Of a stretch of DNA of 64,000 nucleotides, positions 1 to 64,000 are shown piece after piece (the first letter of the stretch is position 1; the number at the start of each line of letters is the position of its first letter). Origin of the DNA: Paenibacillus sp. HGH0039 (GTDB lineage: Bacteria; Bacillota; Bacilli; Paenibacillales; NBRC-103111); assembly GCF_000411255.1 (NCBI RefSeq), contig NZ_KE150413.1:1836580-1900579 (forward strand), given 5' to 3'. The notes under the pieces were generated by a model. That model was not told the origin of the DNA. It was given only the letters and a program-made list of their open reading frames with translations, and searched no databases. A program made the translations under genes and the position numbers.

Positions 1-2
1 TT

Positions 3-245
3 AAGCAGTCGAACGGAAAAATCAACGTACAGTTAGCCGCTGCGATGACCAAGACGTTCAACAGCTACGAGTACGCGGTGAACCAAATCCAGTTCGATGC
101 GAACGGCTCTACCGAGCGCTACAATATCCACCGCAGCGCCTACTATCACAAAGGCTCCGAAACCCTCACCGCTTCCTCTTTCAACAAAGGGGAGACGGTA
201 ACGGTTTACATCGTAGATAACAAAATCATCGAAATGGAAAAGTAA
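3..245 (+). CDS. C-terminal end of an unidentified protein (cut by window edge)
   Basis: The frame is open from the left edge to a TAA at 243-245, so only the last 80 residues are visible. An ATG at 45 lies inside the frame but has no ribosome binding site, so it is probably internal. The residues alternate polar and hydrophobic as in a beta-rich extracellular domain, ending DNKIIEMEK. No family is recognised. A strong hairpin terminator follows directly, so this is the last gene of its transcript. Confidence 0.6.
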   Translation, partial: KQSNGKINVQLAAAMTKTFNSYEYAVNQIQFDANGSTERYNIHRSAYYHKGSETLTASSFNKGETVTVYIVDNKIIEMEK

Positions 246-255
246 GGATTGCCTG

Positions 256-284
256 ACCGTCCTCTCCGTGAGGGCGGTTTTTTC
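256..284 (+). terminator. Rho-independent terminator
   Basis: ACCGTCCTC (256-264), loop TCCGT, GAGGGCGGT (270-278), one G-T pair, then a run of T. Confidence 0.8.
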
Positions 285-399
285 TTTGTCCAAAACTTTT
301 TGAAAAATGTTCGCATTTGTTTGCATCCTTCCATTGCAACCTGACAAACATTCCGCTACACTTGTAAAAGGAAAACGGGGAATTGAAGAAGAGGTACTC

Positions 400-1059
400 A
401 TGAATCAGAAGGTAAGGCACATTTTGGACACGATTGGTGAAATGTTTCCAGACGCGCACTGCGAATTGAACCATTCGAATCCGTTCGAGTTAACCATTGC
501 GGTGCTTCTTTCCGCCCAGTGTACAGATGAAACCGTGAATAAAGTCACCCAGACGCTGTTTCAAAAATATAAGACGCCGGAAGATTATTTAGCCGTCCCT
601 CTGGAGGAGCTTGAGCAGGACATCCGACGCATCGGTTTGTACCGCAACAAGGCGAAGAACATTCAGAAGCTGTGTCAACTCGTTCTCGAACGCTACGACG
701 GCCAGATTCCGACCACGCACGAACAACTGGTTGAACTGCCCGGTGTAGGCCGTAAAACGGCTAACGTAGTCGTCTCCAATGCTTTCGGGGTCCCCGCAAT
801 CGCCGTCGATACTCACGTGGAGCGGGTGTCGAAGCGGCTTGGGCTGGCGGGCAAAGACGACTCCGTACTCGAAGTCGAGAAGAAATTGATGCGAAAAGTG
901 CCTCGCGAGGAATGGACCTTGACGCATCACCGGCTTATTTTTTTCGGAAGGTACCACTGCAAGGCGCAGTCGCCGAAATGCGATATTTGTCCGCTGCTTG
1001 ATATCTGCCCGGAAGGAAAAAAACGTATGAAAATCAAGAAAGTAAGCAAAACTAGTTAA
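400..1059 (+). CDS. nth: Endonuclease III (DNA glycosylase/AP lyase)
   Basis: Base-excision repair enzyme that removes oxidised pyrimidines and cleaves the abasic site; 219 residues, the usual length. Seen: helix-hairpin-helix LPGVGRKTANVVV with the catalytic lysine K119, the conserved aspartate D137 in AVDTHVERV, and a C-terminal [4Fe-4S] ligand set with spacing C-x6-C-x2-C-x5-C (CKAQSPKCDICPLLDIC). The frame stays open upstream to 307, but ATG 400 has the purine-rich site GAAGAAGAGG before it and gives the family N-terminus. A small gene follows 29 bp later and a dynamin-like gene after that. Confidence 0.95.
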   Translation: MNQKVRHILDTIGEMFPDAHCELNHSNPFELTIAVLLSAQCTDETVNKVTQTLFQKYKTPEDYLAVPLEELEQDIRRIGLYRNKAKNIQKLCQLVLERYDGQIPTTHEQLVELPGVGRKTANVVVSNAFGVPAIAVDTHVERVSKRLGLAGKDDSVLEVEKKLMRKVPREEWTLTHHRLIFFGRYHCKAQSPKCDICPLLDICPEGKKRMKIKKVSKTS

Positions 1060-1088
1060 AAAGAATGTGTAGTGAGGGATGAGTAGAA

Positions 1089-1367
1089 ATGAAATGCATA
1101 GCTGTTTACACGAAAGATTTTGAACTATTTTCCGATTTGTACGAGACAATCATGAACACACCGCTCTCCGAAAATGAAGAAAAAGAAATTCAAGGCGTTA
1201 TCGTCAGCGAATCCGGCGAAGTGCCTGAGAACTATCTCGAAAAAATGAGAACGAAACCGGAAGTGGTTGTCATGAAAGTGAAAGAAGGCGACATTACCAT
1301 CCTTCAACACGGCGACGTTTTTGAAATCTTCCTTCCGGAAGAAAAAGAGAGCGCAGTGGTTTCCTAA
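1089..1367 (+). CDS. Small acidic protein of unknown function
   Basis: 92 residues, acidic, probably cytoplasmic: no signal peptide or membrane segment. The N-terminus MKCIAVYTKDFELFSDLYE reads like a small alpha/beta domain, followed by a charged middle and an EIFLPEEKE tail. It starts 29 bp after nth with GTGAGGGATGAG before the ATG, so it is probably co-transcribed with nth. A hairpin terminator follows. I do not recognise the family and infer no function; codon use looks like its neighbours, supporting a real gene. Confidence 0.75.
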   Translation: MKCIAVYTKDFELFSDLYETIMNTPLSENEEKEIQGVIVSESGEVPENYLEKMRTKPEVVVMKVKEGDITILQHGDVFEIFLPEEKESAVVS

Positions 1368-1406
1368 ACCGCTCAGCTCCGCTCCAACCGGGCTTCCAAG
1401 CAGGTT

Positions 1407-1475
1407 ACCCGTCTGTCCGCCAGGGACACGCCGATATTTAGGCGTTGTTTTCCGTGCGCGACGGACGGGTTTTTG
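1407..1475 (+). terminator. Long-stem terminator after the nth operon
   Basis: ACCCGTCTGTC (1407-1417) pairs with GACGGACGGGT (1460-1470), one G-T pair. The loop carries a second small hairpin ACGCC/GGCGT (1428-1445). TTTT follows. Confidence 0.6.
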
Positions 1476-1489
1476 CGTATAAACAGAAA

Positions 1490-1518
1490 TTGACTTCCGG
1501 AACACCCGGGATTACACT
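1490..1518 (+). promoter_or_regulatory. SigA-type promoter of the dynamin gene
   Basis: TTGACT (1490-1495), 17-bp spacer, TACACT (1513-1518), placed just after the upstream terminator and 48 bp before the dynamin start codon. Confidence 0.6.
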
Positions 1519-1566
1519 TAAACCGATATCAATGGCATGGGAGATTAGAAGGAGATTAGAAACTCA

Positions 1567-4500
1567 ATGAATGTACTTATGGAGCAAAGAAAGGACGAGG
1601 TTCTCCGCGCATTCGACCGCCTTCGGGAAGAAATGAAGGTGGCCGGCGACGGCGCGCGGGTACGCAAGCTGATTCAACTGGAAGACAAGCTCGGCGGCGA
1701 GAAAACCGTCCTCGCGTTCTGCGGACATTTCTCGGCGGGCAAATCCACATTGATCAATACGTTATGCGGGCACCGGCTTCTGCCTTCCAGCCCGATTCCG
1801 ACGAGCGCGAATATCGTAAGCATCGAGAGCGGGGAAGAAGGGGCGGAAGTCGTTCAGAGGAGTGAAGGCGAGGAAGAGGCGAGAATACGTCGGATTCCGC
1901 TGAGCGAACTGGACGCTTACTGCGTTAACGGGACGGATATCGAGGAAGTTCGTATTTCGTATCCGCTGCCTTTTCTCGGGGAGCACGCCGTGCTTCTGGA
2001 TACTCCCGGAATCGATTCCACGGACGGGGCTCACCACATGGCTACGGAGTCGGCGCTGCATCTGGCCGATGCGGTTTTCTATGTCATGGACTATAACCAT
2101 GTTCAATCGGAAGTAAACCTGGCCTTCACGAAACAGATGAAAGAGCGGGGCAAGCCGCTTTATCTGATCGTGAACCAAATCGATAAACACCGGGAAGAGG
2201 AGCTTTCTTTCGACACGTACAAAGAAAGCGCACTGGAAGCATTCCGCAGCTGGGGCATTTACCCGGACGGAATGTTCTTCGTGACGATGAAGCAGCCGGA
2301 CCATCCCCGCAACGAGTCCGGCAAGCTCAAATGGCTGCTGTCCCGATTGATCGGCATGCAGTTGGAGCTTCGCGAAGCGAGTGTGGACGCGGCGGCGGAT
2401 CATCTGATCGGCGAGCATATCCAGTGGCTGAGGGAGCAAAGCGAGCCGCAGAAAGCGGTTCTGCGCGAGCGTGTGGACGAAGAGGAGTCGGCAGGAGTAC
2501 TGGCCGAGTACGAGGAGCTGACACGCCGCCTGAACGAAGCGCAGTCGCTGCCCGGCCAGCTGACGGACTCGCTGAGGAAAGAGATTGCAGCGATCATCGA
2601 CAATGCGAATGTAACACCCGCGCTAACCCGCGACAAAGCGCATGAATATTTGCTCAGCCGGAAGCCGGGCTTCAAGGTCGGCTTCTTCGGAGCGGCCGCA
2701 AAGACGGCCGCGGAGGTGGAGCGGCGTCTGGACGTATTCCGCGAGGATTACACCGAGCAGGTTCACGCCCAGATGGACTGGCATCTGAGGGATGCGCTTC
2801 GCAGAGCATACAGCGGCATTGGCATGACCGACGAGAAACTGCTGGCCGATATCGACGCGTTCAGCGTGGAAGTCACGTCTCCGTGGCTTGCTTCGCAGGT
2901 CAACACGGAAGCCGTGTTCGGAAACGAATACACGATGACGTATATGCGCCAGACGGCCGCGGAGCTGAAAACGGCCGCGCGCCGCTCAGCGCTCGCGATG
3001 ATCGACCGGCTTGCCGGCCTTGCCGGCAGCTGCTCGGTCCGGCTCGATTCCGAGCTGGCGCCCGATCTGCGGCAGCTGGAAGAGCGGCTCGGCGCCCTGC
3101 GCGAGCTGAATCGCTTCGAGCGCGAGGAGGCGGCCCGCGAGGAGTCTCTGCGTGCGCTGGCCTCCTGGCCGCACGCGAAGGCGTACGAGCTGCCGGATCT
3201 TGCCGCTTACCGCGGTGAAGAGGCCGCGGTAAGCGGTGTACTGCACACGTCCGAGATGGAGACGATCCTGCGTGCGGCGCATACCGCGCCGGGGGATCGC
3301 GACAGCCTCGCGGACGGGGAAAGCGGTACGGCCTCTGCGCCGCATAACGCTCCGGCTGTCGGAGCGTCCGCAGCCCCGGCGGGCGCCTCCGACGCCTCCG
3401 GCGCCACGGAAGCGGCCGCGGGCGGGCTGCAGCTCGGCGCGAAGCGCGCGGAGCGCCGCGCGCAGGATCTCGCGGCAGCGGCGGATCTCCTCGGCGATAT
3501 GCCGTCGATGAGATCGATTGTGCGCTCCCTGCGCGAGAAGGCCGAACGTCTGCGGCATAAGACGTTCACCGTCGCCTTGTTCGGCGCTTTCAGCGCCGGC
3601 AAGTCGTCCTTCACCAACGCGCTGATCGGCAAGCGCGTACTGCCCGTGTCGCCGAATCCGACGACGGCGGCGATTAACAAAATCGTGCCGCCTACGGCCG
3701 ATTGGCCGCATGGAACGGCCAAGGTGCAGATGAAGTCGGCGGAAGTGATGCTCCAGGACGTTCTGTTCTCCCTGGATGTGCTGGGCGTCCGGGCATCCGC
3801 CATGGAAGAGGCGCTGGCCGCGATCCGGGGGCTTACCCCGGAAAGCGTGACGGCCAAGGGCAAGCCGCACTTTACGTTCCTCAAAGCGGTTGCCAAAGGC
3901 TGGCCCGATGCCGCCCCGCTTCTCGGAACGCAGCAGAGAGTCGGAGAGGATGCATTCGCCGGCTATGTGGCGGAAGAATCCAAGTCGTGCTTCGTCGAGT
4001 ACATCGAGCTGCATTATTCCACGCCGCTCACGGAGCAGGGAATCGTGTTCGTGGACACGCCGGGAGCGGATTCGATCAATGCGCGCCACACGGGCGTCGC
4101 TTTCGACTATATCAAGAACGCGGACGCGATTTTGTTCGTGACCTACTATAACCATGCCTTTTCCCAGGCGGACCGTGAGTTTTTGCTGCAGCTCGGAAGG
4201 GTTAAAGACAGCTTTGAACTGGATAAAATGTTCTTTCTCGTCAATGCCGCGGATTTGGCCGCAAGCGAGGAAGAGCTGCAGGGCGTTGTCCGTCACATTG
4301 AAACGAACCTGCTCCAGCACGGAATCCGTCATCCGAGGATTTACCCGGTGTCGAGCCATCTGGCCGCCGAAGGGAAGCTGTCCGGGGACGGCAAAAAGCT
4401 GGAGGCTTCCGGCATTGTTCCGTTCGAACAGGACTTTATCCGCTTCACGCTGGAGGAGCTGACGGATATTTCGCTGCGCTCCGCCGACCAGGAGCTTGAA

Positions 4501-5346
4501 CGGGCGCTGCATGTTCTCCAGGAGCGTATCGAAGGTGCGCAGCAGGGGGAAGAAGCTCGCAAAGCGCGTTTACAGGCGCTGGAGCGTGCAGAGGAAGCGG
4601 CCGTCCGTCTCCTGAAGGATACGGACCCTGCGCCTGTGCAGCGCGAACTGGCCAAGGAAATCCAGGAGCTGCTCTATTACGTGAAGCAGCGGACGATGTA
4701 CCGGTTCGGCGAGCTGTATAACGCCTCCTTCAACCCGGCTTCCTTCCGGGAAGGGGGCGGGGACCCCAAAGCCGCCCTGCGCGAAAGCTGGCGCGACCTC
4801 CTTCGGATGATCGAATTCGATCTTCAGCAGGAAGTGCTGGCGACCAGTCTGCGGATCGAGCAGTTTCTGAACAGGCTTGCGAAAGGGACTTACGAATCGT
4901 GGGGAACCGGACTCCGCAAACTGCTGGAAAGCTACGAATTCGAAGCGTACGAATCCGTTTCTTTCGACACGCCGGATAACAAGCTGCCTCTGGAAGCTCC
5001 CGATGTAACGGACAAAGTGCTTGCCGCTCATTTCAAGAACGCCAAGTATTTCTTCGAGGGCGAAGGAAAAAGCAAGCTGAGGGCGGAGCTTGAAGGCAGA
5101 CTGAACGATCCGGTCGCTCGGTTCGTAGAAAGCGCCGTAGCTATGCTGAAGGAATTGTATGCGGGACATCTGTCGGATACGTTCGCGGTGCTGGAAGAAA
5201 GACATCTTGAGAGCTACCGCGAGCATCTGGAAGGCATGAGAGACGCGCTCCAAATGCGGACGGACGTCGGCGTGCTGGCTTCGAAGCGCGACGAACTCGC
5301 CAAATGGATTCCGACGCGGAGCGGAGAAGCTTCAGCCGGGCATTAA
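1567..5346 (+). CDS. dynA: Two-headed bacterial dynamin-like GTPase
   Basis: 1259 residues with two dynamin GTPase modules in tandem, the architecture of Bacillus DynA (YpbR), a membrane-remodelling and membrane-repair protein. First head: P-loop GHFSAGKST (residues 53-61), DTPGID, NQID. Second head: P-loop GAFSAGKSS from residue 673, DTPGAD, and NAAD as the fourth GTPase motif. Each head is followed by long helical stalk regions. The two halves are joined by an Ala/Ser/Gly-rich linker (about residues 570-620) that looks disordered. Start ATG 1567 has AAGGAG at 1549-1554, 12 bp away; an ATG four codons in is possible. It has its own promoter and is monocistronic as far as can be seen. Confidence 0.9.
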   Translation: MNVLMEQRKDEVLRAFDRLREEMKVAGDGARVRKLIQLEDKLGGEKTVLAFCGHFSAGKSTLINTLCGHRLLPSSPIPTSANIVSIESGEEGAEVVQRSEGEEEARIRRIPLSELDAYCVNGTDIEEVRISYPLPFLGEHAVLLDTPGIDSTDGAHHMATESALHLADAVFYVMDYNHVQSEVNLAFTKQMKERGKPLYLIVNQIDKHREEELSFDTYKESALEAFRSWGIYPDGMFFVTMKQPDHPRNESGKLKWLLSRLIGMQLELREASVDAAADHLIGEHIQWLREQSEPQKAVLRERVDEEESAGVLAEYEELTRRLNEAQSLPGQLTDSLRKEIAAIIDNANVTPALTRDKAHEYLLSRKPGFKVGFFGAAAKTAAEVERRLDVFREDYTEQVHAQMDWHLRDALRRAYSGIGMTDEKLLADIDAFSVEVTSPWLASQVNTEAVFGNEYTMTYMRQTAAELKTAARRSALAMIDRLAGLAGSCSVRLDSELAPDLRQLEERLGALRELNRFEREEAAREESLRALASWPHAKAYELPDLAAYRGEEAAVSGVLHTSEMETILRAAHTAPGDRDSLADGESGTASAPHNAPAVGASAAPAGASDASGATEAAAGGLQLGAKRAERRAQDLAAAADLLGDMPSMRSIVRSLREKAERLRHKTFTVALFGAFSAGKSSFTNALIGKRVLPVSPNPTTAAINKIVPPTADWPHGTAKVQMKSAEVMLQDVLFSLDVLGVRASAMEEALAAIRGLTPESVTAKGKPHFTFLKAVAKGWPDAAPLLGTQQRVGEDAFAGYVAEESKSCFVEYIELHYSTPLTEQGIVFVDTPGADSINARHTGVAFDYIKNADAILFVTYYNHAFSQADREFLLQLGRVKDSFELDKMFFLVNAADLAASEEELQGVVRHIETNLLQHGIRHPRIYPVSSHLAAEGKLSGDGKKLEASGIVPFEQDFIRFTLEELTDISLRSADQELERALHVLQERIEGAQQGEEARKARLQALERAEEAAVRLLKDTDPAPVQRELAKEIQELLYYVKQRTMYRFGELYNASFNPASFREGGGDPKAALRESWRDLLRMIEFDLQQEVLATSLRIEQFLNRLAKGTYESWGTGLRKLLESYEFEAYESVSFDTPDNKLPLEAPDVTDKVLAAHFKNAKYFFEGEGKSKLRAELEGRLNDPVARFVESAVAMLKELYAGHLSDTFAVLEERHLESYREHLEGMRDALQMRTDVGVLASKRDELAKWIPTRSGEASAGH

Positions 5347-5974
5347 CAGGAAACGGGATCGCCCGGCGTCTTTGGCTGCTATCGATTGAAGCAGGCAACT
5401 GTTTAATGGAGCCCTGCCTCAGCGCGGCTCTGCTCTTTCAGGGAACGGAGGAGGCCGGTTTGTCCGGATACGCCGGGCCGGGCGTTACGGGGTGTACGAC
5501 TGCGACGGCCGTCCTTTCCTTCTCTAGGCAGGGTTTTTCCGGCCGTGCTGTATCGCAAGCAGGCAAACCGGCCTTGAGGGAGGCGCATTGGGCGGTCAGA
5601 GAGCTTCTGCCCCGTCTTCGGTCCGCCTCGGCCATGTCGTAAGAGAAAAAGACCTTCACCGAATTTCGGGTGAAGGTCTTTCTTTTTTTACAGCAAAAAG
5701 GAGAAGGAACGGCACGCATTTAAAGACGAATTAGAGAAAAATCCGGGTTTAGTTAGGTTTGTTATGATACCGCTTTCATTGATGGGAAATTTGATGATTT
5801 ACAAGGATAGCAACTCTCAGGTGTCTAAATCGTGAACAAATGAAGGGTTAAGGGGAATTCAGCCTCTTTCCACTCGTTGCCGCCCTACGGGGATGGTGTT
5901 AAGATTCATTAAGGTTTGCTAGGTAAAGCCTTGCTCAAAATTCGGTGAACTTGGCCCATGTCCAGGAGGATGCT
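5347..5974. other. Gene-free stretch after the dynamin gene
   Basis: Apart from the terminator at 5648-5689 I see no supported gene. An open frame from 5304 to 5642 begins inside the dynamin gene and lacks a ribosome binding site and family features. The part after 5690 is AT-richer and probably holds the exporter promoter, but no convincing -35/-10 pair was found. Confidence 0.5.
5648..5689 (+). terminator. Rho-independent terminator
   Basis: AAAGACCTTCACC (5648-5660) pairs perfectly with GGTGAAGGTCTTT (5669-5681), then a T run. Confidence 0.85.
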
Positions 5975-7759
5975 ATGGAAGTCTTTAAGGGGCTCAAACG
6001 GTTTTATTGGCCCGAACGGAAGCTGCTTTTCGCTTCTATTTTTTGCTTGATCTGCACGACGGCCTTAGGCCTTGTGTACCCGAACCTGCTGCGTTATCTC
6101 ATTGATGACGTTATCGCGGTGAAGCGCTACGATCAGGTCCCTGCACTCGCTCTATTCGTAGTAGGGGTGATTGCGGTGAAAGCGCTGTTCCAGTTTCTGC
6201 ACGGGTTCAGCGGGGGGCGGCTCGGCAACCGGGTCGCGTATAACATGCGGGAAGCGATGTACGAGAAGCTCCAGTACTTGTCTTTCCAGTACTACGACAA
6301 AGCCCGAACCGGGGATCTGATGTCTCGTCTTACGGCCGATCTTGAAGCGATCCGGAATTTCATCGGCTTCGGTTTCGCGCAAATTCTGAACGTGTTTTTG
6401 ATGGTCCTTTTCGGAATGGTCATGATGTTCTCGATCAGCTGGAAACTGACGCTTCTGACGATGCTGACGATGCCTTTTCTGGCTTTTGCGGCCATTCGTT
6501 TTGAAGGAAAAATCCATCCGGCCTTTCGTTCGCTCCGGGCTTCCATGAGCAATATGACGACGGCTGTGCAGGAAAATATCACAGGGGTGCGGACGGTAAA
6601 ATCTTTTGCCCGCGAACCTTACGAAGTCGAGAAATTTACGCTCCGCAACGAGGAATACCGGGCGAACAACGTCATTACCTCGGAGATCTGGTCCAAGTAT
6701 TTCCCGGTGATGGAGCTGATCGCGAACCTGAGTGCCGTTATTCTGCTCGGTGTGGGCGGTTACATGGTGATCCTCGGATCGCTGTCCGTGGGAGAACTCG
6801 TCGCTTTTTTCAGCCTCGTCTGGTATATCATCGGGCCGATGTGGGGAATCGGATTTCACATTAATAACTATACGCAATCCAAAGCGTCGGGTGAGAAAAT
6901 TCTCGAAATTCTCCATCAGTACGTTCATGTGAAGGACGGGGAGCATGCAGTCGAACTGAACCCCGATACCGTAAAAGGGCATGTTTCCTTCGACCGGGTG
7001 ACTTTCGCTTATCCGGATGCGGAGGCCGCTATCCATGATCTCAGTCTGAACGCGCCTCCCGGAACCGTCATCGGTTTTCTGGGCGGAACGGGGTCCGGGA
7101 AATCGACGATTATTTCCCTGCTCATGCGGGCATACAACGTGAAAACCGGACAAATCACACTGGACGGAATGGATATTAAAGACATCCGGCTGGAAAGTCT
7201 CCGAGGCCAGATCGCGACGGTTTTCCAGGAAACGTTCTTGTTCTCCTCGACGATCAAGGGCAACATCGCGTACGGGCGCAAAGACGTTACGATGGACGAG
7301 ATTATCCGCGCCGCCAAGCTTGTGAAAGCGCATGATTTTATTATGGAGATGCCCCTTGGCTACGACACGGTCGTGGGTGAGCGGGGAATGGGCCTCTCGG
7401 GCGGACAAAAACAGAGAATCGCCATCGCTCGCGCTCTGATTAAAGATCCTAAAATTCTTATTCTGGACGATGCGACCAGCGCGGTCGATATGGAGACGGA
7501 ACAGGAAATCCAGGCGGGATTCAAGGAAGTGATGCGGGGCAGGACAACGTTTATTATCGCCCATCGTATTTCTTCACTCAAACACGCCGACGAAATTATC
7601 GTGCTGGATAAAGGGCGCGTCGTACAAAGAGGGACTCACTCGGAGCTGATCCGCCAAGAAGGCCCTTATCTGGAAACGTACCGCATCCAATATTCGGATC
7701 ATCCCGATGTCGCGGGAGCAGCGGATGCGCAGCAAAGGAGGGCGGCAGTCCATGAGTAA
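5975..7759 (+). CDS. ABC exporter half-transporter, degenerate-site subunit
   Basis: 594-residue half-transporter: six-helix membrane domain (about residues 1-310) and ATPase domain (330-575). It resembles Bacillus YknU-type exporters. Seen: Walker A GGTGSGKST (about 369), canonical signature LSGGQKQR (about 474), and Walker B ILILDDATSAVD, where the catalytic glutamate after Walker B is aspartate (D499). That substitution marks the subunit holding the non-hydrolysing site in heterodimeric exporters. The frame opens at GTG 5945, but ATG 5975 has AGGAGG at 5964-5969, five bases upstream. The stop overlaps the partner gene by 8 bp. Substrate unknown; multidrug or lipid export is likely from the family. 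Confidence 0.9.
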   Translation: MEVFKGLKRFYWPERKLLFASIFCLICTTALGLVYPNLLRYLIDDVIAVKRYDQVPALALFVVGVIAVKALFQFLHGFSGGRLGNRVAYNMREAMYEKLQYLSFQYYDKARTGDLMSRLTADLEAIRNFIGFGFAQILNVFLMVLFGMVMMFSISWKLTLLTMLTMPFLAFAAIRFEGKIHPAFRSLRASMSNMTTAVQENITGVRTVKSFAREPYEVEKFTLRNEEYRANNVITSEIWSKYFPVMELIANLSAVILLGVGGYMVILGSLSVGELVAFFSLVWYIIGPMWGIGFHINNYTQSKASGEKILEILHQYVHVKDGEHAVELNPDTVKGHVSFDRVTFAYPDAEAAIHDLSLNAPPGTVIGFLGGTGSGKSTIISLLMRAYNVKTGQITLDGMDIKDIRLESLRGQIATVFQETFLFSSTIKGNIAYGRKDVTMDEIIRAAKLVKAHDFIMEMPLGYDTVVGERGMGLSGGQKQRIAIARALIKDPKILILDDATSAVDMETEQEIQAGFKEVMRGRTTFIIAHRISSLKHADEIIVLDKGRVVQRGTHSELIRQEGPYLETYRIQYSDHPDVAGAADAQQRRAAVHE

Positions 7760-9602
7760 CCGGCAGCGGCAGTCCGAAGAGAAAGTGAACGGCCAAGGAG
7801 CCGGGAGCGGCGAACGATTCGTCTACCAAGACGACGAGATGTTAGAGAAATCGTTTGACTGGGGGCAGTTTAAACGACTTGCCGTTTACATGAAACCTTA
7901 CAGCAAGCAGATTATTCCGATCGTAATCGTCATGATGATCGTCGGAGCGGTAACGAAGCTGTCGATCCCGCTTATCATCAGTACGACGATCGATTCGTCG
8001 CTTCATGTCGGCGGGGACGCTAAATTTTTATTCGGCATGGTCGCTTTAATGCTCGGGGTGTACATCGTCCAGTGGCTGGCGAATAAATACCGCATCAAGT
8101 ATACGAGTGTAATCGGCCAACGCGTGATTTACGACCTCAGGCACGACCTGTTCCGGCACATTCAGCGGCTGTCCTTCGAATTTTTCGATAAGCGGCCGGC
8201 GGGCTCGGTGCTCGTGCGTGTAACGAACTACGTGAACTCTCTTCAGGATTTGTTCACGAACGGTGTCGTCAACATGATGATCGACTGTGTCCAGCTTGTC
8301 GGGATCGTGATTATTCTGCTGACGATCAACTTCAAACTGGGAGCCGCGATTATTATTACGGTTCCGCTCATGTTTATCGTTTCGTCCCAGCTTCGCAAAC
8401 GGGTCAGACGCTCGTGGCAGACGGTTAATATCAAGCAGTCCCGTCTGAACGCCCATCTCAACGAGTGTATTCAGGGAATCCGGGTCACGCAGGCATATAC
8501 GCAGGAGAAGGAAAATATCCGCTTCTTCGAACAGATGAACGAGGACAACAAACAGGCGTGGAACCGTGCTTCCAAGCTGAACCAGAGCTTCGGGCCGATC
8601 ATTGAGATTACGGGCGCGATCGGGTATTTTATCCTGTTCTGGTACGGAGCGAGCCTGATTCAGTCCGGGGAAATTACGGTCGGTCTCCTGGTTGCTTTCG
8701 CAAGCTACATCGGGAACTTCTGGGAGCCGATCAACCGGATGGTCCAAATGTATTCGCAGCTTCTCGTGGCCATGGCTTCGGCCGAGCGCATCTTTGAATT
8801 TATGGATGAGCAGCCGACCGTCGGCGAGAAAGAAAACGCTGCCGAACTTCCGCCGATCCGGGGGCAGGTCAGCTTCGAGAATATCGTATTCGAATATGAG
8901 AAAGGCCGGACCGCCCTGAACCATATCAATGTGGACGTTCAGCCGGGGCAGAGCATTGCTCTTGTCGGTCATACGGGTTCGGGCAAGAGCACCATCATTA
9001 ACCTGCTCTGCCGCTTCTATGATCCGACGGAAGGCTGCGTACGTATTGACGGGAAGGATATACGCGATGTTAAGCTGCAAAGTCTGCGGTCCCAGATTGG
9101 GATCGTCCTGCAGGATACGTTCATTTTCTCGGGAACGATCCGCGACAATATCCGTTTCGGGCGGCTCGACGCGACGGATGAAGAGGTCGAAGCGGCCGCC
9201 AAAGCGGTTCATGCGCATGATTTCATCCTGAAGCTGCCCTTCGGCTACGATACGGAGGTTCAGGAACGGGGGAACGCGCTCTCGATGGGGCAGCGGCAGC
9301 TGATCTCGTTTGCCCGGGCGCTGCTCGCGGACCCTGCTATCCTCATTCTGGACGAAGCAACCGCAAGCATCGACACCGAGACGGAGCTGCGTATCCAGGA
9401 AGCGTTAAAAACGCTCTTAAAAGGCCGAACTTCCTTCATGGTGGCCCACCGGTTGTCCACGATCCGCGGTGCGGATAAGATTATCGTTCTCGATCACGGG
9501 ACAATTATGGAAACCGGCGATCACGATGAGCTGATGAGGCATCAGGGCATTTATTACGGGCTGATTCAGGCTCAATATAAATTTTTGCAGGATGCGATTT
9601 AA
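7752..9602 (+). CDS. ABC exporter half-transporter, partner subunit
   Basis: 616 residues, with an N-terminal extension of about 40 residues before the first membrane helix. ATPase motifs: Walker A GHTGSGKST (about 406), Walker B ILILDEATASID with the catalytic glutamate E535, and an altered signature LSMGQRQL (about 510) in place of LSGGQ. The altered signature and the aspartate of the preceding subunit meet in the same composite site, so the two form a heterodimer with one active and one degenerate ATP site. ATG 7752 is preferred over ATG 7707 because AAAGGAGG lies at 7734-7741; this gives an 8-bp overlap and translational coupling. Resembles YknV. Confidence 0.9.
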   Translation: MSNRQRQSEEKVNGQGAGSGERFVYQDDEMLEKSFDWGQFKRLAVYMKPYSKQIIPIVIVMMIVGAVTKLSIPLIISTTIDSSLHVGGDAKFLFGMVALMLGVYIVQWLANKYRIKYTSVIGQRVIYDLRHDLFRHIQRLSFEFFDKRPAGSVLVRVTNYVNSLQDLFTNGVVNMMIDCVQLVGIVIILLTINFKLGAAIIITVPLMFIVSSQLRKRVRRSWQTVNIKQSRLNAHLNECIQGIRVTQAYTQEKENIRFFEQMNEDNKQAWNRASKLNQSFGPIIEITGAIGYFILFWYGASLIQSGEITVGLLVAFASYIGNFWEPINRMVQMYSQLLVAMASAERIFEFMDEQPTVGEKENAAELPPIRGQVSFENIVFEYEKGRTALNHINVDVQPGQSIALVGHTGSGKSTIINLLCRFYDPTEGCVRIDGKDIRDVKLQSLRSQIGIVLQDTFIFSGTIRDNIRFGRLDATDEEVEAAAKAVHAHDFILKLPFGYDTEVQERGNALSMGQRQLISFARALLADPAILILDEATASIDTETELRIQEALKTLLKGRTSFMVAHRLSTIRGADKIIVLDHGTIMETGDHDELMRHQGIYYGLIQAQYKFLQDAI

Positions 9603-9632
9603 CGGGCCTGCATGCATGAAGATGAATCAAGG

Positions 9633-9656
9633 GAACTCCTCCGGGAGTTCTTTTTG
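9633..9656 (+). terminator. Terminator after the ABC exporter pair
   Basis: GAACTCC (9633-9639), loop TCCG, GGAGTTC (9644-9650), then TTTTT. Confidence 0.75.
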
Positions 9657-9793
9657 TTTGAGGGTAAGAATGGATGAGCCATACCGGCGAAAGCTGCTGG
9701 AGGGAAAGAATGTTAACCGTTCTCTCTCGACAGAAAGGGGCAAATCATGATAGGGTAATTAATTGGATGGAACACGAGTGAAGGAGGATTTGT

Positions 9794-10930
9794 TTGAACC
9801 GCCAGATAACTACAAAAACGAGTAAACTGAAAATTTTTGAAATGGACATCGTGCGTGCTGCAGCCATTATGGCCGTCGTACTCATCCACTCGACAACCGA
9901 AGCGGCCGTGTATCCGTGGGAAGGGCAGGTCGTTCCGGACGAGGGAAGTTTGTCCCAGATCATTTTGTTCACCCTTAATCGCGCCTGCCAATTTGCGGTA
10001 CCTGTCTTCATTCTGATCAGCGGACTTGTCCTGTTCTACCGGTATTCGGGAAGCTGGAACGTGAAGACGGCCGTCCAATTTTACAAACGCCGGTTATGGA
10101 GCGTTGTCGTCCCTTATCTGATCTGGTCTCTTTTTTATTATATATACAACCCCTGGATTTCCGGACAGCCCGTAGAGCTGGATGCGAGGGAGTTTCTGGG
10201 GGACATCCAGTGGGCGGATACGGGGTATCATCTTTATTTTATGATCATTATCCTGCAGTTTTATGTGATTTTTCCGGTGCTGATGTTCCTCGCCAAGTAT
10301 AAATGGTTCCGTCTTTCGATGGTTCCGCTCGGTATTTTGATCCAGTTGGGCTTCTATTCCTATAACCATTTGGTAGCGGTTATCGATCATTTCCCTTCGC
10401 TGGCGCCGACCTATTTCAGTTTCTTCCTGACGGGCGGGTTTATAGGACTGTATTACGATTTCTTCCGTCAAAAAATGAAAAGCGTCGTATCGTGGGCCCT
10501 GCTCGTTATGCTGGTGTCCGGCGGAACGTACGTGGAGATGTTCCTGCTTAACCGGTACGATAACCGGATGTTCGAGAATACCTGGTATGTGATCGCCATG
10601 CTGTTCTACGCGACTTCTATCTCGGTGGTCCTGCTCGGAGCCGGCAAATGGCTGCTGGACAAACTGCCGGCCGCCGCGAAATGGCTGCTGCCGCTCGGCT
10701 CCTACTCGTTCGGCATTTATTTGATGCATCCGCTGATTCTAACGGCGTTTAAGCTGAAAATTTCCGCGCCGGGCGGTATGGCGGCTTACAATCTATATGT
10801 GCTGCTCAGCTTCCTGAGCGCTTTGCTAGGCTCGCTGCTGGCCGCCGTTCTGTACCGCAAAGCGGCACGCGCATTAAAGCCTGGCAAAAGCAAACCAGCC
10901 TCGCCCGGCAGCGTTCCGATGAACGGCTAG
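9794..10930 (+). CDS. Membrane acyltransferase (family 3)
   Basis: 378 residues, about ten predicted membrane helices. The N-terminal EMDIVRAAAIMAVVLIHS is the family-3 acyltransferase signature, with the conserved histidine at the end of the first helix; SFGIYLMHPLIL near the C-terminus is also typical. Such enzymes O-acylate surface polysaccharides, peptidoglycan or lipids using acyl groups passed across the membrane. No SGNH domain is fused; a separate SGNH hydrolase is encoded 1 kb downstream. The start is TTG 9794, supported by AAGGAGG at 9781-9787; the next ATG (9842) would remove part of the signature. Confidence 0.85.
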   Translation: MNRQITTKTSKLKIFEMDIVRAAAIMAVVLIHSTTEAAVYPWEGQVVPDEGSLSQIILFTLNRACQFAVPVFILISGLVLFYRYSGSWNVKTAVQFYKRRLWSVVVPYLIWSLFYYIYNPWISGQPVELDAREFLGDIQWADTGYHLYFMIIILQFYVIFPVLMFLAKYKWFRLSMVPLGILIQLGFYSYNHLVAVIDHFPSLAPTYFSFFLTGGFIGLYYDFFRQKMKSVVSWALLVMLVSGGTYVEMFLLNRYDNRMFENTWYVIAMLFYATSISVVLLGAGKWLLDKLPAAAKWLLPLGSYSFGIYLMHPLILTAFKLKISAPGGMAAYNLYVLLSFLSALLGSLLAAVLYRKAARALKPGKSKPASPGSVPMNG

Positions 10931-10940
10931 GGTCTGGTCA

Positions 10941-10976
10941 AGAAAATCACGTCCAAACGGGCGTGATTTTCTTTTT
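10941..10976. terminator. Terminator between convergent genes
   Basis: AGAAAATCACG (10941-10951) pairs with CGTGATTTTCT (10962-10972). T runs on both sides allow function in both directions. Confidence 0.75.
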
Positions 10977-10996
10977 CCGGCGTGAGCGTGACGCGC

Positions 10997-11680
10997 TTAT
11001 TCCAGGGTAAGGTACATCACAAAAGCGTAGGGCGCTTTTGAGGCTTCCTCCTCCGGCGATTTTCCGGAAGTAAACGTGACGGCATCGGCGTTCGAAGCCG
11101 CAAATCCCCAGACGGCAGTCGGGGTGGAGTCGGGAATCGCAATTTTCTCATAGAGCTTTAACAGATGGGACTGGGTAAAGTGCTTGCGGTTCACGGGTAC
11201 GTTAAAGCTTGAAGTCGAAGAGCCTCCCGAGTCTTTAAGGCTGGCCGTGACGGTATAGGATTGAAGGACGTCCGCATCTTTATTGTCTGTAACCTCATGA
11301 ACCGAAACGATGAACTCTCCGTTGTAGTCCTTTTGCGTATCTCCATTACTGCCTCCCATAGGCAGCGAAATTTGAGAGACCAGAGTCTCGGATGTCTTCC
11401 CGTTTTCCCATACCTTGTAGGAAATACTCAACTGCTTTTTGACGCCTTTGTAGCGCACAATTACACTGCCCGCATAGCTGCCGAGGAAAGGGCTGAATTT
11501 GGCGGCGTCTCCCGCGAAAAGATCGGTCGGCTCCACAATCAATTGTTCCGGGCCTGCTGCATAAGGGGACGGGGAAGGGCTTTCGGACGGAGGCGAAACA
11601 GTTGGAGCGGAGCAGCCGCTTGCCAACAAAGCAAGCATCAACAAGCCCGTCAATCGGTTCCGTACTTTTACGAGACGCAT
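10997..11680 (-). CDS. Lipoprotein of unknown function
   Basis: 227 residues. The N-terminus has basic residues, a hydrophobic helix and the lipobox LASGC, with C23 as the predicted lipidated cysteine, followed by a Ser/Pro-rich spacer that would hold the domain away from the membrane. The rest is beta-rich (VIVRYKGVKKQLSISYKVW), like an immunoglobulin-type or immune-evasion-type fold, but no family is recognised. The start has AAAGGAAG just upstream on the minus strand. It is divergent from the SGNH hydrolase gene and shares the 260-bp intergenic region with it. Confidence 0.75.
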   Translation of the reverse strand: MRLVKVRNRLTGLLMLALLASGCSAPTVSPPSESPSPSPYAAGPEQLIVEPTDLFAGDAAKFSPFLGSYAGSVIVRYKGVKKQLSISYKVWENGKTSETLVSQISLPMGGSNGDTQKDYNGEFIVSVHEVTDNKDADVLQSYTVTASLKDSGGSSTSSFNVPVNRKHFTQSHLLKLYEKIAIPDSTPTAVWGFAASNADAVTFTSGKSPEEEASKAPYAFVMYLTLE

Positions 11681-11791
11681 AAATGGGTTCTTCCTTTACT
11701 ATCAGACATAAAAAACGAAATAAACCTTTATCAAATTACCATATATTTCAAAACATTGCCAGGGATAGTTCATGAAGGATTGAAATATCCT

Positions 11792-11820
11792 TTGAAATCA
11801 GGGAACGTGTGTTCTATAAT
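11792..11820 (+). promoter_or_regulatory. Strong SigA promoter of the SGNH/ABC operon
   Basis: TTGAAA (11792-11797), 17-bp spacer, TATAAT (11815-11820). An inverted repeat AAGGAT/ATCCTT (11775-11792) abuts the -35 box and could be an operator. Confidence 0.7.
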
Positions 11821-11939
11821 AGAGAAATCACGTCAGTTCGCAGCTTGATCCTGTCCGCTCCCCCATTTGCAAATAGACGAACGAACGGATACTCTTTTAA
11901 GTAGGAACAAACGGACAAGACGAGGAGGCCTCTTTACCT

Positions 11940-12749
11940 ATGAAATCGCGAACGTTATGGTTTGTTGTCGGCACGACCGGCCTGATTTCCACGCTTCTGT
12001 TTGCCGGAGGCTTCGGATATGCGGTCAAGGATGTCCTGTCTCCGGGTTCCGGCGGGGGGCAGTTGACAGCGGCTCCGAAAGAAACGCCGGCCGTGAACGA
12101 ACTGGACCGGAAAAATAAAATTCAGCTCGTATCCCTGGGCGATTCGCTTACGGCGGGAACCGGAGACGGTACGGGCAAAGGATATGTGGGACGATTCCGG
12201 GAAAAGCTGGAGGAACAGACAGGCAAACCCGTTTACGTGCTGAATAATCTGGCTATTCCCGGCGCCACCACCGATGCGCTGCTTAAGGAATGGGACGGCA
12301 AGAAGACGACAGATGCGCTGAAGCAGGCGGATCTTATTTTGCTTACGATAGGCGGCAACGATATCTTCCAGAGCGGCAGCGACATTTTCACGAACAATGA
12401 CCAGGGTTTCAATCCGGAAGCGGCTGCCAAACGCGTTGAGCCTACTCTTGCGAATCTCGACAAGATTCTGACGAATATCAACAAGGCGAATCCGGATGCA
12501 AAGGTGATGTACGTGGGGCTGTATCATCCTTTTTTGGATCTCGATCCGAAGAAAGCCGGTTCCCTGATCGTGCAGAAGTTTAACGACGGGGCTTTCGCGC
12601 TGACGAACAAGTTTCCGAATGCCGTTTTCGTGCCCACTTACGATTTGTTCGAACAGAATTTGAACAAATATTTGTTTACGGATCATTTTCATCCGAATCA
12701 GGACGGGTACGAGCGGATCGCAAGCCGGATGGCGCAAATTTTGAAATGA
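11940..12749 (+). CDS. Membrane-anchored SGNH/GDSL hydrolase
   Basis: 269 residues, similar to Bacillus YpmR. The first 30 residues form a signal anchor, so the domain should sit outside the cell. SGNH blocks are all present: nucleophile serine in SLGDSLTAGTG, asparagine in TIGGNDIF, and Asp-His in TDHFHPNQDGY. The role is esterase or lipase action, perhaps removing acyl groups from envelope polymers; the substrate cannot be read from sequence. AGGAGG is at 11923-11928. Its stop codon overlaps the ATGA at the start of the following ABC gene region, so it is translated in an operon with the ABC exporter. Confidence 0.85.
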   Translation: MKSRTLWFVVGTTGLISTLLFAGGFGYAVKDVLSPGSGGGQLTAAPKETPAVNELDRKNKIQLVSLGDSLTAGTGDGTGKGYVGRFREKLEEQTGKPVYVLNNLAIPGATTDALLKEWDGKKTTDALKQADLILLTIGGNDIFQSGSDIFTNNDQGFNPEAAAKRVEPTLANLDKILTNINKANPDAKVMYVGLYHPFLDLDPKKAGSLIVQKFNDGAFALTNKFPNAVFVPTYDLFEQNLNKYLFTDHFHPNQDGYERIASRMAQILK

Positions 12750-12763
12750 CAGGGGGAGTAACT

Positions 12764-13753
12764 GTGGCTGGTGACCGGGAACTGGTGCTGTCTGTGAGGG
12801 ATGTCCGAAAAAGCATCCGCGGCAAGGAAATTATCAAGGGCATTTCATTCGATGTGTACGGCGGCGAAATTTTCGGATTTCTGGGGCCCAACGGCTCCGG
12901 CAAAACGACGACGATCCGGATGCTCGTGGATCTCATTAAGCCGTCTTCGGGAGTAGTGACGATCTGCGGCTTCGATGTCCAGAAGCAGCACAACGAAGCG
13001 ATGCGGTACGTAGGCTGTATCGTGGAGAATCCTGAACTTTACGGCTATTTGACGGGCTGGGAGAACCTGGAGCACTTCGCGCGGATGCTCCCCGATACCG
13101 GCGAGGAGAGGATCAAGGAAGTCGTCGAGCTGGTAGGAATGGATGCGCGCATCCACGATAAGGTGAAAACCTACTCGCTCGGCATGCGCCAGCGTCTCGG
13201 GATCGCCCAGGCTCTTCTGGCAAGGCCCAAGCTGCTCATTCTGGACGAGCCGACCAACGGCTTGGACCCGCAAGGAATCAAGGAGATGCGGATTTTTATC
13301 CGCAAACTTGCCAAAGGCGGGCTGAGCCTGTTCGTATCCAGCCACCTGCTCAGCGAAATTCAGCAGCTCTGCGACCGCGTCGCCATTATCAGCAAAGGAC
13401 AGGTGATTGCGGTCGGGGAAGTGGACGAGCTGATCGTGCAGTCCGGCAGTACGGTTCTCTGGTCCGTTGATCCGGTTGACGAAGCGGAAGCATGGCTGGG
13501 CAGGCAGCAGGGAGTCACGGTGCTCGGCCGCCGAGAAGAGCTGTTAGCTGAGGAAGACGAGCCTGCCGTATTATCTTCGCTTCATGCAGGGGAAAGGGCG
13601 GGAACGATTGTGACGCAGTTGAGCGAAGAGCGGATTCCGGAAATAAATCGCGGTCTGGTGGATGCAGGAATCCGGATCTACGCTATCGAAATGAAACATC
13701 CGACACTGGAGGATCTGTTCCTGAGTCTGACGGAGGGTGAGAAAATTGGGTAA
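12764..13753 (+). CDS. ABC transporter ATP-binding protein (ABC-2 exporter)
   Basis: 329 residues. Walker A GPNGSGKT (about 41-48), signature YSLGMRQRL, Walker B LLILDEPTNGLDP, H-loop SSHLLSE. The C-terminal 90 residues follow the BcrA/NatA-type extension. The downstream gene encodes the membrane partner. GTG 12764 is chosen because AGGGGGA sits at 12751-12757; ATG 12746, overlapping the previous stop, is in frame but lacks a ribosome binding site. Substrate is unknown; antimicrobial peptide or ion export are common for this class. Confidence 0.88.
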   Translation: MAGDRELVLSVRDVRKSIRGKEIIKGISFDVYGGEIFGFLGPNGSGKTTTIRMLVDLIKPSSGVVTICGFDVQKQHNEAMRYVGCIVENPELYGYLTGWENLEHFARMLPDTGEERIKEVVELVGMDARIHDKVKTYSLGMRQRLGIAQALLARPKLLILDEPTNGLDPQGIKEMRIFIRKLAKGGLSLFVSSHLLSEIQQLCDRVAIISKGQVIAVGEVDELIVQSGSTVLWSVDPVDEAEAWLGRQQGVTVLGRREELLAEEDEPAVLSSLHAGERAGTIVTQLSEERIPEINRGLVDAGIRIYAIEMKHPTLEDLFLSLTEGEKIG

Positions 13754-14738
13754 CTTGGCGGCGCTAGTCCAGAACGAAAGCATCAAAATGGTTAAAAAAC
13801 GGCGTTTTCTCGTGGTCATCCTGATCCTGCTCGCTCTCATTCCCATGTTTACTTATGCACAGATGCGTGTCTCCCAGAATACAATCAAGCAATTCGGTAC
13901 GACGGATTGGAGAGCTTCGGAACGTCAGAAAATCGTGGATTACCAGCGGAGTCTCAGCTCCGCCCGCGTTCCGGAGGAATGGAAAGAGTTCAGGCGGGCA
14001 CAAATAAAAATATCCCAGTATTATCTGGATCATGATATTAATCCGCAATCGCCCAACGGTGTCACTTTCACCAGAGAATTTCTGAATAACTCCATCTCGC
14101 TGTTCATTCCGCTCATCATTATGGTCATCGCGGCGGATATCATTTCATCCGAGCATTCGGGCGGCACCATCAAATTGTTGTTGACAAGACCCGTAAAGCG
14201 ATGGAAAATCCTAATGAGCAAGTTGATCACGCTGATCCTGTTCGTTTCGCTCGTTGTTTTGTCAACCGCTGCGCTCAGTTATCTCATATCCGGGCTCGTT
14301 TTCGGGTACGGGGGATGGAACATGCCGGTGTTTGTCGGCTTCAAGACGAGCGGAGGAGATGTGGATCTTAGCGGGGTCCATGCCATCGACCAGTGGAAAT
14401 ACCTGCTGATGGAAACCGGACTTGTCTGGTTTGTCGGCATAGTGGTCGCCATTCTTTCCCTGATGTTATCCGTGCTCATCCGTTCGACGGCGGCCGGAAT
14501 GGGAATTATGCTGGCCGTGCTTATTTCCGGCACGATTCTGACTAATATGGTATCCTCTTGGGAAGCGGCCAAGTATTTGTTTATGGTGAATCTGAAGCTG
14601 ACCGATTACATGACGGGCGCGCTGCCTCCGATTAAAGGCATGAGCCTCGGGTTTTCGCTGGCCGTTCTGTCGGTCTGGGCTGTGATCTCACTTTTTGTTT
14701 CGTTTGGGGTATTTACCCGTAAAGATATTTTAAATTAA
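13746..14738 (+). CDS. ABC-2 type permease
   Basis: 330 residues with about six membrane helices: one near residues 20-40, a large external loop, then a cluster from residue 110 to the end. EHSGGTIKLLLTRPVKRWKILMSKL is split here as EHSGGTIKLLL and TRPVKRWKILMSK, the motif typical of ABC-2 permeases of the NatB/YhaP kind. TTG 13746 has GGAGGG at 13732-13737; GTG 13737 would bury that site. It overlaps the end of the ATPase gene by 8 bp and ends 48 bp before parE. Confidence 0.85.
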   Translation: MGNLAALVQNESIKMVKKRRFLVVILILLALIPMFTYAQMRVSQNTIKQFGTTDWRASERQKIVDYQRSLSSARVPEEWKEFRRAQIKISQYYLDHDINPQSPNGVTFTREFLNNSISLFIPLIIMVIAADIISSEHSGGTIKLLLTRPVKRWKILMSKLITLILFVSLVVLSTAALSYLISGLVFGYGGWNMPVFVGFKTSGGDVDLSGVHAIDQWKYLLMETGLVWFVGIVVAILSLMLSVLIRSTAAGMGIMLAVLISGTILTNMVSSWEAAKYLFMVNLKLTDYMTGALPPIKGMSLGFSLAVLSVWAVISLFVSFGVFTRKDILN

Positions 14739-14786
14739 CGTATGAACCCGTTCGGGAATGGAAAAAGGAAAGAAGGAGGCGCTTCG

Positions 14787-16760
14787 ATGACCGAGCAGCT
14801 AGAGATGATGACGAATCAACCGAACCAGCCGGCGGAATACGATGCCGATGCGATTCAGGTACTGGAGGGGCTGACGGCTGTCCGCAAAAGGCCGGGCATG
14901 TACATCGGCAGCACAAGTACTTCGGGACTGCATCATCTGGTTTGGGAAATCGTCGATAACGCGGTCGATGAACACCTCGCGAAGCATGGTTCCAAAATTG
15001 ACGTGACGCTTCATAAAGACGGATCCGTCACCGTACAGGATAACGGCCGGGGCATCCCGACCGGCATGCACAAGACCGGCATACCGACGCCGCAGGTTGT
15101 ATTTACGATTCTTCATGCCGGAGGAAAATTCGGCGGCGGCGGGTACAAGAAGTCCGGCGGCCTTCACGGCGTCGGCGCTTCCGTAACGAACGCTCTGTCC
15201 GAGTGGCTGGAAGTCACGATCTTTCGAGACGGCAAGATACATAAACAGCGTTTCGAATATTGGATCGACAAGAAGGGCGTGGAGCACGTAGGGGAACCGA
15301 GAACCGGACTAGAGGTGACGGGGACCACGAACAAAACAGGTACGCGCGTTACCTTCAAGCCGGACCGCCGCGTTTTCCAGAACGGCATTGCGATCAGCTA
15401 CGATACCCTCGCCGAACGGCTTCAGGAAATCGCTTTTCTGAACTCCGGGCTGGAGGTTATTCTGAAAGACGAGCGCACGGACCAGGCCGAAACGTTCAAA
15501 TACGACGGCGGAGCGAGCGAGTTCGTCAAGTTCCTCAACGAGGGCAAATCGGTCATGCACGACGTGATCCACTTCGCATCCGAGAAGGACGACATCGAGG
15601 TGGAAGTCGCGCTCCAGTATAACGACGGCTACACGGAAACGATCGCTTCGTTCGTGAACTCGATTCCGACACGCGGCGGCGGGACCCATGAAACCGGCTT
15701 TAAAATCGCCTATACGCGGGCGATGAACGAATATGCCCGCAAAACCGCCATTTTGAAGGAAAAAGAAAAAAATCTCGACGGAACCGACCTGCGGGAAGGC
15801 ATGATGGCGGTAATCAACATCAAGATGGGCGAGGTCGAATTCGTCGGCCAGACGAAAGACCAGCTCGGCAGCGCATCGGCGAGAAGCGCCGTAGACGCTA
15901 TCGTGTCGGAGAAAATGGCCGTATTCCTGGAGGAAAACCCGCAAATCGCCCAGAGCATGCTGAAAAAAGCGATCCAGTCGGCCAAGGCCCGTGAAGCGGC
16001 CCGCAAAGCGCGCGAGGAAGTGCGCAGCGGCAAGAAAGGCCGCAGCGAAAGCTCCAATCTCGGAGGCAAGCTGACGCCGGCGCAGTCGAAAGATTACGCC
16101 CGCAACGAGTTGTTCATCGTGGAAGGCGATTCCGCGGGAGGCTCCGCGAAGCAGGGCCGCGATTCGAAGCATCAGGCGATTCTGCCCCTGAAAGGGAAGC
16201 CGCTCAACCCGGAGAAAGCGAAGCTCGCCGATATTCTCAAGAACGACGAATATAGGGCGATCATCGCGACTATCGGCGCGGGAGTCGGCTCCGAATTTGC
16301 CCTCGAGGAGAGCAACTACGGCAAAATCATTATCATGACCGATGCCGATACGGACGGCGCCCATATTCAGGTGCTGCTCCTGACGTTTTTCTACCGGTAC
16401 ATGAAACCTTTAATAGATAACGGCAAAGTCTATATCGCGCAGCCGCCGCTTTTTAAAGTGACCAAGAAAGCAGGCAAAAACAGTGCGGTCCACTACGCTT
16501 GGACCGATGATCAACTGCAGGCGCTCCATAAGGAGCTGGGCAAAGGCATCGAACTGCAGCGCTATAAAGGACTGGGAGAAATGAACCCGAACCAGTTGTG
16601 GGAAACGACGATGGACCCGGGAAGCCGCACTTTGCTGCAAGTGCAGATTGAGGACGCGGCCAAGGCGGAGCGCCGGGTATCGACGCTGATGGGCGACAAA
16701 GTCGATCCGCGTAAACGATGGATTATCGAAAATGTAGACTTTACTGAATCCGAAGAGTGA
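14787..16760 (+). CDS. parE: DNA topoisomerase IV subunit B
   Basis: 657 residues. ATPase (GHKL) motifs EIVDNAVDEH, DNGRGIPTG and GGLHGVGASV in the first 140 residues; transducer domain in the middle; TOPRIM motifs EGDSAGGSAKQGRD and DADTDGAHI; C-terminal ERRVSTLMGDKVDPRK. With ParC it decatenates daughter chromosomes. The length, the lack of a gyrB-type neighbourhood and the ParC-type partner downstream identify ParE rather than GyrB. ATG 14787 has AAGGAGG at 14773-14779; an ATG at 14742 would add 15 residues without a ribosome binding site. Confidence 0.93.
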   Translation: MTEQLEMMTNQPNQPAEYDADAIQVLEGLTAVRKRPGMYIGSTSTSGLHHLVWEIVDNAVDEHLAKHGSKIDVTLHKDGSVTVQDNGRGIPTGMHKTGIPTPQVVFTILHAGGKFGGGGYKKSGGLHGVGASVTNALSEWLEVTIFRDGKIHKQRFEYWIDKKGVEHVGEPRTGLEVTGTTNKTGTRVTFKPDRRVFQNGIAISYDTLAERLQEIAFLNSGLEVILKDERTDQAETFKYDGGASEFVKFLNEGKSVMHDVIHFASEKDDIEVEVALQYNDGYTETIASFVNSIPTRGGGTHETGFKIAYTRAMNEYARKTAILKEKEKNLDGTDLREGMMAVINIKMGEVEFVGQTKDQLGSASARSAVDAIVSEKMAVFLEENPQIAQSMLKKAIQSAKAREAARKAREEVRSGKKGRSESSNLGGKLTPAQSKDYARNELFIVEGDSAGGSAKQGRDSKHQAILPLKGKPLNPEKAKLADILKNDEYRAIIATIGAGVGSEFALEESNYGKIIIMTDADTDGAHIQVLLLTFFYRYMKPLIDNGKVYIAQPPLFKVTKKAGKNSAVHYAWTDDQLQALHKELGKGIELQRYKGLGEMNPNQLWETTMDPGSRTLLQVQIEDAAKAERRVSTLMGDKVDPRKRWIIENVDFTESEE

Positions 16761-16784
16761 CTGAACGTCTAGAGGTGAACCGAG

Positions 16785-19247
16785 TTGAGCAGTTTGGAAC
16801 AGTTTTTACCCGCGTTTCTGGAGGAAGTAGTAGGGGACCGGTTCGGCCGCTACTCTAAATATATTATTCAAGACCGGGCGATTCCCGATGTCCGTGACGG
16901 ACTGAAGCCCGTGCAGCGCCGCATCTTGTATGCCATGTACGATTCCGGGAATACTCCGGACAAACCGTACCGGAAGTCGGCGAAGACGGTCGGGGATGTC
17001 ATGGGTAACTATCACCCTCACGGGGACAGCCCTATTTACGAGGGTATGGTGCGCATGGCGCAGCCTTGGAAAATGGGTCACGTGCTCGTCGACGGCCACG
17101 GCAACTGGGGTTCGATCGACGACGATCCGGCCGCCGCTATGCGGTATACCGAAGCAAGGCTATCGCCCATTGCGATGGAACTGCTTCGCGATATCGAGAA
17201 GCGGACCGTGCTTTTCAAAGATAATTTCGACAATACGACCAAAGAACCCGTTGTTCTTCCTTCCCGCTATCCGAACCTGCTGGTTAACGGTGTAAGCGGG
17301 ATATCGTCCGGATTCGCGACAGAGATTCCGCCGCATAACCTGCGTGAAGTTATCGATGCGTGTACCGCGCTGATCGATGCGCCGGACATCGGCCTGGAAG
17401 AGCTGATGCGTCATATGAAAGGCCCCGATTTTCCGACGGGGGGCATCATCATGGGCGAGGAAGGCATCCGGGACGCGTACAATACGGGCAAGGGCCGCAT
17501 TTACGTCCGTTCCAAGACGGAGATTCAGGACCTCAAAGCGGGCCGGCAGCAGATTGTGGTGACGGAAATTCCGTACCAAGTCGTGAAGTCGAGACTGGTT
17601 ACCGCCATTGAAAATATCCGTCTGGAGAAAAAAGTCGAAGGCATTGCCGAAGTCCGCGACGAAAGCGGAAGAGACGGCATGCGCATCGTCGTGGAGCTTA
17701 AGAAGGAAGCCGACGCCCAGGGGATTCTGGCTTATCTGCTGAAAAAGACCGATCTCCAGGTCACCTATAATTTCAATATGGTGGCCATCGTGAACAAGAC
17801 GCCGAAGCAGCTCGGTTTGAAAGACATGCTGTCGGCCTACATTGAGCACCAGAAGGAAGTTGTCACGTTCCGCTCCCAGTACGATCTTGAGAGGGCGGAA
17901 GACCGTGCGCATGTCCTGGAAGGGCTTGTCAAGGCGCTGAACATTCTGGACGAAGTCATCGCGGCCATCAAAGCGTCCAAAAACCGTCTCGATGCCCAGA
18001 AAAATCTCGTCACCCAGTTTGGTTTCACGGAGCGCCAGGCCGATGCGATTCTGGTACTCCAGCTATACAGGCTGACGAACCTGGAAATTACTTCGCTGGA
18101 AAAAGAACTGAAAGACGTGCAGAAGACGATTAATCATCTGCGCGGCATTCTGGGAAGCATGAAGAAGCTACTCGGCGTGATCAAGGACGAAATAAACGAA
18201 ATCCGCACAAAGTACGGCATTGAGCGCCGATCGGATATCCAGAACGAGGTTGAGGAAATCAAGGTTAACCTGGAAGTGATGGTGACGCCGGAGGATGTTC
18301 TCGTTACGCTGTCCAACGAAGGGTATATTAAACGGACAAGCATGCTCTCTTATACAAGATCGGGCGGCGCGGTCGACAACACAGGACTTAAGGAAGGCGA
18401 CTATCTCCGTCATCTGAAGGAAGTCAACACGATCGAAAGCCTGCTCATTTTCACAAACAAGGGGCAGTATTTCCTTCTTCCCGTCCATCTCATTCCGGAG
18501 TACAAATGGAAAGATAACGGCACCGCTATCGTGAACATTATTCCGATTGCGAAAGATGACCGGATCGTGGACATGATCCCCGTGAAAGATTTTAACGAAG
18601 AAGGCAAATCGCTCGTCTTCATTACCCGTAAAGGGCAGGTCAAACGGACCGACCTAAAGGAGTATTACACGAACCGCTCCAGCGGCATTGTCGCTTGCAA
18701 AGTAGGAGCCGGCGACGAGATCCTGCATGTCCAGCTTAGCGACGGAACGAAGGATATCATGCTGGCGACGAAGCAGGGGATGAGCATCCGTTTCCGCGAG
18801 GAGGAAGTCAACCCGATGGGGCGCGCCGCGGCGGGAGTCCGCGGGCTTCAGCTGCGGGAAGGCGATGAAGTGGTTGCGGCGGATTGGGTATACGGAGATG
18901 AGGGCGAGGTGCTCGTTATCTCCGATCTCGGCTATGCCAAACGTACACTGCTGGTGGATTACCCGCTGCAGGGACGCGGAGGCAAAGGGATCGGCACGTT
19001 TGAATTTAAGGAAGGCAAGCGCGTGAAATCTAACGGCAGCGAGCTGGTCGGCATGTTCTATTTCAAACAGGACTACGAAATCACTGCCTGGAACAGCAGC
19101 GGAGAGAAAACTGTCTTCAAAACCAACCAGGCCCCGCTTGATGACCGTAAATCGATTGGAAAGCAGCTTGTGCCGGTTTCCAAAGGCGAAAGGATTGCCG
19201 CCCTTGTTAAGAACGCAAGCCTGGATAAACGTCCGCCGAACGCGTGA
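16785..19247 (+). CDS. parC: DNA topoisomerase IV subunit A
   Basis: 820 residues. Catalytic tyrosine Y121 in MRYTEARL; quinolone-determining region [20 protein letters not shown] keeps the sensitive residues S82 and E86. The C-terminal beta-pinwheel contains QGRGGKGIG, close to the GyrA box (QRRGGKG), which ParC proteins often lose. Start TTG 16785 with AGAGGTGA upstream, 24 bp after parE, so both subunits are made from one message. A hairpin terminator lies about 150 bp after the stop. Confidence 0.93.
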
Positions 19248-19265
19248 CACATCTCCCATTAAAAA

Positions 19266-19433
19266 TCAATCATAGCTGGTGGTAGGCGGATCCATCGTTT
19301 CCATGAGCTGAAAAGCGATTTCCAGTACGACCCACAGAGGCACTTGTTCGTCCAGACGTTCGAGCCAGCCCGGGTCCTTCAATAAACCAAGATCAAGTGC
19401 GCGCTGTCCCAGCGCGCTTTTTTTTATGTGCAC
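19266..19433 (-). CDS. 55-residue small protein antisense to the parC terminator
   Basis: On the minus strand GTG 19433 is preceded by AGAAGGAGGG (19450-19441), 7 bases away, the best ribosome binding site class in this window. The frame encodes 55 residues ending at TGA 19266. The N-terminus is MHIKKSALGQRALDLGLLK and the rest is amphipathic and acidic (LERLDEQVPLWVVLEIAF), ending TTSYD. It is too short for a normal ORF cut-off. Codons 3-12 coincide with the parC terminator hairpin on the other strand. No family is recognised; a small regulatory or adaptor protein is possible. Its stop is 18 bp from the parC stop, convergent. Confidence 0.6.
   Translation of the reverse strand: MHIKKSALGQRALDLGLLKDPGWLERLDEQVPLWVVLEIAFQLMETMDPPTTSYD
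19399..19425 (+). terminator. Terminator of the parE-parC operon
   Basis: GCGCGCTG (19399-19406), loop TCC, CAGCGCGC (19410-19417), then eight T. Confidence 0.85.
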
Positions 19434-19960
19434 GGGCAATCCCTCCTTCTACCGTTTACTTACAGTGTATGTGCATCCGCCCAGAAATGTGCAGGACAGC
19501 CGCGTTTTAGAGAACAGGGGAAGAGAAGCGTGCACAGGAGGGGAAATAGGAAAGGGGTGCCGACTGAAAGGAGGAAGGAGTAAGGAGAAAGGAGAAAGGA
19601 GTAAGAAACAGGATAGCGGCATCGGTCATCGACCCGATCCGGTCCGAATCGGACCGCGCTTACCAAATCGCGCAGAAGCCGGTGGACGGGATTTTGTGCA
19701 AAACGTTAGGCGAGCATAAGCGGAGGGATGGATTGAAAACCAGGGAATTTAACCGTTTAAAGATGCCGGGGGAAGGAGCGGAAACGCCGGAGAGGAAAAT
19801 GAGAAGCGCAAAAACGAGGCTAAAGACGCAGACGCTGGTTCTCGCAATTCGGACAACTTTTCCGCCGGCAGAGCCCGTAACTTAGCGAAAAGACGCGAAA
19901 TGCCTGACTTATTGTCTTAAAGTATTAACGGCATTAACCTATATTTCGCCATTGGACACG
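19434..19960. other. Gene-free stretch with purine tract and palindrome
   Basis: No gene is supported here; two short open frames lack ribosome binding sites and family features. The stretch holds a purine-only tract of AAGGAG-like repeats at about 19566-19612, a near-perfect palindrome CGGTCCGA-A-TCGGACCG at 19640-19656, and direct repeats ATTAAC (19924, 19933) just upstream of the marR promoter. Confidence 0.5.
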
Positions 19961-19969
19961 TGATATACT
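19961..19969 (+). promoter_or_regulatory. Extended -10 promoter of the MarR gene
   Basis: TGATATACT is a TGn extended -10 box 46 bp before the start codon; no good -35 box, which is usual for this class. Confidence 0.45.
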
Positions 19970-20014
19970 TGGATGGAAGAGTGGATGAGCCTTGAATCGG
20001 AGGAGTGATTGCAA

Positions 20015-20419
20015 TTGTATTCGGTAGAATTTGCGAAACTGTGGACGAAGCTTTCCAAGGAGCTCAAATCCAATATGGAAGACCAGCTTGCACCAACGAT
20101 AACGGAAGGCCAGCTTCACGTGCTGGAGCTGCTTGCGGCGAACGGCACGATGAAGCCTTCCGATTTTATTGAATATTTGGCTACGACGCCGGCGGCCGTG
20201 ACGACTCTGCTGGACCGCATGGAGCGAGCGGGACTCATTACCCGGAGCCGGGATGAAAAAGACCGCCGCGTCGTATGGGTCGACGCGACGGACAAAGGAA
20301 AATCCGAGCGGGAGCGCGGGCTGCAGATCCGTGAGGAAGTTCTGGATGCCTATCTCAGCCGCATTTCCTCCCACAATCAGCAGCTACTCGTTTATCTGCT
20401 CGGGAAGGTTGCGAACTAG
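20015..20419 (+). CDS. MarR-family transcriptional regulator
   Basis: 134 residues. Winged helix-turn-helix: KPSDFIEYLATTPAAVTTLL is the recognition region and RSRDEKDRRVVWV the wing with the MarR D-R-R signature. It would bind DNA as a dimer and respond to a small molecule; the target is unknown and may be its own promoter. TTG 20015 is chosen because GGAGGAG (19999-20005) is 9 bases away; TTG 20009 is only 3 bases away. The last 36 bases overlap the 3' end of the convergent pseudouridine synthase gene. Confidence 0.85.
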   Translation: MYSVEFAKLWTKLSKELKSNMEDQLAPTITEGQLHVLELLAANGTMKPSDFIEYLATTPAAVTTLLDRMERAGLITRSRDEKDRRVVWVDATDKGKSERERGLQIREEVLDAYLSRISSHNQQLLVYLLGKVAN

Positions 20420-21121
20420 TTCCTGCCACAAGAACCAGGGGTGACGCTCGGGAGGCACCGACCGGAAGGTCAGCGTCTCCTGCTGCGTCGGGTGCGGGAA
20501 GGACAAACGGGCCGACCAGAGAGCAAGCTGCTGACCCGGTTCGTTCGCTCCGGCACCGTACCGCTGATCCCCGTACAGAGGGCAGCCGATGGCCGCCAGC
20601 TGTACCCGGATCTGATGCGGCCTGCCCGTGTGCAGCTTCACCAGGACGAGGCTGAGCCCTTCGGCGCTGCCGAGCACCCGGTAGTCAAGGAGCGCCTCTT
20701 TGGCGCCGTCCTTGCCGGGTTTGACCACGGATACGGTGTTTGTCCGCGTATCCTTGAGCAGCCAGTGCCGCAGGGAGCCCTGCGGCTCCTTGGGTCTGCC
20801 CCGCACGACGGCCGCGTACGTCTTGTCGAACGTCCGTGTCCGCACGCTGTCGGAGAGGCGGGAAGCCGCCTTGGATGTTTTGGCGAACACCATGACGCCG
20901 CCGACAGGCCGGTCCAGCCGGTGCACGAGCCCGAGGAAGACGTTGCCCGGCTTATGATGCCGGCGCTTCAGGTCTTCCTTGAGCACGCTCAGAAGATCGG
21001 GATCGCGCGAGCTGTCCTCCTGCGTCGGCATATTGACGGGCTTCTCCACGACCAGCACGTGGTTGTCTTCGTAGAGGACGGGAATCGCCGCCCCGTCCGC
21101 CGCATGCTTCGGTCCCGCCAT
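20384..21121 (-). CDS. RluA-family pseudouridine synthase
   Basis: 245 residues. The catalytic motif GLVHRLDRPVGGVMVFA carries D70, the nucleophile of the RluA family. LHTGRPHQIRVQLAAIGCPL and GDQRYG are also family motifs. It isomerises uridine to pseudouridine in rRNA or tRNA; no N-terminal S4 domain is present, so this is a short form and the target site cannot be assigned. GGGAGG in the end of the upstream methyltransferase gene serves as ribosome binding site, and the genes are 3 bp apart, suggesting a two-gene RNA-modification operon. Confidence 0.88.
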   Translation of the reverse strand: MAGPKHAADGAAIPVLYEDNHVLVVEKPVNMPTQEDSSRDPDLLSVLKEDLKRRHHKPGNVFLGLVHRLDRPVGGVMVFAKTSKAASRLSDSVRTRTFDKTYAAVVRGRPKEPQGSLRHWLLKDTRTNTVSVVKPGKDGAKEALLDYRVLGSAEGLSLVLVKLHTGRPHQIRVQLAAIGCPLYGDQRYGAGANEPGQQLALWSARLSFPHPTQQETLTFRSVPPERHPWFLWQELVRNLPEQINE

Positions 21122-21124
21122 GGC

Positions 21125-21991
21125 TTACGCCTCCCAGCGGCCGAGAATCCCGCACGGCAGCGTCAGCTCGCTTGCGGTGATCGGAAGCCCGATTTCGCCT
21201 GCGGTAATATGTCCGCCGTAACGCTTGTGCATCGCCAGGGTCAAAATATTTTTGAGCACCGTGGAAGAGATGCCGGTCGTATACGAATTGACGAGCAGGA
21301 ACAGCGGGTTGTCCGATAAGATCGTCATGCACGTCTCGATAAACGGATACAAATCGTCCTCAAGCTTCCAGGTTTCCCCGTTGGGTCCGCGTCCGTAGGA
21401 CGGAGGGTCCATGATGATGGCGTCGTATTTGTTGCCGCGGCGCTGCTCGCGCTGGACGAATTTGAATACGTCGTCCGTAATGAATCGCACATGGCGGTCT
21501 GCGAGGCCGGACAGCTCGAGGTTTTCTTTCGCCCACTGCACAACGCCTTTCGAAGCGTCGACATGGACGACCGAAGCGCCCGCATGGGCGCAGGCGACAG
21601 TGGCGCCGCCCGTGTAAGCGAACAGATTCAACACTTTAATGGGACGGCCGGCATTGCTTATCTTGTCCATCATCCAGTCCCAGTTGGCGGCCTGCTCGGG
21701 GAAGAGGCCCGTATGCTTGAATCCGGTCGGTTTAATATGAAACCGGAGTTTGTTGTCATACGAGATCGTCCAGCGTTCCGGCAGGGTCTGGCGGAAGTCC
21801 CAGTTGCCGCCTCCGGAAGAACTGCGCCGGTAATGCCCCGCGGCCTGCTTCCAGTTTGCCGTTTCGGCCGTCAGCGGCCAAATAATTTGCGGGTCGGGAC
21901 GCCGCAATACATAAGAACCCCAGCGTTCGAGTTTTTCTCCTCCGCCGGTGTCCAGGAGTTCATAGTCGTTCCAGCGATTAGCTACATACAT
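21125..21991 (-). CDS. SAM-dependent rRNA methyltransferase-like protein
   Basis: 288 residues. SAM-binding motif I VLNLFAYTGGATVACA (about residues 120-135), acidic ribose ligand in VVHVDASKG, and catalytic DPPSYGRGP (about 195-203). This set matches the RlmI/RlmL-like methyltransferase fold (COG1092 type). There is no N-terminal PUA domain, unlike RlmI, so the substrate is uncertain but rRNA is likely. It is translationally linked to the pseudouridine synthase gene downstream. Start ATG 21991 has GAAGGAAA upstream on the minus strand. Divergent from the glycogen operon. Confidence 0.8.
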   Translation of the reverse strand: MYVANRWNDYELLDTGGGEKLERWGSYVLRRPDPQIIWPLTAETANWKQAAGHYRRSSSGGGNWDFRQTLPERWTISYDNKLRFHIKPTGFKHTGLFPEQAANWDWMMDKISNAGRPIKVLNLFAYTGGATVACAHAGASVVHVDASKGVVQWAKENLELSGLADRHVRFITDDVFKFVQREQRRGNKYDAIIMDPPSYGRGPNGETWKLEDDLYPFIETCMTILSDNPLFLLVNSYTTGISSTVLKNILTLAMHKRYGGHITAGEIGLPITASELTLPCGILGRWEA

Positions 21992-22090
21992 CGGTTCATT
22001 TCCTTCTTTCCTCGCGTCAAAATGTACAGCGGTTCCTCATTCAAAAACAGCAATCCGTCCGCGGGCGGATGCCGGTATAACTTGCGGTTT

Positions 22091-22119
22091 TTAACACCGT
22101 TTTCTTCTAAGCATCTATT
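22091..22119 (+). promoter_or_regulatory. Candidate promoter of the glycogen operon
   Basis: TTAACA (22091-22096), 17-bp spacer, TCTATT (22114-22119). It would give a leader of about 105 bases before glgB. Confidence 0.4.
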
Positions 22120-22233
22120 GTACAACATCCCTTGATGGAAGCCAATATAAGGAGTGTGCCCGATAAAGCGCCTATTCGTTTCACGGAGTGCCGAATCGGG
22201 TACAAAAAGATGACTATACAAGAGGGGGATGGG

Positions 22234-24192
22234 TTGAAGCATATGGCGGGTAAACAGATCCCCGGCTCCGAAGACATCTACTTGTTCCATGAAGGAACTT
22301 CTTATCACAGTTATCGCCTATTCGGGGCACACGCAGAGAAAAGGGGTAAGACAACGGCCGTACGCTTTACCGTTTGGGCGCCTCATGCCCGTGAAGTGCG
22401 CGTCGTCGGCGATTTTAACGAATGGAACGGAGAAAACCACCGCATGGAGACCGTGCCGGAATCGGGCGGCATCTGGACGCTTGCGGTTCCCGGTCTGGCG
22501 GAAGGCTCCCTATACAAATATGAAATCCACACACCGGACGGCCGGATCATCCTGAAAGCCGATCCTTATGCCGTTTATTCGGAGCTGCGCCCGGGAACCG
22601 CTTCCCGCTTTTATAATTTGGACGGGTACAAGTGGGGGGACCAGAACTGGCGGCGCCAGCGCGCCCGGAAACCGGCATACGATCAGCCTTTAAACATTTA
22701 CGAAGTCCATCTCGGAACTTGGAAGAAGAAAAGCCGCGAAGAGGACGTGCTCCTCTCCTACCGAGAGCTGGCGGACGAACTTGTCGCTTACGTTCTCGAA
22801 ATGGGATATACCCATATCGAGCTGCTTCCGCTTGCGGAGCATCCTTTCGACCGTTCCTGGGGCTATCAGGCGACGGGCTATTTTTCGGTGACGAGCCGAT
22901 TCGGCGAACCGAGAGACTTTATGTATTTCGTGGATAGGTGTCACCAGGCGGGCATCGGCGTCATTATGGACTGGGTGCCGGGTCATTTCTGCAAAGACGC
23001 CCACGGCCTGCGCCAGTTTGACGGACAACCGCTCTATGAACCGGATGAGCCCAATCTGGCCGAAAAGCCGGAATGGGGGACGCTGGCCTTTGATTTTAAC
23101 AAGCCGGAGGTTCACAGCTTCCTTGTTTCCAACGCGATGTTCTGGATGGACAAATATCACATTGACGGCATAAGGGTCGATGCGGTAGCGAGCATGCTGT
23201 ATTTAAACTTCGGCAAGCCGCAGTCCATGTGGGTCGCGAACGAGCACGGAGGGGACGAGAATCCGGCCGCGATCCGGTTTTTGAAGAAATTAAACACCGT
23301 CGTCTTCGGCTCCTATCCGAACGCCTTGATGATGGCCGAGGATTCCACCGATTGGCCTCAAGTCACGACGCCTGTCGATGCGGGCGGACTGGGCTTTAAT
23401 TACAAGTGGAACATGGGCTGGATGAACGACATGCTGAACTATATGAAAATGGACCCGATCCACCGGAAGCATCACCATAATCTGATCACGTTCTCGTTTA
23501 TGTACGCGTTCAACGAAAATTTCGTGCTGCCGCTTTCGCATGACGAAGTTGTGCATGGCAAGCGGTCCATTCTGCATAAAATGCCGGGGGATTACTGGCA
23601 GAAGTTTGCCAACACCCGCGTGCTTTACGGTTATATGTCCGGTCATCCGGGGAAAAAGCTTCTGTTCATGGGCGGCGAATTCGCCCAGTTCGACGAATGG
23701 AAGGACCTGGAGGATCTGGACTGGTTTTTGCTGGACTATGAGCTGCACGGCAAAATGCAGGCCTATGTCCGGGCCTTGAACCGCTTCTACCTGGAGCAGC
23801 CTGCCTTATGGCAGAACGATCACGGCCACGACGGGTTCCAGTGGATTTCGCCCGACGATTCCAGCCAGAGCGTCGTCGCTTTTATCCGCAAAGGCAAGAA
23901 GGCCAAGGACGATCTCATCGTCGTGTGCAACTTTACGCCGGTCGTCCATCCGGATTACCGGATCGGCGTTCCCGGACCGGGGACGTATGCCGAAATCTTC
24001 AACAGCGACGACGAAGCTTACGGCGGGTCGGGCCAGGCCAACCGGCAGCCGCTTGCGAGCGAAGCGGTTCCGCTGCACGGTTTTGACTACAGCTTGTCGC
24101 TTCGCGTACCGCCGCTTGCCGCAGTTTATCTGAAACGATCACAAGTCGAACGTACCTCGCGACGAAAGGGGAAATCGAAAGATGCGAAGTAA
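22234..24192 (+). CDS. glgB: 1,4-alpha-glucan branching enzyme
   Basis: 652 residues from TTG 22234. N-terminal CBM48 ([13 protein letters not shown]) then the GH13 barrel. Catalytic residues: nucleophile D316 in [13 protein letters not shown], acid/base E369 in [10 protein letters not shown], and the third acid in [10 protein letters not shown]. It makes alpha-1,6 branches in glycogen. The frame is open to ATG 22132, but AGAGGGGGAT at 22221-22230 sits 5 bases before TTG 22234 and the usual IYLFHEG N-terminus follows shortly. It overlaps glgC by 11 bp. First gene of glgB-C-D-A. Confidence 0.93.
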
Positions 24193-25330
24193 AGAATGTA
24201 TTGCCATGCTGCTTGCCGGAGGAGAGGGAAGACGACTCGGCGTGCTGACGCAGCAGCTGGCGAAACCGGCCGTTCATTTCGGCGGAAAGTACCGCATTAT
24301 CGATTTCACGCTCAGTAACTGCACGAACTCGGGCATCGACACGGTAGGGGTGCTCACCCAATACCAGCCTCTCGTGCTGAACTCCTACATCGGCATTGGC
24401 GGGGCATGGGACCTGGACCGTAAAAACGGAGGCGTAACGGTGCTGCCTCCTTTTATGGAGCAGGGCGGCGGCGACTGGTATCAGGGGACGGCGAATGCGA
24501 TTTACCGCAATATCGGGTTTATCGACCGCTATGAGCCGGAGTACGTGCTGATCATCTCGGGGGACCACATCTATAAAATGGATTACGATCGGCTGCTCAC
24601 TTACCACAAAACGAAGGGTGCGGACGCCACGATCGCGGTGATTGAGGTCAAGTGGGAAGAGGCGTCGCGTTTCGGCCTTCTAAGCGTAAATGAAGAAAGC
24701 GAAATTACGGAGTTCGCGGAAAAACCGAAAGAACCCAAAAGCAACCTCGCTTCCATGGGCGTATATATGTTTACCTGGAAGGCGCTTAAAAAATATCTGA
24801 TCCAGGATAACGAAAATCCGGACTCCAGCAAAGATTTCGGGAAGGACATCATTCCGGCCATGCTGGAAGAAGGGGCGAACCTCGTAGCGTACCCTTTCCA
24901 GAGCTACTGGAAGGATGTCGGCACCATTCAGAGCTTGTGGGAAGCGAATATGGACCTGCTGGACGATCCGACCCAGCTGAACCTGAACGATAAATCGTGG
25001 CGTATCTATTCCGTGACGCCTTATCAGCCTGCCCAGTTTGTTTCGGACGGGGCCCAAGTACGCCGTTCACTCGTGAACGAAGGCTGCTCCGTGTTCGGGG
25101 ATGTGGACCACTCCGTCCTGTTCTACGGCGTCCATATCGGCGAGGGCAGCGTCATCCGGGATTCCGTCATTATGCCGGGAGCGAGAATCGGCAGCAATGT
25201 CACCATCCGCAAGGCGATCATCGGGGAAAATACGATCGTGGACGACGGGGCGACCGTAGGAGACGGGGAAGAGATCGTGCTGATCGGCGGAGGAGAACAC
25301 ATACGGGCCACTACGGAGTTGAAAGGATGA
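24182..25330 (+). CDS. glgC: Glucose-1-phosphate adenylyltransferase, catalytic subunit
   Basis: 382 residues. Nucleotide-binding [37 protein letters not shown], catalytic [10 protein letters not shown], and FAEKP, then a left-handed beta-helix of hexapeptide repeats ([15 protein letters not shown]). It makes ADP-glucose, the committed step to glycogen. It overlaps glgB by 11 bp and is 7 bp before glgD, so the two subunits are co-translated. Confidence 0.93.
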
Positions 25331-25337
25331 GGGTAGC

Positions 25338-26447
25338 ATGAAGCATGTAATGGGCGTTATCAATCTGGTGAACGAGCCGGACGATCTGGAAGAGCTTACG
25401 CTTCACCGCTGTGCTGGCTCGGTTCCGTTCGGAGGCCGTTATCGGCTGATCGATTTTATTTTATCCAACATGGTGAATTCCTCGATCGGCAACGTGGCTG
25501 TGTTTACCCAGCACAAGTACCGTTCCCTGATGGATCATCTGGGTTCCGGCAAGGAATGGGACCTCGACCGCAAGAGAGGCGGCCTGTTCGTGCTGCCGTC
25601 CGTCCAGGACGATCCGGCGGGCATGTCGCGCGGAGATTTGTTCCAATTCTATTCCCACCGCGATTATTTCTACCGGGGCCGGGAAGAGCTGGTCATCATC
25701 GGCCGCAGCCATATGGTATGCAACATTAATTTCGAAGACGCCGTCCGCTACCACGAAGATATGAGAGCGGATGTTACCGTCATTTATAAAGAGGCGGAAG
25801 AGGAATACTCGGGCAGCTACCGCCGCCTTGCGGTACGTCCGGACGGCAGAGTGACGGTCATAGAGGACCAGACCGGACGTCTGCGTACGGACAACGTGTC
25901 CATGGAAATGTATATCATGAGCAAATCGCTCCTTCTGGACATGGTGGAGACTTGCCTGGCGCAGGGCTACGATCATCTGGTCCGGGACGGGATCATGAAG
26001 AACGTCGACAAGCTGAACGTGGTCGGCTACCGCCATGACGGCTATCTCGGAATCGTGAATTCGATCCAGGGCTACTACCGGCACAGCATGGAACTGCTGG
26101 ACCCGTCGGTGCTGCGGGAGTTGTTCTTCCGCAAGGATCTCATCTACACCAAGGTAAAGGACGAACCGCCTGCCCGTTACGAGGCCACCGCGAACGTGCG
26201 CAATTCCCTGATCGCCAACGGCTGCGTCATTGAAGGCAAGGTCGATAACAGCATCTTGTCGCGGGGGGTAAAAATCAGCAAGGGGGCTGTCGTGAAAAAC
26301 AGCATTATCCTGCAGAACTGCTCCATTGAAGAAAATGTCGTGATCGAGAACGCCATTCTCGACAAGGACGTGTTCATCAGCCGGGGGCGTGTATTGACCG
26401 GGGATGTTCGGGCACCTTTCATAGCAGCGAAAATGAAGGTCATCTAA
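25338..26447 (+). CDS. glgD: ADP-glucose pyrophosphorylase regulatory subunit
   Basis: 369 residues, GlgC-like fold. The nucleotide-binding glycine-rich loop of GlgC is missing: the N-terminus reads MGVINLVNEPDDLEELTLHR, and the catalytic SGDH is replaced by IGRSH. These are the features of GlgD, the non-catalytic partner that raises GlgC activity in Firmicutes. C-terminal hexapeptide beta-helix present. Ribosome binding site in the glgC-glgD junction. Confidence 0.9.
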   Translation: MKHVMGVINLVNEPDDLEELTLHRCAGSVPFGGRYRLIDFILSNMVNSSIGNVAVFTQHKYRSLMDHLGSGKEWDLDRKRGGLFVLPSVQDDPAGMSRGDLFQFYSHRDYFYRGREELVIIGRSHMVCNINFEDAVRYHEDMRADVTVIYKEAEEEYSGSYRRLAVRPDGRVTVIEDQTGRLRTDNVSMEMYIMSKSLLLDMVETCLAQGYDHLVRDGIMKNVDKLNVVGYRHDGYLGIVNSIQGYYRHSMELLDPSVLRELFFRKDLIYTKVKDEPPARYEATANVRNSLIANGCVIEGKVDNSILSRGVKISKGAVVKNSIILQNCSIEENVVIENAILDKDVFISRGRVLTGDVRAPFIAAKMKVI

Positions 26448-26464
26448 AACGGATTCCGACAATC

Positions 26465-26510
26465 AAAAGCCGTAACCGGACGCCGCCGAGCGGTTCCGGT
26501 TTGGCTTTTT
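26465..26510 (+). terminator. Imperfect terminator or attenuator between glgD and glgA
   Basis: AAAGCC...AACCGG pairs with CCGGTT...GGCTTT with a small bulge, followed by TTTT. It could reduce glgA expression relative to glgBCD. Confidence 0.5.
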
Positions 26511-26556
26511 CAAATAGAACTTAGAAGAAATTCAGAAGACGGGAGTGGAGACGTAC

Positions 26557-29500
26557 ATGAACATTTTGTTTGCGGCTTCGGAAGCGGCGCCTTTCGCCAA
26601 GACGGGCGGATTGGGTGATGTAATCGGGTCCCTGCCCAAGGAACTTAAACGCAACGGAGCGGATGTCCGGGTCATTCTGCCCAAATATGACGAGATTCCT
26701 CAAGTATTCAAAGACAAGATGGAGACGGCGAACCTCGTCACGTTCCGCGTAAATCTGGGCTGGCGCTCGCAGTACTGCGGCATCCAAACCCTGGAACACG
26801 AAGGCGTCACGTTTTATTTCGTGGACAACGAGTTTTATTTCCGCAGAAGCGGGCATTACGGATACGGCGACGATGCCGAAAGATTCGCGTTTTACTGCCG
26901 GGCCGTAATCGACTCGCTTCCGCATATCGGCTTCAAGCCCGATGTGATTCACTGCCACGACTGGCAGGCGGGCATGATTCCGGTTTTGCTTAGAGCGCAG
27001 TACAGCCCGTACTATCCGTTCTATGAAGATATCAAAACGGTCATAACGATACACAATCTGCGCTACCAGGGGCTTTTCTCCAAAGAGACGATGATGGATC
27101 TGTTCGGCCTGGACGCCGGCTATTTCAACGGGGATCAGCTCGAAATGTACGACGGCGGCAGCTTCCTGAAAGGCGGACTGCTGTATTCCGATCGCATTAC
27201 GGCGGTTAGCCCGACTTACGCGGAGGAGATCCGCACGCCGTTCTTCGGCGAGCATATGGACAGCCTGCTGCGCTACCGCAGCGAGGCGACCGTAGGCATC
27301 GTCAACGGGATCGACTACGATCTCTTCAATCCGATGACCGATTCCCATCTGGCTGTCACGTACCGGGACTCCTTGTCCAAAAAGCGGCTGAATAAAACGC
27401 ACCTTCAGCAGCGGCTGGGGCTGCCGGTCCGCGACGACGTGCCGGTTATATCGCTGGTGACCCGGCTGGTACAGCAGAAGGGGATCGATTTGATCCGTCA
27501 CGTGCTGCCGGAGCTGCTGTCCCTGGATGCCCAATGGGTGATCGTGGGAACCGGGGATCACGAATATGAGCAGCTGTTCCGCGAGGCGGCGGCCCGGCAT
27601 CCCGACAAGCTGGCTGCGTACATCGCCTTCGACGACGGGCTTGCCCGTCAGGTATACGCCGGCTCGGACCTCTTCCTGATGCCGTCGCTCTTCGAGCCCT
27701 GCGGAATCGGTCAGCTCATCGCGATGCGCTACCGCACGGTGCCGATCGTCCGCGAGACGGGCGGTTTGAAGGATACGGTGCAGCCTTACAATGAGTTTAC
27801 CGGCGAAGGCACGGGCTTCAGCTTCAACTCGTACAACGCTCACGATATGCTGCATACGGTCAGACGTGCGGTGCATTTCTATCTTCATGACCAGGATGCC
27901 TGGCGCAACCTGATGGCGAACATCAAGAAGACCGATTTCAGCTGGAAAAAATCGGCCCTGCAGTACAAGTCGCTGTACCAGGAACTCATCCGGGAGGCGG
28001 CGGACGCGTCCAAAGAGCGCCAGAGAGCCTGGCAGGAAGCGGAGCGGCGGCGCGGTGAACAGGAAGCTCAGCTCCGGGTGGCTGCGGCTCATGCGGCCCA
28101 GCTGAGGGAAGCGGCTCCGGCCGCGGCGAGCGGCCGGACCTCCGCCGGACCTAAGTCCGCTGCCGTCAGCGAGACGGGAGAAGACGACGGCGGCGGGGCC
28201 CCCGGAGGCAAAGCCTGGTGGAAAGAGAGCGTCGTCTACCAGATTTATCCGCGCAGTTTTAAAGACAGCAACGGAGACGGAATCGGGGATATTCCCGGCA
28301 TCATCTCGAAGCTGGATTACTTGAAGGAGCTCGGCGTCGACGTGATCTGGCTGTCTCCGGTTTATCAATCGCCCAATGACGACAACGGCTACGATATTAG
28401 CGATTACCGCGGGATTATGGACGATTTCGGAACGATGGCGGATTGGGAGAAGCTGCTCGCGGAAGTGCACAGCCGGGACATGAAGCTTATTATGGATCTC
28501 GTCGTAAACCATTCGTCGGACGAGCATGCCTGGTTCCTGGAATCCCGCTCCTCCAAAGAGAATCCCTACCGGGATTATTACATTTGGAGGCCCGGCCGTG
28601 ACGGACGGGAGCCGAACAACTGGACGAGCATCTTCAGCGGTCCCGCCTGGGAGTATGACGAGCAGACCGGGGAGTATTACCTTCATTTGTTCAGCCGCAA
28701 GCAGCCGGATTTAAACTGGGAGAACCCGAGGGTGCGCGAGAAAATCTACGATATGATGACGTGGTGGCTGGATAAGGGAATCGACGGATTCCGCATGGAC
28801 GTCATTAACATGATCTCCAAGACGGAGGGACTTCCAAGCGCGGGCGGAGACCGGTATGCATGGGGCGGAGATTATTTTATGAACGGCCCGAGGGTGCATG
28901 AGTTTTTGCGGGAAATGAACGAAAAGGTGCTTTCCCGTTACGATATCATGACGGTCGGCGAAACACCGGGTGTAACCCCGGACGACGCGGCCCGTTATGC
29001 GAATGCGGACGGCACCGAGCTGAACATGGTGTTCCAGTTCGAGCACATGGAGCTGGACAGCGGCTGGGGCGGCAAATGGGACCCGTGCGCCTGGAAGCTG
29101 AAGGATCTGAAAGCGACGATCGGCCGCTGGCAGACGGGGCTGCACGGACGCGCGTGGAACAGCTTGTACCTGAACAACCATGACCAGCCGAGAATGGTGT
29201 CCCGGTTCGGTAACGACCGCGAATACCGCGTGGAGTCGGCCAAAATGCTGGCGACCTTCCTTCATACGCTGGAGGGAACGCCTTACATTTATCAGGGCGA
29301 GGAGCTCGGCATGACGAACGTACACTTCAAAGGGATTGAGGATTGCCGGGACGTCGAGACGCTGAACATGTACCGGGAGCGCGTCACCGAAGGCGGCGGC
29401 AATCACGACGAGGTCATGAACGCGATCCGCATCAAAGGGCGGGATAACGCCCGGACTCCGATGCAGTGGAGTCCGGAGGAGAACGCAGGTTTTACGACCG

Positions 29501-29898
29501 GAACGCCGTGGCTGCACGTTAATCCGAACTATACGGAGATTAATGCGGAAGCGGTCTTAGCCGACACGGACTCTATTTTTCATTATTACCGGAAGCTGAT
29601 CGCGCTCCGCAAAATTCACCCGGTAATCGTGTACGGCAGCTATGAAATCGTGGCCGAGGAAGACGAGCGCATTTACGCGTATACCCGCACGCTCGGTAAC
29701 GACAGGCTGTTCGTTATGCTCAACTTTACCGGAGAAACGGCTTCCTTCGCGAGCCCGTACCCGCTTCTGGCCGGGGGCGGCGGTGAGCTGCTTATCGCCA
29801 ACTACCCCGTCGGGGAAGGAAGCGAGACGAGCGGTCTGGACGCGGAGCTTCAGCTTCGTCCCTTTGAAGCCAGGGTCTATCTGCTGAAGGCCTTCTAG
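26557..29898 (+). CDS. glgA: Glycogen synthase fused to a GH13 oligo-1,6-glucosidase-like domain
   Basis: 1113 residues in one uninterrupted frame. Residues 1-480 are a complete GT5 glycogen synthase (FAKTGGLGDV near the N-terminus, PSLFEPCGIGQ near the end), which extends glycogen from ADP-glucose. A charged then Ala/Gly-rich linker (about 482-552) leads to a complete GH13 domain starting WWKESVVYQIYPRSF. Its GH13_31 features are QPDLNWENP, nucleophile in GFRMDVINMISK, acid/base in TVGETPGV and NNHDQPR. The valine after the nucleophile is the residue that favours alpha-1,6 bonds in this subfamily. No start codon with a ribosome binding site was seen at the domain junction. ATG 26557 is used because MNILFAASEAAPF is the standard GlgA start; GTG 26545 lies inside the Shine-Dalgarno region. 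Confidence 0.9.
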   Translation: MNILFAASEAAPFAKTGGLGDVIGSLPKELKRNGADVRVILPKYDEIPQVFKDKMETANLVTFRVNLGWRSQYCGIQTLEHEGVTFYFVDNEFYFRRSGHYGYGDDAERFAFYCRAVIDSLPHIGFKPDVIHCHDWQAGMIPVLLRAQYSPYYPFYEDIKTVITIHNLRYQGLFSKETMMDLFGLDAGYFNGDQLEMYDGGSFLKGGLLYSDRITAVSPTYAEEIRTPFFGEHMDSLLRYRSEATVGIVNGIDYDLFNPMTDSHLAVTYRDSLSKKRLNKTHLQQRLGLPVRDDVPVISLVTRLVQQKGIDLIRHVLPELLSLDAQWVIVGTGDHEYEQLFREAAARHPDKLAAYIAFDDGLARQVYAGSDLFLMPSLFEPCGIGQLIAMRYRTVPIVRETGGLKDTVQPYNEFTGEGTGFSFNSYNAHDMLHTVRRAVHFYLHDQDAWRNLMANIKKTDFSWKKSALQYKSLYQELIREAADASKERQRAWQEAERRRGEQEAQLRVAAAHAAQLREAAPAAASGRTSAGPKSAAVSETGEDDGGGAPGGKAWWKESVVYQIYPRSFKDSNGDGIGDIPGIISKLDYLKELGVDVIWLSPVYQSPNDDNGYDISDYRGIMDDFGTMADWEKLLAEVHSRDMKLIMDLVVNHSSDEHAWFLESRSSKENPYRDYYIWRPGRDGREPNNWTSIFSGPAWEYDEQTGEYYLHLFSRKQPDLNWENPRVREKIYDMMTWWLDKGIDGFRMDVINMISKTEGLPSAGGDRYAWGGDYFMNGPRVHEFLREMNEKVLSRYDIMTVGETPGVTPDDAARYANADGTELNMVFQFEHMELDSGWGGKWDPCAWKLKDLKATIGRWQTGLHGRAWNSLYLNNHDQPRMVSRFGNDREYRVESAKMLATFLHTLEGTPYIYQGEELGMTNVHFKGIEDCRDVETLNMYRERVTEGGGNHDEVMNAIRIKGRDNARTPMQWSPEENAGFTTGTPWLHVNPNYTEINAEAVLADTDSIFHYYRKLIALRKIHPVIVYGSYEIVAEEDERIYAYTRTLGNDRLFVMLNFTGETASFASPYPLLAGGGGELLIANYPVGEGSETSGLDAELQLRPFEARVYLLKAF

Positions 29899-29943
29899 GA
29901 GGCGCACAGCTTGTCTGCGTAAACCGTTCCCGCATCCTGTTGA

Positions 29944-29979
29944 AAGCATCTGAGACCCCGGCGGTTTCAGGTGCTTTTT
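29944..29979 (+). terminator. Terminator of the glycogen operon
   Basis: AAGCATCTGAGACC (29944-29957) pairs with GGTTTCAGGTGCTT (29963-29976), then T run. Confidence 0.8.
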
Positions 29980-30167
29980 AACAGAAAAAAGCGGAGCGGA
30001 TTCGTTTACGTTGCGAGTTCCGCCGAGCGCAGTCGCGCCGGTTAAAGCTGCCTCAAGCTGCGCCGTCCGGGAAGAACGAACGGGTTGTGGCGCACGGGGC
30101 ATCCGGCCATTTTCAAGATTCTTAAGAAATTTCGGGATAAATATCCGTTGAAGGAGGAGGAAAACCG

Positions 30168-31421
30168 TTGAAAAAGTGGTTGATGTCTGGTGCGGCTTTC
30201 TTGCTGCTCGCAAGCTCCGCCTCCATTCTGGCTCCAGTCCGGGCGAAGGCTATGGTGGTAAACGTTCCGTGGGACGTGACGCTGATCCAGGAGACGATTA
30301 TGTACGAAGACGAAGCGTTCACCAAGCCTGCGGGCAGCCTGGCTCCTCTTCAGACCGTCCATATTACGAAGAGAGACAGCCAGTGGAGCATGGCGGATAA
30401 CACGGAAGAGAAGGGATATCTCATTGAAACGTGGCAGGGGGAGAAATGGATCAAAGCCGATCCGGAAACGCTCATTCCCGGCAAGTATAAGACCGAAACC
30501 GCGACGATCACTCTGGTAGATAAGCAGGAGCTGTACGATGAGCCTCTTCAGGAAGCGGCCAGCGGAACGGTCATTTCCCCGCAGCAGGTAACGGTCACGG
30601 GAACGATCGAATGGGATGGAGCGGACTTCGGCCCTCCCCGGACGATAAAATTTTACCGCATCCAGACATGGCTGGGAGACAAGTGGATCTACGACAGCTT
30701 TTATAAGGAAGCCGTTCAGGAAAAAGCGGTCTCCACGACCGTCGACCTTTTCCAAGCTACGGACAGCTTCGAGCTGCCTTACACGGGGCTAACCAAAACG
30801 GGAACGCTGAAAACCGGCAGGTACCCGGTGACGGCCGTATGGGAGCTTCCGCCTACGCTCGGCGACGGCAGTCCGACCTGGTATAAAGTTTCCCTCCCGG
30901 AAGGGGATCGTTGGATTTTACCCGAGGGCGAGCTGGCGGGTGTTCGGGAAACGACGGGCAAGGCGGAACTTCCGACCGGCGGCAAAGGGTTTGCGAAGCC
31001 GACTTATTACGACGATGAAAATTACACGGAAGTCGCGCCGGGCAGCTACGACGCATTCGAAACGTGGAAGGACGGAGAGCTGGAGTGGGTGCACATCCGC
31101 ACGGAGTCCGCAGCGTTATGGGTCAATCCCGGTCTGGCGCTTAAAGTGCGGCCTGCCGGCATTATTCCGACGGACGAAGAAATTCCGCTGACCTCGCGTT
31201 CGGCAACGTACAAGTACCCGGATTGGAGCCGTATCCACAATATGAAGGGCTTTTTTGCCCCGCAGACCGTCAAAGCTTTCGAAAAGTGGCTGTCTCCCGA
31301 AGGGATCGCCTGGTATCATGTTCACGGTACCTGGGACGATTGGTGGATTCCGGAGAATGATGCCGAAGAACCCGCCAAACAGCCGGCAGAGCCGGAAATG
31401 AATTCAGCGGTATCCGGGTAA
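30168..31421 (+). CDS. Secreted protein with repeated SH3-like modules
   Basis: 417 residues. Signal peptide MKKWLMSGAAFLLLASSA with likely cleavage after AKA. The mature part has four to five repeats of about 75 residues, each with a LYDEP/TYYDDENY-like strand and an ETWQGEKWI, QTWLGDKWI or ETWKDGELEW box, reminiscent of GW or bacterial SH3 cell-wall-binding modules. It probably binds the cell wall. C-terminus is acidic and Pro-rich. Start TTG 30168 with AAGGAGGAGG at 30151-30160. A perfect 10-bp palindrome TTCTTAAGAA lies at 30119-30128 upstream. No catalytic domain seen. Confidence 0.75.
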   Translation: MKKWLMSGAAFLLLASSASILAPVRAKAMVVNVPWDVTLIQETIMYEDEAFTKPAGSLAPLQTVHITKRDSQWSMADNTEEKGYLIETWQGEKWIKADPETLIPGKYKTETATITLVDKQELYDEPLQEAASGTVISPQQVTVTGTIEWDGADFGPPRTIKFYRIQTWLGDKWIYDSFYKEAVQEKAVSTTVDLFQATDSFELPYTGLTKTGTLKTGRYPVTAVWELPPTLGDGSPTWYKVSLPEGDRWILPEGELAGVRETTGKAELPTGGKGFAKPTYYDDENYTEVAPGSYDAFETWKDGELEWVHIRTESAALWVNPGLALKVRPAGIIPTDEEIPLTSRSATYKYPDWSRIHNMKGFFAPQTVKAFEKWLSPEGIAWYHVHGTWDDWWIPENDAEEPAKQPAEPEMNSAVSG

Positions 31422-31482
31422 AGCGGACCATAACGTTCATTTTTATTTATAGAACCGGCATGCTAAAATGGACATACTTGCG

Positions 31483-31518
31483 AGACGACACCTGATAACC
31501 CGGTGCTCGTCTTTTTTT
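31483..31518 (+). terminator. Hairpin with T tract just before the Nudix gene
   Basis: AGACGACACC (31483-31492) pairs with GGTGCTCGTCT (31502-31512) with one bulged C, then seven T. It ends only 16 bases before the Nudix ribosome binding site. Confidence 0.65.
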
Positions 31519-31550
31519 ACGAGATCAACGAAACAAGGAGGGACGTCAGC

Positions 31551-32168
31551 ATGAGCGCCAAATGGCTGGAATGGGCCAAGCAGATACAAGCCATCTCGCA
31601 AATCGGGCTGGCCTACAGCAAGGACGTGTACGATCTGGAGCGGTATGAAATGCTGCGGGATTTGAGCCTGGAGATTATGAGCGAGTATACGGACCTTCAT
31701 CAGGAGAAAATCCGGGACCTTTTCGCGAACGAAACAGGGTACGCCACTCCGAAAGTGGACATCCGCGCGGTCGTTTTCCGGGAGGGTAAGCTCGTACTTG
31801 TGCGGGAAAAGCTGGACGGGTTCTGGGCGCTGCCGGGAGGCTGGGCGGATATCGGCCTGTCGCCTTCGGAAGTGGCCGTGAAGGAGGTCAAAGAGGAGGC
31901 CGGGCTGGAAGTGAAAGCGGACAGGCTGCTGGCCGTATTCGATAAAAAATTCCACGAACATCCGGAATCCCCGTATCATGTGTACAAATTTTTTGTGCTC
32001 TGCACCATTACGGGAGGCGAGGTTCAAGGAGGGCTCGAAACGAGCGAGGCGGCTTTTTTCGGAAAAGAGGAGCTGCCGGAGTTGTCGGTGGAGAGAAACA
32101 CGAAGGCTCAACTGCTTACGATGTTCGAGATGGTTGAGAACCCCGGCAGACCGGTTTTGCTGGATTAA
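31551..32168 (+). CDS. Nudix hydrolase with N-terminal helical domain
   Basis: 205 residues. The first 65 residues are the helical Nudix_N2 domain (WAKQIQAISQIGLAYSKDVY), followed by a Nudix fold with box LPGGWADIGLSP...KEVKEEAGLE; K replaces the usual R before the paired glutamates. This YjhB-like subfamily hydrolyses nucleoside diphosphate derivatives such as ADP-ribose; the exact substrate is not readable. ATG 31551 has AAGGAGGG at 31535-31542; the frame is open upstream to 31503 but through the T tract. No promoter fits between the terminator hairpin and the gene. Confidence 0.85.
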   Translation: MSAKWLEWAKQIQAISQIGLAYSKDVYDLERYEMLRDLSLEIMSEYTDLHQEKIRDLFANETGYATPKVDIRAVVFREGKLVLVREKLDGFWALPGGWADIGLSPSEVAVKEVKEEAGLEVKADRLLAVFDKKFHEHPESPYHVYKFFVLCTITGGEVQGGLETSEAAFFGKEELPELSVERNTKAQLLTMFEMVENPGRPVLLD

Positions 32169-32510
32169 GGTCCCTGCGGGAACATTGTAAAAGGCCAAAC
32201 CGGCGGAGCGGCATCAGGGTGGGAGCGGACTTGACCGGATTCGGGAAGCGGGGTGGTTCAATCCTATGAAACGGGCAGGGGATGTTTTATACACGGAGAA
32301 GCAGCCGTAAATCATACGGCTGCTTTTGTAGTACGCGCAGGGGCTTCCTGCCGGCTGCCACGAGTCCGGGTTCTACGCTCCCGACGTGGCCGACGGCGTA
32401 GTTCTACGAGGTCGGAGGCTGCTGCGAAGTAAGCGCGCCTTCCGTGTTCCACGTCACGTAGTTCGTGCCCGCCCGACCAGTCGTGACCGCTTCCTTTGTT
32501 CAAAAAAAAC
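32169..32510. other. Gene-free stretch at the left edge of the AT-rich island
   Basis: Holds the terminator at 32299-32327. On the minus strand 32404-32502 there is a 33-codon frame ending in TAG with native GC-rich codon use (GTNYVTWNTEGALTSQQPP) that is cut where the AT-rich segment begins; it may be the tail of a gene whose front was lost. No full gene is supported. Confidence 0.4.
32299..32327 (+). terminator. Terminator after the Nudix gene
   Basis: AAGCAGCCGTA (32299-32309), loop AATCA, TACGGCTGCTT (32315-32325), then TT. Confidence 0.75.
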
Positions 32511-33563
32511 CTAGTTCAAACTGCTAAGATGAATATGGGGATCATAGGAAGTCATTGCTCTTTCTTCCTTAATTCGTTGAACAAAGTCCGCATTAGCAAG
32601 TATAGGGCGCCCAAATGCAGCCAAGTTAATGGTGCCTTCTTCAATTGAAGAAGAAGCGATATCCGTATCTAAGTTACCTACTCCTATGATATAACCATCC
32701 CAATGTTTTCTTACCAATTGATGGAAGGTCATTCCTTTTGATATGATTTTCGAAAATTGGTTCGTCGAAGGATGAATAGTTCGTATACCGACTTCCTTGA
32801 ACACTTGTAGAAAAGCTTGTATCTCCTTTTCCGGATGTGTCCATTTATATTCCGGCATGTCATCTTTTTGCTCGGAGAACCGAATGATTGTGTTTTCAAT
32901 CCCAATTTCTTTCCCCACGGCCGTTAATACTTCTTTCATGAATAATAAACGATTCAATAACTCCCCTCCATATTGATCAATCCTCTTATTCGTTGCTTCT
33001 GAATTGAACTGATCAACTAAATAACCATGCGCCCCATGTATTTCTATCCCATCAAACCCCGCTGCAGCTGCGTTTCTGGCGGCTAAAGCATATTGGTGAA
33101 TGACTTGTTGTATATCTTGTAATGACATTTCTTCGGGTATCTCGTATGGTTTCCTCAAACGATGCACAAGACCATTTGCTTTAACTTCAGATGGGGCTTG
33201 TGGAGGATATCCTCCTGTTAGTTCATGATGGGTTAGTCGACCTACATGCCAAAGTTGTGCAATTATTGTTCCGCCTTCTTTATGCACAGCTTCCGTTACT
33301 TTCCTCCATGCTACTACTTGATCCTCTGTATACAAACCGGGGATACCAAAGGTTCCTTTTCCCCTAAGACTTGGACTGATCCCCTCCGTAATAATAAGAC
33401 CTACACCATCTGCAGCTCGTCTTTGATAGTAGGAAACTACATCATCTCCTACAGTTCCCGTTGTGTTATCTGCAAAACTGCGTGTCATAGGTGCCATCAC
33501 AACCTTATTTCGAAGACTCCAATTGCCAATTGTAATAGGGTTTAATAATTCATTTGGTTTCAT
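32511..33563 (-). CDS. Old yellow enzyme-type NADH:flavin oxidoreductase
   Basis: 350 residues, one FMN-binding TIM barrel. Motifs: VVMAPMTRSFADN, IAQLWHVGR, and the substrate-binding pair H176 and H179 in GIEIHGAHGYLVDQFNS, followed by RIDQYGG. Such enzymes reduce activated C=C bonds, nitro compounds or quinones with NAD(P)H. ATG 33563 has AAAGGAAGG upstream; the frame runs further to 33593 without a site. Codons are AT-rich, unlike the GC-rich neighbours, and the gene is divergent from an Lrp regulator, so the pair looks like an acquired regulator-enzyme unit. Confidence 0.9.
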   Translation of the reverse strand: MKPNELLNPITIGNWSLRNKVVMAPMTRSFADNTTGTVGDDVVSYYQRRAADGVGLIITEGISPSLRGKGTFGIPGLYTEDQVVAWRKVTEAVHKEGGTIIAQLWHVGRLTHHELTGGYPPQAPSEVKANGLVHRLRKPYEIPEEMSLQDIQQVIHQYALAARNAAAAGFDGIEIHGAHGYLVDQFNSEATNKRIDQYGGELLNRLLFMKEVLTAVGKEIGIENTIIRFSEQKDDMPEYKWTHPEKEIQAFLQVFKEVGIRTIHPSTNQFSKIISKGMTFHQLVRKHWDGYIIGVGNLDTDIASSSIEEGTINLAAFGRPILANADFVQRIKEERAMTSYDPHIHLSSLN

Positions 33564-33698
33564 GATTAACCTTCCTTTACCTGGTATTCGCATGTTGAGT
33601 TTATGGTGTTCGGATAGAATCCCTTGATGCGGTAGTTTGCTTCATGAATTATTTTATATAAGAAAAGAGAGTAAATATATAAGGAAATCATGTTTGTA

Positions 33699-33707
33699 TG
33701 GTATAAT
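33699..33707 (+). promoter_or_regulatory. Extended -10 promoter of the Lrp gene
   Basis: TGGTATAAT, a consensus -10 with TGn extension, 58 bp before the Lrp start in the 202-bp divergent region. Confidence 0.6.
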
Positions 33708-33765
33708 TTCATTTAAATTAATCTTAATTCGTGTAGTTGAATTATAAATTAAAGGTGGTATTACT

Positions 33766-34191
33766 TTGGATGAAATGGATAAGCAGATATTGCTTGTACT
33801 TCAGGAGCAAGCAAGGATCTCTATGACAGAGCTAGGGAAAGCAGTTGCCTTATCCCAGCCAGCTGTTACGGAAAGAGTGCGGAGAATGGAAGAGCGAGGA
33901 ATTATTGACCATTATCGGGCAGTCCTGACACCAGAAAAGATAAACAAACAGATTACTGCCTTTGTGTTATTTCATACAAAGGGGTGTCAAAGTTTTGTGG
34001 AACATTGCGAGCAATCAAATGACGTAGTGGAATTACACAGAATTAGTGGTCAATATAATTTCTTGGTAAAAGTTGTTACGGAAACACTAAAAACGCTAGA
34101 AGAAAAAATAAATGAGATGGGAGTATTTGGGGACTCCACTACATTAATTGTACTTTCATCTCCAATAAAACAGGATAAATTGATTCCTTAA
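33766..34191 (+). CDS. Lrp/AsnC-family transcriptional regulator
   Basis: 141 residues. N-terminal helix-turn-helix (residues 2-50; SMTELGKAVALSQPAVTERV) and C-terminal RAM ligand-binding domain (VVELHRISGQYNFLVKVV). TTG 33766 is the start, with AAAGGTGG at 33751-33758. AT-rich codons match the divergent reductase gene, which it probably controls from the shared intergenic region, along with itself. The effector is unknown. Confidence 0.88.
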   Translation: MDEMDKQILLVLQEQARISMTELGKAVALSQPAVTERVRRMEERGIIDHYRAVLTPEKINKQITAFVLFHTKGCQSFVEHCEQSNDVVELHRISGQYNFLVKVVTETLKTLEEKINEMGVFGDSTTLIVLSSPIKQDKLIP

Positions 34192-34264
34192 AAAAATGGG
34201 CGGGGGATATTCCATAATGATCCCAACCATAAACAAACTTTAAAATCATAACTGCTCTTGATTA

Positions 34265-34898
34265 AACAGCCCTTTCTCGGACATTGAGATGTTTTGCGTA
34301 ACTAGGTGAATCAAGCGAATCCGTGGATTTTAGCTATGAATGGTCGGCGGGGCCCTGGAAAGCTGAAGTGAACGTCTGTAGTGCGGACGTTCTACTTGAA
34401 ACCGCCTCTACTGTTTAGGGGGAATGGCCGTTGACGCATGGCCCGTTCTTTTCTCCACTCAGTCTGTATGATCCTAAAGGCTTTTTCCCAAAATTAAAGG
34501 AAGCTGCCGAAACACCGACAAAGGAAGATTTCAGGCATGCAATAAATGAAGTCCTTGTAGGGGAAATGTACGAGTTTGTTGGGAAACTAAGAAATGTCAG
34601 TCTAAATGGCTCCCACACCTACTTGCCATACCTGGCAGTGGAGTTTGCCCAATACGGAGCTATGTTGGTCGGATTACACAACCAAAAACTTTTCTCGACT
34701 GGTTCAATGGTTCTACCGGAGGCATTGGAACGGCCTAGTCGTCCAGAAGGATTCGACAATGTTGTGCGAATGGTTATGTCTGGAGAGTTAGCAGAACCTT
34801 CAAAGATCGTTGCAGCTTGTGAAAATTTCTGGAATGGGCTTGTGAAGTGGGCCTCCACACATGGCTACGTCATAAGTACAAAACGAATCCCGTTTTAA
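34265..34898 (+). pseudogene. Decayed ANT(4')-like aminoglycoside nucleotidyltransferase
   Basis: The last 155 residues (from 34431) match the C-terminal part of kanamycin nucleotidyltransferase: LTHGPFFSPLSLYD, LVGEMYEFVGKLRNV, YLPYLAVEFAQYGAMLVGLH and the end NFWNGLVKWASTHGY...KRIPF. Reading back in the same frame gives YEWSAGPWKAEVNV, SADVLLETASTV, then TAG at 34416-34418, then GEWPLTHG; the stop interrupts a conserved stretch. Further upstream, in another frame (34265-34306), is NSPFSDIEMFCVT, the family catalytic SDIEM motif, so a frameshift lies near 34307. The front with the glycine-serine loop is not recognisable. The enzyme would adenylylate aminoglycosides; this copy should be inactive. 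AT-rich, part of the island. Confidence 0.85.
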
Positions 34899-34944
34899 CC
34901 CGCAAATGCGACACTTCCAATAATATGGCATGATTTGATAGGCC

Positions 34945-34971
34945 AAAGACCCCTCTTGCGAGGGGTCTTTT
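34945..34971 (+). terminator. Terminator after the ANT remnant
   Basis: AAAGACCCCTC (34945-34955), loop TTGC, GAGGGGTCTTT (34960-34970), then T. Confidence 0.8.
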
Positions 34972-34997
34972 AATGCAAAACGGGCAGAAGTCCAAAG

Positions 34998-35126
34998 ATG
35001 ACGAAACAAGTGCTTCGTCACCTACGAGTGAAGTTCAAGGAAGAATTGAAACGACATATTGAATTGTATCATCAAGAAGTCAACGCCAATCCTGTTCCTT
35101 TTCGTTGGAAGCATGGGTTAGGTTGA
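34998..35126 (+). pseudogene. Transposase C-terminal remnant (IS630-like)
   Basis: A 42-codon frame encodes a basic helix MTKQVLRHLRVKFKEELKR, then IELYHQEVNANPVPFRWKHG and a stop. This pattern, Leu-Arg-x-x-Arg-Val, a basic Glu/Lys helix, E-x-N-x-x-Pro-Val-x-Phe-x-Trp-Lys, is what IS630-family transposases end with. The DDE catalytic part is absent and no terminal inverted repeats were found. It lies at the right side of the AT-rich island and supports acquisition by mobile DNA. Confidence 0.45.
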
Positions 35127-35240
35127 ATGTCTTTTACGTTATTTCAGGATCGTTCTACTAGGCTATTGGAAGTGTTTTACTTCCGGGCCAACCGCATAAC
35201 AACGCGGTTTTTCGTAAATCGGTAAAGTTACAAACCATAT

Positions 35241-35264
35241 AAAAAAAGCTTCCCTGGTCCCAGG
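35241..35264 (-). terminator. Candidate terminator of the tetR-map operon
   Basis: On the minus strand CCTG-GGAC-CAGG followed by GGAAGC and seven T. Confidence 0.4.
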
Positions 35265-35320
35265 CCGGGTGGGCGATTTATTTCCTAAAATGACGCATTC
35301 CCGTTCGTTCGCCTCTATTC

Positions 35321-36067
35321 TTACTGGGCCGTTAAAACCAGCGGTCCGTCCGGCGTGATTGCGATCGTATGCTCATATTGCGCCGACAACTTGCCGTCGG
35401 CCGTTCTCGCCGTCCACTGATCGTCGTCGATCGTGATACGGAACGTACCTTCGTTGAGCATCGGTTCAATCGTAAACACCATGCCTTCCTTTAACCGAAT
35501 GCCTTTGCCGGCTACGCCGATATGCTCGTAGCTCGGTTCCTCGTGCAGGCTCCGCCCGATCCCGTGCGCCAGCAGATCGCGTACGACCGAAAATCCGTTC
35601 GCTTCCGCATGCCGTTGAATCGCCGACGTTATGTCTCCGAGCCGGCCCCCGGGGATCGCCCGGGCGATCCCCAGATCCAAGCATTCCTTTGTCACCTTCA
35701 TTAATTTTTGCGCCTCCGGCCGGATATTGCCCACCGCATAGCAATGGCACGAATCGCCGAACCATCCGCCGTATTCCACGACGATGTCGAGCTTCAGCAA
35801 GTCGCCGTCCATAAGCGCCCGGTTCGAAGGAATGCCGTGGGCCACCACATCGTTGACCGAAGTGCAGGTTTCGGCGGGGAAACCGTTGTACCCTTTCGTA
35901 AACTGCTTGCCGCCCAGCTTGGTGATGTGTCTGGCAACAAAGTCATTGATTTCCCGGGTGGTGATCCCAGGCTCGATCAGTTTGGACACCTCGCGGTAGC
36001 AGTCCGCAATGATTTGACTCGCCGGTTTCATTTCTTCGATTTCCCTAGGTGATTTTAAAATGATCAT
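35321..36067 (-). CDS. map: Methionine aminopeptidase, type I
   Basis: 248 residues. All residues of the two-metal site are present at the expected spacing: D94, D105, H168, E201, E232, with the substrate-contact histidines H77 and H175. It removes the initiator methionine from new proteins. There is no N-terminal zinc-finger extension. Because Firmicutes usually carry map in the ribosomal-protein cluster, this is likely a second copy. It lies 26 bp after a TetR gene on the same strand, so its expression is probably controlled with or by that regulator. Confidence 0.92.
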   Translation of the reverse strand: MIILKSPREIEEMKPASQIIADCYREVSKLIEPGITTREINDFVARHITKLGGKQFTKGYNGFPAETCTSVNDVVAHGIPSNRALMDGDLLKLDIVVEYGGWFGDSCHCYAVGNIRPEAQKLMKVTKECLDLGIARAIPGGRLGDITSAIQRHAEANGFSVVRDLLAHGIGRSLHEEPSYEHIGVAGKGIRLKEGMVFTIEPMLNEGTFRITIDDDQWTARTADGKLSAQYEHTIAITPDGPLVLTAQ

Positions 36068-36093
36068 CTTTATTTATTCGCTCCTTATCCATT

Positions 36094-36870
36094 CTATAAG
36101 TTTAAAAACCGGGCGATATCCCTGGCCTCCTCGTGCAGCTTTCCGCGGCGAAGCGAAAGCGAGGCGCAGCCGACCAAGGCGGCCAGCAGCATTTCCGCGC
36201 GCAGCAGCCGATACGGCGGCTCCGCCGCGTTTGCGCCGGAAGCGGCAGCCCCGCCCGCCGCACGCCCGGTTTCCAGCAGCGCGGCAAAAGGCGCGAGCAC
36301 CTCCCGGCGAAAGGCGGCCGAGAGCGGGGCCGAGCGCGCTTCAGGCAGCGAGGCAAAGCCCTCACCGGCCAGCTTATACAGCAGGTAGAGGGCGTGGTCC
36401 TCCGCCCAAAGCTGCAGCAGCCGGACGCCGGCGGCGGCGGGGCCTAGCTCTGCGGCAGCGGCCGTTTCGCGGCTTCCGCTTCGGGAATCCGCGGCAGCCG
36501 GGTTCCCGGTGTCCGCCGCAGCAGCCAAGCCGAAGTGCCCGCCCACCGGCGCCTCCGCCGAAGCCGAAGCGCGCGGGACCTCCGGCGGAACCTTCAGCAG
36601 CGCCAGTGGGGCCTCAAGCGGAGCTTCCAACGGGGCCTCCAGCCAACCCCCGGCCCGTTCCAACGCGTCCCATAGCAGATCGTGGAGCAAATCGCCCTTA
36701 TTGCTGTAATAATGGTACACCGTGCCATAGCCGAGTCCCGCCTGCACGGCCACATCGCGGATTTCCAGTAAAGGCCCTTTATTCAAAAACACATCGGCCG
36801 CGGCTTTCCGGATTTGCGCCAGACGCCGCAGCCGGATCTCTTCGTTTTGTTCCTTCGTGCGTGGAGTCAT
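36094..36870 (-). CDS. TetR-family regulator with Ala/Pro-rich insertion
   Basis: 258 residues, longer than the usual 190-220. N-terminal helix-turn-helix is canonical (IRKAAADVFLNKG, IRDVAVQAGLGYGTVYHYYS). Residues about 78-150 are low complexity: three tandem copies of LEAP, then Ala/Pro/Gly-rich sequence, before the ligand-binding helices resume at GVRLLQLWAEDHALYLLYKL. The insertion sits where helix alpha5 normally begins. Codons in the insertion are extremely GC-rich. The promoter and a matching inverted repeat lie upstream, suggesting autorepression. It probably forms an operon with map. Confidence 0.85.
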   Translation of the reverse strand: MTPRTKEQNEEIRLRRLAQIRKAAADVFLNKGPLLEIRDVAVQAGLGYGTVYHYYSNKGDLLHDLLWDALERAGGWLEAPLEAPLEAPLALLKVPPEVPRASASAEAPVGGHFGLAAAADTGNPAAADSRSGSRETAAAAELGPAAAGVRLLQLWAEDHALYLLYKLAGEGFASLPEARSAPLSAAFRREVLAPFAALLETGRAAGGAAASGANAAEPPYRLLRAEMLLAALVGCASLSLRRGKLHEEARDIARFLNL

Positions 36871-36894
36871 CTCGTCCGTTCACCTCTTTTATTT

Positions 36895-36914
36895 TTGACC
36901 TACTGTTATGTCAA
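36895..36914. promoter_or_regulatory. Candidate TetR operator
   Basis: Inverted repeat TTGAC-N10-GTCAA between the tetR -10 box and its start codon. Confidence 0.45.
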
Positions 36915-36941
36915 TATAAAACATCGGCTTGCGAATTACAA
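36913..36941 (-). promoter_or_regulatory. Promoter of tetR-map
   Basis: On the minus strand TTGTAA (36941-36936), 17-bp spacer, TATATT (36918-36913). The inverted repeat at 36895-36914 covers the transcription start. The rest of 36915-37272 has no gene; no clear promoter was found for the heparinase gene, though TATACT at 37191-37196 is a possible -10. Confidence 0.5.
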
Positions 36942-37272
36942 GAGATCAGCTGGAGGATTTCCGGCTCAACCTAGAAATCGGTGCTTGACCAACAGGCTAG
37001 CCTCGAACGAGCGACCTGGTTGGAACATTGCTAGGCTAACGATTGTCATAGCGCTTTATCGGCCCCAAAAACGGAGGTTTCTTTTCTAACGGTTGTATGC
37101 GAGCTTATTTGGACGAAACAGCCCCTCGCAATCGTAAAAAAGCACAACTCGATCTTAATTGACTCTATTCAGGCCGGGGGCAAACACTTTTATACTGGAT
37201 ACAGAGGACGATGGAAGCAGGTAAAGATTTCAGGCTGCATCATAATGGCTGAACACCGGAGGGAACGATGAC

Positions 37273-39576
37273 ATGAGCAAATCTTTGTACCAACCCCGCA
37301 GCGGCGTGCTGACGATTCAGTACGAGCCTGACGCGCAGACGAAGGTGATCGAGAATCCGCCCCGGTTCACATGGATTCCCGCCAGGCTCGAGAAAGATTG
37401 TTATGTGCTGGAAATATCCGAACGGGACGATTTCCCGTCCGGGCTTTCCCGGACGTACGCTCCGGTTCCCTATAATTTTTTTACGCCGGAAAAAACTTTC
37501 GCGCCCGGCACGTATTATTGGCGGTATGCGCTGTATGAGAACGATAAACGTACGTCCGAATGGAGCGTCGCACGTTCATTTTCGGTACCGGAAAATCTGC
37601 CCGAAACTCCGCTGCTGGCCAAAGGCGAACGCTTTAAAGAAAGCGGTTGCGCGAGACCTCGGTTGTGGCTGCAGGGCGAAGAGGGGATTGCCCGCTACCG
37701 TGAAAAAATCGCAGCCGATCCCGAAGGAACCGGCTGGAAGCTGTTTTACGAGCTGTCCGTTCTGCCCTGGGCGGAGCGGGAGCCGCATGAGGAACCCGAG
37801 CCGTATCCGGGAAACAAGCGGACGGTGGAGCTCTGGAGGCAATCTTACATCGCCTGTCAGGAAATGCTGTACGCGATCCGCCACCTGAGCATAGCGGGTA
37901 AGGTGCTGGACGATTCCCGTCTGCTCGGCCGGGCGAAAGCCTGGCTGCTGGCCGCCGCTTCCTGGGACCCTGAGGGGCCTACGGGCCGCGACTACAACGA
38001 CGAAGCCGCTTTCCGCATGGCGGGAGCTCTCGCCTGGGGCTACGACTGGCTGCACGGCGAGTTGGATGCCGAAGAGAGAGAGCGGGTGAAGCGGAGCCTG
38101 GCCGCCCGGACCCGCCAGGTGGCGGTGCACGCGATCCGGCGCTCCAAGATTCACCAAGTGCCCTACGACAGCCATGCGGTCCGGTCGTTGTCGTCCGTGC
38201 TTACGCCATGCTGCATTTCGCTTCTGCATGAAGAACCGGAAGCGGAAGAGTGGCTCCATTACACGCTGGAATATTTCTGGACCTTGTACACACCGTGGGG
38301 CGGCGAAGACGGCGGATGGGCGGAAGGTCCCCATTACTGGACGACCGGAATGGCGGCTTTGCTGGAAGCGATCGAATGGATTCGCGGCTATACGCGGCTC
38401 AACTTGTTCGACCGGCCCTTTTTTCGCAAAACCGGCGATTTTCCGCTGTATGTCTACAATCCGAACGCTTCCACGCGCACGACCTTCGGGGATAATTCAA
38501 GCCTGGGCGGGAAATTCGGCGTCAAGACGGGTTACAACATGCGCCATCTGGCGGGTGTAACGGGCAACGGCCGGTACCAGTGGTACTACGAGCGGATCAA
38601 AGAGATGGACCCGGAAGCGGCTAAGCAGTTCCACAATCACGGCTGGTGGGATTTCCGTTTCGACGAGCTCGTGTACCGGCAGGCGTACCCACAGATTCAG
38701 GCGGAAGCGCCTTCGGATACGGAGGAGCTGAAATGGTTCCGCGATGTCGGCTGGGTGGCGATGCATCACCGGATGGACGATCAAGGCGAGCAAATCATGC
38801 TGCTGACGAAGGCCAGCAAGTACGGTTCCGTCAGCCATAGCCATGCGGACCAGGGCGCTTTTTATATCCATGCGTTCGGAGAAGCGCTCGCGGTGGAGAC
38901 CGGGTATTATGTCGCGTTTAACAGCACGATGCACCGCAATTGGCGGAGGCAGACGGTCTCCAAAAACAGCCTGCTGATTGACGGGGCCGGACAATACGCG
39001 GGCACGGACAAATCGCTTAATATGGCGGCCTCCGGCACGGTCGCGGAAGCGAAGCGGGACAAGAACGCAAGTTATGTGAAGATGGATGTGACCGCCGCTT
39101 ATCTGGAGCAGGTGCCTTACGCGAAGCGGGTGGAGCGGGAAATTTATTTCGTGGACAACAGCTATTTCGTTGTGGTGGATTCCGTCGATCTGAACTGCCC
39201 GGGCCGAATCGAGTGGCTGTATCATGCCCTGTACGAGATGGATTTGCAGGAGCAGTCTTTCCGGGTGACCGGGAAAACAGCTTCGCTGGAGGGACGCTTC
39301 GTATTCTGCTCGTCGGGCGAGCTGACGCTTTCCCAGAGCAATGAATTCTCCGGCGTGGACGAGAAGGAGATCGAGGGCCTCTCCCGGCAGTGGCATCTTA
39401 AGGCCGAATCGTTTCCGGCGGCTTCCCACCGTCTCGTCACGCTTCTCGTGCCGAAAAAGCCGGGTGAAGAAGACCGCTACGTTTCGTATTTTATGGACGA
39501 CCAGGGCTTCGTGTTTTCGCTTTATTTTACGGATAACGGAAAGACGCGCAAAATCGACGTGCAGAAAGCTTTCTAG
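37273..39576 (+). CDS. Heparinase II/III-family polysaccharide lyase
   Basis: 767 residues. N-terminal beta domain (DUF4962-like), a helical toroid in the middle (YDWLHGELDAEERERVKRSL; GGEDGGWAEGPHYW), and a C-terminal heparinase II/III beta-sandwich with SHSHADQGAFYIHAFG (residues 521-536), containing the conserved His and Asp of these lyases. They cleave uronic-acid polysaccharides by beta-elimination, leaving an unsaturated uronate. No signal peptide, so it acts on imported oligosaccharides. ATG 37273 has GGAGGG at 37258-37263. First gene of the glycan locus; the cupin that follows fits the next step in unsaturated uronate use. The exact substrate (heparin-like, alginate-like or other) is not determined. 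Confidence 0.82.
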   Translation: MSKSLYQPRSGVLTIQYEPDAQTKVIENPPRFTWIPARLEKDCYVLEISERDDFPSGLSRTYAPVPYNFFTPEKTFAPGTYYWRYALYENDKRTSEWSVARSFSVPENLPETPLLAKGERFKESGCARPRLWLQGEEGIARYREKIAADPEGTGWKLFYELSVLPWAEREPHEEPEPYPGNKRTVELWRQSYIACQEMLYAIRHLSIAGKVLDDSRLLGRAKAWLLAAASWDPEGPTGRDYNDEAAFRMAGALAWGYDWLHGELDAEERERVKRSLAARTRQVAVHAIRRSKIHQVPYDSHAVRSLSSVLTPCCISLLHEEPEAEEWLHYTLEYFWTLYTPWGGEDGGWAEGPHYWTTGMAALLEAIEWIRGYTRLNLFDRPFFRKTGDFPLYVYNPNASTRTTFGDNSSLGGKFGVKTGYNMRHLAGVTGNGRYQWYYERIKEMDPEAAKQFHNHGWWDFRFDELVYRQAYPQIQAEAPSDTEELKWFRDVGWVAMHHRMDDQGEQIMLLTKASKYGSVSHSHADQGAFYIHAFGEALAVETGYYVAFNSTMHRNWRRQTVSKNSLLIDGAGQYAGTDKSLNMAASGTVAEAKRDKNASYVKMDVTAAYLEQVPYAKRVEREIYFVDNSYFVVVDSVDLNCPGRIEWLYHALYEMDLQEQSFRVTGKTASLEGRFVFCSSGELTLSQSNEFSGVDEKEIEGLSRQWHLKAESFPAASHRLVTLLVPKKPGEEDRYVSYFMDDQGFVFSLYFTDNGKTRKIDVQKAF

Positions 39577-39672
39577 AACGCCGTCACGCCGGATGCGAGA
39601 AGGCTGCCGGTATTATCCGGTGGAGCGTAAGCAGGAGCCGGAATTGAAACGTACACAAGGAGGAATTACACG

Positions 39673-39990
39673 ATGAGCAACATTAACGTATGGGAAGACG
39701 CGGAACCCGGCGTCAAACGCAAAATCATGCAGCCGGGAGAGTCGCTGATGCTGATGGAAGTCCATTTCGAGCCGGACGCGGAAGGGTACGAGCACGCTCA
39801 CCCGCACGAGCAGTTGTCTTACTGCATGAAGGGACGGATGGAGTTCACGATCGACGGTGTAAAAAAAGTGATCGAAGCGGGAGAATCGATCTGCATTCCC
39901 CCTCACGCCAAACACGGCGCCAAAGCGCTGGAGGCGAGTATTCTGCTGGACTGCTTTACGCCGGTCCGGGAAGATCTTGTGAAACGTTGA
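39673..39990 (+). CDS. Cupin protein, KdgF-like
   Basis: 105 residues, one cupin barrel. Metal-binding candidates H41, H43, H45 and Q47 in YEHAHPHEQLSYCMKGRMEF, and H78/H81 in CIPPHAKHGAKA. It resembles KdgF, which converts the unsaturated uronate released by lyases into the linear keto sugar. Its place directly after a lyase gene supports that role, but other small cupins look similar. AAGGAGG precedes the ATG. Confidence 0.75.
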   Translation: MSNINVWEDAEPGVKRKIMQPGESLMLMEVHFEPDAEGYEHAHPHEQLSYCMKGRMEFTIDGVKKVIEAGESICIPPHAKHGAKALEASILLDCFTPVREDLVKR

Positions 39991-40030
39991 TACCTGTTCC
40001 AAAATCCGAAACGGAAGAGAGGGATGCATC

Positions 40031-41869
40031 GTGCGGGAGAATGATCCGCTGATGGACGGAGCCGAAGCGGAAGCGAGACGCAGCCGCCCGCCGGGAAATC
40101 CGGCCGGGGAAATGTGGGCTTCCGGAGACGAACGCTCCGATGCCAGACTGGCCTGGTGGCGGGAAGCGCGTTTCGGGATGTTTGTCCATTGGGGTCCGTA
40201 CTCGCTGCTCGGAGGAAGGTGGAAGGGCGAAGAGGTTCAGGCCGCTTACGCCGAGCATATCCAGCTCAGAGGACGCATTCCCGTCCGGGAGTACGAGAAG
40301 GTGGCCGCCGCCATGGATCTGAGCGGATTTCACGCGGACGAATGGGTGGCGGCCGCCAAACAAGCCGGCATGAAATACATGATCGTCACGGCGAAGCATC
40401 ATGACGGTTATGCCATGTACGACTCGCGGGCGAGCGGATACAACATCGTGCGGCTCGGTCCGAGCGGCCGGGACCCGATCCGCGAATTAAGCGAGGCATG
40501 CGGAAGAGGCGGAATTACGTTCTGCCTCTACTACTCGCATGCCATGGACTGGCATCACCCCGATTCCCAAGGAAATACATTGGATTACACGGATAATATA
40601 GGTGCCTGGGATTCGCTCGAAAGCTGGACCGGAGATGAAGCGAAGAGCCGCAGGTATGACCGGTATTTGCGGGAGAAGGCGTTTCCCCAAATTCGCGAGC
40701 TGCTCACGAATTACGGGCCTGTTGGCATTCTCTGGTTCGACTGCGGCCACAAGATCACGGATGAGCAGGGACGCGAATTCGCCGAACTGGTCCGTTCGAT
40801 TCAGCCCGGCTGCCTGATCAACAAAAGAATCCGGTCCGACGAGTTCGCGGATTACGGCAATCCGGGGGACAACCAGCTCAGTGTCCGCGTCACGCGGCCG
40901 GATTGGGAATCGATTGTCACGCTGAACGATTCGTGGGGCTTCCGGCATGCGGACCGGAACTGGAAAACGCCGGAGGAGCTGATCCGGATTCTGGTTGAAA
41001 CGGCGAGCCGGGGCGGCAACACCGTCTTCAATGTCGGCCCCGAAGGCAGCGGGCGCATCGACGAGCCTTCGCGCAGGCTGCTGGAGGAAGCGGGGCGCTG
41101 GATGGCCGTCCACCACGCGAGCATCCGCGGCACGGAGGGCAGCCCCATCGGCCGTCCCGAGTGGGGCTGCTGCACGGCTAACCGGCAGGAACGGAAGCTG
41201 TTCCTGCACATCCTGCGGCGGCCGCCCGGCAGCAGGCTGATCGTGCCGGGCATCGCAAGCCCGGTCAGCGCGATCCGCTGGCTGCACGATCCGGAAGCGG
41301 CCGCGCTCCGTTTCCGGTGGCTGAACGGGCTCGACCTGCTGGTGGAGCTTCCCGGCCAGCTGCCGGACAACGCGTCTTCCGTATTGGTGCTCCAATACGA
41401 AGGCGAGCTTGCAGCCGATCCGCACAAGCGGCTGATGGAGGAAGGCGCGACGACTTTCCCGGCTTTCGACGGGGAAGCCGCGGGAGAGCGGTTGCGCTAC
41501 GACACCGGCAAGAAGGGCCGGGACAACGTCACGGACTGGAGCCTGGCGGGCGACAGCCTCTCGTGGACGTTCCGGGCTGCGGAGCCCGGCAGGTACCGGG
41601 TCTGCCTGTCGTATGCGGCGGAGCCCGGCGTATCGGGAGGCGCGTACGCCGTCTCGTGCGCCGATCAGGTACTCCGGAGGGAAGTCGTTCCCACGGAAGG
41701 ACCGTATGATTTTGCGGTCCGTGAGATCGGCGAACTCGCGATTCCGGGGCCGGGCACGTTCACCTTGACCGTACAAGCCGAAAACATACGAGGCGGTTAT
41801 TTGATGAATTTGCGGCAGGTGGTTATGAAAGCGTTAACGGAGGAGGAGAAGCCCGATGTTCAGCTTTAA
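40031..41869 (+). CDS. Alpha-L-fucosidase, GH29
   Basis: 612 residues. N-terminal GH29 barrel: RFGMFVHWGPYSLLGG, TAKHHDGYAMYDS, and GILWFDCGH with the nucleophile D237 (the WFD motif). After residue 420 a beta-sandwich domain, then a C-terminal jelly-roll that could bind carbohydrate. It hydrolyses alpha-L-fucosyl linkages with retention. No signal peptide, so it is cytoplasmic. Start GTG 40031 with GAGAGGG at 40017-40023. The last 14 bases overlap the next gene. Confidence 0.85.
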   Translation: MRENDPLMDGAEAEARRSRPPGNPAGEMWASGDERSDARLAWWREARFGMFVHWGPYSLLGGRWKGEEVQAAYAEHIQLRGRIPVREYEKVAAAMDLSGFHADEWVAAAKQAGMKYMIVTAKHHDGYAMYDSRASGYNIVRLGPSGRDPIRELSEACGRGGITFCLYYSHAMDWHHPDSQGNTLDYTDNIGAWDSLESWTGDEAKSRRYDRYLREKAFPQIRELLTNYGPVGILWFDCGHKITDEQGREFAELVRSIQPGCLINKRIRSDEFADYGNPGDNQLSVRVTRPDWESIVTLNDSWGFRHADRNWKTPEELIRILVETASRGGNTVFNVGPEGSGRIDEPSRRLLEEAGRWMAVHHASIRGTEGSPIGRPEWGCCTANRQERKLFLHILRRPPGSRLIVPGIASPVSAIRWLHDPEAAALRFRWLNGLDLLVELPGQLPDNASSVLVLQYEGELAADPHKRLMEEGATTFPAFDGEAAGERLRYDTGKKGRDNVTDWSLAGDSLSWTFRAAEPGRYRVCLSYAAEPGVSGGAYAVSCADQVLRREVVPTEGPYDFAVREIGELAIPGPGTFTLTVQAENIRGGYLMNLRQVVMKALTEEEKPDVQL

Positions 41870-42878
41870 GCCGGCTCCGGTCGGCGGCGGATTCCGCATG
41901 GAAGGGTACTGGGTCTGGTGCGGTTCGGCCGTGAAGGGCGAGGACGGACGCTACCATCTGTTCGCTTCCCGCTGGCCGGACAGTCTGCCGATGCATCCCG
42001 GCTGGCTCGTCATGTCCGAAGTGGTGCGCGCCGTGTCCGATACGCCCGAAGGGCCGTACACGTACGCGGAAACGGTGCTTCCCGCCCGGGGAGCGGAATA
42101 CTGGGACGGCCGGAGCACGCACAATCCGCAACTCGTACGGATCGGCGATACGTACGTGCTGTATTACATGGGATCGACCCATCCCTTTGCGGACCCGGAG
42201 CCGGGCGAACCGCTCGGTCTGGAAGATCCCGTCACGATTGTGGCCCGTTCCAACAAGCGGATCGGCATCGCCACGGCAACCCGCCCGGAAGGCCCCTGGC
42301 TGCGCCGTGACGAGCCGGTGCTGACCGTACGTCCGGGCAGGTTCGACAGCTTCCTGACGTCGAATCCGGCTCCCTGCGTCCTGGAAGACGGCTCCGTGCT
42401 TCTTGTCTACAAGGCTAGGAAGTACGAAGGCTTCCGTCACGGGGAGATGACGATCGGGGCCGCGAAGGCTCCTCACTTCGAAGGGCCGTATACGCGTCTG
42501 GCCGAGGGGCCGCTTTTTCCGCCGGATTTCAACATCGAAGACCCGTTTGTGTGGAAAACGGAGCACGGATTTTCGATGATCGCCAAAGACATGACCGGCC
42601 GCCTCTGCGGAGAAAAATACGGAGGCATCCACGCCTTTTCGCCGGACGGGGTGACGTGGTCGCTATGCGATCCGCCGAAAGCTTATTCCCGTACCTTCCT
42701 GTGGGATGACGGTGCCATCAGGCAGGCAGGCAATCTCGAGCGGCCGTTCCTGCTCATAGAAGGCGGTGTGCCTACCCATCTGTTCGCCGCGGCTTCCGAC
42801 GGGACAAGAGGCTTTCACGATTGCACGAAAACGTGGAACCTGGTGATTCCGCTCAAGGAGGGTCCCCCGTCATGCTGA
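41856..42878 (+). CDS. GH43/GH117-like five-bladed beta-propeller hydrolase
   Basis: 340 residues. Repeated blade signatures: WCGSAVKGEDGRYHLFASRW, STHNPQLVRIGDTYVLYYMG, IGIATATRPEGPW, FNIEDPFVWKTEHGFSMIAKD. The IEDPFVW motif and the general layout match the GH43/GH32/GH117/GH130 propeller clan. Substrate cannot be assigned; with two fucosidases nearby, a galactoside, arabinoside or anhydro-galactoside in the same glycan is plausible. Cytoplasmic. GGAGGAGG at the end of the GH29 gene acts as ribosome binding site; stop overlaps the SGNH start by 7 bp. Confidence 0.75.
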   Translation: MFSFKPAPVGGGFRMEGYWVWCGSAVKGEDGRYHLFASRWPDSLPMHPGWLVMSEVVRAVSDTPEGPYTYAETVLPARGAEYWDGRSTHNPQLVRIGDTYVLYYMGSTHPFADPEPGEPLGLEDPVTIVARSNKRIGIATATRPEGPWLRRDEPVLTVRPGRFDSFLTSNPAPCVLEDGSVLLVYKARKYEGFRHGEMTIGAAKAPHFEGPYTRLAEGPLFPPDFNIEDPFVWKTEHGFSMIAKDMTGRLCGEKYGGIHAFSPDGVTWSLCDPPKAYSRTFLWDDGAIRQAGNLERPFLLIEGGVPTHLFAAASDGTRGFHDCTKTWNLVIPLKEGPPSC

Positions 42879-43396
42879 TCCGAAAAAACGATGTCGTGCT
42901 GTTTCAGGGAGACAGCATTACCGACGCCAAACGGGAGCCGGGCCACGAGCTCGGCAGGGGGTATGCCTGGATGGCGGCGGCCCAGTTCGGCCGGATGTAC
43001 CCGGAACTGGGCGTTACGTTCCTCAACAGGGGAATCAGCGGCAACCGGGTCGGGGACCTGCAGGCCCGCTGGGAGGCGGACTGCCTGGAGCTGAAACCCG
43101 GCGTGATCTCGATCTATATCGGCATCAACGACACGTGGAGAAGATATGACCGCAGCGATCCGACGACCGCGGAAGCGTTCGCCGCCGGCTACCGGGACAT
43201 TCTGGACCGGACGGCGGAGAGTCTTCCCGGCGTGAAGCTGATGCTGGTCGAGCCGTTTCTCCTGCCGGTTCCCGAAGACAGGCGGCACTGGCGAGAAGAC
43301 CTCGACCCGAAAATTCACGGAGTCCGGGATTTGGCGCGGGAATACGGGGCGGCTTACGTGCCGCTGGACGGCTTGTTCGCGCAGGCTTCGGCGTAG
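42872..43396 (+). CDS. SGNH/GDSL hydrolase, ended early by an in-frame TAG
   Basis: 174 residues up to TAG 43394-43396. Block I VVLFQGDSITDAKRE, block II NRGISGNRVGD and block III IYIGINDTWRRYD are intact, as in rhamnogalacturonan-acetylesterase-like SGNH proteins. The block with the catalytic Asp and His is missing from this product but continues in the same frame after the stop. Without it the enzyme should be inactive. AAGGAGGG at 42855-42862 supports ATG 42872. Likely role if intact: removing acetyl groups from imported oligosaccharides. Confidence 0.8.
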   Translation: MLIRKNDVVLFQGDSITDAKREPGHELGRGYAWMAAAQFGRMYPELGVTFLNRGISGNRVGDLQARWEADCLELKPGVISIYIGINDTWRRYDRSDPTTAEAFAAGYRDILDRTAESLPGVKLMLVEPFLLPVPEDRRHWREDLDPKIHGVRDLAREYGAAYVPLDGLFAQASA

Positions 43397-43507
43397 GCGC
43401 CGTGCCCGTACTGGGCCCCGGACGGGGTGCACCCGTCTCCGGCCGGACATGCGCTCATCGCGGATGCGTGGCTGAGAGCGGCCGGCGTGTCACGCGGTCT
43501 TTTTTAA
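43397..43507 (+). pseudogene. Stop-separated C-terminal part of the SGNH hydrolase
   Basis: Directly after the TAG the same frame reads APCPYWAPDGVHPSPAGHAL and continues to TAA 43505-43507. This is block V of the family, carrying the catalytic Asp and His (DGVHP). No frameshift is involved; a single codon separates the two parts. The final codons overlap a weak GC hairpin followed by TTTTTT (43481-43506), perhaps a terminator. Confidence 0.8.
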
Positions 43508-43565
43508 CCCCGTACAGAATATCAAACCTATCATCAAGCCAATTCCGACCGCCTAGGAGGTACTT

Positions 43566-44516
43566 ATGGCCAGCAAAATTCAGCCGTCCGACAAAGTCAG
43601 GTACGTGCAGAGGCATGAAGTCGGATCGAATCTGCGCAAATACAAAGCGCTCTATCTGCTCTCGATTCCCGGCATTCTATATTTTATCGTGTTCAAGTAC
43701 GTGCCGCTCATGGGGAGCGTCATGGCTTTTCAGAACTACAACCTGTTTAAAGGAATTACGGGCAGTCCCTGGGTCGGCCTGGACAATTTTATCCGGATGT
43801 TCGAATACGACGAGTTTTTGAATATTTTCACGAATACGCTCCTGATCGGGCTGTACGACATCGTGATCGCGTTTCCGGTGCCGATTATTCTGGCGCTGCT
43901 GCTGAACGAAGTGCGCAAAATGGTCTACAAACGGATTCTTCAAACCGTCGTGTATATGCCGCATTTTTTGTCCTGGGTCATTATCGGGGGGATCGCGGTA
44001 GGCATTCTTTCTCCGACGACGGGAATCGTCAATACGATGCTCGGCTGGTTCGGCATGGAGCCGGTGTATTTTCTCGGGGAGGATTCCTATATCCGCAGTA
44101 TTCTGATCGGTTCGGGCGTCTGGAAGGACGCGGGCTGGGGAACGATCATATATTTGGCGGCGCTCGCCGGGGTCAACCCGGAGCTTTACGAAGCGGCCAA
44201 AATCGACGGAGCGAGCCGCTGGAAACAGACCACGTCGATTACGATTCCGACCATTATGCCGACGATCGCCATTATGTTCCTGCTTCATATCGGGCATTTT
44301 CTCGATTTCGGATTCGAACGGGTTTATGTCTTCCTGAATTCGCTGAACTCGAACAGCGGCGAAATTCTCGACACGTACATTTACCGGGTCGGGCTCCTGG
44401 GCAAACAGTACAGCTATACGACCGCCATCGGGCTGTTTAAATCGCTGATCGGCCTTGTGCTTATCATGATCGGAAACCGTCTCAGCAAAAAAGCGACAGG
44501 CGAATCTTTATACTAG
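43566..44516 (+). CDS. Sugar ABC importer permease (LplB type)
   Basis: 316 residues, six membrane helices. N-terminal RKYKALYLLSIPGILYFIVF and the EAA loop ELYEAAKIDGASRWKQTT, which docks the ATPase. It is one of two permeases for oligosaccharide uptake. TAGGAGG precedes ATG 43566. The second permease follows 16 bp later. Confidence 0.9.
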   Translation: MASKIQPSDKVRYVQRHEVGSNLRKYKALYLLSIPGILYFIVFKYVPLMGSVMAFQNYNLFKGITGSPWVGLDNFIRMFEYDEFLNIFTNTLLIGLYDIVIAFPVPIILALLLNEVRKMVYKRILQTVVYMPHFLSWVIIGGIAVGILSPTTGIVNTMLGWFGMEPVYFLGEDSYIRSILIGSGVWKDAGWGTIIYLAALAGVNPELYEAAKIDGASRWKQTTSITIPTIMPTIAIMFLLHIGHFLDFGFERVYVFLNSLNSNSGEILDTYIYRVGLLGKQYSYTTAIGLFKSLIGLVLIMIGNRLSKKATGESLY

Positions 44517-44532
44517 GGGCAGGTGACGTTTT

Positions 44533-45405
44533 ATGATCAAAGAAAGCAGGGGAGAGCGCTCTTTCCAGGGATTCAACTATGTGCTGCTGACCATGGTGGG
44601 GCTTTGCATGATCCTTCCGATCGTCCACGTGCTGGCGAAGTCGTTCAGCAGCGAGCTGGCGCTGAATCAGGGCAGGGTGTCCGTTTTCCCGGTGGAGTTT
44701 ACCCTCTCCAACTTCGCGTTCGTGCTCAGCGACAGTTCCGTGTGGCAGGGCTTTCTCGTTTCGGTGTTCGTGACGGTCGTCGGCACGTTTATTAACTTAA
44801 TCGCAACGACCTCGCTGGCTTACCCGCTGTCCCGTCCGGAATACATCGGGCGCCGGTATTTGCTGCTCATGGTGCTCGTGACGTTTATTTTCAGCGCGCC
44901 GCTTATTCCGAACTACCTGCTGATTAAAAATCTGGGGCTGCTGGACACGGTCTGGTCGCTCATTATTCCCGGCATGATCAGCGCCTACAATTTGTTTATC
45001 ATGCGCTCGTTCTTCTCCGGGCTGCCCGGTGAGCTTGTCGATTCCGGGAGGATTGACGGCTGCGGCGAAATGCGGCTGATCTGGAGCATCGTGCTGCCTC
45101 TGTCGAAGCCGGTTATGGCGACGATGGGCTTGTTCTACGCGGTGGCTCACTGGAATTCGTACTCCAATGCCTTGTATTATATCAACAACCGGAATCTGTT
45201 TCCGCTGCAGGTCAGGCTTAGAGAAATCGTCATTACGGACAATTTCGGCGAGATGACGTCCACCTTCGAAAATACGCTTAACATTTCGCCCGAAGGCATC
45301 AAAATGGCCGTGATCGTCGTGGCGACAGTTCCGATCCTGTTGATCTATCCTTTTTTGCAGAAATACTTCATTAAAGGTATGCTTATCGGGTCGATTAAAT
45401 CATAA
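44533..45405 (+). CDS. Sugar ABC importer permease (YtcP type)
   Basis: 290 residues, six membrane helices; the EAA loop is ELVDSGRIDGCGEMRLIWSI, somewhat divergent from the usual EAA-x3-G. Ends KYFIKGMLIGSIKS, typical of the YtcP class. Forms the heteromeric channel with the preceding permease. ATG 44533 with GGGGCAGGTGA upstream. No ATPase gene is present in the locus, so a shared MsmX-like ATPase elsewhere is expected. Confidence 0.9.
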   Translation: MIKESRGERSFQGFNYVLLTMVGLCMILPIVHVLAKSFSSELALNQGRVSVFPVEFTLSNFAFVLSDSSVWQGFLVSVFVTVVGTFINLIATTSLAYPLSRPEYIGRRYLLLMVLVTFIFSAPLIPNYLLIKNLGLLDTVWSLIIPGMISAYNLFIMRSFFSGLPGELVDSGRIDGCGEMRLIWSIVLPLSKPVMATMGLFYAVAHWNSYSNALYYINNRNLFPLQVRLREIVITDNFGEMTSTFENTLNISPEGIKMAVIVVATVPILLIYPFLQKYFIKGMLIGSIKS

Positions 45406-45518
45406 AAGAACACAATGCCAAAATAAGAATCCCAATACCCGTAAAAATCTTCAGCCCTTATCATGAAAGTGTACCAGGGGTCGCATAACGAGGAAGAGAA
45501 TGAAAGGAAGGATTCTCG

Positions 45519-47069
45519 ATGAAAAAAGGCTTGGGTGTACTTCTCGCGGCAGTTCTCACTACGGGGACGCTTGCAGGCTGCAATTCCAAGGAACCGGCAA
45601 AAGAAGGCGCGGCGGGCGCGGGTCCCGTTAAATTCTCCGTTTCCTTCTCTACGGGAGGCAATGCCTATCTGGAATCCGCATCCGATATCAACAAAGACAA
45701 ATGGGTGCTGGAACTGGAAAAACGCACTAACACAGACCTGGATTTGAAACCGCTTTCTCACAAAGAATTCGATCAAAAAATGAGCCTGATGTTCGCGGGC
45801 AACGACATCCCGGACGTCGTCAGCAATTTGCGCGGAGGCCCGACAACCTCCTCTATGTCCGGGTCGGTGGAAGCCGGCGTATTCATGCCGCTGGACGATC
45901 TGCTTAAGGAAAACGCGCCGAATCTGATGAAGCTGGTTCCGAAGGAAGCCTGGGAAGAAACGTCGTACGACGGCAAAATTTACGGCATCCCCGGCTGGCT
46001 GACCAACCCGTCGAGACGGGCGACCTTTATCCGGACGGATCTGCTGGAGAAAGCGAGCTTGAAACAGCCTGTCACAGTCGAAGAATATCTGGACGTTCTG
46101 CGGGCGTTCAAGAAGATGGGCGTCGAAAACCCGTACCAGATCCGCGAGCAGTTCAAATATGCGGACACGTTCCTGGGCGCTTACGATGTCATGCCGTATC
46201 AGTTCGAGCTGATGAACGGCGAAGTCGTGCCGAAGTTTTTCGATGTGGACAATATGACGAAAGCCCTCCAAACGTACAAAACGATGTATGAGGAAGGACT
46301 CATTCCGAAAGATTTTGCAACCGTTTCCCAAACCGACTATAACAAAAATATCGCGGCCGGCAAATCCGGCATCTGGTCGGCGAACGGCGAGGCTCTGCTG
46401 AATTTCCGGGGCAAGATCAAGGATGCGGTGAAGGACGGCAAAGTGGATATCGTCCCCTCCCCCAAAGGTCCCGAAGGCAAGGGCGGACACGGGGTGTACG
46501 GGTATATTTCTACGGCAAAGTATATCAACAGCAAGGTGGACAAGGAAAAAGCCAAGAAGATTATCCAATTCTTCGACTGGATGAGTACCGAAGAAGCGGA
46601 AGAGTTCTTCACCTTCGGGATCGAAGGCGAAACGTATACGAAGGAGAACGGCAAAATCAACTACAAGCAGCCGAAGACGAAGGAAGAAATCGACGAGGCG
46701 AACTACCGCCAGACGACGTTATGGATGGTTCACGACCTGACCTACAACAAGAAGCTCTCCGAATTGACGGAGGACGGCAAGGATATGGTAGAAGCGTTCG
46801 ATAACGTGCTGTCCAAGGAAGGCGTAGGCGGCATTACGTTTACGACGAGTCTGGCTTCCTTTACGAAATACCCGGATCTGGCTTCCGGCGGGGATACGGG
46901 TCCCAAATTCATTCTGGACCAGATGATTCAGATGATTTACGGCAAACGTCCGATCTCCGACTGGCCCAAAGTGATTGAAGAGTACAAAGCCAAGGGAGGC
47001 AAAGAAATCATTAAGGAAGCTACGGAACGGTACAACAAAAAAGAAGGCGTGGTTGACCGCGCCCGTTAA
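45519..47069 (+). CDS. Extracellular sugar-binding lipoprotein of the ABC importer
   Basis: 516 residues. Lipoprotein signal with lipobox LAGC (C21). The mature protein follows the large LipO/LplA-type solute-binding fold: LFAGNDIPDVV, then YDGKIYGIPGW hinge region. Delivers oligosaccharide to the two permeases. ATG 45519 is preceded by GAAAGGAAGG. A terminator follows, separating the importer from the regulator genes. Confidence 0.9.
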   Translation: MKKGLGVLLAAVLTTGTLAGCNSKEPAKEGAAGAGPVKFSVSFSTGGNAYLESASDINKDKWVLELEKRTNTDLDLKPLSHKEFDQKMSLMFAGNDIPDVVSNLRGGPTTSSMSGSVEAGVFMPLDDLLKENAPNLMKLVPKEAWEETSYDGKIYGIPGWLTNPSRRATFIRTDLLEKASLKQPVTVEEYLDVLRAFKKMGVENPYQIREQFKYADTFLGAYDVMPYQFELMNGEVVPKFFDVDNMTKALQTYKTMYEEGLIPKDFATVSQTDYNKNIAAGKSGIWSANGEALLNFRGKIKDAVKDGKVDIVPSPKGPEGKGGHGVYGYISTAKYINSKVDKEKAKKIIQFFDWMSTEEAEEFFTFGIEGETYTKENGKINYKQPKTKEEIDEANYRQTTLWMVHDLTYNKKLSELTEDGKDMVEAFDNVLSKEGVGGITFTTSLASFTKYPDLASGGDTGPKFILDQMIQMIYGKRPISDWPKVIEEYKAKGGKEIIKEATERYNKKEGVVDRAR

Positions 47070-47092
47070 ACAAAGCTAAACTAAAGCTGAAA

Positions 47093-47106
47093 TGAAAGCG
47101 TTTTAA
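47093..47106 (+). promoter_or_regulatory. Catabolite-response-element-like site
   Basis: TGAAAGCGTTTTAA differs at one strongly conserved position from the CcpA consensus TGWAANCGNTNWCA. It lies between the binding-protein and regulator genes. Confidence 0.4.
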
Positions 47107-47127
47107 TTTTGGCTGCCCAAAAGGTTC

Positions 47128-47167
47128 GCCTCCCTTGCAGACGTTGTCGGGGAGGCCCCCTTTTTTT
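47128..47167 (+). terminator. Terminator after the importer genes
   Basis: GCCTCCC (47128-47134) pairs with GGGAGGC (47150-47156), followed by CCCC and seven T. Confidence 0.65.
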
Positions 47168-47204
47168 GCAAAAGCACATACTTCGGGACGGGGGAGCTGT
47201 TACC

Positions 47205-48224
47205 ATGCATTTGTTGATCGTCGACGATGAGCCGATTATTCGCAAAGGCCTCGTAAAAATGGCGGAGCTTTATCCGTTCGAATTCGCCGGCATTCACACG
47301 GCCGCGAGCGGCGTCGCCGCACTCGAAATCATCCGGGAGCACGAAATCGACCTGGTGTTTACCGATATCCGGATGCCGAAGATGGACGGGCTGGAGCTGT
47401 GCCGGATTATTCACGAGCAGTACAGCCACATTCCGTGTATCGTGATTTCAGGTTTCGGCGATTTCTCCTACGCCCAGAAATGCTTGTTCTACGGGGTGAA
47501 GCATTATTTGCTGAAGCCGGTGACGGCGCCGGATCTTCATGAGGTCCTGGCCGATTTTATGAAAAACCGGGTCAAAGGGTTCGTGGCGTTGTCGGATTGC
47601 GTGGATGTGATCGAACAGATGGAACAACTGGTCTGGAATCTTGAAGAGGACAGGCTGCGAACGCTGATCGGGGAGTGGAGGCAGAACTGTCTGTCCAGCG
47701 GAATGAACATGCTCCAGCTCCGGCAGCTGATCAAGGAATGCATGGCACTGCTTCTCAAGAGGCTTCAGGCCCGGGGCCTTCCGGTCAAGAACGAATGGGA
47801 AGACAAGCGGTGCGTATCCAAGGAACAGATCTTCGAGCAGATGCAAGCCCGGCTGGAGGACATCATGGAGAAGCTGCTTCAACAACGCAGCGGCACCTAC
47901 AAAAATCTGCTCGACGAAGTGAAGACTTATATAGACACGCATCTGGCGGAGGAGATTACGCTCGACGAGGTGGCCGAGATGGCCGGCTTCACTCCGACCT
48001 ATTTCAGCTCCATGTTCAAGAAAATGACCAATGAAACGTTTGTGAAATACCGGATCAAGAAGCGCATGGAGAAGGCGCAGCAGCTTCTGGCGATCCCGCA
48101 TATCCGCATCGTCGATGTGGCCGCCAAAGTCGGGTACGAAGACTATCCGCATTTTACGAAAATGTTCAAGAAAACGACCGGCTATTCCCCTTCGGAGTAC
48201 CGGCAGCAGCTGGGGATTAAATGA
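47205..48224 (+). CDS. YesN-type response regulator (REC + AraC HTH)
   Basis: 339 residues. Receiver domain with acidic pair in IVDDEPIIRK, phospho-acceptor D54 in VFTDIRMPKMDG and LLKPV lysine. C-terminal AraC double helix-turn-helix (EEITLDEVAEMAGFTPTYFS; VGYEDYPHFTKMFKKTTGYS). Likely activates the glycan locus when its sugar is sensed. ATG 47205 has GGGGAG at 47191-47196; the frame is open back to 47109 across the terminator. Confidence 0.9.
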   Translation: MHLLIVDDEPIIRKGLVKMAELYPFEFAGIHTAASGVAALEIIREHEIDLVFTDIRMPKMDGLELCRIIHEQYSHIPCIVISGFGDFSYAQKCLFYGVKHYLLKPVTAPDLHEVLADFMKNRVKGFVALSDCVDVIEQMEQLVWNLEEDRLRTLIGEWRQNCLSSGMNMLQLRQLIKECMALLLKRLQARGLPVKNEWEDKRCVSKEQIFEQMQARLEDIMEKLLQQRSGTYKNLLDEVKTYIDTHLAEEITLDEVAEMAGFTPTYFSSMFKKMTNETFVKYRIKKRMEKAQQLLAIPHIRIVDVAAKVGYEDYPHFTKMFKKTTGYSPSEYRQQLGIK

Positions 48225-48239
48225 TTAAATGATTAAATG
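48216..48239 (+). repeat. Three tandem ATTAAATG octamers at a stop/start junction
   Basis: ATTAAATG occurs at 48216, 48224 and 48232 without gaps. The first holds the regulator stop (TGA 48222-48224), the second ends with the kinase start codon (ATG 48229-48231). Confidence 0.9.
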
Positions 48240-50157
48240 GAATCTTTCCCGCAAAATTTTTCTCTACTTGCTCGCGATAATTTTGATCACCTTGACTTCT
48301 GTCGGGATCTTTACGTATAAAAAGGCGTCCGATGAGCTGGATAAACAAAACCGGCTTCATATGAATCAGATTTTAACCAATGCGCTCCATCATACGGATG
48401 TGTATGTGAAGAGCTACGACCGGCTGACGATTTCGCTGCTGACGAACCGGGACATCAAAAAATTCGTCGATCTTCCTCCGGTCCCGGAGCCCTACGACTA
48501 TTACAAGTTCTGGAGCACGATCCGGGAAACGGCGCTGCAGCCGATCTTTATCCGTAACCCGGAGATTGTGTCCATGTACGCGATAAGCTTTGCGGGCAAC
48601 GGCATCTACGGCTACAGCAACGATCAGGCGGAGGGAACCTATCCCCGGGAACAAACGCTCAGCCAGATGGAGCGGCTGAAGAGCGTCACGGAACCGGACG
48701 GAACGCTGAGCATTACGACGGACAGCATTCTTCCGGCCATGAACGGCAGCGTAATCCGGCTGTCCCGGCAGATTAAAGGGCTGCAGTCGGCGGACTACAA
48801 AGGAATTCTGGCCGTCGAGATCCGTTCGAACGATCTTTCCATGCTTTGGAAAGGGATCGATCTGGGCGAAGGCGGCTATTTCTTCATCGTCAATGACAAA
48901 GGCGAGATGATTTATCAGCCGTCGAAGGACGGAATCGGTCCGCAGGCGCTGCCGGAGCTGCTGCCCCGCATTGTCCGTTCCGGAGAGACGGGTTCCTTCG
49001 AGCATGAAGGGCCGGACGGGGAGGCACGGCTTTACATGAGCCGCAAATCGTCGTACTCCGGTTGGAATCTCGTCGTTTCGATGCCGCTGAGCGAGCTGAA
49101 AAAGCCGGTGACGGCCATCCGTACGACGACGATTCTCATCGGCTTGTTTACGCTGGCTATCGCGGTCGCGCTCGCGTACCGGTTCGGCCGCTCGATCACC
49201 CGGCCGATTCTTGTGCTCATTCAGGGCATGCGGCAGACGGAGCAGGGCAAATGGTCCACGGTGCCGCTGCCAAACCGGCGGGACGAGATCACGGAACTTA
49301 TGCAGCGCTACAACCTGATGGTAGGGCGCTTGTCGGAGCTGGTGGAGCAGGTCTATGAAGGCGAACTCAAGCAGCAGAAAACCCAGCTTGAACGCCAGCA
49401 GGCCGAATTTCAGGCGCTTCAGCTGCAGATCAATCCCCATTTCCTGTACAACACGCTGGAAACGATTGTGTGCTATGCCGTCGTGCAGGATTCCGAGGAA
49501 ATTTCGGAAATCGTCAAATCGATGGCCTATATGCTGCGCTATTCGGTTCAGACGAACCTGGAGGAAATTACCGTCGCCAACGAGCTGAATCATGTGCTGA
49601 ACTACATGCTTATTTTGAAGCACCGGCACGACCGGGAATTCGAGCTGGATGTTGCGGTTCCGCCGCAGTTTCTGCTCAAGAAAATGGTCCGGCTCACCCT
49701 GCAGCCGCTGATCGAGAATGTGTTCCAGCATGCTTTTCCGGACGGTCTGGAGGATCATCACTGGATCCGGATCGATGCCGGTGAAGAAAGCGGGAGATTC
49801 TGGATCTCGGTGGAGGACAACGGGACCGGGATGACCTGGGAGACGCTGGAGAATCTTCAAGCCACGCTGCAAACGCAGCGATTGACGGACGAACGCGATC
49901 CGGCTGCTCTGGAAGAAAGCGGACGGGGCGGGATCGGTGTGTTGAACGTGCACCGGCGGATACAGCTTGTATTCGGAGCGGAATTCGGTCTTCGTGTCGA
50001 AAGCGAGGCGGGCATCGGGACGAAGATGACGATGATCATGCCGGTCTCGAAGCCTGCCAACGAAAGCCCGGACGAAAGCCGTTGTGAATTGCCGGAACCC
50101 CGGAGCGGCGGGCGCTACGAACCGAGGGAGAAAGAAGGAACCGGAAGAACGGAGTAA
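48229..50157 (+). CDS. YesM-type sensor histidine kinase
   Basis: 642 residues. Membrane helix at about 10-30, extracellular sensor domain to about 300, second helix about 302-322, HAMP, then His_kinase with H404 in INPHFLYNTLETI, and HATPase with LIENVFQHAF and VEDNGTGM. The C-terminal 30 residues are charged and variable. Senses extracellular sugar and phosphorylates the preceding regulator. Starts 4 bp after the regulator stop, inside an octamer repeat; no clear ribosome binding site, so translation is probably coupled. Confidence 0.9.
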   Translation: MIKWNLSRKIFLYLLAIILITLTSVGIFTYKKASDELDKQNRLHMNQILTNALHHTDVYVKSYDRLTISLLTNRDIKKFVDLPPVPEPYDYYKFWSTIRETALQPIFIRNPEIVSMYAISFAGNGIYGYSNDQAEGTYPREQTLSQMERLKSVTEPDGTLSITTDSILPAMNGSVIRLSRQIKGLQSADYKGILAVEIRSNDLSMLWKGIDLGEGGYFFIVNDKGEMIYQPSKDGIGPQALPELLPRIVRSGETGSFEHEGPDGEARLYMSRKSSYSGWNLVVSMPLSELKKPVTAIRTTTILIGLFTLAIAVALAYRFGRSITRPILVLIQGMRQTEQGKWSTVPLPNRRDEITELMQRYNLMVGRLSELVEQVYEGELKQQKTQLERQQAEFQALQLQINPHFLYNTLETIVCYAVVQDSEEISEIVKSMAYMLRYSVQTNLEEITVANELNHVLNYMLILKHRHDREFELDVAVPPQFLLKKMVRLTLQPLIENVFQHAFPDGLEDHHWIRIDAGEESGRFWISVEDNGTGMTWETLENLQATLQTQRLTDERDPAALEESGRGGIGVLNVHRRIQLVFGAEFGLRVESEAGIGTKMTMIMPVSKPANESPDESRCELPEPRSGGRYEPREKEGTGRTE

Positions 50158-50206
50158 ACGGCAGGATCGGATCGTGTAGAACGAAAGATGCAGGACGGAA
50201 CATGAA

Positions 50207-50345
50207 GAAACATGAAGTATGAAACAGTGCGAAACAGTACGAAACATGAAGAGCGAAACAGTACGAAACATAAAGTGCGAAACAGTACGGAACATAAAGT
50301 ACAAAAACATGAAGTACGAAACATGAAGAGCGAAACAAGAGAACA
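50207..50345 (+). repeat. Minisatellite of GAAACA modules with 24-bp unit
   Basis: GAAACA occurs at 50207, 50221, 50231, 50241, 50255, 50265, 50279, 50318 and 50332, plus variants at 50289 and 50304. Starts are spaced 10 or 14 bp, from two alternating modules: GAAACAGTAC (10) and GAAACATGAAGAGC or a close variant (14). Together they form a 24-bp unit repeated three times in tandem (50231-50254, 50255-50278, 50279-50302). No unique spacers. The rest of the 303-bp gap between the kinase and GH95 genes has no gene. Confidence 0.85.
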
Positions 50346-50460
50346 TAGCGTGACACCGCGTGAAAGGAACACGTGCACGTCACATGGATGGGCAAATAAC
50401 AAACAGGCGGGCGTCTCGTAATTTTGTTGCGACCCGGCGAACCTGTAAAGGAGGCAGGCC

Positions 50461-53019
50461 ATGTCCGCTAACAAACTCTGGTACATCAAGCCGGCCCAAG
50501 CATGGACCGAAGCGCTGCCGGTCGGAAACGGCAGGCTGGGCGCCATGATTTTCGGCCGCGTGGAGGAAGAATTGATCTCGCTTAACGAGGAGAGCTTATG
50601 GTACGGCGGTCCCAAAGACCGTACGAATCCGGAGGCCGCCGCTGCTCTGCTCGAGATCAGAAGGCTGCTCCTGGAGGGCCGCGTGACCGAGGCGCAGGAG
50701 CTGGCGCATATGGGGCTGACCCCGATTCCGAAATATGCCGGTCCGTATCAGCCGCTGGGAGACCTGCGCATCTGGTTCGCGGAGCATGAACCGGATGCGG
50801 GGACTTACCGCCGGGAGCTGGATCTGGCGACGGGCCTGTGCCGCGTCGAGTACGCATGGCAAGGCGCAAGCTGCACCCGGGAGCTGTTCGCAAGCGCCCC
50901 GGCGGGGGTATTGGCCTGCCGCCTCACAACCGCTCACCCGGAAGGACTGACCTTCCGGTTTCACCTGGGGCGGCGTCCCTTCGACGAAGGAGCGGCGCCC
51001 GACGGCCCGCACGCGGTGCTGATGCAGGGCCGCTGCGGACCGGACGGCGTCCGGTATGCCGCGCTTGCGAGCGTGAGCCCCGAAGGCGGCACGGTCCGCA
51101 CGATCGGCGACTTCGTCCATGTGGCGGGAGCCGCCGAGGCGACGATCTATGTCGCCGCGCAGACGAGCTTCCGCCACGAGGATCCCGCGGCCGCTTGCCG
51201 GCGGCAGGTCGAGGAGGCCCGGCGAAAGGGCTACGAAGCGGTCAAAGCGGAGCACGGGGCCGACTATATGCCCCTGTTTGCGCGGATGAGCCTGGAGCTG
51301 GGTACGCCGGGCGCAGATATCCGGCTTCTTCCCACGGACGAGCGGCTTGATCGCGTCCGCGAAGGAGGGGAAGACCCGGAGCTTCTTGCGCTGTTTTTTC
51401 AATACGGACGCTATCTGCTTCTGGCCAGTTCACGGCCCGGCACGCTTCCGGCCAACCTTCAGGGAATCTGGAATGCGGATTACCAGCCTCCGTGGGAGTG
51501 CAATTATACGCTGAACATTAACCTGCAGATGAATTATTGGCCGGCGGAAGTGTGCAATTTGCGCGAATGTCATGAACCGCTGTTCGATTTTATCGACAGG
51601 CTGGTCGCAAACGGAAGGGAGACCGCCCGGAAGCTTTACGGGTGCAGGGGGTTTGTGGCGCACCATAATTCGAACTTGTGGGCGGAAAGCGGCATCAACG
51701 GGATGCTTCCGAGGGCGGCTGTCTGGCCGATGGGCGGGGTGTGGCTTGCGCTACATTTGTGGGAGCATTACCGGTTCGGCGGGGATAGACACTTTCTTGA
51801 CCGCAGGGCGTATCCCGTCATGAAGGAAGCCGCGTTGTTTCTGCTCGATTATATGACGGAGGACGGCAAGGGCGGACTGCTCACGGGTCCTTCCGTATCG
51901 CCGGAGAACAAATATGTGCTTCCCGGCGGCAAAAGCGGCTATCTGTGCATGGCTCCGGCCATGGATATCCAGCTCGCGCGCACGCTTTTCGGGGCCGTCC
52001 GCGAAGCGGCGGCCGTGCTGGCGTGCGAGCGGGGAGCAGGGGGCGCGGATCAGCCGGAACCGGGCCGCATCGACGGCGGCGCTTGCGGCCCGGCAGCCTT
52101 CCCGGGACCATCGGCGGGCACGGCGCCTTACGCGGGTGAACGCGAAGCGCCGGGCGCCGCCCAGCCGGAGCCGCCCCCTTCGGGCAGCGCCGAAGGCCCT
52201 GCGGGCTCCGCGGAGGCCGGAGTCATCGGCGCCAAAGCCCCCTCCGGCGGACCTGCGGCCGTCCGCGGGTACGCCGCTCTGCCCGCCGAAGCCGAGTGGC
52301 TGGAGCGGCTGACGGCGGCCGAGTCCCGTCTGCCGCAGCCGGCGGCGGGCAGGCACGGGCAGCTGCTCGAATGGCTCGGCGACGAAGAGGAGGCGGACCC
52401 GGGCCACCGGCATATCTCGCACCTGTTCGGCCTGTTCCCGGGCGAGCTTATTTCGCCGGTCCGCACGCCGGCCCTGGCCGAAGCGGCCAGAGTAACGCTG
52501 GAGCGGCGGCTGGCGGGCGGCAGCGGCCATACCGGCTGGAGCCGCGTGTGGATCGCCCATTACTGGGCAAGGCTGAGGGAAGGCGATGAAGCTCATCGGC
52601 ACCTGACAGCTCTGCTTCGGCACGCGGCCGATCCCAACTTGTTTACGGAGCATCCTCCGTTTCAGATCGACGGGAACCTGGGAGGAACGTCCGCGGCAGC
52701 CGAAATGCTGCTCCAGTCTCAGGAAGGGATGCTGGATCTGCTTCCCGCTCTGCCATCGGCCTGGCCGAGCGGCCGCGTCAAAGGGCTGCGCGCCCGAGGA
52801 GGGTATGAGGCGGGTTTGGAATGGGAACGGGGCCTGTTGACCGCAGGACGTGTTACCGCCTCGGTCGCCGGAACCTTGCGTATCGGGTATAAGCTGCCGT
52901 TTACCACTTGCCTGGATGGCAAGAAAGCGGCGGGAAAAAGCGGTTTTTCCGAGCCTTGCGGACTCTATGTGATGGACATCGAACACAAAGCTCATGCGGT
53001 TGTGGAGATCCGGCTTTGA
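50461..53019 (+). CDS. Alpha-L-fucosidase, GH95, with low-complexity insertion
   Basis: 852 residues. N-terminal beta domain ([26 protein letters not shown]), then the alpha/alpha toroid. Catalytic residues by family comparison: N352 and N354 in [12 protein letters not shown], general acid E482 in [11 protein letters not shown], and D737 in FQIDGNLGG. It removes alpha-1,2-type fucose with inversion. No signal peptide, so cytoplasmic. Residues about 523-600 are an Ala/Pro/Gly/Glu-rich low-complexity stretch within the toroid, between AAAVLA and AEAEWLERL, where relatives have a short loop. AAAGGAGG lies before ATG 50461. Confidence 0.9.
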
Positions 53020-53051
53020 ACGCTGCCGGACAAACCGCGCAACATACACGG

Positions 53052-53086
53052 AAAAGGCGCTTCTCCCAAGGAGAAACGCCTTTTTT
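53052..53086 (+). terminator. Terminator after the GH95 gene
   Basis: AAAAGGCG-C-TTCTCC (53052-53066), loop CAA, GGAGAA-A-CGCCTTTT, then more T. The rest of 53020-53334 shows no gene. Confidence 0.8.
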
Positions 53087-53334
53087 CATCGTTTTCCCGG
53101 TCTCTTCCAGATCGTTAGATCGTGATGCGGCTCGGCGGCATTTTTACAAGCCAAACCAATTTCCGTTCCCCCGTAAGTTTTCGGTTTTTATCAAGCAGGT
53201 CCCGGTAACCCGGAACAAAATTTACAGGTGCCTCACATGTTTTTGGAACTTCGGCGAAAACTAACAAGGAAGGAAGGCCAGGAACTGAAGGGATTAAAAA
53301 AGACCGAAAAAGTCAAGCGGGGTGAAAAACCGGA

Positions 53335-54516
53335 ATGGGAAAAGGGAAACGGCGTGTCTTTTTGCTCCTTGCCGTCTGGGGAATCTTACTTCGTCCCGAA
53401 GCGGCATACATGCAGCAAGCTGTAGAGGCCGGAGACCGCGGGAGCGTTGTACTTTCCGTACAGACGACGCCGGATGCGGTTTACCGGAGCGAAACCGGGG
53501 TTACGCTGAGCGTGCGCAAACTTTTCGGCCAAAGCGTACGCAGAAAGGCGGAATCTTTCCCGTATACGGATACGTTTATGAAGGTGAGGGAAGCAGGGGG
53601 AGAACGCATCTACCCGGTCAGCGCCATGGGGGAGTTCTACGATTCATTGGGGCACGAAGTGATCCGGCCGGGCGAGCCGCTTAGAAGGGAACTTGTGAAG
53701 CAAATCAAGGTTCTCCACCGCAAGCATTACGGAGAGCTTATTTCCTGGAACGACGCTCAGAAAGCCGTCCCCCGTCAGGCCAAATTCGAGGTGCTCGATC
53801 TGGAAACCGGACGTTCGTTCCGGGTTCAGCGCAGAGCCGGACGGCAGCATGCGGACGTTCAACCGCTTACGAAGAAGGATACGGCGGTCATGAAGTCGAT
53901 CTACGGGGGCAAATGGAGCTGGAACCGCAGGGCCGTTCTCGTCCGTTACGACGGGCACAGCTATGCCGCTTCCATGAACGGAATGCCGCATGGGGGAGAC
54001 GGCATCCCGGAGAACGGGTTCAGCGGGCATTCCTGCATCCATTTTGCGGGCAGCACGACCCATAAATCCCGGTCCAAAGACACCGCTCACCAGTTTATGG
54101 CTCACAGAGCCGCAGGCAAGGCGAGCGGTTTTGTCGGGAAGGCTTCGCCTCAGGAGCTGGCCGATCTGGTTGTCACGGCTTTTGACCAGCACGATGACGC
54201 GATGCTGGAGCTTCTCGGCCGTCCGCATAACCGGGAACGGCTGGAAGAGCTGAAGAAAGACAGCCGGTTTTTCGTATCCGTACGCAGATTGACGGAATGG
54301 AAGCCGGAAGAAGCGCGTAAAGCGGAACAGGAGTATGGTTTTGAACTTCCGGTTGAACTTGCTTTCGAAGAAGCGGGGAAACGTCCGCGCAAAGCGATTT
54401 GCCGCTTCGCTTTCACCCGAGCTTCATTGTACGATCCATGGGAACTGACACAGTTCGAGTATCCGGAGCCCGGCCGTCCGGGGAAACGTACCGAAGACGG
54501 AAGGAAAAGCCGGTAA
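53335..54516 (+). CDS. Secreted cell-wall protein with GHSCIHF motif
   Basis: 393 residues. N-terminal basic residues and hydrophobic stretch RVFLLLAVWGILL, probably a signal peptide. Residues about 45-185 are beta-rich. The core (about 195-260) has SMNGMPHGGDGIPENGFSG, GHSCIHFAGSTTH and HQFMAHR: a His-Ser-Cys-Ile-His pattern like the active site of L,D-transpeptidase-like folds. I recall this motif in peptidoglycan-binding proteins of Firmicutes, but the function is not established. It is followed after 28 bp by an L,D-transpeptidase gene, so a joint cell-wall role is likely. ATG 53335 with GGGGTGA at 53319-53325. Confidence 0.7.
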   Translation: MGKGKRRVFLLLAVWGILLRPEAAYMQQAVEAGDRGSVVLSVQTTPDAVYRSETGVTLSVRKLFGQSVRRKAESFPYTDTFMKVREAGGERIYPVSAMGEFYDSLGHEVIRPGEPLRRELVKQIKVLHRKHYGELISWNDAQKAVPRQAKFEVLDLETGRSFRVQRRAGRQHADVQPLTKKDTAVMKSIYGGKWSWNRRAVLVRYDGHSYAASMNGMPHGGDGIPENGFSGHSCIHFAGSTTHKSRSKDTAHQFMAHRAAGKASGFVGKASPQELADLVVTAFDQHDDAMLELLGRPHNRERLEELKKDSRFFVSVRRLTEWKPEEARKAEQEYGFELPVELAFEEAGKRPRKAICRFAFTRASLYDPWELTQFEYPEPGRPGKRTEDGRKSR

Positions 54517-54544
54517 AAAAATGAATGCGGGCGCGGGGATCAAC

Positions 54545-55273
54545 ATGAACAAAAGACAAACGTTTTTGAAGTTAAAGGGAATCGCTCTGACCGCTGTATG
54601 CCTGCTGAATGTTCTGCTGCCGGGAAATGCCGCGGCGGAAGGCGCACCGGTTCCGGGAGGCGGGACGGAACCCTCTATTCCTATCGTTGCGGACCAGGGG
54701 CCTTATTCGATCGAGGTGTACCCTCTCCGTCACAAGCTTGTCGTATTCAAAGACAAGAAACATTTCAAGACATACCCGGTTGCGGTCGGAAACTTGTCAA
54801 CGCCTACGCCGGTCGGCGAATATCAGGTGATTTATAAAGGAAAAGACTGGGGGCCTTCTTTCGGACCGCGCTGGCTGGGCCTGAATGTTCCGTGGGGAGC
54901 GTACGGCATCCATGGAACGAACAAGCCGTATTCCATCGGCAGGCATTTAAGCCACGGCTGCATCCGGATGAGAAACCGAGACGTGGAGGAGCTCTACGAC
55001 CTGATTCCGGTGGGGACGAAGGTGACCATCGCGGGGCACGTTCTGGGCGATCCCGGCCATGAGCCGAGGAAGCTTGCCCAAGGGGCGATAGGAGCGGATG
55101 TCCAGCTCATCCAGAATCGGCTGACAAGCGCCGGCTATTACAGCGGAGTCTGCAACGGGAAGTTTCTTGCCTCGACGGCCGAAGCGGTGCGGAGGTTCCA
55201 GCGGGACCACGGGCTGAGAGCGGATGGCGTCGTGTCCGTGAGCGTCTATGAGAAGCTCGGCCTGATGGAATAA
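54545..55273 (+). CDS. L,D-transpeptidase with C-terminal peptidoglycan-binding domain
   Basis: 242 residues. Signal peptide to about AAAEG, then a YkuD domain (YSIEVYPLRHKLVVFK; GIHGTN; catalytic C139 in HLSHGCIRM), then a PG_binding_1 domain (GADVQLIQNRLTSAGYYSG). It cross-links or modifies peptidoglycan stems outside the membrane. ATG 54545 (MNKRQTF) is chosen because it gives a clean signal peptide and has GCGGGG upstream; ATG 54521, 8 codons earlier, is also possible. Operon with the preceding gene. Confidence 0.88.
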   Translation: MNKRQTFLKLKGIALTAVCLLNVLLPGNAAAEGAPVPGGGTEPSIPIVADQGPYSIEVYPLRHKLVVFKDKKHFKTYPVAVGNLSTPTPVGEYQVIYKGKDWGPSFGPRWLGLNVPWGAYGIHGTNKPYSIGRHLSHGCIRMRNRDVEELYDLIPVGTKVTIAGHVLGDPGHEPRKLAQGAIGADVQLIQNRLTSAGYYSGVCNGKFLASTAEAVRRFQRDHGLRADGVVSVSVYEKLGLME

Positions 55274-55316
55274 AAAAGAAACCTCCAACCCGTCAGGATT
55301 GGAGGTTTCTTTTTTA
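55271..55316. terminator. Bidirectional terminator
   Basis: TAAAAAAGAAACCTCCAA (55271-55288) pairs perfectly with the segment at 55299-55316. A and T runs at both ends serve the two convergent genes. Confidence 0.9.
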
Positions 55317-55341
55317 AGCGGGCGAGTGTCCCGGATAGGGA

Positions 55342-57237
55342 TTACCCGGCTTCCTGGCCGTCTCCTTCGTCCATAAAATGGCGGAGCTCCCGCAGCCGGA
55401 TCGTAAACCGGAATTCCGTCCCCACACTCCGGCCCGGAACAGCCCAAATCCGGCCCTGCATGAGCGTAACGAGCTTGCGGCAGATGGCGAGCCCCAGGCC
55501 CGTCCCCTCATATTTACGGTTCGATGCCCCGTCCAGTTGGGTGAAAGGCTGAAACAGCCGGTCCAGCTTGCTGCAGTCGATACCGATACCGGTATCGCTG
55601 ACGGCGAATTCGAGGAGGCATCCTTCATCGCCGCGTTCCGAGAGCCGGACTTCGAGAGAGATAAGGCCCTGATCCGTAAATTTAACGGCGTTGCCGATCA
55701 AGTTTACGAGAATCTGGCGAACACGGCCGTAATCGCCGACGAGAGTTTCCGGCACGCCGGGGTCTATGGACGTGTCCATGGCGAGCTCCTTGTTGCGGAT
55801 AATAATCGCAAAGAAATCGAGGCATTCTTGGATAAGCTCGCGAAGCTGAAACGGCTCCTGATGAAGCGAAATGCGTCCGGCTTCCATTTTGGACAGCTCC
55901 AGAATGTCGTTGATGACCCTCAGGAGCGCTTGCGAGCTTTTGGCCTGAAGCGCCAGCAGCTCCTGATCGTCAGCGGACTCCGCGGACTCCGCCAGCAGCT
56001 GGTTAATCCCGATAATGCCGGTCAGCGGCGTCCGGATCTCGTGGCTCATCGTGTCGAGGAACTCGCTTTTCGTTTTGACAGCGCTTTCAGCCAAATCTTT
56101 AGCTTTCCGAAGTTCTTGCTCGACCACGATCCTGTCGGTTATATCTTTGGATACGAAATAAACGAGCAACTGCCGGTTGTGTTCGAGCGGAAAAACCGAG
56201 GTGCGGTGATATTTTCGCGCTCCCTGCTTCGTGCGGATGGACAATTCGATTTTCGAAGGCTTTCCTTGAGCCGCCTCCGCGAGGGCGGTCATGACTTTCA
56301 GTTTCTCGTCCCGGGAGTAAAGAAGATCGTGCAGGGAGAGAACCATAAGCTCCGCTTGCGTGTAGCCCGTGTTGGCCAACACGGACGGATTCGCGCTGAC
56401 GATCATCTTTTTGACGGGATCCATGCAGACGACAAGATCGGGACTATGCTCGAACAGAGCGGTATATCTCTGCTCGTTGAACCGTGAGGCGGTAAGCACG
56501 TTCTGCCGGTCGCGGTACAGGATGAGCACAACCCAGAAAAGCACGCAGAAGACCGTACAACCGACAAGAACGGTCAGCAGCGTATTGCCTATAATCGAGC
56601 TGCTTGTAAGAGAAAGCTCGTGGTCGGACGGCGTAAAAGAAGCCCCTGCCATCGCGGTGTAATGCATGCCGGCAATGAGGCCCCCAACCAGCAGGCCGCC
56701 CCCGGTTTTCCAGGGCGAAAGCAGGTTGTAAGCAGGCAGCTCGCGTGCATAGATCGCCAGAGCGAGCATAAGATACGAGGCGAGCAGGGCCAGCGCGATC
56801 GAAACGATCAGACTGCCCGGCGTCTGGTGATACACGGCCGGTATTTTCATGGCGAGAATGCCGGAGAAGTGCATGGAAACGAAGGCGAGCCCGGCCAGCA
56901 GGCCGACGGCTGTGAAAAATCGCTTTCCGAGTTTCCGGTCCGGAGCCAGGATTAGCAGCGACAGGAAAACCGCAAGAATGGGCAGCATTAAAGAGACGGT
57001 GAGCAAAGGCAGATGATAATGGACTTCGAAAGGGAGCTTCAAGGCCAGCATGCCCAAGAAGTGCATGGACCAGACGCCCAGGCCCGTTACGACAGCGGTC
57101 AGCAGCATTTTACGGAACGAGCGGTCGCCGCGCAGCAGGCGGTCCGCCATATCCAGCGCGGTACAGGAGGTCGTCATGGACATCAGGATCGAGAGAATGA
57201 CCAGCAGCGCATCATAATTCCCAGCTTCATGTTGCAT
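55342..57237 (-). CDS. MHYT-domain sensor histidine kinase
   Basis: 631 residues. Seven membrane helices with the three MHYT-type motifs WSMHFLGM, VSMHFSGI and GMHYTAM (proposed to bind a metal and sense O2, CO or NO), then a PAS domain (about 275-385), HisKA DTMSHEIRTPLTGI and HATPase (DTGIGID, GTGLGLAICR). No receiver domain, and no regulator gene is adjacent on its strand, so it is an orphan kinase. The second ATG, at 57237, has AGGAG 8 bases upstream; ATG 57243 is too close to it. Confidence 0.88.
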   Translation of the reverse strand: MQHEAGNYDALLVILSILMSMTTSCTALDMADRLLRGDRSFRKMLLTAVVTGLGVWSMHFLGMLALKLPFEVHYHLPLLTVSLMLPILAVFLSLLILAPDRKLGKRFFTAVGLLAGLAFVSMHFSGILAMKIPAVYHQTPGSLIVSIALALLASYLMLALAIYARELPAYNLLSPWKTGGGLLVGGLIAGMHYTAMAGASFTPSDHELSLTSSSIIGNTLLTVLVGCTVFCVLFWVVLILYRDRQNVLTASRFNEQRYTALFEHSPDLVVCMDPVKKMIVSANPSVLANTGYTQAELMVLSLHDLLYSRDEKLKVMTALAEAAQGKPSKIELSIRTKQGARKYHRTSVFPLEHNRQLLVYFVSKDITDRIVVEQELRKAKDLAESAVKTKSEFLDTMSHEIRTPLTGIIGINQLLAESAESADDQELLALQAKSSQALLRVINDILELSKMEAGRISLHQEPFQLRELIQECLDFFAIIIRNKELAMDTSIDPGVPETLVGDYGRVRQILVNLIGNAVKFTDQGLISLEVRLSERGDEGCLLEFAVSDTGIGIDCSKLDRLFQPFTQLDGASNRKYEGTGLGLAICRKLVTLMQGRIWAVPGRSVGTEFRFTIRLRELRHFMDEGDGQEAG

Positions 57238-57385
57238 TCGCATGTCTCCTATAACTAGTATTCCTGTACCTCCCATAGTAAAGGATGCAAGGGTGGGAAG
57301 TCTACCTGAAATCGCTTATTTTTCGACTAATCCTTACATAAAAAAGCATAAAATTAGAAATTTTTCGAGAAAATAAACCGTTTTC

Positions 57386-57422
57386 ATCAAAAGAAACTTG
57401 ATTACATCAAGAAGTACTTGAT
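57386..57422. promoter_or_regulatory. Array of ATCAA/CTTGAT half-sites
   Basis: ATCAAA (57386), CTTGAT (57397), ATCAAG (57406) and CTTGAT (57417) alternate in orientation with centres 9-11 bp apart, ending 23 bp before the -35 box of the kinase operon. Confidence 0.55.
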
Positions 57423-57444
57423 CTCTTGGAACAGAAATTTTATT

Positions 57445-57473
57445 TTGATCCCCGCAAAATTCCTTGGTAGACT
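57445..57473 (+). promoter_or_regulatory. SigA-type promoter of the kinase-regulator operon
   Basis: TTGATC (57445-57450), 17-bp spacer, TAGACT (57468-57473), 45 bp before the start codon. Confidence 0.6.
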
Positions 57474-57518
57474 GTAGGAAATCTTCACGATTTAAATCAT
57501 CTGGAGGCAAAAACAATC

Positions 57519-59030
57519 ATGTCCATCCGTGCCCGCCTGCTTGCTTCTTTCACTTTGCTGCTCGTCGCCACGGTGCTGCTTTTCACGGCGGCCGCTTTTA
57601 TCGTGACGACAGCCGTAACGGGGGATGTGAGGGGCATATCTTCTTTTTACAACGTCCATCTCCGGTTGAAGCCGCTTACGCCCGAACAGGAGACGCTTTT
57701 TCTCGATCTTAAGCATCTTGCCAAAACGAAGCCGGAGGAACTGCTTGTACCGGACATCTACAAAGAATACGATTTTCAGCTGAAGGTCGCCAAGGCTTCC
57801 CTTCTGATTCGCAAAGGGTCCGGCAGCGCGTTTATTTCACCGGCTCTGGCGGAAATACAACCCGAAGCCGTCCTGCCTCCGTACGAAGCGGAAAACGTGC
57901 ACATGAGAAGCACTTTGCAGACGGGGAAAAACTTTTTCGGCTACGCCAAATACGACTTCCGGTTTGCGGATGGCGAACAGGGAAGGCTGTTCGTGTTCCG
58001 GGAGGTCAGCCCGTTCGCCGTTCTGATGAGCAAGCTGCTGCCTTTGTTCGTGTCGGTTTTGTTTCTGCTGCTCGTCGGCTCGAACATCTACATCTATCTG
58101 TTCCTCACCAGGCGGATGATCCGGCCGCTCAACCTGCTGCGCGCTTCGGCAGCGCGTATCCAGCGGGGAGACTTGCGGTTCCGGATTCAACCGGGCGACG
58201 ACGAGATTGGGCAGGTTTCGGCGGCTTTCGAGGAAATGAGGGGGAAGCTTCAGGAATCCGAGGAGCTGCAGAAGCAGTACGAAAGCAACCGCAAGGAGCT
58301 GATCGCCAACATCTCGCACGACTTGAAAACGCCCTTGTCCGCCATACGCGGCTATGTGGAAGGAATCCGGGACGGGGTGGCGGATACGCCCGACAAACTG
58401 GAAAGCTATGTGGATATCATTTACAGCAAAGCGGAGGAGATGGATCATCTCATTGAGGAGCTGTTTCTTTATTCCCGGCTGGATCTCAATAAAGTTCCGT
58501 TTGCCCTGCAGGAAGTGGATCTGACGCGTTTTGTCGCGGACGTGGTGTATGAACTGCGTTTCGAGCTGGAAAAAGAGGGCGTCGGACTGGAAACGGGCGG
58601 ACACTCTCCGGGTCCTTTGCACGTCCGGATAGACCCCATGCACATGAAGAGGGTCGTGAACAACGTAGTCGGAAACAGCCTGAAGTTCATGGAGCGGCCG
58701 CAAAAAACGATCGCTTTCGTTCTCCGGCGGGACGGGGCAGCGGCCGTGCTTGAAATAACCGACACCGGTCCCGGGATCGATCCCGCGGCGCTGCCTCATG
58801 TATTTGACCGGTTTTACCGGGCCGAGACGTCCCGCAACCGGGAGTCGGGCGGCCAGGGACTGGGACTCGCCATCGCCAAACAGATTGTCGACAACCACGG
58901 GGGAAGCATCTGCGCGGAGAATGCCTCGGAGGGCGCGTCTACGCGACATCCGCAGACAGGCACACGCATTGTAATCCGGCTCCCGCTGCTGAAAGGAAAT
59001 CACACCGATGAAAAAAATTCTGATCATTGA
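57519..59030 (+). CDS. Two-component sensor histidine kinase
   Basis: 503 residues. Membrane helix at about 8-32, extracellular sensor to about 170, second helix about 172-198, HAMP, HisKA with H267 in ANISHDLKTPLSAI, HATPase with VVNNVVGNSLKF, DTGPGIDP and GQGLGLAIAKQ. Signal unknown. CTGGAGG precedes ATG 57519. It overlaps its response regulator by 23 bp, and the promoter and a repeat array lie upstream. Confidence 0.92.
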   Translation: MSIRARLLASFTLLLVATVLLFTAAAFIVTTAVTGDVRGISSFYNVHLRLKPLTPEQETLFLDLKHLAKTKPEELLVPDIYKEYDFQLKVAKASLLIRKGSGSAFISPALAEIQPEAVLPPYEAENVHMRSTLQTGKNFFGYAKYDFRFADGEQGRLFVFREVSPFAVLMSKLLPLFVSVLFLLLVGSNIYIYLFLTRRMIRPLNLLRASAARIQRGDLRFRIQPGDDEIGQVSAAFEEMRGKLQESEELQKQYESNRKELIANISHDLKTPLSAIRGYVEGIRDGVADTPDKLESYVDIIYSKAEEMDHLIEELFLYSRLDLNKVPFALQEVDLTRFVADVVYELRFELEKEGVGLETGGHSPGPLHVRIDPMHMKRVVNNVVGNSLKFMERPQKTIAFVLRRDGAAAVLEITDTGPGIDPAALPHVFDRFYRAETSRNRESGGQGLGLAIAKQIVDNHGGSICAENASEGASTRHPQTGTRIVIRLPLLKGNHTDEKNSDH

Positions 59031-59697
59031 AGACGAGGCGACGATCGCCCAATTGCACCGGGATTATTTGAATTTGCACGGATTTCAGGTCGAGATTTCA
59101 ACCCGGGGGGACGACGGGCTGCACAAGGCGCTTACGGAAGGTTTCGATCTGATCGTCCTGGATCTGATGCTTCCCGGAAAAGACGGCTTCGAAGTATGCC
59201 GTCAAATCCGTACGGCCATGGAAGTTCCTATTCTCATCGTATCCGCCCGGAAAGACGAGTTCGATAAAATACGCGGACTGGGCATGGGCGCCGACGATTA
59301 CATGACGAAGCCGTTCAGTCCGGGCGAGCTGGTTGCGCGCGTGAAGGCGCACTTGACGCGTTATGAACGACTGGTGGGGCTGAAGGAGACGGCGCCGGGA
59401 GAAATCCGCATCCGTGAACTGGCCATTGAGCCGGAATCGCGCCGGGTTTATATCCGGGGGAAAGAAGTGCCGCTTCCCGCCAGGGAGTTCGATCTCCTGC
59501 TATTTCTCGCCCGGCACCCCAACCGGGTTTTCCGCAAGGAGGAAATTTTCGAAAAAATATGGGGCATGGATTCGATGGGGGACATCGCGACGGTAACCGT
59601 ACATGTGAGGCGTATCCGCGAGAAAATCGAGGCCGATCCTTCCGCGCCGGAATATATCGAGACGATTTGGGGAGTCGGCTACCGGTTTTCGGGCTGA
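59008..59697 (+). CDS. OmpR/PhoB-type response regulator
   Basis: 229 residues. Receiver with acidic pocket IIEDEA, phospho-acceptor D52 in VLDLMLPGKDG, and MTKPFSPGELVARV; winged-helix domain with LPAREFDLLLFLARHPNRV and TVHVRRIREKIE. The target is probably the next gene, whose promoter carries 11-bp-spaced repeats typical for this regulator class. AAAGGAAAT lies before ATG 59008 within the kinase gene. Confidence 0.93.
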   Translation: MKKILIIEDEATIAQLHRDYLNLHGFQVEISTRGDDGLHKALTEGFDLIVLDLMLPGKDGFEVCRQIRTAMEVPILIVSARKDEFDKIRGLGMGADDYMTKPFSPGELVARVKAHLTRYERLVGLKETAPGEIRIRELAIEPESRRVYIRGKEVPLPAREFDLLLFLARHPNRVFRKEEIFEKIWGMDSMGDIATVTVHVRRIREKIEADPSAPEYIETIWGVGYRFSG

Positions 59698-59719
59698 CGG
59701 GAAGAGCTGTTTAGAAAAA

Positions 59720-59763
59720 GTTTCGAATTTGTTTCCGGGCCGTTTAGTTTCGTTCTGTAGGAT
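59720..59763 (+). promoter_or_regulatory. 11-bp direct repeats with -10 box: regulator-dependent promoter
   Basis: GTTTCGAATTT (59720), GTTTCCGGGCC (59731) and GTTTAGTTTCG (59742) share GTTT at exactly 11-bp steps. The -10 box TAGGAT is at 59758-59763; the -35 position (59735-59740) has no consensus and is covered by the repeats. This is the layout of OmpR/PhoB-type activation sites. Confidence 0.6.
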
Positions 59764-59804
59764 GAAATCAAGAACTTATCACTCACCCTATAGGAGGACC
59801 TTTT

Positions 59805-61118
59805 ATGAAAAAAACTTTACTTCAACTGCTGACGGTTTCGGCTGTAGCCGCTTCGGTCCTGCTTCCCTTGAATGCCGCTCCCGCTGCCGCTCAATCCGCC
59901 AAGTCTCCGGCCGATTCGCGGATCACGAACCTTGCGCCGGCGCCGGGGATGAACGGTAACGATTTCGCTGCGGGGCACGTTTCGGACCGCGGAAGACTGA
60001 TGCTGACCCAGCAGGAGCTCGTCAGCCGGATCGCCCAGCTCACGGAGAAGAAACCGCTGGTCATTCAGCAGTGGCTGAAAAACTACGAGCCCGATGCGCG
60101 TGTCCGCAACGGGGAGGCGGCGCGTCTCGGATTTAAGGCGATCGCCCATATTCCTTCGGAGCACGCGGCCGTGACGGACATCAAGGTGCTGTCTGCCGCA
60201 ACGCTTGAAATCACGTTTGACTCCCCCTTGACGGCGGCCGACGTGAATTTGGACAAAGCGAAAGCGAATTTTCAATTCGACAACGGGATGACGATCCGCA
60301 ACGTTCCGCAGCTTAAGAACGGAGCCCGCTCCACGTATGTGGTTCCCGTCACCGTTCAGCAGCCGGGCAAAACTTACAGTCTGACGTACAAAGGCAAAGC
60401 CGCAGGCAAGTTTACGGGCTCCGCCCATACGGTAAAACTGGCGGCAGCTCGGCAGGTGACGGCAGATACGTTCGAGCTGGAATCGCTGCGCAAGGACGGA
60501 ATCGTCGATTACGGCTATGTGGTCGAGTCGTACTTCGGTACGCGCGGCGGACTGGAAATGTACCTGAACGACCGCAACGCAAGCGGCGGAAAGTCGTACG
60601 ACATCATTTCCTCTCTCCGCGATATGTCCGTTACCCTCACGCCGGAGGGCGGACAGCCGATCCGCGCCGCATATGTTCCGTATACGCAGGCCACGGATGA
60701 CAGACAGGCGCCCAAATTCCGCCTTCCGGCCGGACAGACGCTGACTCCCGGCGTAAAATACACCGTTACGGCCGACTGGGCGACCGTGACGGAAGCGTCT
60801 TTCACCGCCCGTGCCGCGGCGCCGCTTGTAATCGCGTCCGCCAAAGCCGTCAGCCCGTCCTCTGTCGACATTACGCTTGCGGCCGACCCGCGTGACGAAC
60901 TGTTCTCGGGCCGCAGCGTAGAGCTGACGGACGAGGACGGCAAGAAGCTGACGGCCGTCTACAAGGTGACGAGCCGCAAAGGAGCGGTCGGCACGTTCGA
61001 ACTGGCAGCGGGCTCGCAGCTGAGTCCCGGCAAGGCTTACACTGTCACGGCGTCCGGCGCGTGGGCAACCCAGCAGGGCAAGATCAGTTTGAATACCGAT
61101 GCTTTGAAAAGCAGTTAA
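59805..61118 (+). CDS. Secreted protein with Ig-like beta domains
   Basis: 437 residues. Signal peptide MKKTLLQLLTVSAVAASVLL, cleavage near AAQSA. A helical segment (residues 65-105: LTQQELVSRIAQLTEKKPL) is followed by three beta domains of about 90-100 residues with phrases such as VTDIKVLSAATLEITFDSPL and ASAKAVSPSSVDITLA, as in the SbsC/SlpA-type Ig-like repeats of S-layer proteins. No SLH or sortase motif seen. AGGAGG at 59792-59797. Probably the main target of the preceding two-component system. Confidence 0.75.
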   Translation: MKKTLLQLLTVSAVAASVLLPLNAAPAAAQSAKSPADSRITNLAPAPGMNGNDFAAGHVSDRGRLMLTQQELVSRIAQLTEKKPLVIQQWLKNYEPDARVRNGEAARLGFKAIAHIPSEHAAVTDIKVLSAATLEITFDSPLTAADVNLDKAKANFQFDNGMTIRNVPQLKNGARSTYVVPVTVQQPGKTYSLTYKGKAAGKFTGSAHTVKLAAARQVTADTFELESLRKDGIVDYGYVVESYFGTRGGLEMYLNDRNASGGKSYDIISSLRDMSVTLTPEGGQPIRAAYVPYTQATDDRQAPKFRLPAGQTLTPGVKYTVTADWATVTEASFTARAAAPLVIASAKAVSPSSVDITLAADPRDELFSGRSVELTDEDGKKLTAVYKVTSRKGAVGTFELAAGSQLSPGKAYTVTASGAWATQQGKISLNTDALKSS

Positions 61119-61130
61119 ACGCAAGCTTCG

Positions 61131-61154
61131 AAAGACCTCTGCGGAGGTCTTTTG
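61131..61154 (+). terminator. Terminator after the secreted Ig-like protein
   Basis: AAAGACCTC (61131-61139), loop TGCG, GAGGTCTTT (61144-61152). Confidence 0.7.
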
Positions 61155-61182
61155 CCTATAGAGTTTAAGGAGGCGGCTGCTG

Positions 61183-61956
61183 ATGTTCAAACAGGTCAAT
61201 AGCTTCATCCCGGTTCTGATCGTCCCGGTCCTGATCTCCGCGGCGCTGACCGGATGCCGGACGGCCGGCAGCCCGGACCCGGGAACGGCGCAAACGCCGG
61301 TTTATCAAGAATCGCAAGGTCTAGAAACGGAGGGGATTGGAAAAATGAAAATGCCCGGTGAAAAAAACACGCAGCTGCTGGAGGCGGCTGCGAAAGGTGA
61401 TGCGGAGAAGGTCCGGACTCTGATCGGAGAAGGGGCCGGTGTAAATGCGCAGGACAGCAATGGGAATACTCCGGTCATGGCGGCCGCGATCAACCGGCAC
61501 CCGGATGCCGTCCGCGTTCTGCTCGAAGCAGGGGCGGATGTGAATATCCGCAATGACCGCTCGGATAACCTGTTCCTGTATGCCGGCGCCGAAGGGGATA
61601 TGGAGCTGCTGCGGCTGGCCATATCCGCCGGTGCCGATCCCGCCCTCACCAACCGGTACGGGGGGACGGCGCTCATTCCCGCTTCGGAACGGGGGCATGC
61701 GGATATTGTGCGGGAGCTGCTCACCCGGACCCAAGTGGACGTGAATCATGTGAACCGCCTGGGCTGGACGGCGCTTCTGGAAGCCGTCATCCTCGGTGAC
61801 GGAGGAGAAGTTCACCAGTCGATTATCCGTCTGCTGCTGGAGCATGGGGCGGATGTCAACCTGCCGGACGGAGACGGTGTCACGGCATACCGGCATGCCG
61901 TTTCCCGGAATTTCACGGCAATCGCCGCGATGCTGGAAGCGGCCGGAGGCCGGTAA
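61183..61956 (+). CDS. Ankyrin-repeat lipoprotein
   Basis: 257 residues. Lipobox LTGC with C25, then a short linker. From residue 60 there are about six ankyrin repeats (TQLLEAAAKGDAEKVRTLI, NGNTPVMAAAINRHPDAVRV, LGWTALLEAVILGDGG), giving a protein-binding scaffold on the outer face of the membrane. AAGGAGG precedes ATG 61183. Secreted ankyrin lipoproteins of unknown partner occur in this group; function unassigned. Confidence 0.85.
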   Translation: MFKQVNSFIPVLIVPVLISAALTGCRTAGSPDPGTAQTPVYQESQGLETEGIGKMKMPGEKNTQLLEAAAKGDAEKVRTLIGEGAGVNAQDSNGNTPVMAAAINRHPDAVRVLLEAGADVNIRNDRSDNLFLYAGAEGDMELLRLAISAGADPALTNRYGGTALIPASERGHADIVRELLTRTQVDVNHVNRLGWTALLEAVILGDGGEVHQSIIRLLLEHGADVNLPDGDGVTAYRHAVSRNFTAIAAMLEAAGGR

Positions 61957-61974
61957 AAGGCAGGCTGCGCCCAT

Positions 61975-62003
61975 TTGTCATCTTCCTCCGTTGGTGGTAT
62001 CGT
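61975..62003 (+). promoter_or_regulatory. Candidate promoter of cysK
   Basis: TTGTCA (61975-61980), 17-bp spacer, TATCGT (61998-62003), 57 bp before the start codon. Confidence 0.4.
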
Positions 62004-62060
62004 AGAATGATAACCGACTAACATGATAGGGATAAAGCATCTCAAACGGGGGATAGGACC

Positions 62061-62996
62061 ATGGCAAACATTGCAACGAATTTGACGCAGTTGATCGGCA
62101 ACACGCCGCTGCTGGAGTTGGTGAATTACGCCAAAAAACAGCAGGTCGAGGCGCGGCTGCTGGCCAAGCTGGAATATTTTAATCCGGCGGGCAGCGTAAA
62201 GGACCGCATCGGATACGCGATGATCAAAGACGCGGAAGAGAAGGGGCTGCTCCGGCCGGATTCCGTCATTATCGAGCCGACGAGCGGCAATACAGGCGTC
62301 GGCCTTGCTTTCGCGGCCGCGGCCCTTGGCTACAAGCTCATCATCACACTGCCGGAGAGCTTCAGCATCGAGCGCAGGAAACTGCTTGCGGCGCTTGGCG
62401 CGGAGCTTGTTCTGACACCGGCGGAAGAGGGGATGTCAGGCGCGATCCGCAGGGCGGAGGAGCTTGCGGCCGAACTCCCGGGCGCTTTCGTTCCTCAGCA
62501 GTTCGAGAATCCGGCGAATCCGGACGTACACCGCCGGACGACCGCCGAAGAAATCTGGCGGGATACGGACGGGGCCGTCGATATTTTTGTCGCCGGAGTC
62601 GGTACGGGCGGAACGGTTTCCGGGGTCGGGCAGGCGCTGAAAGCTAAAAATCCCGCGGTGAACATCGTCGCCGTGGAGCCGGCGGATTCGCCTGTCCTGT
62701 CCGGGGGGAAAAGAGGCATGCACAAAATCCAGGGAATCGGCGCGGGCTTCGTGCCGGGGAACTTCGATTCCTCCGTGGTAGACGAGATTCTGACCGTGAA
62801 AAACGAGGAAGCACTTACGGCGGCCCGTCTGCTTGCGAGAAACGAAGGTCTTCTCGTCGGAATTTCTTCCGGAGCGGCCGTTCATGCGGCTTCCGTGCTG
62901 GCGGAGCGCCCGGAGAACAAGGGCAAGACGATTGTCGTCCTGCTGCCCGATACCGGGGAACGCTACTTGTCTACCGATTTGTTCCAGGAAGAGTAG
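62061..62996 (+). CDS. cysK: Cysteine synthase A
   Basis: 311 residues, PLP fold type II. PLP lysine K47 in [12 protein letters not shown], substrate loop [11 protein letters not shown], phosphate loop [11 protein letters not shown]-terminal [12 protein letters not shown]. It makes cysteine from O-acetylserine and sulfide. GGGGGAT before ATG 62061. No S-box or T-box leader was seen in the 104 bp upstream. Monocistronic, with a shared terminator downstream. Confidence 0.93.
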
Positions 62997-63035
62997 CGCG
63001 GGGTTCCTCTCTCAAACAAACCGCATAAAACACTT

Positions 63036-63066
63036 TAAGGCAGCCACCGAAATCGTGGCTGCCTTA
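63036..63066. terminator. Bidirectional terminator
   Basis: TAAGGCAGCCAC (63036-63047) pairs with GTGGCTGCCTTA (63055-63066), between convergent genes. Confidence 0.75.
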
Positions 63067-63075
63067 TTTGGCGTC

Positions 63076-63972
63076 TTAAGCGTCCTGCCGCTCGTCGTAC
63101 AAGCCGTGCTCCGCCGCATGCCGGCCCCAATGGGGTCTTCTGCCGTCGACATCGCTGAAGCCGTACTCGTCGGACAATCCCCAGCTCGTCAGCACCTTGC
63201 CCGACTTCGCGAATTTGTCCGGATCGGCCGCGAGTGCGGCGATTCCCCGTCCGATATAGAACGGCGTTTCGGACTCGCTGTAATGAGGCTCCTGCGCGAT
63301 GGCGTCTCTCCAGTTTTCTTCCTTTACGCCGAAATGATCAAGCATCGCTTCCGAGCGGAGAAAACCCGGTGTGACGGCTGCCGCCGTTACTCCGTGCGGC
63401 CGCAGATCCGCGGCCATCGCCTCGGCCAGATGAATGGCGGAAATTTTGGCCAGACTGTAATACAGGTTCCCCCGGTAGCGGTAATCGAAACCGTCGGTGA
63501 TTTCGAGAATCATGCCCTGCTTGCGGGACGCCAGCAAAGGGGCTCCGTAATAGCTGGTGAGCATATGCGAACGAACCGCACGCTCCTGAATGAGAAGTCC
63601 GTCCGGCAGCGAGTGCTCCCAGAACGTTTTCCCCCACTCGGTCAAAGGATCTCCGCCCCACACATCGTTCACTAGGAGGTCAAGCCTGCCGTTCTGCTCC
63701 AGTTTGACCTGCTCGAAGAGCGCCTTCACATCTTCTTCTGCCGTGTGGTCCGCGCGGACGACGATTCCCCGCCCTCCTTTAGCGGTCACAAGTTCGGCCG
63801 TTTCCTCGATCGTTTCGCTGCGCCCCATGTTGGAGAGGTTCCCCCGGACACTGCGGCCCGTGCAGTACACGGTCGCTCCCGCCTCCCCGAGCATGGCTGC
63901 AATGCCTCGTCCGACGCCGCGCGTCGCTCCTGCCACTACGGCGATCGTTCCTTCCAGTGATTTCGATTTCAT
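63076..63972 (-). CDS. Short-chain dehydrogenase/reductase
   Basis: 298 residues. Rossmann NAD(P) loop VVAGATRGVGRGIA, VNDVWGGD in place of the usual NNAG, catalytic YYSLAK (Y-x3-K). The C-terminal 60 residues (FYIGRGIAALAADPDKFAKSG...EYGFSDVDG) follow the long-chain-like SDR variant found in Firmicutes and actinobacteria. Substrate not known. AAGGAGAG lies 8 bases before ATG 63972 on the minus strand. Confidence 0.88.
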   Translation of the reverse strand: MKSKSLEGTIAVVAGATRGVGRGIAAMLGEAGATVYCTGRSVRGNLSNMGRSETIEETAELVTAKGGRGIVVRADHTAEEDVKALFEQVKLEQNGRLDLLVNDVWGGDPLTEWGKTFWEHSLPDGLLIQERAVRSHMLTSYYGAPLLASRKQGMILEITDGFDYRYRGNLYYSLAKISAIHLAEAMAADLRPHGVTAAAVTPGFLRSEAMLDHFGVKEENWRDAIAQEPHYSESETPFYIGRGIAALAADPDKFAKSGKVLTSWGLSDEYGFSDVDGRRPHWGRHAAEHGLYDERQDA

Positions 63973-64000
63973 CGCGATCTCTCCTTTTTGGTCTCAACTA

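Follow-up and report, generated by a model that had tools for sequence, protein, structure and literature searches.

A glycogen synthase joined in one frame to an oligo-1,6-glucosidase-like GH13 domain in the Paenibacillus chitinolyticus group

Introduction

Family GH13 holds the branching enzyme GlgB as well as the oligo-1,6-glucosidases, which take terminal, 1,6-linked glucose off short branched oligosaccharides. Gene-level fusion of glycogen synthase (GlgA) to another glucan-active enzyme, as at the locus described here, is known from the Criblamydiaceae and Waddliaceae, where, according to the available excerpt of that report, GlgA is joined to GlgB, the branching domain is reported to be inactive, and glgC and glgP are deleted (PMC11046441). 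In Lactobacillus acidophilus, the excerpts of two reports place a putative alpha-amylase or debranching enzyme, amy, in a glgBCDAP-amy-pgm operon (PMC4282360, PMC4243779). For the fungal alpha-1,3-glucan synthase Ags1, the available text of a third source mentions GT5 and GH13, i.e., the two domain types linked with one enzyme, as here (PMC5872309).

We describe a fusion gene in a stretch of 64,000 nucleotides (hereafter “the window”) from Paenibacillus sp. HGH0039 (contig NZ_KE150413.1, positions 1,836,580 to 1,900,579 of the forward strand; genome G000). Ags1 differs from this GlgA–GH13 fusion in its domain order and membrane parts. The chlamydial fusion differs in its partner, which is a branching enzyme in the excerpted account, whereas here the partner is oligo-1,6-glucosidase-like and keeps its catalytic residues (PMC11046441); moreover, glgB (22132–24192) and glgC remain separate full-length genes in the window. 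A fusion of the GlgA–GlgB type is thus ruled out, as glgB stands alone and the partner matches oligo-1,6-glucosidases. The L. acidophilus operon is similar in that an amylase- or debranching-type gene is co-transcribed with glgBCDA, but there, as far as the excerpts go, amy is a separate gene after glgP, whereas in our operon glgP is absent and the hydrolase forms part of the fusion (PMC4282360, PMC4243779).

Results and Discussion

The locus and the fused frame

The fusion gene is the last of a same-direction glgB-glgC-glgD-glgA run, laid out as follows (window coordinates):

22132–24192, + strand: glgB, branching enzyme (by eye, from similarity to relatives; start uncertain, with locus L039 suggesting about 22243)
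24182–25330, + strand: glgC (from relatives’ loci)
25338–26447, + strand: glgD (from relatives’ loci)
26485–26505, + strand: terminator-like hairpin with a T run, in the gap that separates glgD from the fusion gene (hairpin scan, fold)
26557–29898, + strand: glgA-GH13 fusion gene, 1113 aa plus stop
26557–27990, + strand: GlgA (GT5) domain, residues 1–478 (profile matches, catalytic residues, alignment to PDB 2qzs)
27991–28209, + strand: linker, residues 479–551 (first ~40 residues predicted helical, the remainder without confident structure; selection much looser than on the halves)
28210–29895, + strand: GH13 domain of oligo-1,6-glucosidase-like, GH13_31 type, residues 552–1113 (profile and PDB matches, tree, catalytic residues)
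28798–28803, + strand: GH13 nucleophile D748 and the next residue, V749 (residue check)

The absence of glgP, pointed out in an earlier note on this DNA, extends beyond the operon to the whole genome, which has no match to the glycogen phosphorylase profile PF00343. The hairpin could dampen read-through into glgA: the scan found 14 terminator-like sites in the region against 8.6 expected by chance, and the fold of 26448–26560 has a z of -2.97. The hairpin stretch is nearly identical in two other fusion loci (L002, L003), and by eye a different hairpin-like, T-ended stretch lies in the remaining two (L004, L005).

Translation of 26557–29898 (+ strand) gives 1113 residues with no inner stop, a full-length product of ~124 kDa (estimated at 111 Da per residue). 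The first half matches PF08323 (residues 2–239) and PF00534 (residues 291–440), passes the GlgA equivalog NF001898 (703.8 bits vs. a cut-off of 603, residues 1–478) and TIGR02095 (572.9 bits vs. 328.45), and aligns to the glycogen synthase PDB 2qzs. The second half begins its complete GH13 domain at about residue 554 by Pfam and NCBIfam, and PF00128 matches at residues 562–1027 with 598 bits over model positions 1–446 of 446. All 562 aa of this half searched against PDB gave the oligo-1,6-glucosidases 9u7v (880 bits, residues 1–559) and 1uok (827 bits, residues 1–560; presumably from Bacillus cereus); both of these are stand-alone chains, whereas here the same domain type, matched nearly full-length, is fused. 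Together, the Pfam, NCBIfam and PDB matches bear out the proposal that a single frame of 1113 residues holds a complete GlgA and a complete GH13 domain.

Reality and distribution of the fusion

The whole fused frame is present in all five genomes examined of the GTDB genus (G000 included), and the four other proteins share 81, 81, 96 and 97% identity with that of the window over their entire length. At least four public records carry the fusion among the best 80 loci listed, namely Paenibacillus sp. UNC499MF, P. chitinolyticus NBRC 15660, P. lutrae N10 and Paenibacillus sp. FJAT-26967. The UNC499MF and NBRC 15660 records have linkers identical to the ones in G002 and G003, and the N10 and FJAT-26967 frames are as long as those in G001 and G004; we therefore count five fusion genomes rather than nine. 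A sequencing or assembly error is rejected as having a negligible probability: the fusion is in frame in 5/5 genus genomes, no linker holds a stop, and public records under different names match four of these genomes. The fusion is confirmed as genuine rather than a product of chance. The earlier note had named separate genes in relatives, together with a stop or frameshift in the linker, as signs against a fusion: separate genes for GlgA and GH13 do occur in other genera, while no linker stop or frameshift appears in the five genus members.

Outside this genus no second case occurs among the matches listed. In a relatives set of 59 genomes, 58 gave some match and five a full-length one, and a family survey of 104 genomes at a strict E-value returned full-length matches only in the same five. 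Wider surveys for GlgA covered the order (392 genomes, 368 with a match) and the phylum (398 genomes, 220 with a match); no other GlgA frame above 1000 aa occurs among the matches listed (order to E ~5e-182; phylum to E ~6e-141). Frames of 607–842 aa among these matches come from G055, G104, G128, G470, G686, G725 and G749; in G055, and in G031 (791 aa in the relatives set), the extra length precedes GlgA. Two frames listed in the relatives set, of 1077 (G027) and 1249 (G055), are not open fusions on inspection. The fusion unites known parts in a new domain combination, found until now in a single genus, the Paenibacillus chitinolyticus group. We found no report of a GlgA–GH13_31 fusion in the open-licence literature, covered mostly as titles and the opening lines of abstracts.

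Active sites and specificity

GlgA residues K15, H166, R303, K308 and E380 are kept in 5/5 fusions; in E. coli GlgA, we take the catalytic and ADP-glucose residues to be K15, H161, R300, K305 and E377. The GlgA half would thus be expected, from its conserved residues, to lengthen alpha-1,4 chains using ADP-glucose. In the GH13 half, catalytic D748, E802 and D876, as well as V749, are likewise kept in 5/5 fusions, and the window protein has a QPDLNW motif at residue 716; we assume the usual roles for the catalytic Asp, Glu and Asp, and take the Val after the nucleophile and the QPDLNW motif as marks of oligo-1,6-glucosidases (GH13_31). The claim that both halves have their catalytic residues stands, as every position checked is kept in all five fusions. 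The same holds for the presence of the valine to which alpha-1,6 specificity had been tied, but not for its use as a distinguishing mark: among 119 collected GH13 rows, the residue after the nucleophile is Val in 95, Ala in 9 and Thr in 1 (14 unread by the pattern), and Val, being this common in the group, does not set the fused protein apart.

Oligo-1,6-glucosidases are the nearest relatives of the GH13 half, which probably cleaves 1,6-linked glucose. By homology, it would be exo-acting, removing terminal 1,6-linked glucose from isomaltose, panose and limit-dextrin stubs. Trehalose-6-phosphate hydrolase (TreC) was considered and rejected, as the equivalog TIGR02403 scores 704 bits, below its cut-off of 799.05. 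The TreC subfamily model NF008183 does pass (663 bits vs. a cut-off of 535), though it also passes in 3/3 other GH13_31-like proteins scanned and is therefore non-discriminating.

Selection and the linker

Purifying selection acts strongly on both enzyme halves and much more loosely on the linker. Across six of the ten possible pairs, NG86 dN/dS is 0.026–0.048 for GlgA, 0.050–0.088 for GH13 and 0.085–0.82 for the linker (values of 0.085 and 0.16 for two of the close pairs, and 0.50–0.82 for the remaining four), with synonymous sites near saturation in the distant pairs. The linker had been described as flexible and Ala-rich. Ala-rich it is in the window (20 of 73 residues), though less so, by eye, in the two more distant members (L004, L005), and it is not simply flexible, as a predicted helix at residues 463–518 carries the last GlgA helix on into the first ~40 linker residues (block pLDDT 57–94). 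The structure model, built from a 17-row alignment, has a mean pLDDT of 52.9, and its GH13 half lies mostly below 50, probably because only 5 of the 17 rows covered GH13.

The five linkers contain no stops. It is conceivable that the protein is cleaved, or that translation from an internal start yields GH13 on its own as well: the window has an in-frame GTG at residue 508, and a different GTG lies in the L004 linker; yet linker starts differ among the five genomes, no in-frame linker start codon is common to all five, and L002 and L003 have none at all. We regard cleavage or separate production of the GH13 half as very unlikely.

An unfused neighbor state and the origin of the fusion

A genome of another genus in the same family (G027) offers an unfused comparison at the same locus. 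Its glgB-glgC-glgD-glgA run is followed by a GH13 gene that keeps the frame of glgA, with one TGA between them and the next ATG 18 bases beyond the TGA. By eye, no clear Shine-Dalgarno sequence precedes the GH13 start, the GH13 N-terminus exceeds in length those of the stand-alone proteins L006, L007 and L041, and the genes upstream of glgB are those of the window (a divergent methyltransferase-like gene, then a pseudouridine-synthase-like gene); three other family loci compared (L124, L125, L126) have other flanks and no GH13. In the GlgA tree (32 of 33 rows, one duplicate dropped), G027 joins the five fusions at 98/98. The GH13 tree (54 of 119 rows, hand-chosen, G027 included) places it in the same 11-row clade as the fusions (91/97); the nearest row to it by path is Rossellomorea L041, which is not a fusion, and the AU test does not reject a single clade uniting the G027 GH13 and the fusions (p-AU 0.453). 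By eye, no other genome of the 59-genome relatives set or the 104 family genomes has a close GH13 gene adjoining glgA, with glgA of G016 meeting a contig end that hides its neighbor.

The fusion likely arose when glgA lost its stop codon and ran on into a GH13_31 gene lying in frame directly behind it, or else the gene was later split in G027; judged from these sequences, a single origin of the neighbor arrangement followed by stop loss would be the simplest account, with the G027 split as the alternative.

The presence of this neighbor state also bears on a neutral fusion, in which a stop was lost between co-transcribed neighbors, the two enzymes work independently and the tether fixes only their dosage. 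Besides the same-frame neighbors in G027, the far looser evolution of the linker agrees with it, as do the close stand-alone GH13 genes L119, L120 and L041, which have no nearby glycogen genes (one adjoins a solute-binding-like gene; by eye). The retention of the fused state in all five genus genomes and the lack of a common linker start that would allow separate GH13 synthesis speak against it. We hold a neutral fusion to be a real, if tentative, possibility.

In G006, of the same GTDB genus as G027, glgP lies directly behind glgA (L169, 4147–8052), and GlgA shares just 53% identity with that of the window; two types of glg operon seem to coexist in this genus.

Glycogen breakdown in the genome and its relatives

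PF00343 has no match in the five genus members or in G027, with control matches in 12/14 genomes. In the 59-genome relatives set (own genus included), it matched in 23 (5 strong) and was absent in 36, of which 31 also lack the fusion. The G006 arrangement had suggested that GH13 replaces glgP, but in view of these 31 genomes and of the low GlgA identity of G006 we make no such claim. GH77 (PF02446), searched in G000 only, has no match there (control matches 8/14). Because neither phosphorylase nor GH77 is matched, glycogen breakdown in G000 is probably hydrolytic.

The GH13 complement of G000 comprises seven proteins (eight PF00128 matches, two of them within GlgB): the fusion, GlgB, two GH13_31-like proteins, an alpha-amylase (NF006969, 800 bits, over the cut-off) and two cyclomaltodextrinase/neopullulanase-like proteins (one scanned and below cut-offs, one named by eye). 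One of the separate GH13_31-like proteins is of the Ala type after the nucleophile and the other of the Val type (L158). The genome also has one GH31 match. Type I pullulanase scores over the cut-off in 18/59 genomes, including G001 and G004, but not in G000, G002 or G003; its presence in G001 and G004, both of which carry the fusion, weakens the notion that the fusion substitutes for debranching enzymes.

A locus of G051 (L170, 1801–9480) has glgC-glgD-glgP followed by an Ala-type GH13_31-like gene, with glgA on another contig.

What the tether may do

Our best reading, to which we assign a probability of roughly 0.45, is that the fusion would keep an exo-1,6-glucosidase tethered for the hydrolytic turnover of glycogen, having arisen by loss of the glgA stop. 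The tether would hold the GH13 half at the glycogen particle, where 1,6-linked ends are made, and such a hydrolase would suit a cell that has no glycogen phosphorylase or GH77 and would have to rely on hydrolysis. From the protein families and the locus we infer both activities, their substrates, the stop-loss origin and the benefit of the tether, and likewise the coupling of chain extension with 1,6 hydrolysis put forward in the earlier note. Against this reading, the fused GH13 is not the sole candidate 1,6-glucosidase in G000, given the Val-type L158. The 31 genomes with neither a PF00343 match nor the fusion, the pullulanases of G001 and G004, and the closeness of the G027 GH13 to Rossellomorea L041 also count against it.

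In a branch-editing reading, the GH13 half would trim 1,6 ends that are misplaced or stubby as the GlgA half lengthens the chain, much as isoamylase does its trimming when starch is made. In its favor, a 1,4-synthase is physically coupled to a probable 1,6-hydrolase, both active sites are kept, and the synthesis operon has its own full-length glgB. Oligo-1,6-glucosidase-type enzymes, however, act on short oligosaccharide ends rather than inner branch points, and we judge branch editing unlikely. A self-editing glycogen synthase that sets its branch pattern during synthesis, in a lineage that is also without phosphorolytic breakdown, would be the boldest form of this idea, and is equally doubtful.

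Tethered turnover stays our preferred reading. If both halves work, the fusion would be a natural case in which the synthase of a storage polymer is tied to a hydrolase acting on the other type of linkage, and it would provide a direct way to ask whether trimming during synthesis shapes glycogen, as well as a route to how bacteria without phosphorylase recover the glycogen that they store.
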